Of a stretch of DNA of 40,682 nucleotides, positions 1 through 40,682 are shown piece by piece. Below the pieces are notes generated by a model. That model was not told the origin of the DNA. It ran no database searches and saw only the letters and a program-made list of their open reading frames with translations. A program made the position numbers and the translations under genes. The stretch spans positions 1 through 40,682 of the forward strand of contig NZ_BPKW01000014.1 in the NCBI RefSeq assembly GCF_019656015.1. The letters run 5' to 3'. Every line of letters begins with the position of its first letter. Position 1 is the stretch's first letter. Origin of the DNA: Leuconostoc inhae (GTDB lineage Bacteria; Bacillota; Bacilli; Lactobacillales; Lactobacillaceae).

Positions 1-77
1 TATTTAACCCCAGTGGCCTTTGAACAAAAATAGCAAATCAAAGTAGAATGCGTGTCCGATTTATTGACGTAGATCCA
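1..77 (+). mobile_element. Right end of an IS3-family insertion sequence (left copy, runs off window)
   Basis: The first 33 bases read in frame 1 as YLTPVAFEQK followed by a stop, which resembles the C-terminus of IS3-family OrfB transposases. About 44 non-coding bases follow and end in ...GATCCA at base 77, an IS end with the CA terminus usual in this family. The 75 bases 3-77 recur exactly, inverted, at 40608-40682. Sequence beyond base 77 differs from that beyond 40608, which fixes the IS boundary. The rest of the element lies outside the window. The family call rests on a 10-residue tail and is an inference. Confidence 0.75.
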
Positions 78-1711
78 ATAGTTGGTGTGACATATCTAAT
101 CGCTGTATCTACATTCTCTTTGATAACTTTAACATCTTGATTCAACAATTTATTGTTTACTATTACAGCTTGATTATTAGAATCATCAATTAAGACATCT
201 GAGTTTTGGCTACTTCTATTTTGCCAGTCTAATGCATAAGAATTACCATTCGAAATCATGTTAGTGTAAAGCAAAATATCATCATCAGAAATAAATGCAC
301 CAGCGTGATTATCTTTATATATTGGAATATAATCATTATCATTTAACATAGTATCTAGCAGTGCATAATACTGTCTAGGTTCTAACTGTGTGTCACTCAT
401 GTTTTTGAATGACACTTTATGAACAATATATCCAGAATCGTTGACTAATAATTTCTCTGATACCTGGATACTGCTACTTTCAAATGAATGTTTCACTAAA
501 ATAAAATTATTATTTTTAGATACACTGTAATCTTCATCAGTTCCTGTGCTGTCTATCTCTACTGGTGTTGTATCAATGTAACCAAATCCAGATGTCTGGG
601 CGCTCCCTCTCGTATAACTATATGTGTTATCTGTATTCGATGTTATATCTATTACATGATTTGCTACCATTAAATTGTCTGAAGAGTTTGGTGCATTCAA
701 ATTAATCTTATAATTAACGTCATTTCTCAAAAATACATATTCATCGAGTTCATTAGCGTTAACAGAATACCAATTGGCTTGGTTCATTAATTTATTAATT
801 TTATCTATAATATTTTGCTGACTGACACTATTAGTTAGTTTATTTTGATTAACATGGCGACTGACACTACTGTCGATTAGATCGTCATTTGTAGTTGGGC
901 TACTAATGTTACTGTCGGTTAAATCGCCGTTTGCATTTGGACTACTGACACTACTGTCGGTTAGATCGTCATTTGTAGTTGGGCGACTGACACTACTGTC
1001 GGTTAAATCGTCACTTGCAGTTGGGCGACTGACACTACTGTCGGTTAAATCGTCACTTGCAGTTGGGTGGCTGACACTACTGTCGGTTAAATCGTCACTT
1101 GCAGTTGGGTGGCTGACACTACTGTTTGTCAAATCGTCATTTTCAGATGGGCGACTAATATTACTGTCGGTTAAATCGCCGTTTGTATTTAGGTTACTAC
1201 TATTACTGTCGATTACATCGCCGTTTGCATTTGGACTACTGACACTATTGTCGGTTAAATCGTCATTCGCAGTTGGGTGGCTGACACTATTGTCGGTTAA
1301 ATCGTCATTTGTAGTTGGGTGGCTGACACTGCTGTCGGTTAAATCGTCATTTGTAGTTGGGCGGCTGACACTACTGTTTGTCAAATCGTCATTTTCAGAT
1401 GGGCGACTAATATTACTGTCGGTTAAATCGCCGTTTGCATTTGGACTACTGACACTATTGTCGGTTAAATCGTCATTCGCAGTTGGGTGGCTGACACTGC
1501 TGTCGGTTAAATCGTCACTTGCAGATGGGCTACTGGTGGTTCCCCCACTACTAAATACTTTAATTTCAGTATTATTAGAATTCGAAATATCGGCTTGCAC
1601 CGTTCCTAATCCACCTAGTAATGCCATACTAGCGGAACTCGTCATAACGCATAGAAATAATATATGTTTTCCTTTTTTATACATTTTATAATGATTTTTT
1701 ATCTGTTCCAT
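38..1711 (-). pseudogene. Repeat-rich KxYKxGKxW-type surface adhesin, 3' end cut off by the IS
   Basis: Secreted, cell-surface protein of 557 residues as it stands. The ATG at 1711 is preferred because GAGGGAG lies 6 bases upstream; a TTG at 1726 is also in frame. Residues 1-40 form a long signal peptide with the motif K-M-Y-K-K-G-K-H (His replaces the usual Trp), then a hydrophobic stretch and an AxA-like cleavage site. Residues about 60-283 are sixteen 14-residue Asp/Ser/Thr-rich repeats (consensus SxPxxNDDLTDSSV). Residues 284-544 form a non-repetitive, probably beta-rich domain of unknown ligand. From residue 545 the frame enters the IS, and the last 12 residues (GSTSINRTRILL) are IS-encoded. 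No cell-wall anchor is present, so the native C-terminus is lost. Role in adhesion or aggregation is inferred from architecture only. Confidence 0.8.
863..1534 (-). repeat. Tandem 42-bp coding repeat, about 16 units
   Basis: Sixteen consecutive 42-bp units encode 14-residue repeats, followed by one degenerate unit (SRHVNQNKLTNSVS) at about 821-862. Unit variants such as SHPTANDDLTDNSV, SSPNANGDLTDSNI and SRPSENDDLTNSSV recur in blocks. For example, the order SSPNAN-SRPSEN appears once intact and once with an extra unit between. This points to block duplication and slippage rather than single-unit drift. The array is a likely site of length variation between strains and of assembly collapse. 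Confidence 0.9.
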
Positions 1712-1893
1712 ATTTTTCTCCCTCAATCCCTATATATTCTTTTATTGTGAATTCATAGCTGCTTACACTGTAGATGTAGTCATCCCAATAAGAACCAAAC
1801 CTGCTCCTGAAATAACCGCCATTGAAACTACTGTTTCTTTTATAATTCTTTTCTCCTTTTTTCTTCTTAAAATCCAAACTAGTGGCTAGATTT

Positions 1894-1943
1894 ATAAGAG
1901 GCGTTTATTACAGTCTATTGTTCTTGTAATAAACGCCTCTTAT
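1894..1943. repeat. Perfect 19-bp inverted repeat with 12-nt loop
   Basis: ATAAGAGGCGTTTATTACA at 1894-1912 is mirrored exactly by its complement at 1925-1943. It lies in the divergent space between the truncated adhesin (minus) and the 2032 gene (plus). No U-run follows on either strand, so it is not a typical intrinsic terminator. Candidates are a regulator-binding dyad, an mRNA leader hairpin of the adhesin transcript, or a remnant of a small palindromic element. Confidence 0.7.
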
Positions 1944-2031
1944 ATGATATCATATAACTTTGCGGCTTACCTCAAAAATAATGTGAACCAAAAATCTACT
2001 TTTAATAGTAGGCTTTAATAATAAGGAGAAC

Positions 2032-2370
2032 ATGGGAGATTTTAAAATGACATTGAAAGATATCGTGAACACGTTGCAGAAGCTAATCAAGCAAAAGCCT
2101 AAATTGGTTGGCGGCATTGCTGCCATCTTAATTTTAGTAGGTGGTATTGGACTAACACAGAAAAGCCATACACAATCACAACAAATTGAAACACCACAGT
2201 CTCAGCCCAGTGAATCAACTAGTGACCTGGGTACTGTTCCAAAATCAAATGATAACAGTGAACCACTTAAACCTGATTCAAAGTCAGGCAGCCACGCGTA
2301 TACTGGGAAATATATGTTGGACACAGACGGAAAAGAAACCACAACCGTTGATCCTAGCTATCACGAGTGA
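2032..2370 (+). CDS. Small membrane-anchored extracytoplasmic protein, unknown function
   Basis: A 112-residue protein with a basic N-terminus, one hydrophobic helix (about residues 29-47, VGGIAAILILVGGIGL) and a hydrophilic Ser/Thr/Pro-rich tail ending in DPSYHE. There is no Cys lipobox, so it is probably an N-terminally anchored outside-facing protein. AAGGAG lies just before the ATG at 2032. An in-frame ATG at 2047 also has a good GGGAG and may be the true start. The stop is 49 bases before the next gene, and the two share design (helix plus Ser-rich linker), so they may be co-transcribed. I do not recognise the family. Confidence 0.6.
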   Translation: MGDFKMTLKDIVNTLQKLIKQKPKLVGGIAAILILVGGIGLTQKSHTQSQQIETPQSQPSESTSDLGTVPKSNDNSEPLKPDSKSGSHAYTGKYMLDTDGKETTTVDPSYHE

Positions 2371-2419
2371 TAGCCTCGGTCCGTTCTTTAATACACAAAC
2401 AACACAAAAGGAATCACAT

Positions 2420-3292
2420 ATGAAAACTAAAACATTGTATACGACACTATCTGCTGGCACTGTTGGCGTAGCGGTTATCGCAGGTGTTACATTTTACTCT
2501 GGACATCAAGACAATAAAAGCCAGCAGGCAAGCAGCGCTGTAACAACTAAAAAAGCCACCAGCGCGACTTCAAAAAAAGCAAAATCATCAACAACAAGTA
2601 GTGCAATAACAGAACAAGTAAGTAGTAGCAGTAGTGCGCCAAAAGAACGTGTTTTGGTAGCTAGCGGTACTGATTATCATATCGTTATACAAACTGGTGG
2701 TCTGGGTGGTGCATTCGGTCACATCACACCAATAACGCAATTACTTGATGAAAATAGTATTTTAGACGTTGCCGCATCAGTCCCCAACTTAAACAATTCA
2801 ACTTTAATTAGCATTGTGCCTAACGATAATAGCTGGAAAATCAGCTTAAAACACAATGACAAGACTTATAATTTAACGATTATTAGAGCCACCCCAAAGT
2901 ACGGTATGATTACCGTTGCATCTGATGGGCAAGCCGACGCACCATATCTATTCAACATTCCTGCGTCAATAGTAGACGCGGACACAAAAGCTACGCAAGA
3001 CATTACCGAAGAAGAAGCCATTAAAATTGCTAATAAATATGGTCAAGTATCTGAGCCATTCACATTAAACACAACGCATGTCAACGATAAATCAGAAACA
3101 GAGTTCTATCTCAACACACCACTAAGAAAAGGTACCGCTAAGGATGTCAATGATTTGAGTGGTACACCTGATGCTCGTGAATATGCTGTCGTGTCACCAG
3201 TTGATCGTGGGCACGCCCACCTTAAAGTTGGTAACTGGACATCTAGAACAGCAACCCATTCGCCATTTTTTGATGAAGACGTCGTCAGATAA
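2420..3292 (+). CDS. Secreted or anchored protein with Ser/Lys-rich linker, unknown function
   Basis: A 290-residue protein. The ATG at 2420 is chosen because AAGGA lies upstream and a classical signal or anchor sequence follows (MKTKTLYTTLSAGTVGVAVIAG). Residues 30-75 are a low-complexity Ser/Thr/Ala/Lys linker of wall-spanning type. The remainder is a globular domain with no motif I recognise. The stop TAA is followed at once, in the same frame, by ATG and 20 more sense codons to 3358, so a short C-terminal extension may have been lost by a stop mutation. It probably acts outside the membrane with the 2032 product. Confidence 0.6.
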   Translation: MKTKTLYTTLSAGTVGVAVIAGVTFYSGHQDNKSQQASSAVTTKKATSATSKKAKSSTTSSAITEQVSSSSSAPKERVLVASGTDYHIVIQTGGLGGAFGHITPITQLLDENSILDVAASVPNLNNSTLISIVPNDNSWKISLKHNDKTYNLTIIRATPKYGMITVASDGQADAPYLFNIPASIVDADTKATQDITEEEAIKIANKYGQVSEPFTLNTTHVNDKSETEFYLNTPLRKGTAKDVNDLSGTPDAREYAVVSPVDRGHAHLKVGNWTSRTATHSPFFDEDVVR

Positions 3293-3410
3293 ATGATACT
3301 CAAGCACGCCAACTGGTTTAGTGGTCAAGAACGTTTTGAAATTAGAAAAGAAAATTAAAAAGCATTATGATCTGCGCACAAAAAATTGTAGCGCATCGCT
3401 TGATACATCA

Positions 3411-3450
3411 AAAAGGCTACGCATCGTTAATATACCGATGCGTAGCTTTT
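3411..3450. terminator. Bidirectional intrinsic terminator
   Basis: AAAAGGCTACGCATCG pairs with CGATGCGTAGCTTTT across a 9-nt loop, with T-runs on both strands. It separates the plus-strand 2420 gene from the convergent minus-strand SDR gene ending at 3463. Confidence 0.9.
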
Positions 3451-3462
3451 TAATTTTATCTA

Positions 3463-4272
3463 TTATTTAACAATACGATCGACGATCGCACGCCAAATTT
3501 TAGGATGATTACGTGCAATATAAACCGTTAGACGATCTGCTATTGAATTGAAATAACGTTGTTTAGGCTTCACGTCTGTTGCTGCACGATAAAATACCTT
3601 CGCTAAATCAGCCGACGTTGCACCAGAACTGGCACGCTTAAAGAATTGGCTGACTTTACCAATTAATTTTTCGTAAGGCGAGTTTGGTTTCAGATTATTT
3701 CTGGCATTAGTAAACGCAATATCACTCCACGATGACTTAGTCAATCCTGGTTGAACCACGACTGACCGCACACCAAATGGTTTCATTTCAGCATCTAACA
3801 CATCGCTCCAAACACTCAAACCAAACTTAGTCACATGGTACCAGCCACCCAAAGGGGTATACATATTTGCACCGATACTAGAGATATTAACAATGCGACC
3901 TGATTGTTGCTGACGCATACTAGGCAACACAAGTTGTGCTAAATCAGCGGCCCCGAATAAATTTGTATCGAGTTGTTTTCTCGCAGTATCTAACGAAACT
4001 TCTTCAAGCGGGCCATATTCACCATAACCGGCATTATTAATCAATACATCAATGTGCCCTTGCTCCTTTAAGGCACGTGCGACAAAATCAACATTAGATT
4101 GATGATCCGTCACATCTAAGATTGACGTTTTGACCCCACTGTTTTCTAAAGGTGCCATTTTTTCTAGTCGACGTGCCCCTGCGTAGACAATCCAATTGTT
4201 TGCCGCAAATATCTTTGCCGCTTCAAACCCCATGCCATTTGATGCACCAGTAATTAAAACTACTTTTTCCAT
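3463..4272 (-). CDS. Short-chain dehydrogenase/reductase (SDR)
   Basis: Cytoplasmic classical SDR of 269 residues; substrate unknown. The start at 4272 (MEKVVLITGAS) follows GGAG by 8 bases; 20 further codons upstream are in frame but have no RBS. The N-terminus carries TGASNGMG for NAD(P) binding, then NNAG, a Ser in NISSIG and the active-site Tyr/Lys as YHVTK. It lies directly downstream of its TetR-type regulator, with a shared operator between them (4292-4309), so induction by a small ligand is likely. The long C-terminal helical extension is typical of SDRs acting on lipophilic alcohols or ketones, which is inference. Confidence 0.85.
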   Translation of the reverse strand: MEKVVLITGASNGMGFEAAKIFAANNWIVYAGARRLEKMAPLENSGVKTSILDVTDHQSNVDFVARALKEQGHIDVLINNAGYGEYGPLEEVSLDTARKQLDTNLFGAADLAQLVLPSMRQQQSGRIVNISSIGANMYTPLGGWYHVTKFGLSVWSDVLDAEMKPFGVRSVVVQPGLTKSSWSDIAFTNARNNLKPNSPYEKLIGKVSQFFKRASSGATSADLAKVFYRAATDVKPKQRYFNSIADRLTVYIARNHPKIWRAIVDRIVK

Positions 4273-4291
4273 TCGTGTTACTCCTTTATCT

Positions 4292-4309
4292 ATTAAATGA
4301 ACGTTCACT
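4292..4309 (-). promoter_or_regulatory. TetR operator in front of the SDR gene
   Basis: Minus-strand AGTGAACGTTCATTTAAT with the perfect core TGAACGTTCA (4298-4307). It matches 14 of 18 positions of the element in the tetR promoter (4893-4910), in the same orientation relative to the gene. A possible SDR promoter (TTGATT, 18 nt, TATTAT) lies just upstream, so bound repressor would block elongation or clearance. Confidence 0.65.
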
Positions 4310-4332
4310 TTTAAATAATAACTAAAAACCAA

Positions 4333-4884
4333 TTAGTAAATCAAGCGATCAACAATGTGATCAACAAACACTGCCACATTTGCACCACCATTTTGTAGAT
4401 AATCTGATAAACTGCCAAAAGTTAACGCCTGTAATTCCAAGATATCACTTGTAATCAATAATTCTTCTCGAATCGCAGTGCTAATTAGCTCGACAACAAC
4501 GGCCGCACGCTGACGACAAAATTCATTTGCTTCGTCACTGACTTCCGTAGAATTATGTAACATTGTCCACATAAATAAAATTTCTTTAGGATGCTTTTCA
4601 TAATATTTAGCAAAGTGCAGTAATGCCAACTTGAGCTTACTAGTCACGTCAATGCCTTGGTCTAATGTTTCTGTCAAACCTTGATCCAGTGATGACTTAA
4701 CAGACATATACATTTGCGACAATAAATCCTTTTTATCAGCGTAATAAATGTAGATCGTTGCTGGACTGACATGTGCGTTTTCAGCGATTTTACTCATACT
4801 CAAATTAGTTAATCCATCTGCATCTACAAGATCATACACAGCTTGTTGAATAGCTTGTTGTTTTTTCGTGTCAATTTTCCTCAT
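4333..4884 (-). CDS. TetR-family transcriptional repressor
   Basis: A 183-residue regulator. Residues about 10-55 are the TetR HTH (TNLSMSKIAENAHVSPATIY followed by IYYADKKDLL); the rest is an all-helical ligand-binding domain. It is upstream of, and in the same direction as, the SDR gene, with 60 bases between. Its own promoter contains the palindromic operator between -35 and -10, which implies autorepression. The inducer cannot be read from sequence. Confidence 0.88.
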   Translation of the reverse strand: MRKIDTKKQQAIQQAVYDLVDADGLTNLSMSKIAENAHVSPATIYIYYADKKDLLSQMYMSVKSSLDQGLTETLDQGIDVTSKLKLALLHFAKYYEKHPKEILFMWTMLHNSTEVSDEANEFCRQRAAVVVELISTAIREELLITSDILELQALTFGSLSDYLQNGGANVAVFVDHIVDRLIY

Positions 4885-4890
4885 GCTTTA

Positions 4891-4919
4891 ATAATAAATG
4901 ATCATTCATTTAATGTCAA
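4891..4919 (-). promoter_or_regulatory. tetR promoter with embedded operator
   Basis: Minus strand: TTGACA (4914-4919), 17-bp spacer, TATTAT (4891-4896). The spacer carries AATGAATGATCATTTATT (4893-4910) with perfect core AATGATCATT, the partner of the SDR operator. This is the standard geometry for repression by steric block. Confidence 0.8.
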
Positions 4920-4931
4920 GAAAACATAAAT

Positions 4932-4960
4932 TTGTAAGCAAACTTAAAACAGTATATACT
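4932..4960 (+). promoter_or_regulatory. Promoter of the 5002 reductase gene
   Basis: TTGTAA (4932-4937), 17-bp spacer, TATACT (4955-4960). The region just downstream contains the small dyad ACTTAAAGT, a possible operator. The AAGGTGG RBS follows before the ATG. Confidence 0.55.
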
Positions 4961-5001
4961 TACTTAAAGTAAAACAAATAAATTATTTTAAGGTGGTTCT
5001 T

Positions 5002-5637
5002 ATGAAAATAACAATTATTGGCGCAAGTGGTTTTGTCGGCAAAGCCACTGTTCAAGCGGCATTAAAAAATCATCATCAAGTTTACGCTGTTTCACGAAAT
5101 GGCGTGTTTGATAGTCACGAAAATTTAACTGTTATTCATCATGATATCAATGATGTTGACGGTCTAGCTCATAAAATTAAAGACACTGATCTCATTATTT
5201 CTACCTTCAATTCTGGTTGGCAGAATCCAAATCTTTACGCTGATTTCATTAGAGGTGCACATGCTATTAACACACTCGCACAAAAATTAGCAAAGCGTGT
5301 CATTATTGTTGGCGGTGCTGGTAGCTTGTTTGACCGCAAAACAAACCGGCAATTGTTTGTGGACGCGGATGAATCATTTCAAAACATGGTGCGCGGTGCC
5401 TATGAACTTTATGAGAAACTAATTAATGATCATTCTTTCGACTGGACATTTGTTAGCCCAGCAGTCAATTTGAACGACAAAACACCGAAGTATAATTATA
5501 ATATCGGTGGCGACTATGTCCTTTATAATGCTCAAGGTGAAAGTCAAGTTAGTATTTATGATTTAGCGGATTTATTGGTTAACGTTGCCCCAACAGCAGC
5601 AATGTTACATAAGCGAATTACTTTAGCTGACAAATAG
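5002..5637 (+). CDS. NAD(P)-binding reductase, atypical SDR (YwnB/NmrA-like)
   Basis: A 211-residue Rossmann protein. The start ATG at 5002 follows AAGGTGG by 5 bases; the GTG at 4993 lies inside the RBS. The N-terminal GASGFVGKATV is the extended-SDR nucleotide motif, and VIIVGGAGSLF matches the beta4 region of YwnB-type proteins. Such proteins are flavin- or quinone-related reductases or redox sensors; the substrate here is unknown. It is transcribed alone from its own promoter, divergent from the tetR-SDR unit. Confidence 0.8.
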   Translation: MKITIIGASGFVGKATVQAALKNHHQVYAVSRNGVFDSHENLTVIHHDINDVDGLAHKIKDTDLIISTFNSGWQNPNLYADFIRGAHAINTLAQKLAKRVIIVGGAGSLFDRKTNRQLFVDADESFQNMVRGAYELYEKLINDHSFDWTFVSPAVNLNDKTPKYNYNIGGDYVLYNAQGESQVSIYDLADLLVNVAPTAAMLHKRITLADK

Positions 5638-5654
5638 TTTACCAAAACAAACCA

Positions 5655-6428
5655 TTAAATAATATTAAAGTGTTTCAAACCTTCCAAAACACCATAATTT
5701 GTTGTTGCTGTATACGCAGCAACTTTTTTTAGTTCGGGTATCGCATCTTTCATAGCAACGCCATAATCAACTGTCTCAAACATTGATAAATCATTATTTT
5801 GATCGCCAAAAGCATAGGTTGGTATATCTGACAAGTTATTATTTATAATCATTTTTTCAATGGCTTGTGATTTGGAAATGCCTCGTGGCAAAATATCAAT
5901 TGCTAAAGGCGCATAACGTATAATATTAAGCTGCTTATTAAACAAATCATGATATATCTGCTCTTGTGTCTCATTTAAATAAATGTTTAAAAAATTAGTC
6001 GTGTGATTTTGGTAAAAAAGTGGGTCAATGCGCGTGTGTGCTAAATGCATGGTAGTCATATGGCTTTGTGTCACAGCATTCATACCGGTCACAGCGTACT
6101 CTGACTGATTAAAAAAGCCCACATCATGCTGGTGCTCGCCAGCTACATGTAAGATTGATTGAATAAGCTCAGTAGGCATTTGATAATCTTGTACGACCTG
6201 TCCTTGAGATACAACATAACAACCATTAGATAAAATAAAAGAGTCAACTTGTAATTGCTCTAACAATGGCTCAACTTCATAGAAACTACGGCCGCTGGCA
6301 ATCACTGGTAACGTTCCTTCATTTTTAAATTCTTGAAATAAAGGAATCAATTCTGGTGAAACTTGCATATCTTGATTCGGACATAACGTCCCATCTAAAT
6401 CGAAAAATAAAATTCTCTTAATTCTCAT
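5655..6428 (-). CDS. Cof-type HAD-IIB phosphatase
   Basis: A 257-residue cytoplasmic sugar-phosphate or nucleotide phosphatase of the Cof family. Motif I FDLDGTLCP (catalytic Asp pair) is at residues 10-18, motif II is PVIASGRS, a Lys lies in GISKSQAI, and motif IV is GDQNNDLSMF. A C2B-type cap sits between motifs II and III. GGAG lies 9 bases before the ATG at 6428. It converges tail-to-tail with the 5002 gene with only 17 bases between them. Confidence 0.88.
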   Translation of the reverse strand: MRIKRILFFDLDGTLCPNQDMQVSPELIPLFQEFKNEGTLPVIASGRSFYEVEPLLEQLQVDSFILSNGCYVVSQGQVVQDYQMPTELIQSILHVAGEHQHDVGFFNQSEYAVTGMNAVTQSHMTTMHLAHTRIDPLFYQNHTTNFLNIYLNETQEQIYHDLFNKQLNIIRYAPLAIDILPRGISKSQAIEKMIINNNLSDIPTYAFGDQNNDLSMFETVDYGVAMKDAIPELKKVAAYTATTNYGVLEGLKHFNII

Positions 6429-6593
6429 GTTAATTATCTCCTAAATAACCATGCACAATACACCTAACGACTTGATATTTTAATTATACGCCAAAAAAAG
6501 CTAGCCATTGTCACGTTATTTTGACTAATGATGGTGTACAAACATCTTTTAACGTGTTAGCATGAAGTCAAAATCATAGAAAGAGGTTTCACT

Positions 6594-7253
6594 ATGGCAG
6601 CAACTTTTTTAATCGGCGCGCACGGTCAAATCGGCCAACAACTCGTACCAAAACTAATCAACAAAGGCATCACAGTTCATGCAGGTTTAAGAGATTTAAA
6701 CCAAATAACAGATTTTTCTGAGAACAATTCATTGATACCTGAATTGTTTGATTTAACGGTATTACCCGAAACAATGGCTAAACAATTTAAGGCCGCAAAC
6801 GTTGATTCAATCATTTTTTCAGCCGGTTCTGGTGGTAATACTGGTGATGATGCAACCTTGATGATTGATTTAGATGGCGCTGTTAAAGCCATGGAAGCCG
6901 CACAATTAGCTGGCATCAAACGGTTTATCTTAGTGAGCTCAGCAGCTAGTAATGATCGTAGCGCCTGGGATCAAACAGGTATCAAACCCTACATGATTGC
7001 TAAATATTATGCGGATAAACTATTGATACAATCACACTTAGAGTATACAATTTTACGCCCAGGTGCCTTGCAAAATAAACCTGGAACGGGTCATATTGCC
7101 CTTGTAACTGATGGTCAAACAAACTTGGGGCACTTAATGATTTCACGTGAAGATGTGGCGGAAGTCATTGCCACAATTATTGATATGCCAACGACTTATC
7201 GTCAAGCATATACGTTAGGTAGCGGTTCTCAAGTGATTGCAACTGCTTTCTAA
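6594..7253 (+). CDS. NAD(P)-binding epimerase/reductase, SDR-a5 type (YhfK-like)
   Basis: A 219-residue atypical SDR. GAHGQIGQQL (residues 8-17) binds the dinucleotide, and VSSAASND and PYMIAKYYAD (Tyr and Lys) correspond to the active-site region of YhfK/YtfG-like proteins. AGAGG precedes the ATG. It is a monocistronic gene ending at a strong terminator. It is the second small Rossmann reductase within 2 kb of the 5002 gene, but the two are not close copies. Confidence 0.82.
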   Translation: MAATFLIGAHGQIGQQLVPKLINKGITVHAGLRDLNQITDFSENNSLIPELFDLTVLPETMAKQFKAANVDSIIFSAGSGGNTGDDATLMIDLDGAVKAMEAAQLAGIKRFILVSSAASNDRSAWDQTGIKPYMIAKYYADKLLIQSHLEYTILRPGALQNKPGTGHIALVTDGQTNLGHLMISREDVAEVIATIIDMPTTYRQAYTLGSGSQVIATAF

Positions 7254-7296
7254 CTAACTATTGTCCCTCAGTAATTTTCAAGTACTATTACACTAA

Positions 7297-7340
7297 AAAA
7301 ACGACTCTTTCTGAAACATATTTCAGAAAGAGTCGTTTTT
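7297..7340. terminator. Bidirectional intrinsic terminator
   Basis: AAAAACGACTCTTTCTGAAA pairs perfectly over 20 bp with 7321-7340 around the tetraloop CATA, with T-runs in both directions. It serves the convergent 6594 and NADH-oxidase genes. Confidence 0.95.
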
Positions 7341-7358
7341 AGCATTTATGCCCAATAC

Positions 7359-8735
7359 TTAAAAACGTGGCTCACCAAGTGCATGTTGTGCAGCTAAATT
7401 CAATAAACTCCACTGTCTGTCAAAACCTGGTTGGAAAAAGAAATCAGCTTGCGCCAAATCCTCCAAAGAAATTTTTTGTTGAATGGCTAGAGATAAAACA
7501 TTCCCTTGGGCTGTGATATCGTGCGTTGAAAGAACTGCCCCACCTAATAGACGATGTGTTTGTGGATCATAAGCTAGACTAACATAAACATTGGGATTAC
7601 CCATCTGATTTGGCACATAATCAGGGCGCAATGTATCCTGATAAAAGGCTGTTTTGATTGTCACACCAACTTTTTTAGCAGTTGTCGTATTTAAGCCAGC
7701 AGTGGCAAAATGATAATCAAAGACGCTCAACGCTGAAGAACCAACAACGCCACTAAATGGTACTGCAGGTGTCTTTTCAAATAAATGAGCAGCTATATAG
7801 CGCGCCTCACGACGAACAACTGAAGCCAAAGCAATGGGCATTTTAGTTTGCGCTGGAATCGAGTAAGCTAGAACGGCATCCCCAACAGCATAAACATCTG
7901 GTACGTTAGTTTTAAGGTACTCATCTGTCTTAATCCAACCCTGCTCATCTAAATCAATTGTGCCTTTTAACCAATCCGTATTTGGTTTGATTCCCGCAGC
8001 TTGAATCACCAAATCACTTGGATATTCGCCTTCATTCGTCTGAACTGAAACCACTTGATTATCTGTATCGCCTTCGTAACGTTCAATCTGAACATCAGTG
8101 ACTACCGTGACACCTTTATCAAGTAATTTTTGACTGATAAGATGCGTCATATCTGAATCCAAATAATTACCTAAAGGTCGATCAATCATATCAATTAAGG
8201 TCACATGTTTCCCAGCCTTGACACTCGCTTCAACAGCCTCAACGCCGATATATCCTGCACCTACAACCGTTATATTTTTAACTGTGGGATCTTCCAATTT
8301 AGCTTTTATCTTTGTTGCCCAATCTTTACCACGCATGAGATAGACGTTCTCTAACTCATTGCCTGGTACTGGTAAATGATTAGGCGTGACACCTGAACTA
8401 AGAATTAACTTGTCATAGTCGTAATTTTTGGCGTTACCTGTTGTCACATCTTTAACCGTAACGGTTTTATTGTCTGAATTAATTGCCGTGACTTCATGGT
8501 TATTATAAATTTCTGCCCCAAGTTTTTCAACATCTTCAGGCCGAAAATTACGTACATCATTCACATCCGTAACACTGTTTTCGAGATAAAGTTCCATGCC
8601 GCATGACATGAATGAGATAAAGTCGCCAGCTTCAAATAATTTAATATCAATGTTTTGATACTGACGCGTTAACTCCAAAATAGACTGATGGCCACCATGT
8701 GACGCACCAACAATAATAATTTTTGTTTTTAACAC
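7359..8735 (-). CDS. NADH oxidase / CoA-disulfide reductase-type flavoprotein
   Basis: A 458-residue FAD-dependent pyridine-nucleotide-disulfide oxidoreductase. The GTG at 8735 is preferred (AGGAGG 7 bases upstream, directly before LKTKIIIVGASHGG). FAD motif GxSxGG is at the N-terminus, the redox-active Cys lies in FMSCGM (about residue 42), the NADH motif is VVGAGYIGVEAVE, and the second FAD motif is VYAVGDAV. The single Cys is typical of water-forming NADH oxidase, used by lactic acid bacteria to remove O2 and regenerate NAD+. CoA-disulfide reductase is the main alternative. It is transcribed alone. Confidence 0.87.
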   Translation of the reverse strand: MLKTKIIIVGASHGGHQSILELTRQYQNIDIKLFEAGDFISFMSCGMELYLENSVTDVNDVRNFRPEDVEKLGAEIYNNHEVTAINSDNKTVTVKDVTTGNAKNYDYDKLILSSGVTPNHLPVPGNELENVYLMRGKDWATKIKAKLEDPTVKNITVVGAGYIGVEAVEASVKAGKHVTLIDMIDRPLGNYLDSDMTHLISQKLLDKGVTVVTDVQIERYEGDTDNQVVSVQTNEGEYPSDLVIQAAGIKPNTDWLKGTIDLDEQGWIKTDEYLKTNVPDVYAVGDAVLAYSIPAQTKMPIALASVVRREARYIAAHLFEKTPAVPFSGVVGSSALSVFDYHFATAGLNTTTAKKVGVTIKTAFYQDTLRPDYVPNQMGNPNVYVSLAYDPQTHRLLGGAVLSTHDITAQGNVLSLAIQQKISLEDLAQADFFFQPGFDRQWSLLNLAAQHALGEPRF

Positions 8736-9183
8736 TGCTATTCCTCCTTGTTCATTCGCAATTAGCAACAAGTGGATAGCTATTATCTTTTTATATGACA
8801 ATAGCTATTCATCTTCTATTCTATTTTAGAACAATTCTAAACAATAATCAAATATTTTATAGTCACCTAAGTTAAATACAGTAAAAATCGATATCTTTTA
8901 GTTTTTTTGATATGAAAAAAAGCACAACTTCAGGGAAGAGTTGTGCTTTTCAACTGTAAGTACAGAACACAAAATCAAGGGAGATTTTGTAACAAACTTA
9001 TTATAAGTTAAAACTATCGTGTGATATTATCAGATTTTCTTAAAAAATGACGATTACATGATACTCACTGATTAACTGCCATTAAAAAAATTTATTTCAG
9101 GACATAACAGTCAGTTTATCTATCATGTTAACTTAATATATTGCGACAATATTAATTTTACATTTTCAGCATCGTGAATCGGA
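8736..9183. other. Gene-poor gap with possible frameshifted ugpQ tail
   Basis: There is no complete gene here. It holds the NADH-oxidase promoter region, the terminator at 8918-8950 and about 230 bases downstream of ugpQ. Just after the ugpQ stop, the next frame stays open (YDPIHDAENVKLILSQYIKL, stop near 9135) and would join ugpQ if an A6 tract were one base shorter. The rest shows nothing I can support. Confidence 0.4.
8918..8950 (-). terminator. Terminator of the ugp operon
   Basis: Minus-strand AAAAGCACAACTC, six-base loop, then AGTTGTGCTTTTTTT. The T-run is long only in the minus direction. It is the first terminator met after ugpQ, 234 bases past its stop. Confidence 0.85.
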
Positions 9184-9912
9184 TCATATTTTTTGACTTA
9201 AATCACCATCCCGCAAATTTTTCGCCTTCTCAAAATCATCTGTAAATAAACCACCTAAATGCTGTTGAAATGCCATATTCATGTCACTTTCAGAATTAAC
9301 CGTCCAAATACGTTGAAAAACAGGCGCTTCTGACCTAACTGTGCGATCTAAATGCAAGGCTTTTAAATGATTATCCGTCATAAATTGCTGTGGTTTATTA
9401 ATCTTATTACTGCTTAAAAATGCCAAATTTTGAGTATGATCTAGTTGATATAAACGTTGTAATGTGAATATATTAAACGATGACAATACAACTCGCCGAC
9501 TTAAATCGTATTTTTTAAGCAAATTTAATACGATTTTTTCGATGCCAGGATATGATAAATAATCTGTTTTTAACTCAACATTTAAAAAAATATTAGTATG
9601 GTTAAAAATTTCAAAAACTTCTTCTAACGTTGGGATACTCTCATGTTGACTGACAAGTTGCTGATGTCTGTTACTATCATTAATCAGCTGAACCTTCTTT
9701 AAATCTCTGATATTAAAGTTTTTAATATAGCCTGTGCTGTTCGTTGTGCGATCTAATTGTTCATCGTGCATGATCACAGGTACATTGTCCTGAGTTAAAT
9801 GGACATCAAACTCAACAGCTTCGCCATTTTGAGCTAAATATTCAAATCCGGTCCTTGAATTTTCGACAAATTTTACAGGAATACCTCGGTGTCCAAAAAT
9901 GGTTGTCTTCAT
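9184..9912 (-). CDS. ugpQ: Glycerophosphodiester phosphodiesterase
   Basis: A 242-residue cytoplasmic TIM-barrel GDPD that hydrolyses glycerophosphodiesters to sn-glycerol-3-phosphate and an alcohol. The N-terminus has GHRG and ENS, the metal ligands E-x-D lie in VEFDVHLTQD, and the second catalytic His is in VIMHDEQLDRTT. C-terminal NVELK and TDD motifs are present. It is the last gene of the ugp operon, 6 bases after ugpB, so imported diesters would be split inside the cell. The stop follows an A6 tract; the alternative frame stays open for about 21 codons, so a slippage or frameshift at the C-terminus is possible. Confidence 0.93.
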   Translation of the reverse strand: MKTTIFGHRGIPVKFVENSRTGFEYLAQNGEAVEFDVHLTQDNVPVIMHDEQLDRTTNSTGYIKNFNIRDLKKVQLINDSNRHQQLVSQHESIPTLEEVFEIFNHTNIFLNVELKTDYLSYPGIEKIVLNLLKKYDLSRRVVLSSFNIFTLQRLYQLDHTQNLAFLSSNKINKPQQFMTDNHLKALHLDRTVRSEAPVFQRIWTVNSESDMNMAFQQHLGGLFTDDFEKAKNLRDGDLSQKI

Positions 9913-9918
9913 TTTACG

Positions 9919-11247
9919 TTATTCCCCAGATTGTTCATTAGCATCTTTAATATCAGCCGTTGTTTGCTTGACGGCTTTACTTAGTTCAGAATCGACATCT
10001 TTACCGTTGATAACATTTTCCATTGCATTTTGCGTGTTCACACGTTCCTTAGGCATAGATGTAATCAAGGCACCAGCACTAGCAGCATTAATTTTTGTGG
10101 CCTTCAATTGCTCAACTGGTGCTGCCAGAATAGGTGTGTTTTTGAAAGCATCTTTCAAAATTTTAGTATCATAAGATTTGTTATTAATCGCAAAGTAACC
10201 CGTGTCGATGGACCATTGTGCTTGTTCTTTAGCTGATGTCGCAAATTTTAGAAAATCAAATGATCCCTTCTGTGCTTTAGTAGACTTACCCTTAGAAAGC
10301 CAAATGCTAGCACCGCCAATGACAACGCCGTTAGCTTTAACGTTTTTAGGACGAGGCAAGTAAGTCACGCCAACATTAAATTTAGCATCTTTTTTAATGT
10401 TACCTAATGACGCTGATGAATTCATAAACATGTCAATTTGATTAGATGTAAAGGCCGACAATTCTGTGTCTCCCGCATTAGCACCCGTCCCATAATCAAC
10501 CAGTGTCCCGGCGTCAGCATTTGTTTTAATCCAATTTAAGATATTCTTACCAGCTTTATTATCAAAAATTGCTTTAGTCGCTGTTTTTTTACGACCATTG
10601 CCATGATTCACCAAAGTCTGATTTTGATTGGCTAGTAACTCTTCAAAAGTCCAACCATAAGGCAGAATCGACAACTTTGCACGACCACTCTTTTCCTTTA
10701 GTTTTTTGGCAGCATCGGTTACCTGTTCGTATGTGGGACTTGTAGGTAAGTCAGCAATGCCAGCATCTTTAAAGGCGTCTTTATTATAATATAGGACTGG
10801 TGCACTCGAGTTGAAAGGCATAGAATATAATTTACCATTAATTGTATAGTAGTTTAAAATATTTTTACGCAAATTTTTTGTACTGAAGTTATATTTTTTT
10901 ATGAGCGTTTGCATCGGCTCAATCATGCCTGATGTTGATAATTGTTTTGTCGAAATTTCGTTTGATTGAAATAAATCAGGCGCTTTACTCGTGCCACCTA
11001 CTGAAAGAAATTTTGGTAATGCTTCAACATATTGCCCCTGAAACTCAGGTATCACTTTATATTTCGTTTGTGAGGCATTATAATCATTAACAACACGATC
11101 AATAGCCTGTGCGTTCTGGCCTGTCATCGAATGCCAAAACACAATATTTTGACGTTTAGTATCAGCAGCATGAACTTGCGTTAGTGGCAACACTGCTCCC
11201 AAACCAATTGTTGCCAGTGCCACATACTTCGTTGTATTTCTAAACAT
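9919..11247 (-). CDS. ugpB: Glycerol-3-phosphate ABC transporter substrate-binding protein
   Basis: A 442-residue extracytoplasmic solute-binding protein of family 1 (UgpB/MalE fold). It has a signal peptide of about 27 residues ending QVHA-ADT, then NIVFWHSMTG, typical of UgpB N-termini. Unusually for a Gram-positive binding protein there is no lipobox Cys, so it would be released unless retained otherwise. Immediate neighbours are both permease genes, the ATPase and the diesterase, which fixes the substrate class as G3P or its diesters. The order C-A-E-B-Q matches gut and food lactobacilli rather than the E. coli B-A-E-C-Q order. Confidence 0.92.
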   Translation of the reverse strand: MFRNTTKYVALATIGLGAVLPLTQVHAADTKRQNIVFWHSMTGQNAQAIDRVVNDYNASQTKYKVIPEFQGQYVEALPKFLSVGGTSKAPDLFQSNEISTKQLSTSGMIEPMQTLIKKYNFSTKNLRKNILNYYTINGKLYSMPFNSSAPVLYYNKDAFKDAGIADLPTSPTYEQVTDAAKKLKEKSGRAKLSILPYGWTFEELLANQNQTLVNHGNGRKKTATKAIFDNKAGKNILNWIKTNADAGTLVDYGTGANAGDTELSAFTSNQIDMFMNSSASLGNIKKDAKFNVGVTYLPRPKNVKANGVVIGGASIWLSKGKSTKAQKGSFDFLKFATSAKEQAQWSIDTGYFAINNKSYDTKILKDAFKNTPILAAPVEQLKATKINAASAGALITSMPKERVNTQNAMENVINGKDVDSELSKAVKQTTADIKDANEQSGE

Positions 11248-11280
11248 GTGATATTCTCCCGTTTGTATAATGTGTCATCA

Positions 11281-12099
11281 TTATTTAATAACACCGTTTG
11301 TTAGGCCATTTTTAAAGTATTTTTGACCCAAGAAAATGATCAATAGTGTTGGTATAACTGAAACTATCGTAGCGGCCATAATGAGGCCCCAATTGCTTGC
11401 AGTGTCTTGCGAACGTAATTGTCGCAAACCAATTTGTACGGTTCTAACATTGTCATTCGTTGTTGCAATGAGTGGCCATAAATACATATTCCAGTTCGTT
11501 AAAAAGCTGTATAAAGCAAAGGTAATAATATTTACTTTGGTATAAGGCATAACAACACGCGTCGCAAACTGCCAGTGATTTAATCCCTCAATGTCACTTA
11601 GATGTTTGAGTTCAATCGGCACTTGTTCAAAACTGGTCTTCATCATGAACGTACCAAATGCCGAAGCCAAAAATGGCAAGCCGATTGAGGCATAAGTATT
11701 TAGTAAATTTAGGTCACGAATAGTCGCGAAATTAGGAATTATTTGTGCTTCAAATGGCAACATCATGGTGCTTAAAAATAAAATGAATAGCGTCTTTTTA
11801 AATCTGAAATTCAAAAATACAAACGCATAAGCAGCCATAATCGACAGTGCTATTTGGCCAACCATCACCATACCGGATACAATCAGACTGTGTAGCAAAA
11901 AACTAGCCATTGGCGTGTTAGTGAATACCTTGATATAATTACCAAATTCTAAGTGCCGTGGTAAAAGATTACCTTGCGCAATTGACTGACTGGATGACAA
12001 GCTCAACGATATACCTAAAAATAACGGTAATAACAATAGTATTGCGACTATCAACAATAATACAAAACGGCAATTTTTTTGAAGACGACTATTTTGCAT
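11281..12099 (-). CDS. ugpE: Glycerol-3-phosphate ABC transporter permease
   Basis: A 272-residue MalG/UgpE-type inner permease with six predicted membrane helices. The EAA cytoplasmic loop is visible as ELKHLSDIEGLNHWQFATRVVMP, where the family norm is EAAxxDGAxxxxxFxxixlP. It overlaps ugpA by 11 bases, indicating translational coupling. It pairs with UgpA to form the channel. Confidence 0.92.
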   Translation of the reverse strand: MQNSRLQKNCRFVLLLIVAILLLLPLFLGISLSLSSSQSIAQGNLLPRHLEFGNYIKVFTNTPMASFLLHSLIVSGMVMVGQIALSIMAAYAFVFLNFRFKKTLFILFLSTMMLPFEAQIIPNFATIRDLNLLNTYASIGLPFLASAFGTFMMKTSFEQVPIELKHLSDIEGLNHWQFATRVVMPYTKVNIITFALYSFLTNWNMYLWPLIATTNDNVRTVQIGLRQLRSQDTASNWGLIMAATIVSVIPTLLIIFLGQKYFKNGLTNGVIK

Positions 12100-12979
12100 T
12101 GCGACCTTCTCTCTTGTTTTTCACATAAAATTGAATCATCGTGAACAACATGATAATTAGCGTTAAAATAACCGATTGCGCACTCGCACGACCAACACTG
12201 TGATTAACAAACGCATCTTGATAAATGGCATACACAAGTAGATTAGTATGATAATCCGGTCCACCTGAAGTTAAGATATCAACCTGCCCAAACGTCTGAA
12301 AAGCATTAATCAAAGTCACAACAGTGACGAAAAAAATAGTGGGCCGCGTGGCAGGCAGCGTTATTTTTCGTAATCTTAACCACCAAGAGGCACCATCTAA
12401 ATCAGCAACTTGGTATAAATCTTGTGGAATTGCTTGAATGGCGCCTAGCAAGACTAAAAATGCAAAACCAAGATTCATCCAGACTGTTGTGCCAATGATT
12501 GCGACTAGTGACCAAGTCGGATCAGATAACCAATTAATTTGCGGCAAATGCAATATTGTCAGTATTTTACTAAATAAACCAATTTGAGGATTAAACATGA
12601 ATAGCCATAAAATGGAGGCCACCGTAACTGATACGCCCATCGTGGATGAAAACATGGTTCTAAAAATTGCGATCCCCTTCATTTTTTGACTAGCCGTAAT
12701 AGCCATGATATAAGAAATAAATAAGGTCAGCACTGTAGAAAACAAAACAAAAATCAACGTAATTGTAAATGAGGTGATGAAGCTATCTGATCGTATCAAA
12801 TTGGCAAAATTTTTTAAGCCAATAAATTTAATCGGGTTTCCGACAAGATCAGTTAACTGTGTACTGAGGTAAAATGTTTTAATCATCGGATAAAAAACAA
12901 AAATACCTAGAATAATAAGCGATGGTAACAGTAATAAAAGTGCTAATAAATTTTGATGCGCTGTTTGCGTTTTTGTCAT
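12089..12979 (-). CDS. ugpA: Glycerol-3-phosphate ABC transporter permease
   Basis: A 296-residue MalF/UgpA-type permease with six predicted helices; the EAA loop reads LYQVADLDGASWWLRLRKITLP. The ATG at 12979 is chosen; a TTG at 12988 is in frame and overlaps the ugpC stop. The gene sits directly after ugpC and overlaps ugpE. Confidence 0.92.
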   Translation of the reverse strand: MTKTQTAHQNLLALLLLLPSLIILGIFVFYPMIKTFYLSTQLTDLVGNPIKFIGLKNFANLIRSDSFITSFTITLIFVLFSTVLTLFISYIMAITASQKMKGIAIFRTMFSSTMGVSVTVASILWLFMFNPQIGLFSKILTILHLPQINWLSDPTWSLVAIIGTTVWMNLGFAFLVLLGAIQAIPQDLYQVADLDGASWWLRLRKITLPATRPTIFFVTVVTLINAFQTFGQVDILTSGGPDYHTNLLVYAIYQDAFVNHSVGRASAQSVILTLIIMLFTMIQFYVKNKREGRNAK

Positions 12980-12984
12980 ATTCT

Positions 12985-14076
12985 TCAAGCCAATTGCCCG
13001 CTAACAGCTACTAGTTCAGACTGTCCCACTTTGATTAATTGGCCATCTTGTGTGAATAATAATACTTTATCCAATAAAATATCAAAATTAACCGCATCGC
13101 CAACCACCAAATGAATTTGCTCATTCACTTTCACTCTAAAGGTCGCATCTAGACCAAGGTTAATTTCTAGGTTTGTCCCATCACCTAAAGGTTCAATATG
13201 AACAATCGTTCCTGACATTTTCCCAGATCGTGTCATCACAATATTTTCTGGTCGCACACCGAGTTTAAATGTGCCATTAATGTGTTCCCAATTAAATGGC
13301 ATCGCTATGCCATTTTTCATTTTCAGAATATCATTTTCAATATTGACATCAATGAGATTAATTGCTGGCGAACCAAAGAAATCAGCGACAAATGTATTGG
13401 TGGGTACATTGTAAAGCTCAAGTGGTGACCCTATTTGCTCGATTTTTCCTTTATTGAGTAGCATGACCTGGTCACCCATTGTCATTACTTCAGTTTGATC
13501 GTGTGTGACATAAATCACTGTAATGCCAAGTTGTTGTTGTAATAGTCGGATTTCTTTACGCATTTCTGCACGTAATTTGGCATCCAAATTAGATAACGGT
13601 TCGTCCATCAGTATGATTTTGGCATCCGATACAAGTGCCCGGGCTAAGGATACACGCTGCCTTTGACCACCTGATAAGTTCCCTGGTTTTTTATTTTTGT
13701 AGCCTTCTAAATGCACTAAGTCTAGTACTTCTTGCAGCTTTTTTTGTCTCAAGGCTTTAGCTGTGTGTCGTGCTGTTAAGCCAAATATTATATTTTCAGA
13801 TACTGTTAGATTAGGCATTAATGCATAATTTTGAAAAACCATTGATAAGTTTCTATCTTTTGGCGGTAGTCTCGTGACATCTTTCCCATTAATCGTGATC
13901 GTCCCCTCATCTATCGGAATAAATCCTGCAATCGCATTTAAAATCGTGCTTTTACCTGACCCAGATGCACCCACTAATATATAAAATTGCCCATCTGCAA
14001 TTGTCGTATTAATATCTGTTAGTACCTCTTCTCCATTTTCATACGTCTTTTTCAAATGTTGCAATTCAATTGACAT
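12985..14076 (-). CDS. ugpC: Glycerol-3-phosphate ABC transporter ATPase
   Basis: A 363-residue MalK/UgpC-type ATPase. Walker A is GASGSGKST (about residues 37-45), signature LSGGQRQR, Walker B ILMDEPLSNLD, H-loop YVTHD, then a C-terminal TOBE/OB domain with LGVRPENI. First gene of the ugp operon. The TOBE domain in E. coli homologues is a regulatory contact point; whether that applies here is unknown. Confidence 0.93.
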   Translation of the reverse strand: MSIELQHLKKTYENGEEVLTDINTTIADGQFYILVGASGSGKSTILNAIAGFIPIDEGTITINGKDVTRLPPKDRNLSMVFQNYALMPNLTVSENIIFGLTARHTAKALRQKKLQEVLDLVHLEGYKNKKPGNLSGGQRQRVSLARALVSDAKIILMDEPLSNLDAKLRAEMRKEIRLLQQQLGITVIYVTHDQTEVMTMGDQVMLLNKGKIEQIGSPLELYNVPTNTFVADFFGSPAINLIDVNIENDILKMKNGIAMPFNWEHINGTFKLGVRPENIVMTRSGKMSGTIVHIEPLGDGTNLEINLGLDATFRVKVNEQIHLVVGDAVNFDILLDKVLLFTQDGQLIKVGQSELVAVSGQLA

Positions 14077-14134
14077 ATTTGCTAGCCTCTTTCGTTCTGC
14101 ATCGATGACACTATATTTGTTAACACGTCAACTA

Positions 14135-14173
14135 TAACAAGTGTTTGTAAATGCTTAGCTTGAAATTTGTAAA
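14135..14173 (-). promoter_or_regulatory. Pho-box-like direct repeats upstream of ugpC
   Basis: On the minus strand, TTTACA occurs at 14168-14173 and 14146-14151 (22 bp apart, two helical turns), with a related TTGTTA 11 bp further on (14135-14140). PhoP sites in Gram-positives are direct TT(A/T)ACA-like hexamers on an 11-bp period, and ugp genes are commonly phosphate-starvation controlled. One expected hexamer in the series is poor, so this is a suggestion only. Confidence 0.35.
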
Positions 14174-14261
14174 TGTTTTTGAAGCGTATTAAACGATTGC
14201 ATCGTGTTTCGTAGTCTACACCCTACTGACTTCACAAAAAAACATACCTGACTCATAACGC

Positions 14262-14294
14262 AAACAAAAAACAGGCTGAAAATTTCAGCCTGTT
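14262..14294 (-). terminator. Terminator of the DUF915 hydrolase gene
   Basis: AACAGGCTGAAA pairs with TTTCAGCCTGTT, followed in the minus direction by a T-rich tract. It lies 14 bases past the stop at 14308. Confidence 0.9.
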
Positions 14295-14307
14295 CTTATG
14301 TTGTTAA

Positions 14308-15168
14308 TTATTCAAAAAGAAAACGATTCAATGCGCGATCTACGACCTTGTTTTCATGTAACTTGCTATGTTGCGCACCTTTTCCAGTGATTTTTAACTC
14401 TTTATAAGACTTCGTACGACCAGAAATCAGATAACGCAATGATTGTGACGACGCATTACTGACTGAACCGTCAGAATGGCTACCATCGTTTTTATCACCA
14501 AATATATTTAGAACACTGACTTGGTTTTTAGGATAACTTGTCCTTAGTTTCAGTAATTCCTGATAAGTAGCATTCATTTTTTGTGGTTTGCCTTGGCTAT
14601 CCAACACCATTTGATTCGCTTTATCATCCATTCTTAAAATACCATTGAAATGCCCTGCAATATTAACTTGCTTTGCTAGTTTAGGTAATTTATCATTACT
14701 TGAATGATCTAATACATAAAAGACAATCGACATATTGCCCATGGAATGACCAACCGCATTAAATTCCTTAATCTCATACTGCTTTTGTAGCGCAACAATG
14801 ACATTTTTCATCCATTGCCCATCTTGATGATAATTCGTATTTCTATTGTTTTCATAATTCACTTCAACTAAAGGATTTTTTGCTTTTTTATCAATCACAC
14901 CACTGAGTGTCACCGTGCCGTTTTTAGAGACATTGGCTCTAATAACGGTATTTGAATCGCCCTTTTCCACCAAATAATGGGTCATCTGTTGCTCAGCTTT
15001 GTAACTACTACCATATCCGTGAAAAAAGAGGGTCGGTGTAATGGTGCTTTTTGTTGCATCCCCAACAGTTTTAGTTACCCCTTTGCTAGTGCTAGCATGA
15101 ACATACCCTATTAAACATATGAGCAACACAAGTGCAACTGGTATTAAAATTTTCTTATATTTTGTCAT
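14308..15168 (-). CDS. Secreted alpha/beta hydrolase, DUF915 type
   Basis: A 286-residue protein exported by an N-terminal signal-anchor (KKILIPVALVLLICLIGYVHA). The nucleophile elbow is GHSMG, with the oxyanion region FFHGYGSS. Candidate acid and base are Asp in FGDKNDGSHSDG and His in QHSKLHEN, as in the DUF915 lipase-like family of lactobacilli. GGGGAG precedes tandem ATGs at 15171 and 15168; the second has better spacing. It probably acts on esters outside the membrane; the natural substrate is unknown. Confidence 0.87.
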   Translation of the reverse strand: MTKYKKILIPVALVLLICLIGYVHASTSKGVTKTVGDATKSTITPTLFFHGYGSSYKAEQQMTHYLVEKGDSNTVIRANVSKNGTVTLSGVIDKKAKNPLVEVNYENNRNTNYHQDGQWMKNVIVALQKQYEIKEFNAVGHSMGNMSIVFYVLDHSSNDKLPKLAKQVNIAGHFNGILRMDDKANQMVLDSQGKPQKMNATYQELLKLRTSYPKNQVSVLNIFGDKNDGSHSDGSVSNASSQSLRYLISGRTKSYKELKITGKGAQHSKLHENKVVDRALNRFLFE

Positions 15169-15269
15169 CATTTTCTCCCCTGTGATTACTTGTAACATCT
15201 TAGAATTCTTAAGTTACCAGTAACAATTTCAACTACTTAATTAATAGCCTGCTAAAAGCTTACCACAAA

Positions 15270-15304
15270 AAAACAATTTAGAATAATAGCCTCTAAATTG
15301 TTTT
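15270..15304 (-). terminator. Terminator after the DJ-1/small-protein unit
   Basis: AAAACAATTTAGA at 15270-15282 pairs with 15292-15304. In the minus direction it is followed by seven T. It begins within the stop codon of the 35-residue ORF, so that ORF is transcribed right up to it. Confidence 0.85.
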
Positions 15305-15410
15305 ACTTTTCTTTCCCTAAGGGCGATAATTTAGCCATAATTCCTGCACATGTGCGAATGATGCCAGCAATCATAATGATTATAAACATTGTATAAATAG
15401 CCAGCTGCAT
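15303..15410 (-). CDS. Small membrane peptide, 35 residues
   Basis: ATG at 15410 to TAA at 15303. The product has one membrane helix (LAIYTMFIIIMIAGII) followed by a short cationic tail ending SPLGKEK. It begins 15 bases after the DJ-1 stop and ends in the terminator stem, so it fills the space exactly, which is the best argument that it is real. No strong RBS is visible. Function unknown. Confidence 0.45.
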   Translation of the reverse strand: MQLAIYTMFIIIMIAGIIRTCAGIMAKLSPLGKEK

Positions 15411-15425
15411 ACTTGATTCTAAAAT

Positions 15426-16016
15426 TCAATTAAATGGATTCCCATACTTAGCACAATATTGATAAAAACCTATTTTATATAAATCAATATTTTTATCTAT
15501 TTGTGCACTATTCTTAAAACAAATCATTTTTAATACTGCTTGGGTGAATTCTAATGATGCAGTCCCGTTCGCCGTTACTAAATTTTGATCTCTTACTACT
15601 TGTTTTTCAATAAAATCATTTTTATTTTGATATTGGTCAAAATTTTGCCATAGATATTGCGCATTACCAGTGTGTTTAAAATGTGTCAGTAAACCATTTT
15701 TAGCTAGGTAATCGACCGCTCCACATATTGCACCTACCGGTTTATTATTCGCTAATCTTTCAGCAATTAATTGCCTTAAGCTGTTATTTTCGAGAGACCA
15801 AGAATTACCACCAATTAATATCAAAAGATCACCGTTAATAGGTATTTGTTCTAATTGATAATCAACTAATGTTTTGAAACCACCAATCGAAACAACTTCT
15901 TTTTTAACGGAGGCAGTTTTGACGTCCCAATCTGATTCTGCGTTCAACATACTTGAAAGATGCGCACCTTCCCAATCCGCATAGTCATCTAACATTTAAA
16001 AAATTGCTTGTTTCAT
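15426..16016 (-). pseudogene. DJ-1/PfpI-family protein with an in-frame stop at codon 7
   Basis: Type-1 glutamine-amidotransferase-like DJ-1/PfpI protein; nucleophile Cys in GAICGA, with GGNSW upstream. The expected N-terminus (MKQAIF) is present at 16016-15999 with AGGGG upstream, but codon 7 is TAA, followed directly in frame by ATG (15995) and MLDDYADWEG. A single-base change (TTA to TAA) would explain it. Either the gene is inactive or translation restarts at 15995, giving a 189-residue protein without its first beta strand. Substrate unknown; relatives are stress-linked amidases or chaperones. Confidence 0.7.
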
Positions 16017-16205
16017 AAAAAACGCCCCTATTAAAAAGTTATTAGTTTGCAGTGGCTCTCAAAAATTAAACATTTGGTGTCACTACAATTTACTTACACC
16101 ATTTAGTATAGTCTAAATGGGAACTTAGAACAAACGTTCGCGAAATTTATGTAAACTTAGCATATCCGATTAATTTGTGAGAAAACAGCTTTCTACAAAC
16201 ACTAC

Positions 16206-17573
16206 TTATTGACTGACGTTTTTAATTTGCAATGAAAAAATGATACCTAACATTGAAAACCCTGCCGCACATAGCATAGCTGCCCGAAAACCATTTGTAA
16301 ATAGACCCACATTAACAATGCTCCCAAACTTATAAAACACTATAACAGCAAGGGTAGTTCCGACAGCACCGCCTAATAGGCGAAATACATTATACACGCC
16401 TGATGCTTTACCAATGGCTATTGGATCAACTGCCCCTAACACTGCTTTTTGTAGTGCTGGTCCAGCCATAGAAAGTCCCACACCAGCAAGTGCCAATGGG
16501 ATAACCATCACAGCGTATGAACTACTAGCTGTAACAAAAAAATTAATAAATAAATAGCCGACCCCTTGAAAAATCAATCCCATAGTTGCAATAGACTTCT
16601 CTCCAAATTTATCAACTGCTTTGCCTGCAAAAGGTGCGACAATGACTAAGGTGCCTGTCCACGGTAGAATTTCTAATCCAGCATGCAATGAATCTACCTT
16701 ACCAACTACTTGTAAAAATTGCGGTAGAAAAAAGACGACGCCATACATTGCTGCATATAACAAAAACGTAGCAACATTACCACCAGTAAAGGTCATTGAT
16801 TTAAAATATTGCAAAGGAATCATAGGATTAGTTTCGATTTTTTGTCGCAAAACAAACCAGACACCCAATAATAGACTAACGCCACCAAGAATAATTGTCG
16901 TAACTGCTAAACTTGCCGAGGTCATCTCTGAAAGTGCCCAGAGAATACCTGCTGATGACAATATAATTAAAATGGCATCTAAAGGATTAATTCTTTCACT
17001 GTTTCCAGTACTCTCCGGTAACAGTTTATGTGACAAGTAAATAGCAATAACACCAACTGGTACATTAATCCAGAAAATCCATTGCCAGGCCAGTGTAGCA
17101 ACAATCAGTCCACCCAACGACGGACCAACAATGAGCGCCAATCCACCAATACCACTCCAAATTCCTAATGCTTTCCCTCTTTTGGATGCCGGTATAGCAT
17201 TTGTTAAAATTGCCATTGACATGGGTGTCATGACCGATGCACCAACTCCTTCAACGATACGCGAGATAATAAGCATAGTAATGTTATTAGACAGTGCACA
17301 GAAAATTGATCCTACGGTAAAAATAAACATACCAATATTATAAATGTGTCTTCGCCCTATACGTTCGCCTAAAGAGACGCCAACCAAAAGTACCGCTGCA
17401 ATTGTAATGTTATAAGCATTTAAAGCCCATTGTAGTTGGCTTACCGAGATGTGGAAATCTGTTCGAATGGCAGTTGACGCAGTTGTTATAATCATTGAAT
17501 CCATCATGGACATAAAAAAGCCTACCGATGTTAAGATTAATATCCATTTCGAGTTAAATTGTTTATTTTCCAT
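16206..17573 (-). CDS. DHA2-family multidrug efflux transporter (MFS, 14 TM)
   Basis: A 455-residue EmrB/QacA-type drug:H+ antiporter. The start at 17573 follows GGGAG; the 16 codons further upstream have no RBS. About 14 predicted helices; motif A LGERIGRRHIYNIG lies between TM2 and TM3, and motif C in TM5 reads GIGGLALIVGPSLGG. The upstream region holds repeated TTGAACA half-sites, and an ArsR gene lies upstream on the same strand, so efflux is probably derepressed by an inducer. Confidence 0.9.
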   Translation of the reverse strand: MENKQFNSKWILILTSVGFFMSMMDSMIITTASTAIRTDFHISVSQLQWALNAYNITIAAVLLVGVSLGERIGRRHIYNIGMFIFTVGSIFCALSNNITMLIISRIVEGVGASVMTPMSMAILTNAIPASKRGKALGIWSGIGGLALIVGPSLGGLIVATLAWQWIFWINVPVGVIAIYLSHKLLPESTGNSERINPLDAILIILSSAGILWALSEMTSASLAVTTIILGGVSLLLGVWFVLRQKIETNPMIPLQYFKSMTFTGGNVATFLLYAAMYGVVFFLPQFLQVVGKVDSLHAGLEILPWTGTLVIVAPFAGKAVDKFGEKSIATMGLIFQGVGYLFINFFVTASSSYAVMVIPLALAGVGLSMAGPALQKAVLGAVDPIAIGKASGVYNVFRLLGGAVGTTLAVIVFYKFGSIVNVGLFTNGFRAAMLCAAGFSMLGIIFSLQIKNVSQ

Positions 17574-17614
17574 TTTTTCTCCCTTAACACTTGTTTTTCG
17601 ATTATAGAATATTT

Positions 17615-17653
17615 TGTTCAAACTTTGTTGAACAGTTCAATATATTTTGAACA
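17615..17653 (-). promoter_or_regulatory. Operator array before the efflux gene (TTGAACA half-sites)
   Basis: Four half-sites: TGTTCAA (17615-17621), TTGAACA (17628-17634), GTTCAA (17635-17640, forming the palindrome TTGAACAGTTCAA with the previous one) and TTGAACA (17647-17653). A TATAAT (17601-17606, minus strand) lies just downstream. The neighbouring ArsR protein is the natural candidate to bind here. Confidence 0.6.
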
Positions 17654-17720
17654 ATTTAATACTAGCATACTAAAAAAAATATAACAAGGCACGTACCAAT
17701 CAAAGTATTAAAAAAAAGAA

Positions 17721-17764
17721 GCATAATAAAAAATGATGTGTTATCACATCATTTTTTATTATGC
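17721..17764. terminator. Intrinsic terminator, bidirectional
   Basis: GCATAATAAAAAATGATGTG pairs perfectly over 20 bp with 17745-17764 around the loop TTAT. It ends the arsR transcript and insulates the efflux gene promoter. Confidence 0.9.
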
Positions 17765-17804
17765 ATAGATGATATTAATGATTTTTTTTTAATAATACTG
17801 TTAT

Positions 17805-18110
17805 TTACATGCTTTTGTAAAAATTAGTCACATATTTATCAAATGTTTGCTCATTAAGCGTGACATATTTTTCCCTTGCCTCCCTTCTTGTGTTGATTAA
17901 TCCTGCCAACTCTAATAATTTGAAATGATATGAACCTGAAGTTTTGCTAATATTAATGGCTTTCCCAACCTCCCCACACGATACCTCATGGTTTAATTGT
18001 TTTAAATATTTAATTATTTTAAGTCTTACGGGATCTGACAGGGCTTTAAACACCAAAATTTGATCATTATCAATTTGATTTTGTTTTTTATTATCTAACA
18101 TATTCATCAT
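17805..18110 (-). CDS. ArsR-family winged-helix repressor
   Basis: A 101-residue regulator: FKALSDPVRLKIIKYLKQL, then the recognition segment ISKTSGSYHFKLLELAGLI and a wing. No CxC-type metal site is present, so it probably senses something other than arsenic or cadmium. TATAAT (18109-18114, with TTGAAC 18 bp upstream) overlaps the first ATG. Transcription would start near 18102, where a third in-frame ATG (18101) would give a leaderless mRNA. It lies upstream of the efflux gene, separated by a terminator. Confidence 0.85.
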   Translation of the reverse strand: MMNMLDNKKQNQIDNDQILVFKALSDPVRLKIIKYLKQLNHEVSCGEVGKAINISKTSGSYHFKLLELAGLINTRREAREKYVTLNEQTFDKYVTNFYKSM

Positions 18111-18198
18111 TATACTTGAATGTCGTTACTAAGTTCAAGACAAATGCACACCGAAAATAATTCTGTAACACAAATTGTGCATCAATTATATCTATATA

Positions 18199-18325
18199 TG
18201 CTATAATTAGTGCATAAGAAAAGCACCTACTAGTAATAGATGCCCTGGTTGTCTTGAGATAACCGCACATGTTAATCAATAGTGAAAAACAACCTTGTAC
18301 GGCTAAATACGTGGGTTGTTTTTTA
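18199..18325 (+). ncRNA. Candidate small structured RNA
   Basis: An extended -10 TGCTATAAT (18199-18207) would start RNA near 18214. A 7-bp hairpin GGTTGTC-TTGA-GATAACC follows at 18247-18264. The RNA ends at AAAACAACC...GGTTGTTTT (18286-18322), an intrinsic terminator on this strand. The 5' arm of the first hairpin could also pair with AACAACC of the terminator, as in attenuators, but no plus-strand gene follows, so a free-standing RNA of about 110 nt is more likely. The terminator could also serve the minus-strand remnant next door. Confidence 0.35.
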
Positions 18326-18329
18326 TTGA

Positions 18330-18485
18330 TTACTCTTTAATACTTTTAATCAATAAAACAACAAATATCAATAACGATATCATGAGTACTAACGGACCAT
18401 AATAATCATAGTTTACTTCGTGACCTGACATTATGCCATTTTTTTTGGAAGTGACACTAACAAATAAACCATCACCTTTCAGCGA
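18330..18485 (-). pseudogene. Remnant of a small membrane protein
   Basis: An open stretch of 51 codons follows tandem TAG stops and ends at 18330. It reads SLKGDGLFVSVTSKKNGIMS, then a segment with YDYYGPLVLMISLLIFVVLL forming one membrane helix and the tail IKSIKE. The only Met (start of MSGHEVNYDYYGP) lacks an RBS, so this is probably the 3' part of a decayed gene. A 33-residue peptide from that Met is possible. Confidence 0.35.
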
Positions 18486-18562
18486 CTACTATGTGACAAC
18501 CATACAATTATTTTTTCATATATTAATATGACTTCATTTCAAATTATACCAACCTAATTGTA

Positions 18563-18937
18563 TTACGCCTCGTTTTTAGCAGTGATTTGTGCATAATACT
18601 GCTTTTTCTTTTGTAAAAAATCAATATGTCCTTGTATTTTCGCCTGTTCTTCATGAAGTATCTGCTCTTGTTGTTCTAAAATGGCGATTCTTTCTTTAAT
18701 TGTTTCATGTCCTTGCTCACGTAATTTAGCATATGTCATAATTTTAACCAGGGGCATACCGGTCGCTTTGGCGCGTTTAATAAAATCAATCCAATTTAAC
18801 TCCTTGTCTGTAAATACACGATAATTATTTGCTTGCCGCACTGGTTTTAACAGGCCTAATGTTTCATAATAACGTAAAGTTGGGATTGACAACCCTGTTA
18901 TGAAAGCAACTTCTGATATTTTATAAGTTTTGATCAT
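18563..18937 (-). CDS. MerR-family transcriptional regulator
   Basis: A 124-residue regulator. N-terminal winged HTH YKISEVAFITGLSIPTLRYY with YETLGLLKP, then a dimerisation coiled coil (residues 75-118). There is no C-terminal Cys or large ligand domain, as in the AdhR/NmlR-like group that senses electrophiles or alcohols. The ATG at 18937 is best spaced from AGAGG. It diverges from the CMD gene, whose promoter has the 19-bp spacer typical of MerR targets. Confidence 0.85.
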   Translation of the reverse strand: MIKTYKISEVAFITGLSIPTLRYYETLGLLKPVRQANNYRVFTDKELNWIDFIKRAKATGMPLVKIMTYAKLREQGHETIKERIAILEQQEQILHEEQAKIQGHIDFLQKKKQYYAQITAKNEA

Positions 18938-18957
18938 CATTTCCTCTTGCTATAAAG

Positions 18958-18988
18958 TTTACTTGATAGTTTATACTTATTTTATCAT
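18958..18988 (+). promoter_or_regulatory. MerR-type promoter with 19-bp spacer
   Basis: TTTACT (18958-18963), 19-bp spacer, TATCAT (18983-18988). The spacer is overlong, as MerR regulators require, and contains an imperfect dyad around AAGTTTACTTG...TTTATACTT. It drives the CMD gene. Confidence 0.55.
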
Positions 18989-19009
18989 ATGAAAACAGGA
19001 GAACATATT

Positions 19010-19372
19010 ATGGATAACTACGAAAATGGTTTAAAAATACGCGAATCAGTCATTGGCAAAGAAGCGAGTCAACTTGTTTCAGATAGTTTAGCAGACATCG
19101 CACCGCTTTTGAATCAAAAAACCTTATTGGCATTTGATGAGGCTGATAAACGAAAAATTTTAGATATGAAACAACGAGAAATGATTACCCTGGCGGTATT
19201 GCTCACCCAAGGCGACACAGCAAGTCAACTTAGCATTCATATTCAAGGCGCCGTAAATGTTGGCGTGACACGTGATGAGATTGTTGAAATGTTTATTCAT
19301 TGTTTACCCTACATCGGCTTTCCAAGAGTTTTAAATGCTATTGCCGTGGCAAAGCAAGTGTTTAGTAACTAA
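19010..19372 (+). CDS. Carboxymuconolactone-decarboxylase-family protein
   Basis: A 120-residue CMD/AhpD-like protein. The start at 19010 follows AGGAG by 9 bases; the ATG at 18989 overlaps that RBS region. The family helix pattern is visible (LSIHIQGAVNVGVTRDEIVEM, then HCLPYIGFPRVLNAI) with a conserved His. No CxxC is present, so it is not an AhpD peroxidase partner; it is closer to gamma-CMD or uncharacterised single-domain members. Regulated by the divergent MerR, it probably belongs to an electrophile or oxidative stress response. Confidence 0.8.
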   Translation: MDNYENGLKIRESVIGKEASQLVSDSLADIAPLLNQKTLLAFDEADKRKILDMKQREMITLAVLLTQGDTASQLSIHIQGAVNVGVTRDEIVEMFIHCLPYIGFPRVLNAIAVAKQVFSN

Positions 19373-19391
19373 TAAACATTTTTAAGCCAAT

Positions 19392-19434
19392 AAAACCCTG
19401 CTACTTGAACATAATGTACAAGTAGCAGGGTTTT
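19392..19434. terminator. Bidirectional intrinsic terminator
   Basis: AAAACCCTGCTACTTG pairs over 16 bp with 19419-19434. Convergent genes end on both sides (CMD at 19372, MFS at 19459). Confidence 0.95.
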
Positions 19435-19458
19435 ATTTGTTGAAACGATCAAAATAAA

Positions 19459-20661
19459 TCATTTACTACGTTCGTGAAACACATTAAATACAACAATAAT
19501 CAAATTCAAACCAGCAATAATAAATAGACTGGACATTATACTCGTTAGGTGTTTCGTAGCAAACAATCCGGTAATGATTGGCATTAAGAAAAATGCCACA
19601 CTACCAAAGAAAAAATAAAGGCCTGTGAGTCGACCGGCAAATTGTGAGTTGCGCCCAATTAATTGGCTCAATCCTAACTGTAGTGACCCACCTGCAGCAG
19701 AAATACCAAAAATAAAGCAACCTAAACTAGCAAGCCACATCTCTCGACTTGAAACAACGACAGCCAGCCCTATTATTGTCCCAACAGCTGTTACGACAAG
19801 TAATGTCGCTTCGCGTACCCATCTTTGATTCGTAATTAAGAACAATACGCCCACACCAACTAACGACCCAATACTATAAAATGTCATCAGCAAATGAGAA
19901 TTAACCGTCGTAAATGATTGCACAACATGAAAGTATCGTGTGACCCATTGTGTAAAATGTATCATTAACCACATCGAACTAAAGCCATAAATCAAGAAAA
20001 TTATTTTTGTGATATCCCACTGCCATTTGATGTTATTTTGACTCACTTTTGACATGACTTGAGATTTTAACGTATAAAATTTGTCAGATTTAATAGACAG
20101 CATGATACCAAGATTTACAATTAAGATCGCAGTTGCTAGCCAATATAACCAACCAAACCAAATATTTTGATTAAGCATTGTTACCAATATAATAGGCAGT
20201 AACCCTTCACCCAATGAAATCATAGCTTTTATTAACACATTACCACTCGATTTACCGTGATTAATCTCTAATAATGTTGGATATGCAACTGCATCCAAGG
20301 CTGCATTAGCCAATCCTGCCAAAGTTGTAACAATAATCGCCAAAAAAATGGTGTGTGTTAATGGCAATAATGTAAAAAACAAAATATAGGTCATGGCCCC
20401 TATACTAAGTAGCTTTTTACGCTCTAAATGATCAGATAGTTCGCCTAAAATTGGATAAGCGATAAGTTTTCCAATACCAATCGCCGAAACAACAGCAGTA
20501 GTGCTTGCAATCGAGCTCTGCCACAACGTACTCAATTGTTGAACAGTCTGTGCTAAGATAATTAGTGCAAATCCTTGTACAATATAACTCAAATAAATCA
20601 CTAATCGTACTTTTATATGACTATTATGCTGCCCAGTTGTTGGTTGCTTTATTTCTGTCAT
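19459..20661 (-). CDS. MFS transporter, 12 TM
   Basis: A 400-residue major facilitator. About 12 helices; motif A LGELSDHLERKKLL follows TM2, and AAGGSLQLGLSQLIG lies in the C-half. AGGGA lies 8 bases before the ATG. The family resembles uncharacterised lactic-acid-bacterial DHA1-like or aromatic-compound permeases; the substrate cannot be read. Monocistronic by context. Confidence 0.85.
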   Translation of the reverse strand: MTEIKQPTTGQHNSHIKVRLVIYLSYIVQGFALIILAQTVQQLSTLWQSSIASTTAVVSAIGIGKLIAYPILGELSDHLERKKLLSIGAMTYILFFTLLPLTHTIFLAIIVTTLAGLANAALDAVAYPTLLEINHGKSSGNVLIKAMISLGEGLLPIILVTMLNQNIWFGWLYWLATAILIVNLGIMLSIKSDKFYTLKSQVMSKVSQNNIKWQWDITKIIFLIYGFSSMWLMIHFTQWVTRYFHVVQSFTTVNSHLLMTFYSIGSLVGVGVLFLITNQRWVREATLLVVTAVGTIIGLAVVVSSREMWLASLGCFIFGISAAGGSLQLGLSQLIGRNSQFAGRLTGLYFFFGSVAFFLMPIITGLFATKHLTSIMSSLFIIAGLNLIIVVFNVFHERSK

Positions 20662-20752
20662 TTAAAATTCCCTTGATCGGCTTGATATGTTTATTTGTTA
20701 ATCAAAACGTTGCTTAACAATTCAAATGACGGCTACTTCCAAAATATCGTGT

Positions 20753-21094
20753 CTACGATGTTAATACATCACTTTCCCTAATCATTTCAATCAGCTCAGC
20801 TTGAGAAATGTCGGTATCATTAACAGTAACTGTATTCCAATGCGCTTTATTCATATGATACCCCGGAAAAACACCTTTATACTCACGCATCATTTCACCG
20901 TGTTCTGGTCTTAGTTTGAGATCAATCATTAATTCGTCGTTTTTCTCAAAAATCAATGCAATCATTTTGTGATTACTTTTTTGTTTCATGACAGTCCAAA
21001 CGATTGTTTCATGACGTTGCTTGTTATTAAACGGATAATCTTCAAATGAATCAGTGCAAGCATTAACTAACTGAATAAGATCTTGTCGGTTCAT
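20753..21094 (-). CDS. MmcQ/YjbR-family protein
   Basis: A 113-residue CyaY-like-fold protein. The N-terminal CTDSFEDYPF, central DLKLRPEHGEMMREY and C-terminal GYHMNKAHWNTV segments match the MmcQ/YjbR family. Family members are thought to bind DNA or double-wing structures, but the role is unsettled. Monocistronic; parS lies just upstream. Confidence 0.85.
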   Translation of the reverse strand: MNRQDLIQLVNACTDSFEDYPFNNKQRHETIVWTVMKQKSNHKMIALIFEKNDELMIDLKLRPEHGEMMREYKGVFPGYHMNKAHWNTVTVNDTDISQAELIEMIRESDVLTS

Positions 21095-21140
21095 GTCATC
21101 TCCTGTTCAATAATGAGAACTATAACTAGTATTTCAAAAT

Positions 21141-21156
21141 TGTTTCACGTGAAACA
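21141..21156. promoter_or_regulatory. parS site (ParB/Spo0J nucleation site)
   Basis: TGTTTCACGTGAAACA, a perfect 16-bp palindrome (20 bp with flanks, 21139-21158) that fits the Firmicutes parS consensus TGTTNCACGTGAAACA. It is intergenic, between the YjbR gene and the 3-hydroxyisobutyrate-dehydrogenase-like gene. parS sites cluster in the origin half of the chromosome, so this segment is chromosomal and probably origin-proximal. Confidence 0.9.
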
Positions 21157-21165
21157 ATTAACACG

Positions 21166-22029
21166 TTATTGGAATTCTGACCACAACTTAACAATCGCTT
21201 GCACACCTTCATCCCCGTGTTCTTGACTTAGTTTAGCAAATAATTGTTCTGCTAATTTTGCACCTGGCAAATCAATCTGCATGTCAGCTGCCGCATCAAG
21301 TGCGATACGAAGGTCTTTTAACAAATGCTTAGCATAAAATCCGGCAGCAAAATCACCGTTCATCACACGTGGCATATAATTTGTAACAGACCATGAGCCT
21401 GCTGCACCGCTACGCCACACATTGTAAGCATCGGTCATATTTAGACCTGCCGATTTTGCGTAGACCATAGATTCTGCCATTGTAATGACAGTGGCTGCAA
21501 CACCAATATTGTTACTCATTTTCATGTGTTGCCCTTTGCCAGCTGCGCCCGCCAGAACAATTTGTTTCCCAACAGATTGAAGAACTGGCAAAATTTGTTC
21601 AAAAGTTGTGGCTGACCCACCAACCATGATAGATAACGTGCCATTTTTAGCGCCAATATCACCACCTGAAACAGGCGCATCTAACACTTGAAAGCCTAAT
21701 TTTTCACCTTTTTGAGCCAATTGTTCTGCTAATTTCGGTGTCGATGTTGTCATATCAACTAAAATATCACCACTTTTAGCACCAGCAAAAACACCATCTG
21801 CTCGTGTCCAAACATCTTCAACATCTTTTGGATAACCAACCATCGTAAAAGTGATGTCTGAGGCACGCGCAACATCGGCTGGCGTATCAGCCCAAATAGC
21901 GCCATGAGAAATAACGTTATCTGCCTTGGATTGTGTCCGATTATAGACCGTCACTTGGTGACCCGCATGCAAGAAATTATTAACAATTCCCGTGCCCATG
22001 ACGCCAGTCCCAATAAAGCCAATTTTCAT
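21166..22029 (-). CDS. Beta-hydroxyacid dehydrogenase (HIBADH/GLYR-like)
   Basis: A 287-residue NAD(P)-dependent dehydrogenase of the 3-hydroxyisobutyrate/tartronate-semialdehyde reductase group. GFIGTGVMGTGI is the cofactor motif, with the Asn-Arg-Thr after beta2 (VYNRTQSKAD) favouring NADP. Substrate motif DAPVSGGDIGAKNG and catalytic Lys in GKGQHMKMSNN. It starts 4 bases after the D-2-hydroxyacid dehydrogenase stop, so the two form an operon acting on hydroxy acids. Confidence 0.88.
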   Translation of the reverse strand: MKIGFIGTGVMGTGIVNNFLHAGHQVTVYNRTQSKADNVISHGAIWADTPADVARASDITFTMVGYPKDVEDVWTRADGVFAGAKSGDILVDMTTSTPKLAEQLAQKGEKLGFQVLDAPVSGGDIGAKNGTLSIMVGGSATTFEQILPVLQSVGKQIVLAGAAGKGQHMKMSNNIGVAATVITMAESMVYAKSAGLNMTDAYNVWRSGAAGSWSVTNYMPRVMNGDFAAGFYAKHLLKDLRIALDAAADMQIDLPGAKLAEQLFAKLSQEHGDEGVQAIVKLWSEFQ

Positions 22030-22033
22030 TTTT

Positions 22034-23023
22034 TTACCTCAAAATTTCATTTTCAGTGTGTCCACCATTTGCCATGGTAACCGCATCATCTAGTGCAATT
22101 TCAACCATATTTTTGATAGCCGTATTTGTGTAAAATGCAATATGTGGTGATAAGTAAAAATTATCTAATTGAACGAGACGTTGGATATTTTCCGGTAATT
22201 CCGCTACTGTCTGCTTTTGGTCCATAAACTCATTTTCGTTTGGCGCTACATCAAACGCAGCACCATAAAGTTGACCAGATAACAAAGCTGACTCCAAGGC
22301 ATCCATGTCCACAATACCGCCGCGGGCCATATTAAGCATAATCGTCCCTGGCTGAACCTTGGCAAAAAATTCTTGGTCTGCTAATCCTTGCGTTTCAGCA
22401 TTTAATGGTGTGTGAAAACTAATCACATTCGCACGCGATAAGGCATCATCTAACGTTGTATATTCCACAAACGCTTCATTTTGAGCATGGTACACCGGAT
22501 CCACAGCAAGAACCTTGGCACCCAATGCATGCAACATCTGTGCAAATGCTGTGCCAATCCGACCAACACCAATCACTGCAACCGTTAATTGATAAATCTC
22601 GCGCGCTTGGCCACCCGCAGCCCATGTATAGTCTCCAGTGGCCATGGCACGATCAAACTTTTTATTGTTACGTAGGATATTAAATAATTGTGTTAATGTA
22701 TATTCGGCAATCGCACGGGGCGAGTACGCAGCGACATTTGACAAACGAATATGATTACTAAAAGCAGCTGGCAAATCAAACACATCATACCCAACTTGGC
22801 GTAAAGCAATTTGCTTAATGCCATAACTAGCAAGCTTTTGATAGATAGGTGCTGGCACATCAGTTGTTTGTTGTGTCGTGACAGCGTCAAATCCCTGTGC
22901 CTTATCAACATTATCTACCGATAATGGTTCAAATACCGTCACAACCTCATGTCCTGTCTTAGCCGCCCATGTCTTAACGTAAGACGCCTCTTTATCCACA
23001 CCATTGTACATTAAAATTTTCAT
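22034..23023 (-). CDS. D-2-hydroxyacid dehydrogenase (D-lactate dehydrogenase family)
   Basis: A 329-residue NAD-dependent enzyme that reduces 2-keto acids to D-2-hydroxy acids. Substrate-binding region LRQVGYD, NAD motif GVGRIGTAFAQ, catalytic Arg in NMARGGIVD, Glu in the APNENEF loop and catalytic His in SPHIAFYT. The adjacent HIBADH-like gene suggests an amino-acid-derived hydroxy acid (D-hydroxyisocaproate-type) rather than the main fermentative D-LDH. GGAG precedes tandem ATGs; 23023 has the better spacing. Confidence 0.87.
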   Translation of the reverse strand: MKILMYNGVDKEASYVKTWAAKTGHEVVTVFEPLSVDNVDKAQGFDAVTTQQTTDVPAPIYQKLASYGIKQIALRQVGYDVFDLPAAFSNHIRLSNVAAYSPRAIAEYTLTQLFNILRNNKKFDRAMATGDYTWAAGGQAREIYQLTVAVIGVGRIGTAFAQMLHALGAKVLAVDPVYHAQNEAFVEYTTLDDALSRANVISFHTPLNAETQGLADQEFFAKVQPGTIMLNMARGGIVDMDALESALLSGQLYGAAFDVAPNENEFMDQKQTVAELPENIQRLVQLDNFYLSPHIAFYTNTAIKNMVEIALDDAVTMANGGHTENEILR

Positions 23024-23091
23024 CATATGCTCCTTTTATTTATCCTGTTACTAACGCTATCATACACTTTAAATCAAAGGTTTGCTTTTCA

Positions 23092-24339
23092 TTATTGTAC
23101 TTTGCCTAAGAAATACTTTTTCTTACCACGACGTACCAATACAAACTTACCATCATAATGGGCTGATGGCGTAATTTCAGTAGCCACATCTGTTACTTTT
23201 TCACCATTAATTGTAATAGCACCATTATTAACGTCTTCACGTGCTTGTCGCTTAGACTGATCTACGCCACCATCAACCAAAAAGTCAATAATGTTCTTAC
23301 TTTCAGCGGTGATATCAAAACTTGGTACACCACCAAATGCATCAGCAATTTGTGCTGCTGACAAGGTTGCAACGTCACCGCTAAACAGTGCTTTTGATAA
23401 TTGTTCAGCTTCGTCAACAGCTGTTTGACCGTGAACAAATTTGGTCACTTCTTGTGCCAAGCGACGCTGTGCTTGACGTGCACCAGGATTAGTATCAATT
23501 TCTTTGGCTAATGCGTCAATTTCTTCAACAGTTAAGAATGTAAAATATTTCAAATATTTAACGACATCAGCATCGTTTTGGTTCAACCAGAATTGGTAGA
23601 ATGTGTAGGGTGACGTCTTTTTAGGATCTAACCAAATCGCATTACCTTCTGACTTACCGAACTTTTTACCTGTTGAATCAATCATCAAAGGAATTGTCAA
23701 ACCAAATGCTTTTGCTGTATTTCCCTCAAGCGAATGAATGAGATCAATACCTGAAGTGATATTTCCCCATTGATCAGAACCACCAATTTGTAATTTCACG
23801 TCTTCTCGACGCCATAATTCATGAAAATCAATGCCCTGTAGCACCTGATAAGTGAATTCAGTAAACGATATACCCGTTTCCAAACGTGACGCCACAACAT
23901 CCTTTTTCAACATCACATTAATGGAGAATAATTTACCATAATCACGCAGAAAATCTGTGAGTGTTAGTTTTCCTAACCAGTCATTATTATTAACAATGCG
24001 TGTGTCATTATCACCAAATAGTTTAGTAACCTGCGCTGTAATCCCTTTTTCATTTTCGGACAACTGTTCTTGCGTCAACAATTTACGTTCTGTGGTTGGC
24101 CGTGGATCACCAATAGCACCTGTTGCACCACCTATAATGATGACAGCCTTACCACCAGCATTTTGGAAACGCTTTAAGACCATAAATGGAATTAGATGGC
24201 CTAAATGTAATGAATCAGCCGTTGGATCGGTCCCAACATAGGCCCCAATTTTGCCATCTGCCATGGCTTCAAGTAACCCTGCTTCATCCGTCACTTGGTT
24301 TAACGCGCCGCGCCATTTTAATTCTTCAATAAAATTCAT
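23092..24339 (-). CDS. tyrS: Tyrosyl-tRNA synthetase
   Basis: A 415-residue class I aminoacyl-tRNA synthetase that charges tRNA-Tyr. HIGH motif appears as HLGHL, KMSKS as KFGKS, followed by a C-terminal S4 RNA-binding domain (about residues 350-412). The YVGTDPTADSLHLGHL and GGSDQWGNITSG blocks are typical of bacterial TyrRS. Controlled by the upstream T-box. Confidence 0.97.
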   Translation of the reverse strand: MNFIEELKWRGALNQVTDEAGLLEAMADGKIGAYVGTDPTADSLHLGHLIPFMVLKRFQNAGGKAVIIIGGATGAIGDPRPTTERKLLTQEQLSENEKGITAQVTKLFGDNDTRIVNNNDWLGKLTLTDFLRDYGKLFSINVMLKKDVVASRLETGISFTEFTYQVLQGIDFHELWRREDVKLQIGGSDQWGNITSGIDLIHSLEGNTAKAFGLTIPLMIDSTGKKFGKSEGNAIWLDPKKTSPYTFYQFWLNQNDADVVKYLKYFTFLTVEEIDALAKEIDTNPGARQAQRRLAQEVTKFVHGQTAVDEAEQLSKALFSGDVATLSAAQIADAFGGVPSFDITAESKNIIDFLVDGGVDQSKRQAREDVNNGAITINGEKVTDVATEITPSAHYDGKFVLVRRGKKKYFLGKVQ

Positions 24340-24362
24340 TTTTTCTCCTTATTTATGTATAA

Positions 24363-24575
24363 TAAAAACCGCCCTATAAACATAGGACGGTTTTTACCGT
24401 GGTACCACCTAAATTGTAAGTCATCGGACCTACCACTTAAAATGCCTTATCGCGGCATACGTCATCTTTTTTATGTTGTGTAACTCAAAACAACGGCGGG
24501 TTAGTTTACAGCAACCACTAACTTTCTTTGACGCGCTCATCTGCCTCTTTATCAACTCATGATACGTTCATTATA
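24363..24575 (-). promoter_or_regulatory. T-box riboswitch and terminator of tyrS
   Basis: On the minus strand an extended -10 (TGGTATAAT, 24570-24578) starts a leader of about 220 nt. It contains the conserved T-box AGGTGGTACCACGG (about 24397-24411), whose antiterminator competes with the terminator AAAACCGTCC...GGGCGGTTTTT (24363-24395). Within stem I, GAGTTACACAAC offers TAC (24480-24482) as a Tyr specifier codon followed by a purine. Uncharged tRNA-Tyr would stabilise readthrough into tyrS. Confidence 0.9.
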
Positions 24576-24839
24576 CCAGATAATATCTGTGATATGTGAA
24601 CTTTCAAATTTTTTATACGTTAATATCACATGAACAAATGCTTAATCCGTCAATGGTGTGAGTTTAACGTAACTCCCTTTAGCCACGCCAGAAAATGAAA
24701 TGCTCAATAATCGATGTTTTTGCCATATCAATAAACAACGATAATCACCACAATTTTCCCATTATTAACGGCTTTAGCTTGCAAATGTTTCTTTTTATTG
24801 TTACCATTGTGTTACATTAGTGGGAGTAATTTAAACAAT

Positions 24840-25601
24840 ATGATAACTAACAGACAAATTAAAAAAACCGCGTGGTCTCGTGTGACAACACATTTTAAGG
24901 CCGCATTCTTAATATCGTTAGTGCCGATGATATTCACTGTATTCGGTGTCATGTCGGATCATAATTCTCGCGATATGACATTTTCGCAAGATGTTAATCC
25001 TACAGCACAAACAATCACCAAAGCAGCCAATGATATGGGACACTTTCTCCAAGACAATTGGTTCACCGTTATCGTTGTTGGCTTAGTTTCTTTCGTCGTT
25101 ATTATGTCATTCGCTGCATTAGTAACTGCCATTAGTGATTTCTTTACTGAAAGTACAGTGAGTGGCTTTATTGATTGGCACGAATCTGATAGAACTCCTG
25201 AATCACCGATCAAAGCCGGTTTAAACTTATTAACTAGCACAGCATTTAAGATTGCTTTTTTACGCGCCATCTATACATTATTATGGACACTATTGTTCAT
25301 CATACCAGGCATCATAAAAAGCTTTTCCTATTCACAGGCGGTCTATCTATATCGTGATGACTTACGCACGGGCCGTGATATTCAATCAGCTAAGTACTAT
25401 ATCTCACAGTCTCAACAGTTAATGACAGACTATAAAGGTCAATTATTCATGATGTACTTAAGCTTAATTGGCTGGTACTTCTTAAATTTTGCGACTTTTG
25501 GTCTAGCTAATCTATTTACTTTACCTTATACCTTGGCTATTCGAGCAGAGTTTTATATTGCTCGACGAGGCAAGCAACCTGAAAAAACAACGATATTATA
25601 A
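24840..25601 (+). CDS. DUF975-family membrane protein
   Basis: A 253-residue integral membrane protein with about five or six helices. The start is the ATG at 24840 (MITNRQIKKTAW); GGGAG lies rather far upstream. KPGLN-like AGLNLLTSTAFKIAFLRAIYT, followed by IPGIIKSFSYSQAVYLYRDD, is typical of DUF975. Function unknown; monocistronic, ending at a terminator. The space 24580-24839 before it shows only weak promoter-like sequence. Confidence 0.82.
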   Translation: MITNRQIKKTAWSRVTTHFKAAFLISLVPMIFTVFGVMSDHNSRDMTFSQDVNPTAQTITKAANDMGHFLQDNWFTVIVVGLVSFVVIMSFAALVTAISDFFTESTVSGFIDWHESDRTPESPIKAGLNLLTSTAFKIAFLRAIYTLLWTLLFIIPGIIKSFSYSQAVYLYRDDLRTGRDIQSAKYYISQSQQLMTDYKGQLFMMYLSLIGWYFLNFATFGLANLFTLPYTLAIRAEFYIARRGKQPEKTTIL

Positions 25602-25630
25602 AAAGACGAGAAATTGCATTCTCGTCTTTT
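25601..25630. terminator. Bidirectional intrinsic terminator
   Basis: AAAAGACGAGAA pairs with TTCTCGTCTTTT around a 6-nt loop, T-runs both ways. It lies between the DUF975 gene and the convergent ABC/pseudogene unit. Confidence 0.9.
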
Positions 25631-25640
25631 TATGTGGCTA

Positions 25641-25901
25641 TTATTTGTTTTGCAAAGCACGCTTTTGATCATTGTATCCTTGAACAAATCGTGTTATTTC
25701 AACTAAATTACCCCGTAAAATAAAATTTTCAAGTCTTAACAACATGCTAGGATAATAATACAATTGATGATTTGCAAAGTCTTGCCTAGCTTGTTGACGG
25801 CCTAAATCATAATCACTAACTTGCTGTTTTGTTTGCGCTTTATACTAGCTATACACCCCAGACTCATACTGGTTTTTCACATATTTATGCAAATTAATCA
25901 T
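25641..25901 (-). pseudogene. Small hydrophilic ORF interrupted by an amber codon
   Basis: Starts ATGATTAA-overlapping with the end of the ABC permease gene (ATG at 25901). Reads MINLHKYVKNQYESGVYS, then TAG at 25845-25847, then continues in frame for 67 codons (YKAQTKQQVSDYDLGRQQ... ending QKRALQNK) to a TAA just before the terminator. The overlap and exact fit make it the third gene of the ABC operon, now cut by a nonsense mutation. No known domain. The full product would be about 86 residues, soluble and helix-rich. Confidence 0.6.
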
Positions 25902-26655
25902 TGCTAACCTCGTCTACTGACAAGCTAGCGGCAAACTTTTGATGTTGCACAATCATTATAATCATAAATGGTATCACAATGAGTAAACAACTTAATAGAA
26001 ACCTTAATAGTGTGTCGTTAAAATTTTGTTTTAAAATCATTTTTTGTACGATATCAAATAAATAATAACCAGGGAAAAACTTTTGCACCACCGTGATCAC
26101 CTCTATCACAGTACCAGACAACCATGTGTCCAGTCGAATCATGAGCATACCAAACACCATACTTAAAGGCATACTGAGCGCATCAAGCGTTCTACTGTCT
26201 ATATAAATACCTAATAAAAAGCCGATTGCGCTTAAATATATTCCCATCAAAGAAAACAGTACTAGCATGATAACAATATTCAAATTGAACACTAACGACT
26301 GCATCAATAACCCAGCCGCTATAATCACAACACAAATGACAAGATTTAAACTAAGTTGCACTGCCATTTGATCCATCAACCAACGTCGCACACTATAGTT
26401 AGATGTCTGCGCTTGTAATTGATAAAATTTTCTAGTGTGACTAATTTTTTTAGAAAAAGTGACCACAGCATTGCCAGCAATACCAATTGCACAGGCAGCG
26501 CTTAACCACAGGTAAGCGTTTGCCGTGGTGAAAAATCCCGATGCCTTAGCCATGCTAATCATCATCACATACCACGCCAATGGAAAAATAAGTGTAAATA
26601 ACAAAAAACGTTTATTGCGCGCTGTTTCTTTAATATCTAACCATATCATTATCAT
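25894..26655 (-). CDS. ABC-2-type permease
   Basis: A 253-residue membrane protein with six predicted helices and no ATPase, matching ABC-2 exporter permeases. It begins 4 bases after the HTH-ABC gene, with AGGAGG upstream inside that gene, so the two form an exporter. Substrate unknown; small HTH-linked exporters often handle peptides or antibiotics. Confidence 0.82.
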   Translation of the reverse strand: MIMIWLDIKETARNKRFLLFTLIFPLAWYVMMISMAKASGFFTTANAYLWLSAACAIGIAGNAVVTFSKKISHTRKFYQLQAQTSNYSVRRWLMDQMAVQLSLNLVICVVIIAAGLLMQSLVFNLNIVIMLVLFSLMGIYLSAIGFLLGIYIDSRTLDALSMPLSMVFGMLMIRLDTWLSGTVIEVITVVQKFFPGYYLFDIVQKMILKQNFNDTLLRFLLSCLLIVIPFMIIMIVQHQKFAASLSVDEVSND

Positions 26656-26658
26656 GTT

Positions 26659-27549
26659 TTACCCGACCTCCTGGTTGTTAATGCGATACCATTGTTCAAT
26701 GGTCTGGTTGTTAGCATGTATTGTTGCAACTGATTCTTCTTTTGCAATCACACCATCTTTTAACAAAACGACACGCGTAAAATATTGATCGATTTGATTA
26801 AAGTCATGCGTAATGGTTATCACACTACCACCAACATGATCTAAATAACGCCAAAAGAAATCAATTGATTCCAAATCCATCCCCACTGTTGGTTCATCTA
26901 AAATCAATAATTTTGATGGTTTCAACAAACTAATCAACAAGGCTAATCTTCTTCTTTGACCACCAGACAATTTGCTAATAATAACCTGCGACTGGTCATT
27001 AAGATTAAACTTTTTAATCATTTCAGTCACAAATAAGGGTGAATATTGTCTTTGAATTTGTGCTGATAACATCACATGTTCTCGTACTTTTAAGGTTTCA
27101 ATCAATACATTTTCTTGCGGCATCACACTCAAATCATGAATTGGGTTAAAGAAGCGTTGTATTTGGCCACTATCCGGCTTAACTAACCCAACAATTGTAT
27201 TAACAATCGTTGTCTTTCCTGATCCGTTAGCACCCAACAGTGCAATACGATCACGACCATAAACTGATAAATTAATTTCTTTCAATACCATCTTTTTGAA
27301 TTTCTTGCTAATTTTTTGCAATTGAACAATCAAATCCTCATTACTCTGTTGACCTGATAGTAGAAAATCTAAATCAACCGCTAAAATTTCTGCCAATGAA
27401 ATTAATTTATCAATATCTGGTTCCGCATCACCATGTTCCCATTTCGACACAGACTGTCGCGACACGTATAATTTTTGAGCTAACGCTTCTTGCGACAAAC
27501 GCCGTTTTTGCCGTAACAAGCTCAATTGTGATTTAAAAACATTTTTCAT
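26659..27549 (-). CDS. XRE HTH domain fused to ABC transporter ATPase
   Basis: A 296-residue fusion. Residues about 5-62 are an XRE/Cro HTH (LSQEALAQKLYVSRQSVSKWE); residues about 70-290 are an ABC ATPase with Walker A GANGSGKTT, signature LSGGQRRRLAL, Walker B LLILDEPTVGMD and H-loop ITITHD. The start at 27549 follows AGGAG; 12 further upstream codons are in frame without support. It pairs with the downstream permease. The fusion would let the exporter ATPase bind DNA, perhaps its own promoter, linking transport state to expression (inference). Confidence 0.9.
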   Translation of the reverse strand: MKNVFKSQLSLLRQKRRLSQEALAQKLYVSRQSVSKWEHGDAEPDIDKLISLAEILAVDLDFLLSGQQSNEDLIVQLQKISKKFKKMVLKEINLSVYGRDRIALLGANGSGKTTIVNTIVGLVKPDSGQIQRFFNPIHDLSVMPQENVLIETLKVREHVMLSAQIQRQYSPLFVTEMIKKFNLNDQSQVIISKLSGGQRRRLALLISLLKPSKLLILDEPTVGMDLESIDFFWRYLDHVGGSVITITHDFNQIDQYFTRVVLLKDGVIAKEESVATIHANNQTIEQWYRINNQEVG

Positions 27550-27738
27550 GTACTCTTTTCTCCTAGCATGTTTAGATGATAACACCTATAAATTTGATTA
27601 TACATGAAAGATCATTTTTTGAAATTTTAGAAACAATATTGCTGTAACCCTTTATTTGCTGTGCTTGCAACTGTTAGTTGCGATCGTTTTTACAGCTAAC
27701 AAGTCACTGACCATGCTCAATATAAACCTAACGACAAT

Positions 27739-27784
27739 AAAATCGCCTGCATGAGCTAGCAATATACCTCATGCAGGCGATTTT
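27739..27784 (-). terminator. Terminator of the HerA-to-dehydrogenase operon
   Basis: AAAATCGCCTGCATGAG pairs over 17 bp with 27768-27784, with T-rich flanks on both sides. It lies 43 bases past the dehydrogenase stop. The 27585-27738 gap before it holds only the HTH-ABC promoter region. Confidence 0.95.
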
Positions 27785-27827
27785 TAGTTTTTTGTCCACT
27801 CGGTGCTCTTTACATCAACAGAATGAG

Positions 27828-28928
27828 CTACATTATCTTGTGACTAGTGTTAAACATTCTGGAAGTTTCATCGACTTTTTTCATCACCTGTACAATATCA
27901 TGCGTTGTCAATTTGATATTCATTTGATAAATGGTCTCTTTTGGATTCAGTGTTTCTCGTGCGATTTTCTCGAGAATATGATCATCATATGTTAAATCAA
28001 GATCAGCAAGTGTCACTGGTAACCCTAACGTTAACAGCAACTCTAAGTATTTTTGATATGTTTGCTCTGAAACTTGAGATAACATCAGCTGACAAAGTAA
28101 ACCAAAGGCAACTTTTTCACCATGCATGCTAGATTGATTAACATATTTTGTTAAACCATTAGCAGTAGAATGCGCTGCAGCCTCACCAACACTTTCAAAA
28201 CCTAAACCACTTAACAAAATATTAGCTTCAACTATTTTATCAAAATGTTCATCAACAATTCCTTGTTCATTGGCCTTTACTGCAAGTAAAGCATGTTGAA
28301 AAAGTGTTTCTTCTGCTTTTTCAGCGATTGCTATCGCAGTAATTGTTGGTTGGCCACCTAACATGTTAGTACCATGTCCGGCACGTACTGCATCTCCCTC
28401 TATCTTTGTTGCTAAAGCATCTGCAATGCCGGCAATCAGTGTTCTTTTAGGCGCATGCACAATAATTTCTGTGTCAACAATTATTAAATCTGGGCTTCTT
28501 TGAAAAAATTGATATTTTTGAAAGGACCCATTATTATCATATATTGCTGAAAGTCTTGACGTAGGGGCATCTGTTGAAGCAACTGTTGGTACAATAACTA
28601 ATTGAGAACTCACGCCGTTAGCCACAACTTTCGCTATATCAATTATTTTACCACCACCTACACCAATAACAATTTGCGTATTGTTTTTTTCAGCAACTGA
28701 TATCAAATATTTTGTCACTTCATCATCACTACCATCAGCTATATCTTCCAACATAACATGATCTTTTTGCTGTTTTAAACGTCTCATCAAGGGTTCGGCC
28801 GCCACTTTTGATGCAATACCGTTACTAATGATTAATATATTTTCCCCAAGTTGTGTGATCTTTTCCGTGTGCATTAACAGTGCGTGTTTTCCTTGTAAAT
28901 ACAAAGACGGACTCGAAAATATTTTCAT
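27828..28928 (-). CDS. Glycerol-dehydrogenase-type metal-dependent alcohol dehydrogenase
   Basis: A 366-residue group III (GldA-like) dehydrogenase. NAD motif GVGGGKIID, then VPTVASTDAPTS; metal ligands Asp in GIADALATK, His in EAAAHSTANGL and His in SSMHGEKVAFG are all retained. The ATG at 28928 has GGAG 6 bases upstream; the upstream Val/Met codons overlap the SDR gene. Last gene of the operon. Real substrate may be a polyol or hydroxyketone related to the TIM-like product upstream, which is inference. Confidence 0.88.
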   Translation of the reverse strand: MKIFSSPSLYLQGKHALLMHTEKITQLGENILIISNGIASKVAAEPLMRRLKQQKDHVMLEDIADGSDDEVTKYLISVAEKNNTQIVIGVGGGKIIDIAKVVANGVSSQLVIVPTVASTDAPTSRLSAIYDNNGSFQKYQFFQRSPDLIIVDTEIIVHAPKRTLIAGIADALATKIEGDAVRAGHGTNMLGGQPTITAIAIAEKAEETLFQHALLAVKANEQGIVDEHFDKIVEANILLSGLGFESVGEAAAHSTANGLTKYVNQSSMHGEKVAFGLLCQLMLSQVSEQTYQKYLELLLTLGLPVTLADLDLTYDDHILEKIARETLNPKETIYQMNIKLTTHDIVQVMKKVDETSRMFNTSHKIM

Positions 28929-28941
28929 AGTGTTCTCCATA

Positions 28942-29676
28942 TTAAATACTTTGTCCACCGTCAATCACAATTGTTTGCCCAGTGATGTATTGACTACTTG
29001 CTAAAAATAAAGCGACGTCAGCGATTTCATCAACTTTTCCAAAACGCTTTAACGGAATTGTTGACAAAATAGCGTCTTTTATTTTATCAGATAAATCTTT
29101 CGTCATATCTGAATCAAACATACCTGGTGCTATTGCATTAACACAGATATTTCGCAAAGCACCTTCTCGAGCTAAGGCCTTGGTCATACCAATCAATCCA
29201 GCTTTACTAGCTGCATAATTAACCTGACCAATATTACCACTGAGACCAACAATAGAACTCATATTAATAATTGTCCCTTTTCGCGATTTGATCATTTTTT
29301 TAAATATTGGTTGTGTCACATTAAACGTGCCATTTAAATTTGTATCAATCACAGTTGAGAAATCATCAGAAGACATATTTATGGCTAAACGATCCCTAGT
29401 TATGCCGGCGTTATTAACCAAAATATCAATACCAGGAAATTCTACATCATTATAAAGTGTCAATATTGCCTTTTCGATACTCTGTGAACTATTAATGTCA
29501 AATTTTAATATGATTGGTTGCTGTTTAAACGTCTGAATAATATTCTGATCTATGCCATTTCTTGAATGTAATATGACTTTGGCGCCAGCATCATCAAATT
29601 TCTTGGCAATTGACAACCCAATGCCACGTGACGATCCTGTTACTAACGCCACTTTCCCTGCTAATTTTCCTACCAT
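28942..29676 (-). CDS. FabG-type short-chain dehydrogenase/reductase
   Basis: A 244-residue SDR with TGSSRGIG, NNAGITRD, Ser in NMSSIVG, YAASK catalytic Tyr/Lys and the C-terminal TGQTIVIDGG of 3-oxoacyl-ACP reductases. No fatty-acid genes are nearby, so despite the FabG-like sequence it probably serves the local operon. It lies 13 bases before the GldA-like gene and 14 bases after the CinA-like gene. Confidence 0.88.
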   Translation of the reverse strand: MVGKLAGKVALVTGSSRGIGLSIAKKFDDAGAKVILHSRNGIDQNIIQTFKQQPIILKFDINSSQSIEKAILTLYNDVEFPGIDILVNNAGITRDRLAINMSSDDFSTVIDTNLNGTFNVTQPIFKKMIKSRKGTIINMSSIVGLSGNIGQVNYAASKAGLIGMTKALAREGALRNICVNAIAPGMFDSDMTKDLSDKIKDAILSTIPLKRFGKVDEIADVALFLASSQYITGQTIVIDGGQSI

Positions 29677-29690
29677 ACTTTTCTAAGCCC

Positions 29691-30944
29691 CTATGCTCTT
29701 GATATTATTTTTTTATTTAATAAACCACGACGAATCAAATCTAATGCGACACAAACTGCGTCCTCTACATTATCCATATGATCTTTCGCAAATACTTGTG
29801 AGGTCACAAGTGCTTTATTTTGGCCTTGTGTCAATGCAAACCACACTTTTTCTGTGACATATTGATTATCATTTGACTTAGTCGGATTTTCTGCAATAAT
29901 AGCTAGACCGAAATCTGCCACCAGACGTGATTTTGTCAATTCCGCTAAACGCGTAACGATTGCTTCACCATTGTTACCTGACGTTTCTATTTCTTCATCT
30001 GTTAAATCAAGAAGTGCACTAATGCCAGTAAATCCACCTTTAATAAGGTCATCACTATCGTCAAGTTGACGTAATTTAGTTTGCACCATGCCTTGTGTAA
30101 ATACTTCCGTTATACCAATAGTTTTTGTCAGTTTTTTTAAGAGCATCGCTACCGTTTGTTCTAACGAGTTATGTTCCCCATTACCATAAAAATAGTCACC
30201 CACACGTTGATTGATTATTTTAGCCGTCTGATTATTCAGCTGTATTGCCTCATGTTCCGAGTTGCTTTTTGCCATTAAACGAACAATCACTTCATGTTTT
30301 TTAGCGTATGTTGCTATCGTGGGGTTCTCTTGATTATCAATCAAATCACTAATTATCGTCGATAACCGCGATTCACCAATCCCAAAGTATCGCATCACAA
30401 CGGCATTCAAAATTTGACCACTTAGATAGTGACTACTTAAAATAGGTCTCACATGATTATCGAACATAGGTTCCATTTCCCATGGTGGTCCAGGTAATAG
30501 TAAAAAGTCTGCACCATTGGGATTACTATAATATGAACCAATAGCAAATCCAACATCATTAACAACGGCAATGCCGCCTTTAAGGTATAGCGCTTGTGCC
30601 TTGTTATTTTCAGCCATATCAATATTAGCATTTTCGTGCCAATTTTTGAGTTTGCTAAGTGCTGATTGATCACTGACTAATTCTGTCTTTAAAAATTGAG
30701 CCGAAATTTGTTTCGTCAAATCGTCTTCAGTTGGCCCTAACCCGCCAATCAAAATAATTAAATCAGACCTTTTATTTGCAACATCTAAAGCCTCTAACAG
30801 ACGGCTGGCATTGTCTCCCACAATTGATTGATGATAGGATTCAATACCCATTTCACGCAATGCACGTGCAACATATGGTCTGTTAGTATCTATGATCTCT
30901 CCTAATAATAATTCAGTACCAACAGAAATAATTTCAGCTTTCAT
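29691..30944 (-). CDS. CinA-like protein, divergent paralogue
   Basis: A 417-residue protein with both CinA domains. The N-terminal MoCF/COG1058 domain is well kept (IISVGTELLLGEIIDTN, GGLGPTEDDLTK, LLPGPPWEMEP). The C-terminal NMN-deamidase domain is degenerate: the canonical AESxTGG nucleophile motif reads ITEVFTQGM, so deamidase activity is doubtful while the N-terminal pyrophosphatase-like site may work. It is not next to recA as the usual cinA is, but sits inside a metabolic operon. A specialised role in nucleotide or cofactor repair is possible. Confidence 0.85.
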   Translation of the reverse strand: MKAEIISVGTELLLGEIIDTNRPYVARALREMGIESYHQSIVGDNASRLLEALDVANKRSDLIILIGGLGPTEDDLTKQISAQFLKTELVSDQSALSKLKNWHENANIDMAENNKAQALYLKGGIAVVNDVGFAIGSYYSNPNGADFLLLPGPPWEMEPMFDNHVRPILSSHYLSGQILNAVVMRYFGIGESRLSTIISDLIDNQENPTIATYAKKHEVIVRLMAKSNSEHEAIQLNNQTAKIINQRVGDYFYGNGEHNSLEQTVAMLLKKLTKTIGITEVFTQGMVQTKLRQLDDSDDLIKGGFTGISALLDLTDEEIETSGNNGEAIVTRLAELTKSRLVADFGLAIIAENPTKSNDNQYVTEKVWFALTQGQNKALVTSQVFAKDHMDNVEDAVCVALDLIRRGLLNKKIISRA

Positions 30945-30962
30945 ATATATTTTCCTCCTCTA

Positions 30963-31658
30963 CTATAGTGCTATCGCTTCGGTAATTACTTTAAATTCAT
31001 CAATATTTTGATACCTATCGCCAATCAAAACGCCGTCATAACCAATTTTATCAGCCAACTTAATACCTTCTTCATCAACATGACCACCCATAATCAGTTT
31101 AAAAGTTCTAGGACCATTTCCAGAAATTTTTAAATCTTCTAAATACTGATGCAACATCATATAAACAGCTTCCATTTCAACATCTGAGTAAGTTGAATAC
31201 CCTAATTTAATTGATTGCAATGATTCATAAACCACAACAATATCTCGATTAATTAAAGACGTTTTTTTGATAATACTTTTAAATTCTCTCAACACCAAAT
31301 CAGGACCACTATGTACACCTAAACAAATTATGGGCGTGATATCATGTTTAAAACAACTGTTTAAACGACCATTAATAATTGTTGTTGATTCATTTAACAA
31401 TTGACGTCTTTCTAAATGTCCAATAATACTATATTGAATTCCTAAATGATTCAATATATCTCCAGATATTTCACCTACCGTACGCTCTGTTACACTGATA
31501 TTTTGTGAAACTATCTGCACCCCCGCATAATTGTTTAGTTCAGGTAACGTTGGTGCTAACCATAAATCAAAGTCACGATATTGTTCTGCTGCATCTTTTA
31601 GCCACTGCTTTTGTAGCAAATAACTCATCTGCGTTTTAAAATTAACAATACAAATCAT
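30963..31658 (-). CDS. Triosephosphate-isomerase-like protein, divergent
   Basis: A 231-residue TIM-barrel protein related to TpiA. Catalytic residues are kept: N-x-K in VNFKT, His in IIGHLERRQ (usual S replaced by L) and Glu in VVYESLQ. Phosphate-binding loops differ: loop 6 WAIGTG is SIKLGY, loop 7 YGGSV is MGGHV, and loop 8 GGASL is GDRYQ. It therefore probably isomerises another sugar phosphate (tetrulose- or deoxy-type) or a non-phosphorylated substrate. TGAGG lies 7 bases before the ATG, inside the preceding mdaB-like remnant. Confidence 0.82.
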   Translation of the reverse strand: MICIVNFKTQMSYLLQKQWLKDAAEQYRDFDLWLAPTLPELNNYAGVQIVSQNISVTERTVGEISGDILNHLGIQYSIIGHLERRQLLNESTTIINGRLNSCFKHDITPIICLGVHSGPDLVLREFKSIIKKTSLINRDIVVVYESLQSIKLGYSTYSDVEMEAVYMMLHQYLEDLKISGNGPRTFKLIMGGHVDEEGIKLADKIGYDGVLIGDRYQNIDEFKVITEAIAL

Positions 31659-31740
31659 GTATTAACCTCATTAATGTATGATTTAAATTTCCTTTTGCAT
31701 CGATATGATTTTCATAACCATTTATAACTAATATTTTCAT
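31642..31740 (-). pseudogene. N-terminal remnant of an MdaB-like NAD(P)H:quinone reductase
   Basis: A 32-codon ORF starting MKILVINGYENHIDAKGNLN, with good GAGG before the ATG, resembles the first beta-alpha unit of MdaB/flavodoxin-fold quinone reductases (KxLVINGxxxxxxAKGxLNxTL). It stops inside the first codons of the TIM-like gene. The rest of the reductase is absent, so a recombination junction lies at about 31650. It may now act as a leader ORF that couples translation to the TIM-like gene. Confidence 0.55.
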
Positions 31741-31754
31741 ACTTTTTGTCCTCT

Positions 31755-32969
31755 TTATTTGAATTCTGGTGATGCTGTGTCGTGTGTCGTCGTTGGATTC
31801 ACGACATCAACTAGTATTGAATCTGGATGACGATCCATTTTAAGTATGGCTTGCCCGACAGCTAAATGACCATAATTTGCCATATTGTTTAAAGTAACTA
31901 TTTGTTGTAATTCATCTGGATTATTTAATTGGTGCACCAGCACACTACCAAATTGCCCGCTTAATTGTGCCGGTATGTCTAATGGCGATTGTGTTGAAAC
32001 CACTGAATAAATACCATATTTCCGCCCTTCGCGCAATATTTTAAATAAACCAGTGTCATTAAGTTGTGCTTGGTTGTCTGGCATGTAACGGTGTGCCTCA
32101 TCAAGAAAAATTGTGATTGGAAAACGTGATATGCTGGCAGTTCTGATTGCCAACAGTTTTTTAAGTAAGAGTGATAACACTAACCGACTCACCGCACTTC
32201 CTGTTTTCAACTGACTAACATCAATGACAAGTGTGCGTTGCTGACTGCGACGTTCAGAAAATAACTTTAAGATATAAAATAAATCTATCTGCGTTGCCTG
32301 ATGATCATCCTGATTGTGGTGCATGTTAAATACGCGATTTAAAGTAGGGTTCCCCACACGAGATTGCCCACTTAATAGTTCATGCCATTGTGATCTAATC
32401 GCTGCGTGATTAATTTCTTGACCTAATAACTCATAATTTGCCTTTGCATCACCATATGGCACGGCAAATTCTTGAATAACTTGTGACATCAACAGTGTCG
32501 CATCGTAATCAGAGCCAAAAACTGACAATTTTTGTTGTTCCTGATTGAATGCCGTTAATTTTTTATTGACTTTGATATAAGTGCCATTCTGTTTGATAAC
32601 ATTTTTCTGAATTCTAAGTGATTCGATTGCCATCGCTATTTTTGGCATTAAATGATCGCTATTGATACCTAATATGTGGGCAACATCATAAGCGGCTAGT
32701 TCTGCAAAGTCTAAATTCGCATCTTCGCCCAAAGTATAGGTCATGGCATGTGGTATTTGGCTATATTCACCTGTTGCATCAAAAATAATACTCGTTTGTT
32801 GCAACTGCTGTAACGATTCGACCAATGATAATAATGATGTTGACTTGCCATTACCTGTCGCACCAACAATCATTAAATGATGCGATAATAAATCATTTGG
32901 ATCAAGAGACAGGAGATCATCTGTCCCACTTTTTTTCACAAAATTATCTAAAACCATATGTTTAACCAC
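31755..32969 (-). CDS. HerA/DUF87-family ATPase
   Basis: A 404-residue P-loop ATPase of the HerA/FtsK superfamily. Walker A VGATGNGKST (about residues 34-43), a DATGEY motif after it, Walker B ITIFLDEAHRY, and an arginine-finger-like region LREGRKYGI with the sensor STQSP. GTG at 32969 is chosen (GAGGTGA 6 bases upstream). HerA ATPases form hexameric DNA pumps, usually with NurA nuclease or a defence effector; none is visible here. It is the first gene of the operon, 15 bases before the mdaB-like remnant. Confidence 0.85.
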   Translation of the reverse strand: MVKHMVLDNFVKKSGTDDLLSLDPNDLLSHHLMIVGATGNGKSTSLLSLVESLQQLQQTSIIFDATGEYSQIPHAMTYTLGEDANLDFAELAAYDVAHILGINSDHLMPKIAMAIESLRIQKNVIKQNGTYIKVNKKLTAFNQEQQKLSVFGSDYDATLLMSQVIQEFAVPYGDAKANYELLGQEINHAAIRSQWHELLSGQSRVGNPTLNRVFNMHHNQDDHQATQIDLFYILKLFSERRSQQRTLVIDVSQLKTGSAVSRLVLSLLLKKLLAIRTASISRFPITIFLDEAHRYMPDNQAQLNDTGLFKILREGRKYGIYSVVSTQSPLDIPAQLSGQFGSVLVHQLNNPDELQQIVTLNNMANYGHLAVGQAILKMDRHPDSILVDVVNPTTTHDTASPEFK

Positions 32970-33097
32970 AACGCTCACCTCTCGCTATTTTATTGATAGT
33001 TTCTCTATCTCATTGAAACTATTACACAACTCGTTTATACTATGACTATGTGAATAATATTACTATATTGTTTGAATTTTTTAAATAACGCACTTTT

Positions 33098-33415
33098 ATG
33101 TGCCTTATACCTTGGGGGGTGTTTGCTATTATTTCTGACCAATCAAAAAAGACCATTAAGCTCTTTGCTGCTAAGTGGTCCATTGACATACTTGTTTCAA
33201 TTAATGATTTTAAAGTGACTGGCTTCAATCAATTAAATCAGAGTTTACCAAGCCTATCCCACAAAGTTCTAACAGAACGGCTACAAGATATGGTAAAAGA
33301 CAGCATGATCAGTCGTACTGTTGTTGAACGTATTCCTTTGCGCGTGATTTATAAACTTTCTCCAAAAGGGCAAGCTATTTTAGAATTATGTACCAAATTA
33401 AACGATTTTGATTAG
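33098..33415 (+). CDS. HxlR-family transcriptional regulator
   Basis: A 105-residue winged-helix regulator: LFAAKWSIDILVSI, LPSLSHKVLTERLQDMVKDSMI, then the wing RTVVERIPLRVIYKLSPKG, all typical of HxlR (redox/aldehyde or quinone sensors). It diverges from the HerA operon and probably controls it; DNA between them is only about 130 bp. The start is uncertain: ATG at 33098 has no RBS, while a GGGGGG precedes an ATT at 33128. Confidence 0.8.
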   Translation: MCLIPWGVFAIISDQSKKTIKLFAAKWSIDILVSINDFKVTGFNQLNQSLPSLSHKVLTERLQDMVKDSMISRTVVERIPLRVIYKLSPKGQAILELCTKLNDFD

Positions 33416-33426
33416 TATACGACAAC

Positions 33427-33678
33427 TTAATGACCAACAAAGAATCGCATTGGTATACTGACGTCAGAGTTTGCAAGTTGACGCCATAATATCAAGCCAT
33501 TTTCAGATAAATGTTGTTTAATTAATAACGCCCTAAAACTACGCGCCACGTCACGCTGCACTTTGCTTGCCGCAACGTTATCTCTGATATGTCCACATGC
33601 CTGATCAACTATTTGTTGTTCGGACATATTACCGTTTTTAAATGCCGTTAATACTGCCAATAACTGTGTTTTGTTCAT
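33427..33678 (-). CDS. Bacteriocin-immunity-like helical protein (83 aa)
   Basis: Small soluble all-helical protein (MNKTQLLAVLTAFKNGNMSE...) of the size and pattern of EntA-type immunity proteins, which sit under the membrane and block the bacteriocin/mannose-PTS complex. AAGGGG precedes the ATG. It lies at the edge of the island with further immunity-type genes, and a structured leader with terminator precedes it. Confidence 0.5.
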   Translation of the reverse strand: MNKTQLLAVLTAFKNGNMSEQQIVDQACGHIRDNVAASKVQRDVARSFRALLIKQHLSENGLILWRQLANSDVSIPMRFFVGH

Positions 33679-33714
33679 GATTTCCCCTTATTATTATGAT
33701 TGTAAATTAAAAAA

Positions 33715-33829
33715 ACCTATATCTGCCCATCTCAAATGCAACTTTTAAATGGCATTATCAAATTTCAAGTATAGGTACCCCTAGTGAGAACTTCGTTTCA
33801 ATTTTTATCAGCCTCTAACACACATTATA
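33715..33829 (-). promoter_or_regulatory. Structured leader with terminator before the 83-aa immunity-type gene
   Basis: Minus strand: extended -10 TGCTATAAT (33824-33832), then a leader of about 100 nt containing CACTAGGGGTACC and a long hairpin ACCTATA...TATAGGT (33715-33776) with inner pairing TGCCAT/ATGGGCA, followed by T7. The gene starts 37 bases beyond. This is the layout of an attenuator or riboswitch. The CUAGGGGU and GAUAAUGCC strings recall parts of the TPP element, but the CUGAGA core is missing. Confidence 0.4.
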
Positions 33830-33940
33830 GCAAAAGGAAATAACGGATTTTACACAAGTTTTTTGATTTTTAGGTCAAAATATATTATTGACTTTTTTAA
33901 AAAATATGTTAGATGGGTGCTACCAATTATTGCGTTATCA

Positions 33941-34234
33941 TTAATAGCCATACCTTATTTGACTCAGTTCAGTTAATTTCTTCATCGTTTGTTGCGCGTC
34001 TGCTGGTAACACGATATGATTTTTTAGCATTGCACTTGATAGTTCAAGATTCATTCTGCTGAGTATCACTGGTATCGATCCTGATTCTGTTTTGATTTCA
34101 TTAAAATACTCTGATAAAACATGTTGCAACTCACTATACTTCACATCATCTAGTTGCTGACGTAATTGTATGAGCAGCGCTAGCGCAGATTTTCCTCTCT
34201 CTTGACCACCTGTAAACCATTTTATAGCTGACAT
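33941..34234 (-). CDS. Bacteriocin immunity protein, EntA_Immun type
   Basis: A 97-residue protein with the family layout: N-terminal WFTGGQERGKSAL, central helices and C-terminal LSQIRYGY. It overlaps the preceding membrane-peptide gene by one base (stop/start), so it is coupled. Members protect against pediocin-like class IIa bacteriocins; no class IIa bacteriocin gene is present in this window. Confidence 0.72.
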   Translation of the reverse strand: MSAIKWFTGGQERGKSALALLIQLRQQLDDVKYSELQHVLSEYFNEIKTESGSIPVILSRMNLELSSAMLKNHIVLPADAQQTMKKLTELSQIRYGY

Positions 34235-34521
34235 TATGATTCTCGCCTTTTAGTGTTATCTATTTGATCATAATTTCTTTTGAACTCTGCGTTCGACTTT
34301 GACAAAAATTCTTTTCCATGTCGCGTTTTTGTCAAATAGAGATAGTATAAATAATAACTAACTGTCGCAAGAACTAATGACAACAGAAATGACCAAACAA
34401 ACTTCATTGACCAAATATTGAATTTGAACACCTCTGGTACTATTGTGATGATAAACATCATCAACGCTATATTTAATGCACGGTATTTTGGTAAATAACG
34501 GTTTTTCTTGTATTTTTTCAT
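34234..34521 (-). CDS. Small two-helix membrane protein (95 aa)
   Basis: Two predicted membrane helices (ALNIALMMFIITIVPEVF and FVWSFLLSLVLATVSYYLYY) flanked by Lys/Arg-rich ends. Couples to the EntA-type immunity gene. Family not recognised; likely part of the immunity set. Confidence 0.65.
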   Translation of the reverse strand: MKKYKKNRYLPKYRALNIALMMFIITIVPEVFKFNIWSMKFVWSFLLSLVLATVSYYLYYLYLTKTRHGKEFLSKSNAEFKRNYDQIDNTKRRES

Positions 34522-34587
34522 ATCATTACGCTAACTAATTACAATCCTTGGTTGTTCGTCTCTGGATGTGATAATAACACATGTTAA

Positions 34588-34809
34588 TTATTTGAGGTTT
34601 GAAGGTACTTCTCCCTTGACGAGTATCATACTAACAACAATTGCAAAAATAGCTACCTTATCAAACTCAGCAATCAAAAAATCATGAGATATCATGTTCA
34701 TTCCTAATTGAATTATCCCAATGACAGTAAAGACCTGTACGAAAGATTTTATAAATAGCGCTTGGTTACTAGGTATTCTTTCCCAACTACTTTTTAATAA
34801 CTTATTCAT
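34588..34809 (-). CDS. Small two-helix membrane protein (73 aa)
   Basis: Two predicted helices (FVQVFTVIGIIQLGMNMI and VAIFAIVVSMILVKG). First gene of a minus-strand unit (73 aa, 95 aa, 97 aa) driven by the promoter at 34910-34937 next to the TGCCATAATGGCA palindrome. The short N- and C-termini and paired helices resemble immunity or toxin-neutralising membrane proteins. Unknown function. Confidence 0.6.
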   Translation of the reverse strand: MNKLLKSSWERIPSNQALFIKSFVQVFTVIGIIQLGMNMISHDFLIAEFDKVAIFAIVVSMILVKGEVPSNLK

Positions 34810-34909
34810 TTTCTATCCCCTTTTTAATATTACTATCTGTATAAATTATATCACTCTTATACTCATCTTGCTAGAAACATTTTTTCATGAAAAATTCATC
34901 CATATTTTA

Positions 34910-34981
34910 ATTATACTTTGCCAGTTTGTAAATAAATGTGCCATAATGGCATTTGCTTGTTATAAAAATCACGACTATAAT
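34910..34981. promoter_or_regulatory. Divergent promoters sharing palindrome TGCCATAATGGCA
   Basis: Palindrome TGCCATAATGGCA at 34939-34951. Plus: TTGCTT (34953-34958), 17 bp, TATAAT (34976-34981) towards 35014. Minus: ATTTAT (34932-34937), 16 bp, TATAAT (34910-34915) towards 34809. The palindrome abuts both weak -35 boxes, as expected for an activator. The same arrangement occurs at 38830-38902. Confidence 0.7.
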
Positions 34982-35013
34982 ACAGTTATTAATTAAAATT
35001 GGGGAACTGAACA

Positions 35014-35316
35014 GTGGCTAAAAACGATAAAGAAATTGACATATTAAATGACATCATTAACTTGCTAATACAGGTAGACTTAACAACAGATGAACGATCC
35101 ATCTTACAGTTTGCTAAAAAGCAATTAGAAAAGCACGTTTATTTTCCAAAGATTATTAGCGGCTTAGAACTATCACTAACACCTTTAGCGATGCAACAAC
35201 AATTATCTAAAAGCCTATCACCATTTTATTTAAAAATAACAAGTCAGGAATTTAAAAATAAATATCAGGGCTTTGGTACTGGCTTAGGTATGAGTTTTGG
35301 CGGCGGCAATTTTTAA
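35014..35316 (+). CDS. Bacteriocin-immunity-like protein (100 aa)
   Basis: Starts with GTG (GGGGAAC 7 bases upstream). A mainly helical 100-residue protein (NDIINLLIQVDLTTDERSIL..., ending GLGMSFGGGNF) resembling the EntA-type immunity group in size, charge and context. Followed 28 bases later by a membrane peptide gene in the same unit. Confidence 0.5.
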   Translation: MAKNDKEIDILNDIINLLIQVDLTTDERSILQFAKKQLEKHVYFPKIISGLELSLTPLAMQQQLSKSLSPFYLKITSQEFKNKYQGFGTGLGMSFGGGNF

Positions 35317-35344
35317 AATTTTGTGATATAGAAAGGTATTGATC

Positions 35345-35575
35345 ATGGATACAGTAACGAAGCATAGTCTTTTCTCAGGTATTGTTTTTGGCATATTATT
35401 AATCATATCCAACTTCGTGATTGATCCCGTAAAAAATACACGTATTATTCCTATGGCGATTTTTATATTATTTGCCAGTTTAGTCATGGGATTGTATGTG
35501 TATTGGTATGGTAAAAAGACTAAAATTGGCCAAAAGCATTACAATAATCTAGCAAGAAAAAAAGCTAACAAATAA
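35345..35575 (+). CDS. Small two-helix membrane protein (76 aa)
   Basis: ATG at 35345 after GAAAGG (an upstream TTG at 35339 is in frame). Two helices (SGIVFGILLIISNFVI and IIPMAIFILFASLVMGLYVYW) and a very basic C-terminus. Second gene of the plus-strand immunity unit, ending at a terminator. Confidence 0.65.
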   Translation: MDTVTKHSLFSGIVFGILLIISNFVIDPVKNTRIIPMAIFILFASLVMGLYVYWYGKKTKIGQKHYNNLARKKANK

Positions 35576-35591
35576 TAAATTAAGCTTAATG

Positions 35592-35624
35592 AACCCATCA
35601 TCAATGTGAACTCGATGATGGGTT
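35592..35624. terminator. Intrinsic terminator
   Basis: AACCCATCATC pairs with GATGATGGGTT, then TTTT on the plus strand. Ends the plus-strand immunity unit. Confidence 0.9.
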
Positions 35625-35692
35625 TTTATATTGTCTGTATTAATTACATGTCATGTGACCGCAGTAATTCTTGATGGTTTAATTTTAATCAT

Positions 35693-35968
35693 TCACAAAC
35701 TAATGTTATCTCTTCTACCATATCCCAAGTATAATCTTAATAATTCAGATTGGATGGGAACTAATCTTGCGGATAGACTTCCCTGCGTTAAAAACTGTTC
35801 TGAAAGTTTATATTTAAGGTTCTCAGCGACTTTGATATCATCAATACCATCTTTCATGCTTTGATTAGCATGCGCTAAAATTTCGCGCTCTTGCCTAGAC
35901 ATATCGCTGTTCGAGTCTGTGGCAACTTCATTAACCATCTGCCAAAATTTTATTTTTTTGTTGTTCAT
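35693..35968 (-). CDS. Bacteriocin-immunity-like protein (91 aa)
   Basis: Start ATG at 35968 (GAGGGC 7 bases upstream). Helical, EntA-immunity-like size and pattern (WQMVNEVATDSNSDMSRQER..., C-terminal LLRLYLGYG). It is placed one base after the stop of the 50-aa membrane peptide, so the two are coupled. A 19-bp direct repeat spans its start. Confidence 0.5.
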   Translation of the reverse strand: MNNKKIKFWQMVNEVATDSNSDMSRQEREILAHANQSMKDGIDDIKVAENLKYKLSEQFLTQGSLSARLVPIQSELLRLYLGYGRRDNISL

Positions 35969-35969
35969 G

Positions 35970-36122
35970 TTAAATGCCCTCATTTTTTTGTTGTTCATGT
36001 AATAATCCACTGACTAATACATATATTGATACTGTCAAAACCAAACATAAGCCCCAATTACTCCACCCCAAAATAAGACCAGCTATAATAGAAAAAAAGA
36101 ACACAAATAATTTTGTTTTCAT
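35970..36122 (-). CDS. Small membrane peptide (50 aa)
   Basis: ATG at 36122 with strong GAGGGG upstream; 50 residues with two helices (FVFFFSIIAGLILGW and LCLVLTVSIYVLVSGLL) and the tail HEQQKNEGI. It sits between the XRE-membrane regulator and the immunity-like gene in one tight operon. Too short for routine gene callers. Confidence 0.7.
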   Translation of the reverse strand: MKTKLFVFFFSIIAGLILGWSNWGLCLVLTVSIYVLVSGLLHEQQKNEGI

Positions 36123-36159
36123 AAAAACTCACCCCTCAATAATATATTTTTCTCAGTTA

Positions 36160-36648
36160 TCAAAATGGCACGAAAATCCCATAAATACCTGCTAGTAATG
36201 GCACAATAATTGCGAATATTACGAGTTGGTAATTATTAAACGGCTTTTTGTCCTCAATCAATCGCAATTGATTACTAAAGTATACTAACGCCACAGCATT
36301 AGTTAACATGGCCACAAATACCACAATAGACACCCACATAGTAACATGACCTATAATAACAAACATAATCAATGATGTCGTTGCCGTCAATAATCTAAGC
36401 AATACAATATTTTGCTTTTTAGCTTTATCCTTAATATTATTGATCATTTTTTTATCCTCCAAAAGTAATTGATCTAAAGATATGTTTAGCTTCTTTGCAA
36501 TCAAGACAACATTATCGATGTCTGGCAATGTTCGACCACTTTCCCAATTCGATATTGTTTTGCTAGAAACCATTAATAATTCAGAAAAATCGACTTGTGT
36601 CATCTTCCTTTCTTTACGTTGTGATTTAATTAACTCTGAAAAATTCAT
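36160..36648 (-). CDS. XRE-family HTH regulator with membrane domain
   Basis: A 162-residue protein: N-terminal HTH (MTQVDFSELLMVSSKTISNWE, residues 15-35) followed by three predicted membrane helices. The start at 36648 has GGAG 8 bases upstream. Promoter TTTACA (36686-36691), 17 bp, TATTAT (36663-36668). Such membrane-tied XRE proteins sense envelope signals; it is a candidate regulator of the bacteriocin/immunity units, including the palindrome TGCCAWWWTGGCA. Confidence 0.8.
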   Translation of the reverse strand: MNFSELIKSQRKERKMTQVDFSELLMVSSKTISNWESGRTLPDIDNVVLIAKKLNISLDQLLLEDKKMINNIKDKAKKQNIVLLRLLTATTSLIMFVIIGHVTMWVSIVVFVAMLTNAVALVYFSNQLRLIEDKKPFNNYQLVIFAIIVPLLAGIYGIFVPF

Positions 36649-36803
36649 ATCTCTTACTCCAAATAATAGATTGATCTTGCTACTCTGTAAAGGAAATAGG
36701 GTTCTAATTAACAAGAAATCAACTAGAAACACCTGTCTAATCCTCGTTATTAGTTCTTTATTATCAACCACCCTAACTTAAAATATCAAATCATTTATTT
36801 CGA

Positions 36804-37097
36804 CTAACACCACGGATACTTACCGTCTTTTTGAACATGCGCAATAAATGGATATGGCAAATCTTTCTGATCAAATATAGAAAGATCTGCCCGAACAGGC
36901 GTGGTATCAAAGTCAAGTGCTTGTGCTGCCCTGACAATCCCTAATGCTGTGGTACCCTCCATGTCTGTCTTGGCTATTTCTCGTAAATGTGCCAGGGATA
37001 CTCGTGTCTTGTAATGCGCAGCAATCATTGCCAACGCTGCAACACCACAATCACGTTCATCGACTTGAGGAATGTAATTAATCTTTTTGATAAACAT
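36804..37097 (-). pseudogene. C39 peptidase fragment of a bacteriocin ABC exporter
   Basis: 97 residues of the N-terminal C39 cysteine peptidase domain that removes double-glycine leaders. Catalytic Cys in VDERDCGVAAL and His in PFIAHVQKDGK are present; the reading frame ends PWC-stop where KDGKYxHYxV and the Asp, then the six helices and ATPase, should follow. Strong GGAGG precedes the ATG. The exporter is thus cut after about one seventh of its length. Confidence 0.85.
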
Positions 37098-37100
37098 TTA

Positions 37101-37257
37101 TCATCCTCCACAATACAGTGTATCAAATTGCAACCCCTGATTTTTCACATATTCATCGTATCTTTTGCTGAAATATGTTAGTGACATTTATTAGTTTTTG
37201 TGGTAATAAGACGTAGTCTGGTTGACAAGAACAATACCAATAGATAAATTCATCCAT
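37101..37257 (-). pseudogene. Frameshifted small ORF before the C39 fragment
   Basis: One frame reads MDEFIYWYCSCQPDYVLLPQ... to FQQKIR-stop; shifting one base at an A-run gives RYDEYVKNQGLQFDTLYCGG-stop, ending just before the C39 start. The two halves together look like a coding sequence of about 52 residues with several Cys. Identity unknown; a bacteriocin accessory protein is possible but unsupported. Confidence 0.3.
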
Positions 37258-37278
37258 TTCTAAAAATAATATTTCAGT

Positions 37279-37335
37279 AAAAAATGCAATGATTACTCAC
37301 CTGTGGCATACGGGTAAGTAATCATTGCATTTTTT
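37279..37335 (-). terminator. Terminator of the bacteriocin operon
   Basis: AAAAAATGCAATGATTACT pairs over 19 bp with 37317-37335, with T-runs on both strands. It lies 39 bases past the 68-aa gene. Confidence 0.95.
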
Positions 37336-37374
37336 AGTTAAACCGTTAAATCTGTTTTATCTAACTTTCGAAAT

Positions 37375-37581
37375 TCATTTCAGTTGAGATTTTTTTATAA
37401 TGCGATCAATCATTAAAGGTGTTATAGGTACCGCTGCAAGAGAAACGATACCTATATAGGGTATTGACGAAATTAGACGTAAACTTGACAGCACATAGCA
37501 GATAAAAATAATGATATCTACAATAATGACCATTCTAATTAACCGAAGACTTGTTCTTGACATATTTTTTTTATTAGGCAT
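37375..37581 (-). CDS. Small two-helix membrane protein (68 aa)
   Basis: ATG at 37581 with AAAAAGGA upstream; an extension to 37677 overlaps the SpoIIM gene stop. Two helices (IRMVIIVDIIIFICYVLSSL and IVSLAAVPITPLMI), basic termini. Last gene of the bacteriocin operon; probably immunity or accessory. Confidence 0.6.
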   Translation of the reverse strand: MPNKKNMSRTSLRLIRMVIIVDIIIFICYVLSSLRLISSIPYIGIVSLAAVPITPLMIDRIIKKSQLK

Positions 37582-37673
37582 CGTACCACATCCTTTTTTA
37601 ATATTATTGAAACACGCTATCGCATATTCGGCATGATGTATTTTATTAATTAATTTAATACTATCACAAAAAT

Positions 37674-38306
37674 TCACATAAACACATTCATAATTATAGG
37701 TGTAATGAACGATTCAATTATTGCAGCTATAATTAGTAATGGTAACGTATATACAACAAAGGATTTCAGCAAAGTATACAACAACGATCCAATGAATTTA
37801 TAATTCAAATGTTGTCGCTTCCATATGCGCTTTAAAATGTTAATAGATATATCATTAGTTTTTTTGGCTAAGATCAATACTATAATATATGAAGTTATTT
37901 CCAGAATACCATGTGGCAATATACCTGTAATAGCTAACTTTAACCCTACAACTAAGCCCTTATCATACACTACATACCCAACAACTTGACCCATTGTTGA
38001 AATCGTTCCGATTGCCGGTAAAGCGTACAGGTAGGGAACTGGGATTATCGCAAACAAAATAATCGAACCGGTCGATATAACATTCATAATTATAATATTC
38101 AAAAAGTCTATGCTACTATAATTTGTGACAACTTTAGCGTTCAAGTATTCTTTTATGCCATTTATCTCGCTAGGGTTAGATTTAATCTTAAAATACACAT
38201 ATACAGATAGCAAAACAACATATATCATTATATATAGCAATAGTAATAACATTGTTTTTGTATACTTATTTTTAATGACTTGCCATTTAGCTAATTGATT
38301 TCGCAT
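37674..38306 (-). CDS. SpoIIM/DUF95-family membrane protein
   Basis: A 210-residue protein with about five helices, including the family core IIAIIPVPYLYALPAIG-like segment, then GLKLAITGILPHGILEI (the PHG-E pattern typical of SpoIIM/DUF95). It follows both bacteriocin peptides by about 60 bases. DUF95 proteins occur in circular-bacteriocin loci, where they help in secretion or immunity; in a two-peptide locus this is unusual. Confidence 0.8.
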   Translation of the reverse strand: MRNQLAKWQVIKNKYTKTMLLLLLYIMIYVVLLSVYVYFKIKSNPSEINGIKEYLNAKVVTNYSSIDFLNIIIMNVISTGSIILFAIIPVPYLYALPAIGTISTMGQVVGYVVYDKGLVVGLKLAITGILPHGILEITSYIIVLILAKKTNDISINILKRIWKRQHLNYKFIGSLLYTLLKSFVVYTLPLLIIAAIIESFITPIIMNVFM

Positions 38307-38365
38307 TTTAAAAAAGTATATCCTTTTCTGTATTCATATCAGATAATTTTTATAATCAAACTATT

Positions 38366-38548
38366 TTATGCCAAATATTTCCCGTACTTAATTATTTTGT
38401 AAGTCAATCCACCCAATTTAACTATCTTCCCTACTTTTTTCCCAGCATCATATGCCCCTTGATTAAATCCGCCAGTCACATATTGCAGGTCCGAATCGGT
38501 AATCTTTTGATACTTATCTAGTTGTTCAAACTTATTATGATTTTTCAT
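38366..38548 (-). CDS. PlnE-like class IIb bacteriocin precursor
   Basis: A 60-residue prepeptide. Leader of 27 residues ends DSDLQYVTGG (double-glycine site); mature peptide of 33 residues starts FNQGAYDAGKKVGKIVKLGG. This resembles plantaricin E (FNRGGYNFGKSV start) and keeps a GxxxG helix-pairing motif (GKKVG). AGGA precedes the ATG. It pairs with the upstream PlnF-like gene. Confidence 0.85.
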   Translation of the reverse strand: MKNHNKFEQLDKYQKITDSDLQYVTGGFNQGAYDAGKKVGKIVKLGGLTYKIIKYGKYLA

Positions 38549-38586
38549 TTTTTCCTATATCCTTTTTTCATTTTTTACGCAGTTAC

Positions 38587-38748
38587 TTATCCATGAATCA
38601 CGCCACGAATAAAGCTAACAACAGCATCTGCATCTCGTTCCGTGCCTTTATTCATGTAAAAAGCACCTCTGGAAACCATTTTATAGCCACCGCTAATTCC
38701 TGATAACTGCTCTTCGCTCAACGTTTTAAAACTTGTTTGATTCAGCAT
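38587..38748 (-). CDS. PlnF-like class IIb bacteriocin precursor
   Basis: A 53-residue prepeptide from the ATG at 38748 (AGAGGA 7 bases upstream; ATGs further up lack an RBS). Leader of 21 residues ends SEEQLSGISGG; the mature 32-residue peptide starts YKMVSRGAF and ends DAVVSFIRGVIHG, strikingly like the plantaricin F C-terminus (VISAVRGFIHG). First gene of the operon, 38 bases before the PlnE-like gene. Two-peptide bacteriocins act together to depolarise target membranes. Confidence 0.87.
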   Translation of the reverse strand: MLNQTSFKTLSEEQLSGISGGYKMVSRGAFYMNKGTERDADAVVSFIRGVIHG

Positions 38749-38829
38749 AACTATTCCTCTTTTCTTATACATCAACTAATCACAATTAGTTTTTTATACT
38801 AACATCAACATATGGTCAGTACACTCTTC

Positions 38830-38902
38830 ATCATACAACAGCAACGTCAATTTCACATTGCCAAAATGGCACTTTTTGAAACCAGCTAACTTATGCTACA
38901 CT
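38830..38902. promoter_or_regulatory. Divergent promoters sharing palindrome TGCCAAAATGGCA
   Basis: Palindrome TGCCAAAATGGCA at 38859-38871. Minus: TGTGAA (38852-38857), 16 bp, TATGAT (38830-38835), towards the bacteriocin operon. Plus: TTTTGA (38874-38879), 17 bp, TACACT (38897-38902), towards the CPBP gene. The -35 boxes are weak, in line with activation. Matches the 34910-34981 element in sequence and spacing. Confidence 0.7.
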
Positions 38903-38908
38903 AACACT

Positions 38909-39688
38909 ATGACATCTAGAAAAAATTTACTGATACAAATTTTGTTAGTATGGCTTGGTAGCCTCTTATTCACAATTGGTTTTGAGAACTTACTTGCCTA
39001 TTCGACACAGTTATCACAATATACGATCGTGGTTCTGAATTCTTTATTAAGTATAGGTATCTTATACTTAGTTAATCACAAATACAAATTAACCAAAATA
39101 TTCATAAAACCAGCACATGATACTTGGTTAGATAAATCAGTTTATATCATACCAATCCTTCTGTACGCTTTACGCTTATTACTATTTTTTGTTGATGAAC
39201 CTGGCAAATTGAGTCTGATCGTGAATCACATGCCACACTATCTCATGATTTTACTGGTTATTGTCACCAGTGTTTTTTTCGAAGAGTATATCGATCGTGG
39301 CCTTATTTTTGGCGCATTACTGGTTTATTTTAAAAATCATAAGTGGCGTGTACCACTCAGCATCTTATTATCTGCTTTTATGTTCTCATTGTCTCATTTG
39401 ATGAACTTATTGCATCAAAATGCGATACAAACACTCGGCCAGCTAATTTATACTTTTGGTTTTGGCTGTTTAGTCAGTATGCTGTATATTCGATCACGAA
39501 GCCTACTAATCCCATTTGCAACCCATTTATTATTCAACTTACCGTCATTTTTAGATGATTCAGCATTTAGTGCAACGCATGCGGTTACACTCACATCCCT
39601 AATAGGACCAATCATCTTACTAATTATTTTCCTAACTTACACCTTTGTTTTTATCAATAAAGATGAAACAAAGCATTATCAATTTTAG
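38909..39688 (+). CDS. CPBP-family intramembrane protease, candidate bacteriocin immunity
   Basis: A 259-residue membrane protein (about seven helices) with the CPBP motifs EEYIDRG, FSLSHLMN and THLLFN. PlnI-type Abi/CPBP proteins give immunity to plantaricin EF, and this gene diverges from the PlnEF-like operon under a shared palindrome. No RBS precedes the ATG; the -10 TACACT ends 6 bases upstream, so the mRNA is probably leaderless. The 17 codons upstream are in frame but unsupported. Confidence 0.85.
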   Translation: MTSRKNLLIQILLVWLGSLLFTIGFENLLAYSTQLSQYTIVVLNSLLSIGILYLVNHKYKLTKIFIKPAHDTWLDKSVYIIPILLYALRLLLFFVDEPGKLSLIVNHMPHYLMILLVIVTSVFFEEYIDRGLIFGALLVYFKNHKWRVPLSILLSAFMFSLSHLMNLLHQNAIQTLGQLIYTFGFGCLVSMLYIRSRSLLIPFATHLLFNLPSFLDDSAFSATHAVTLTSLIGPIILLIIFLTYTFVFINKDETKHYQF

Positions 39689-39750
39689 GGCTTATGTGAC
39701 ACCTACGCGCACATTTATGGCTGTTAATGTAACAATTTTTAAATGACTAT

Positions 39751-40428
39751 TTATGTCAACAAGACTAATAAATTATGCAGACTATGAAACATGATTGTAT
39801 ACTGCAATTTTTTAGTCACAACTCTAACAATCATCAAAACCCCACCAGCCGTTAAATAAGTTGCCCACTGTGCTAATGTCGATGGTGAATGCACTAACGC
39901 AAATACCACTGTTGGCCACAAAATTTGCATCGCCCTCCCAAGTGACTTAGCTTCTTCAAACATAATACCACGAAAATATATTTCTTCAATAATCGGCGCA
40001 ATAACAACAATATTAAAATTAAATAACAGCAGTGGCCACCAACTTGTTAAATGATTTAATATCTTATCAATAGCTTGTTGATTACTGCCAGTCAACTGAT
40101 TACTTCCAAATAATGCAGGTAACCCATAAGTTATAAATAACCAACTTATAATAAATATAGCGATGGTTATACCCACTTTTCTGCTATTCAGACGCTCAAA
40201 AACAACATCTGATCGCTGAGATAAATAGCGATACCCAAAATAGGCAATTACCCCACTTACGATAACATTCGCCAATAAAGCTACACCAGCATATTGATTT
40301 AAATCACCCATAAAAAGAAAAAAATCTGGTATGACTAAAATAACGAAAATTAATATGGTAACTAAGATAAGTTCAAATAATTCCCTAGCTTTTTTGATAA
40401 TAGGCAATACAATATTTTTTATTGGCAT
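39751..40428 (-). CDS. CPBP-family intramembrane protease
   Basis: A 225-residue membrane protein, about six helices, with EEIYFRG, FALVHSP and HSLHNL motifs. It is a second member beside the first, convergent with it, and reads towards the bacteriocin operon from upstream. GTGGAA precedes the ATG. It could be a second immunity or leader-processing protease. Confidence 0.85.
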   Translation of the reverse strand: MPIKNIVLPIIKKARELFELILVTILIFVILVIPDFFLFMGDLNQYAGVALLANVIVSGVIAYFGYRYLSQRSDVVFERLNSRKVGITIAIFIISWLFITYGLPALFGSNQLTGSNQQAIDKILNHLTSWWPLLLFNFNIVVIAPIIEEIYFRGIMFEEAKSLGRAMQILWPTVVFALVHSPSTLAQWATYLTAGGVLMIVRVVTKKLQYTIMFHSLHNLLVLLT

Positions 40429-40485
40429 AATTCCACTTTCTATTTATTCGTATATTGGATACTCGTTTATTTTGTCACACCAAAA

Positions 40486-40530
40486 GGTCAGTGATAGACA
40501 CTAATTTCTAACTCGTGTCTATCACTGATC
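40486..40530. terminator. Intrinsic terminator
   Basis: GGTCAGTGATAGACAC pairs with GTGTCTATCACTGATC, flanked by A4 and T4 on both strands. It ends the minus-strand gene remnant at 40557 and precedes the CPBP promoter. Confidence 0.9.
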
Positions 40531-40556
40531 TTTTGTTGACATGCAATTAATATCTT

Positions 40557-40607
40557 TTATTTAACAGTCCCAAAGTATGCACGATGCTTTATTCTAAGTC
40601 TAGCCGC
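40557..40607 (-). pseudogene. C-terminal remnant of a gene cut by the right IS copy
   Basis: Sixteen codons, AARLRIKHRAYFGTVK-stop, run from the IS boundary to a stop 27 bases before a terminator. The frame is also open through the adjoining IS end as far as an in-frame Met. The layout fits the 3' end of a minus-strand gene interrupted by the IS. Identity unknown. Confidence 0.5.
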
Positions 40608-40682
40608 TGGATCTACGTCAATAAATCGGACACGCATTCTACTTTGATTTGCTATTTTTGTTCAAAGGCCACTGGGGTTAAA
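40608..40682 (-). mobile_element. Right end of an IS3-family insertion sequence (right copy, runs off window)
   Basis: Exact inverted copy of bases 3-77, ending at 40608. Its OrfB C-terminal codons (LTPVAFEQK) read on the minus strand from the window edge. The element extends to the right, outside the window. Confidence 0.75.

Follow-up and report, generated by a model that had tools for sequence, protein, structure and literature searches.

A palindrome shared by divergent promoters of a Leuconostoc inhae bacteriocin island as a probable activator operator

The closest described systems are the streptococcal promoters activated by the XRE-domain RRNPP receptors ComR, ScuR and SarF and the pln promoters of Lactiplantibacillus plantarum. 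According to two papers (PMC6703854, PMC5131891), the former consist of a short dyad, a spacer and a -10 box, the distance to the -10 box being of importance, and bacteriocin promoters are among them. The pln promoters carry tandem TACGTTAAT repeats for the response regulators PlnC and PlnD, as described in PMC2714321. The locus compared here lies in a stretch of 40,682 nt from Leuconostoc inhae (NZ_BPKW01000014.1), hereafter the window, and contains two copies of a 13-bp palindrome, site A (TGCCA-W3-TGGCA). As in the ComR, ScuR and SarF promoters, a dyad is followed by a spacer and a -10 box. However, the half-site is TGCCA and not GACA, and the GACA/TGTC inverted repeat as defined in PMC5131891 is absent from site A, of which the arms read TGCCA/TGGCA. 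Moreover, site A serves divergent promoters, and the candidate regulators discussed below, the leader-XREs, are too small to accommodate the peptide-binding domain of an RRNPP receptor and begin with a double-glycine leader. With the PlnC/PlnD regulon, the locus shares one site family placed before both bacteriocin and immunity promoters, but tandem TACGTTAAT repeats are found there (PMC2714321) and 5-3-5 palindromes here. With at most one mismatch, this 9-mer occurs 18 times in the window versus 19.4 expected and so shows no enrichment, with none between 31679 and 40613, and no tandem TACGTTAAT upstream of a -35 box was found in the window. As in plantaricin-type CPBP (Abi) immunity loci, a CPBP membrane protein, here with a predicted immunity role, adjoins two double-glycine peptides. 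We take the CPBP gene to be linked to PlnI-type genes.

This CPBP (Rce1-like) gene (38909..39688, plus strand; Pfam PF02517, 5.6e-15) is a probable immunity gene. On the minus strand lie the double-glycine bacteriocin precursors 1 (38587..38748; Pfam Lactococcin, 5.6e-05; bacteriocin_sig, 17.4 bits with a cut-off of 15.7) and 2 (38366..38548), the first with model support and the second, recognised by its sequence, below the model cut-off. Two adjacent precursors of this type would correspond to a two-peptide (class IIb) bacteriocin, a class whose activity requires both peptides. Of the 19 genus genomes compared, the window's own being G000, the remaining 18 gave no match to precursor 2 at E<=0.01. 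Searches against plasmids gave eight distant matches for the CPBP protein (24-45% identity) and no match for the bacteriocin DNA. Around the first palindrome, an Enterocin A-type immunity protein is encoded on the plus side (35014..35316, plus strand; Pfam PF08951, 6.7e-10) and a small membrane protein on the minus side (34588..34809, minus strand), the latter a probable immunity gene as judged from its sequence and relatives. Also on the minus strand are the gene of an XRE-membrane protein (36160..36648; HTH_3, 1e-15) and a C39 peptidase domain standing alone (36804..37097; Pfam, 4.3e-27), which matches TIGR01193 over its first 85 positions (of 708) and is probably all that is left of an exporter for bacteriocins. 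This remnant is preceded by site B (37114..37152, minus strand), a second group-wide promoter element.

Sites A1 (TGCCATAATGGCA, 34939..34951) and A2 (TGCCAAAATGGCA, 38859..38871), which have no strand, are perfect 5-3-5 palindromes, located exactly where an earlier note on this DNA had reported them and far above chance: the exact 13-mer occurs twice in the window versus a mean of 0.00 and a maximum of 0 in 100 dinucleotide-preserving shuffles. At up to three mismatches, the window is unremarkable, with 56 copies versus a shuffle mean of 49. The window's own genome holds four copies of TGCCAWWWTGGCA, A1 and A2 included, the other two being located over the start codon of a gene that reads as der and within a chloride-channel-like gene. 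When positions 33001-40682 were scanned for palindromes of the perfect 5-3-5 form with at least two G/C per arm and a -10 box at 22-25 nt, five rows were returned, four of which are A1 and A2 read both ways.

The distances from palindrome edge to -10 box given in the earlier note hold as well, with 23 nt on the minus sides of both A1 (TATAAT, 34910..34915) and A2 (TATGAT, 38830..38835), 24 nt towards the 35014 gene (TATAAT, 34976..34981, plus strand) and 25 nt towards the CPBP gene (TACACT, extended by a preceding TG, 38897..38902, plus strand). In shuffled sequence, a single edge often enough has a -10 box at 22-26 nt (0.19-0.30 per side); for all four sides together the product of the four per-side shuffle values is about 0.003. 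The CPBP -10 box lies 6 nt from the ATG, so that the transcript should start at or beside the ATG, and the mRNA may well be leaderless. As to the -35 boxes, all described as weak in the earlier note, the best scores at the four named promoters are indeed 3, 1, 3 and 3 of 6 for the 34976 (+), 34910 (-), 38897 (+) and 38830 (-) boxes, respectively, but the minus side of A1 also has an alternative sigma-70-like promoter, TTTACA-N17-TAAAAT (34904..34932, minus strand), which sits 6 nt further out and scores 10/12. A third minus promoter at A1 is the proximal TGATATAAT (34845..34853, minus strand); similar ones are found in G008, G005, G004 and G006 before the relatives of the 34588 gene, in the last three without a palindrome there. 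At A2, the block TGTACTGACCATATGTT (38807..38823, minus strand) is located 35 nt from the palindrome and is also present in G005 with one difference, despite differing downstream genes.

Within the genus, A2, located before the CPBP gene, is kept exactly in G008, G005 and G004 and with one mismatch in Leuconostoc gelidum (G006), where the CPBP gene is broken and the site, its spacing and the gene have decayed jointly. For A1, an identical copy is found in G008 (L075:16770). Comparing the window with G005, the arms of A2 are identical (10/10), whereas on the minus side the adjoining 35 nt agree at 20/35 positions. In total, the 19 genomes contain 84 copies of the 13-mer, of which 63 were inspected; six of these are positioned at promoters, all in this island, and other copies occur in coding sequence and terminator-like hairpins. 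Both the conserved site and the lack of promoter-positioned copies elsewhere among those inspected are in line with the shared operator of the earlier note. A search for site A with one mismatch outside ORFs of 100 aa, covering 16 stretches and five island stretches, gave a single row besides A1 and A2, TGCCAGCGAGGCA (L169:12603 in G017). The joint activation of four units suggested earlier is partly supported, because the A1 minus unit has other promoters, and in G008 the relative of the 35014 gene is found away from site A and the minus side of A2 has no -10 box at the expected distance.

Palindromes of the same geometry are found beside several genes for leader-XREs, XRE proteins of roughly 85-100 residues beginning with a double-glycine bacteriocin leader. 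At 5 of 17 such loci, whose members are related and not independent, a perfect 5-3-5 palindrome with a -10 box at exactly 23 nt, a rule noticed after part of the data had been seen, lies within about 85 nt downstream, compared to a chance of 0.0105 per 280-nt window. Two further loci (G013, G009) show this geometry with one mismatch. Eight others (G006c, G000-C24, G008b, G010, G011, G017, G004 and L. mesenteroides) do not fit: the rows returned there all have one mismatch and a different spacing or side, as expected by chance. The spacing is exactly 23 nt in the five perfect cases versus 23, 23, 24 and 25 nt in the window, and differs on a Latilactobacillus curvatus plasmid, where TGCCATAATGGCT, in the interval separating the leader-XRE from the genes that follow, has the TATAAT of an extended -10 box at 21 nt. 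Among new leader-XRE loci from other genera, 2/3 show such a palindrome downstream, with one mismatch and the 23-nt spacing, which is weak alone because the chance with one mismatch allowed is 0.109 per window; for related XREs without the GG leader, 17 of them from one genus, this number is 0/18. Three of these 18 controls (L227, L232, L234) have a perfect palindrome upstream with a -10 box at 23-25 nt.

Among leader-XRE members, the same recognition-helix letters go with the same half-site, SLSTI[AT]KYE being paired with GGACA (G000, G006, G013, G009) and DP[VT]SITRYE with TACCA (G006, G014). At two loci the palindrome reads TACCA-AAG-TGGTA and thus differs from site A by a single base in each arm. 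The window contains no leader-XRE gene. The two copies in the same genome are located on contig C3, with a neighbouring half-site of GGACA and not TGCCA, and on contig C24, with no fitting palindrome found beside the gene. In G008, a leader-XRE lies about 0.8 kb from A2; that of G004 is divergent and looks truncated, and the G005 match scores alike. Leader-XREs are also present in G017, G013 and G009, where no promoter-positioned site A was seen among the copies inspected (1/4, 1/2 and 2/2, respectively).

Taken together, site A is probably a shared operator, and one for an activator because its centre lies at about -42 to -44 relative to the predicted starts and no good -35 is present at the named boxes. 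A dimeric XRE-type activator would bind site A and replace the -35 contact of the flanking promoters. Of the single shared activator put forward in the earlier note, the island-conserved operator, its position and the poor -35 boxes stand, but the proposed regulator is not supported. From geometry and neighbourhood, we infer binding and activation at site A by a member of the leader-XRE family, several of whose members have palindromes with half-sites of their own; this reading as a whole is about as likely as not. The gene of the regulator would in this strain lie outside the window (there are copies on C24 and C3), and activation would extend to the CPBP gene, the genes for the two bacteriocin peptides and the immunity gene at 35014.

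Conceivable though not likely is that site A binds an activator with similar geometry, but a different cytoplasmic receptor of the XRE type, e.g. an Rgg/ComR-like protein retained by the genomes that have site A. In ComR-type promoters, a T-rich spacer separates the dyad from the -10 box (PMC6703854), an inner GACA/TGTC repeat is part of the ComR box (PMC5131891), and an Rgg-like protein is common to G000, G005 (86%) and G008 (76%). However, Rgg matches occur in 17/19 genus genomes, so their presence is not discriminating; the three in G000 are located on C1, C2 and C11, with none on the window's contig. In the stretches around the Rgg gene (L165, L171, L174), the sole copy of site A with at most one mismatch lies inside an ORF (L171:522).

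It is unlikely that site A is a repressor site, at which a regulator over the -35 region would keep the divergent promoters off. Judged by sequence only, a palindrome in this place fits a repressor, and the XRE-membrane protein, like 8/10 leader-XREs scanned, has its best NCBIfam match in RstR, a family of repressors, all these matches being below cut-off. However, -35 scores of 1-3 of 6 at the named boxes leave little to repress, and the spacing of 23 nt seen repeatedly at leader-XRE loci would fit a regulator in contact with RNA polymerase. Palindromes without any regulatory function are highly unlikely: the 13-mer does occur within coding sequence and terminator-like hairpins and A1 has other promoters nearby, but the arms are kept across diverged flanks, the site decays together with the broken CPBP gene in G006, and the counts in the window and at the leader-XRE loci (2 versus 0.00; 5/17 versus 0.0105 per 280-nt window) exceed expectation. 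Least probable of all is the regulator proposed in the earlier note, the XRE-membrane protein, whose gene carries an XRE domain, lies between A1 and A2 and has its one close relative among the 19 genomes (98%) in G008, which has both sites, but for which G005 and G004, with A2 exact, hold no close copy (best match 36% over about 100 residues), a scan of about 250-300 nt around 5 such genes gave no perfect 5-3-5 palindrome followed by a -10 box at 21-25 nt, and the gene itself sits downstream of site B. The HxlR gene (33098..33415) was dropped because no counterpart was seen at the matching place in G008, and sites for sigma-54, CRP/FNR, LysR and CcpA, presumably a poor fit to site A, were set aside.

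Should the leader of the leader-XREs prove functional, a single small protein would couple the export of peptides to the control of genes. The double-glycine leader could be bound or cut by the C39 peptidase of the exporter, and the gating of bacteriocin and immunity genes would run through 5-3-5 palindromes such as site A. We put forward, as a tentative idea, that some transcription factors of lactic acid bacteria masquerade as bacteriocin precursors, and that exporter capacity gates bacteriocin/immunity transcription by way of them. Literature searches yielded no fitting regulator with a double-glycine leader, judged by title and abstract, nothing beyond unrelated human genetics for 13-mer variants with AAA, TTT, TAA and TTA centres, and no paper on the regulation of bacteriocin immunity in food-associated Leuconostoc, for which an operator open to testing and a small set of candidate regulators are now available. 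A further XRE protein with a longer C-terminal part, "XRE-TetR", has matches in 19/19 genus genomes at E<=1e-60, and nothing ties it to site A; the TetR resemblance is our own reading, with Pfam giving the HTH alone. Its gene is located near site B in several genomes.

The palindrome TGCCAWWWTGGCA (site A, TGCCA-W3-TGGCA) has two exact copies in the window, where 100 shuffles gave 0.00 on average. Reading the sequence confirmed both positions between divergent promoters, 34939-34951 (A1) and 38859-38871 (A2), as well as the distances from palindrome edge to -10 box of 24 and 23 nt at A1 and 25 and 23 nt at A2. When 33001-40682 was scanned for 5-3-5 palindromes with perfectly matching arms, at least two G/C per arm and a -10 at 22-25 nt, five rows came out, four being A1 and A2 read both ways. 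The -35 boxes, called weak in the earlier note, are weak at the four named positions (3, 1, 3 and 3 of 6), but the minus side of A1 also holds an overlapping, better promoter, TTTACA-N17-TAAAAT. A third promoter on this side, close to the small membrane protein gene (34588-34809, minus strand), resembles the promoter region of the gene's relatives in G005, G004 and G006 (L. gelidum), which lack a palindrome at that place. At A2, the promoter of the CPBP gene (38909-39688) at 38897-38909 predicts a transcript start at or next to the ATG, i.e. a leaderless mRNA; the CPBP promoter of G008 is arranged in the same way.

In the source genome (1.96 Mb, with the window as contig C14), TGCCAWWWTGGCA occurs four times: at A1, at A2, across a der-like start codon and inside a chloride-channel-like gene. 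Across 19 genus genomes the 13-mer is found in 84 places, 63 of which were inspected (four in the source genome, 47 plus 11 further, and one in G004). Six of these 63 are in promoter position, all of them in the bacteriocin island, with two each in the source genome and G008 and one each in G005 and G004. The others lie inside ORFs (50), resemble terminator hairpins (three), cover the start codon of the same der-like gene (three) or were left unclassified (one).

Close relatives of the CPBP gene are present in G008 (92%), G005 (64%), G004 (65%) and G006 (57%, broken by stop codons). G008, G005 and G004 keep the A2 palindrome exactly; that of G006 differs at one position and has a spacing of 26 nt on the CPBP side. 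In a comparison of the window with G005, 10/10 positions match in the arms, 20/35 in the minus-side spacer and 16/17 in the block TGTACTGACCRTATGTT. The minus-side -10 is kept at 23 nt in G005 despite a different next gene, encoding a 64-residue membrane protein rather than the bacteriocin (38587-38748, minus strand). The layout is not fully conserved, since G008 has no -10 at 22-26 nt on the A2 minus side and its relative of the immunity gene 35014-35316 is located elsewhere, with its own TTGCCA-N18-TATAAT. Joint control of all four promoters is only partly supported, given the additional promoters on the A1 minus side and the deviating G008.

Reading the bacteriocin islands also revealed small XRE proteins of roughly 85-100 residues whose N-terminus is a bacteriocin leader of the double-glycine (or AG/CG) type (leader-XRE). 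They are encoded at L115:3937-4197 and 9802-10065, L140:1474-1737, L166:1353-1613, L075:5349-5630, L211:4501-4764 and L212:4474-4734, and in L139, L141-L146, L149, L194, L208, L213, L218 and L219. When 12 of them were aligned, the second leader glycine was invariant but not the first; of ten scanned, one scores above the curated threshold of the model for bacteriocin leaders. The gene lies downstream of exporter and accessory genes in L115 and an L. mesenteroides plasmid, and immediately upstream of double-glycine peptide genes in several loci. A family-wide search gave matches in 36 of 397 genomes; 21 new loci were read, three with a GG leader and 18 without (17 of these from one genus).

At 5 of 17 loci (two in G006 and single ones in G014, G008 and contig C3 of the source genome), the region downstream of the leader-XRE gene contains a 5-3-5 palindrome that is perfect and lies exactly 23 nt from a -10. 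The background is 20 per 535,500 strand-bases, or 0.0105 per 280-nt window, rising to 0.109 with one mismatch allowed. The G013 and G009 loci have a downstream palindrome at 23 nt with one mismatch, G007 a perfect one at 23 nt but upstream, and the L. curvatus plasmid TGCCATAATGGCT, 21 nt from the -10; the other eight do not fit: their rows have one mismatch and a different spacing or side, as expected by chance. Two of the three new GG-leader loci carry, on the downstream side and 23 nt from a -10, a palindrome with one mismatch. None of the 18 loci lacking a GG leader does, but three of these have a perfect palindrome upstream whose -10 is 23-25 nt away.

Site A is therefore read, in the favoured interpretation, as a putative activator site for a leader-XRE or a closely related XRE protein, because it shares the geometry of leader-XRE promoters, its half-site is one base from the TACCA of two leader-XRE loci, and in another genus a near-identical 13-mer separates a leader-XRE gene from genes for small double-glycine peptides. 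This reading is weakened by the lack of a link between site A and any one family member in this strain: the C3 leader-XRE adjoins the half-site GGACA, no fitting palindrome was found beside the one on C24, and the single copy found in G004 is divergent and apparently truncated, the G005 match being alike by score.

As far as the parts available of PMC6703854 and PMC5131891 describe them, ComR, ScuR and SarF promoters share with site A promoters a dyad, a T-rich spacer and a -10; the half-site differs, however, and leader-XRE candidates are not long enough to contain an RRNPP receptor domain. The tandem TACGTTAAT of PlnC/PlnD-type promoters, as given in the available part of PMC2714321, is absent here; within 31679-40613 not even a one-mismatch copy of the repeat unit occurs. 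Titles and abstracts, which covered few subscription journals, yielded no account of site A and none of XRE regulators that carry a double-glycine leader. The XRE-membrane protein (36160-36648), suggested as regulator in the earlier note, is unlikely to be it: its one close relative is in G008, its best match in G005 and G004, which both keep the exact site, reaches 36% over about 100 residues, and none of five XRE-membrane genes has a perfect palindrome of site A geometry nearby. A second XRE-membrane protein is encoded close to an Rgg-type gene in the source genome (C11, L163:8186-9789) and in G017 (C7, L169:4546-6682).

Site B is another element, about 90 bp long, that carries a TGRTANACT -10 and an inverted repeat that is imperfect, reading ACATATTT and AAATATGT in most of the 15 copies aligned. 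When at most three mismatches in 39 bases are allowed, six of the 19 genus genomes contain it, at 13 places: window 37114-37152 (minus strand, in front of a C39 remnant), L166:1988, L075:1019, 5208, 6881, 8188 and 13400, L076:4526 and 8800, L115:3520, 6227 and 12211, and L176:10705. In the neighbourhoods read, it precedes exporter genes or remnants, leader-XRE, SpoIIM, CPBP and small unknown genes. Across six Leuconostoc genomes, the bacteriocin island shares site B as a conserved promoter element present in multiple copies. Probable remnants of a bacteriocin exporter, retaining only the C39 domain, occur in two genomes (window 36804-37097 and L075:8225-8461), and L. gelidum has a full-length ABC gene (L115:6265-8418) behind a site B copy. 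Behind the bacteriocin genes, window 37674-38306 encodes a SpoIIM-family membrane protein (Pfam, 8.4e-15).
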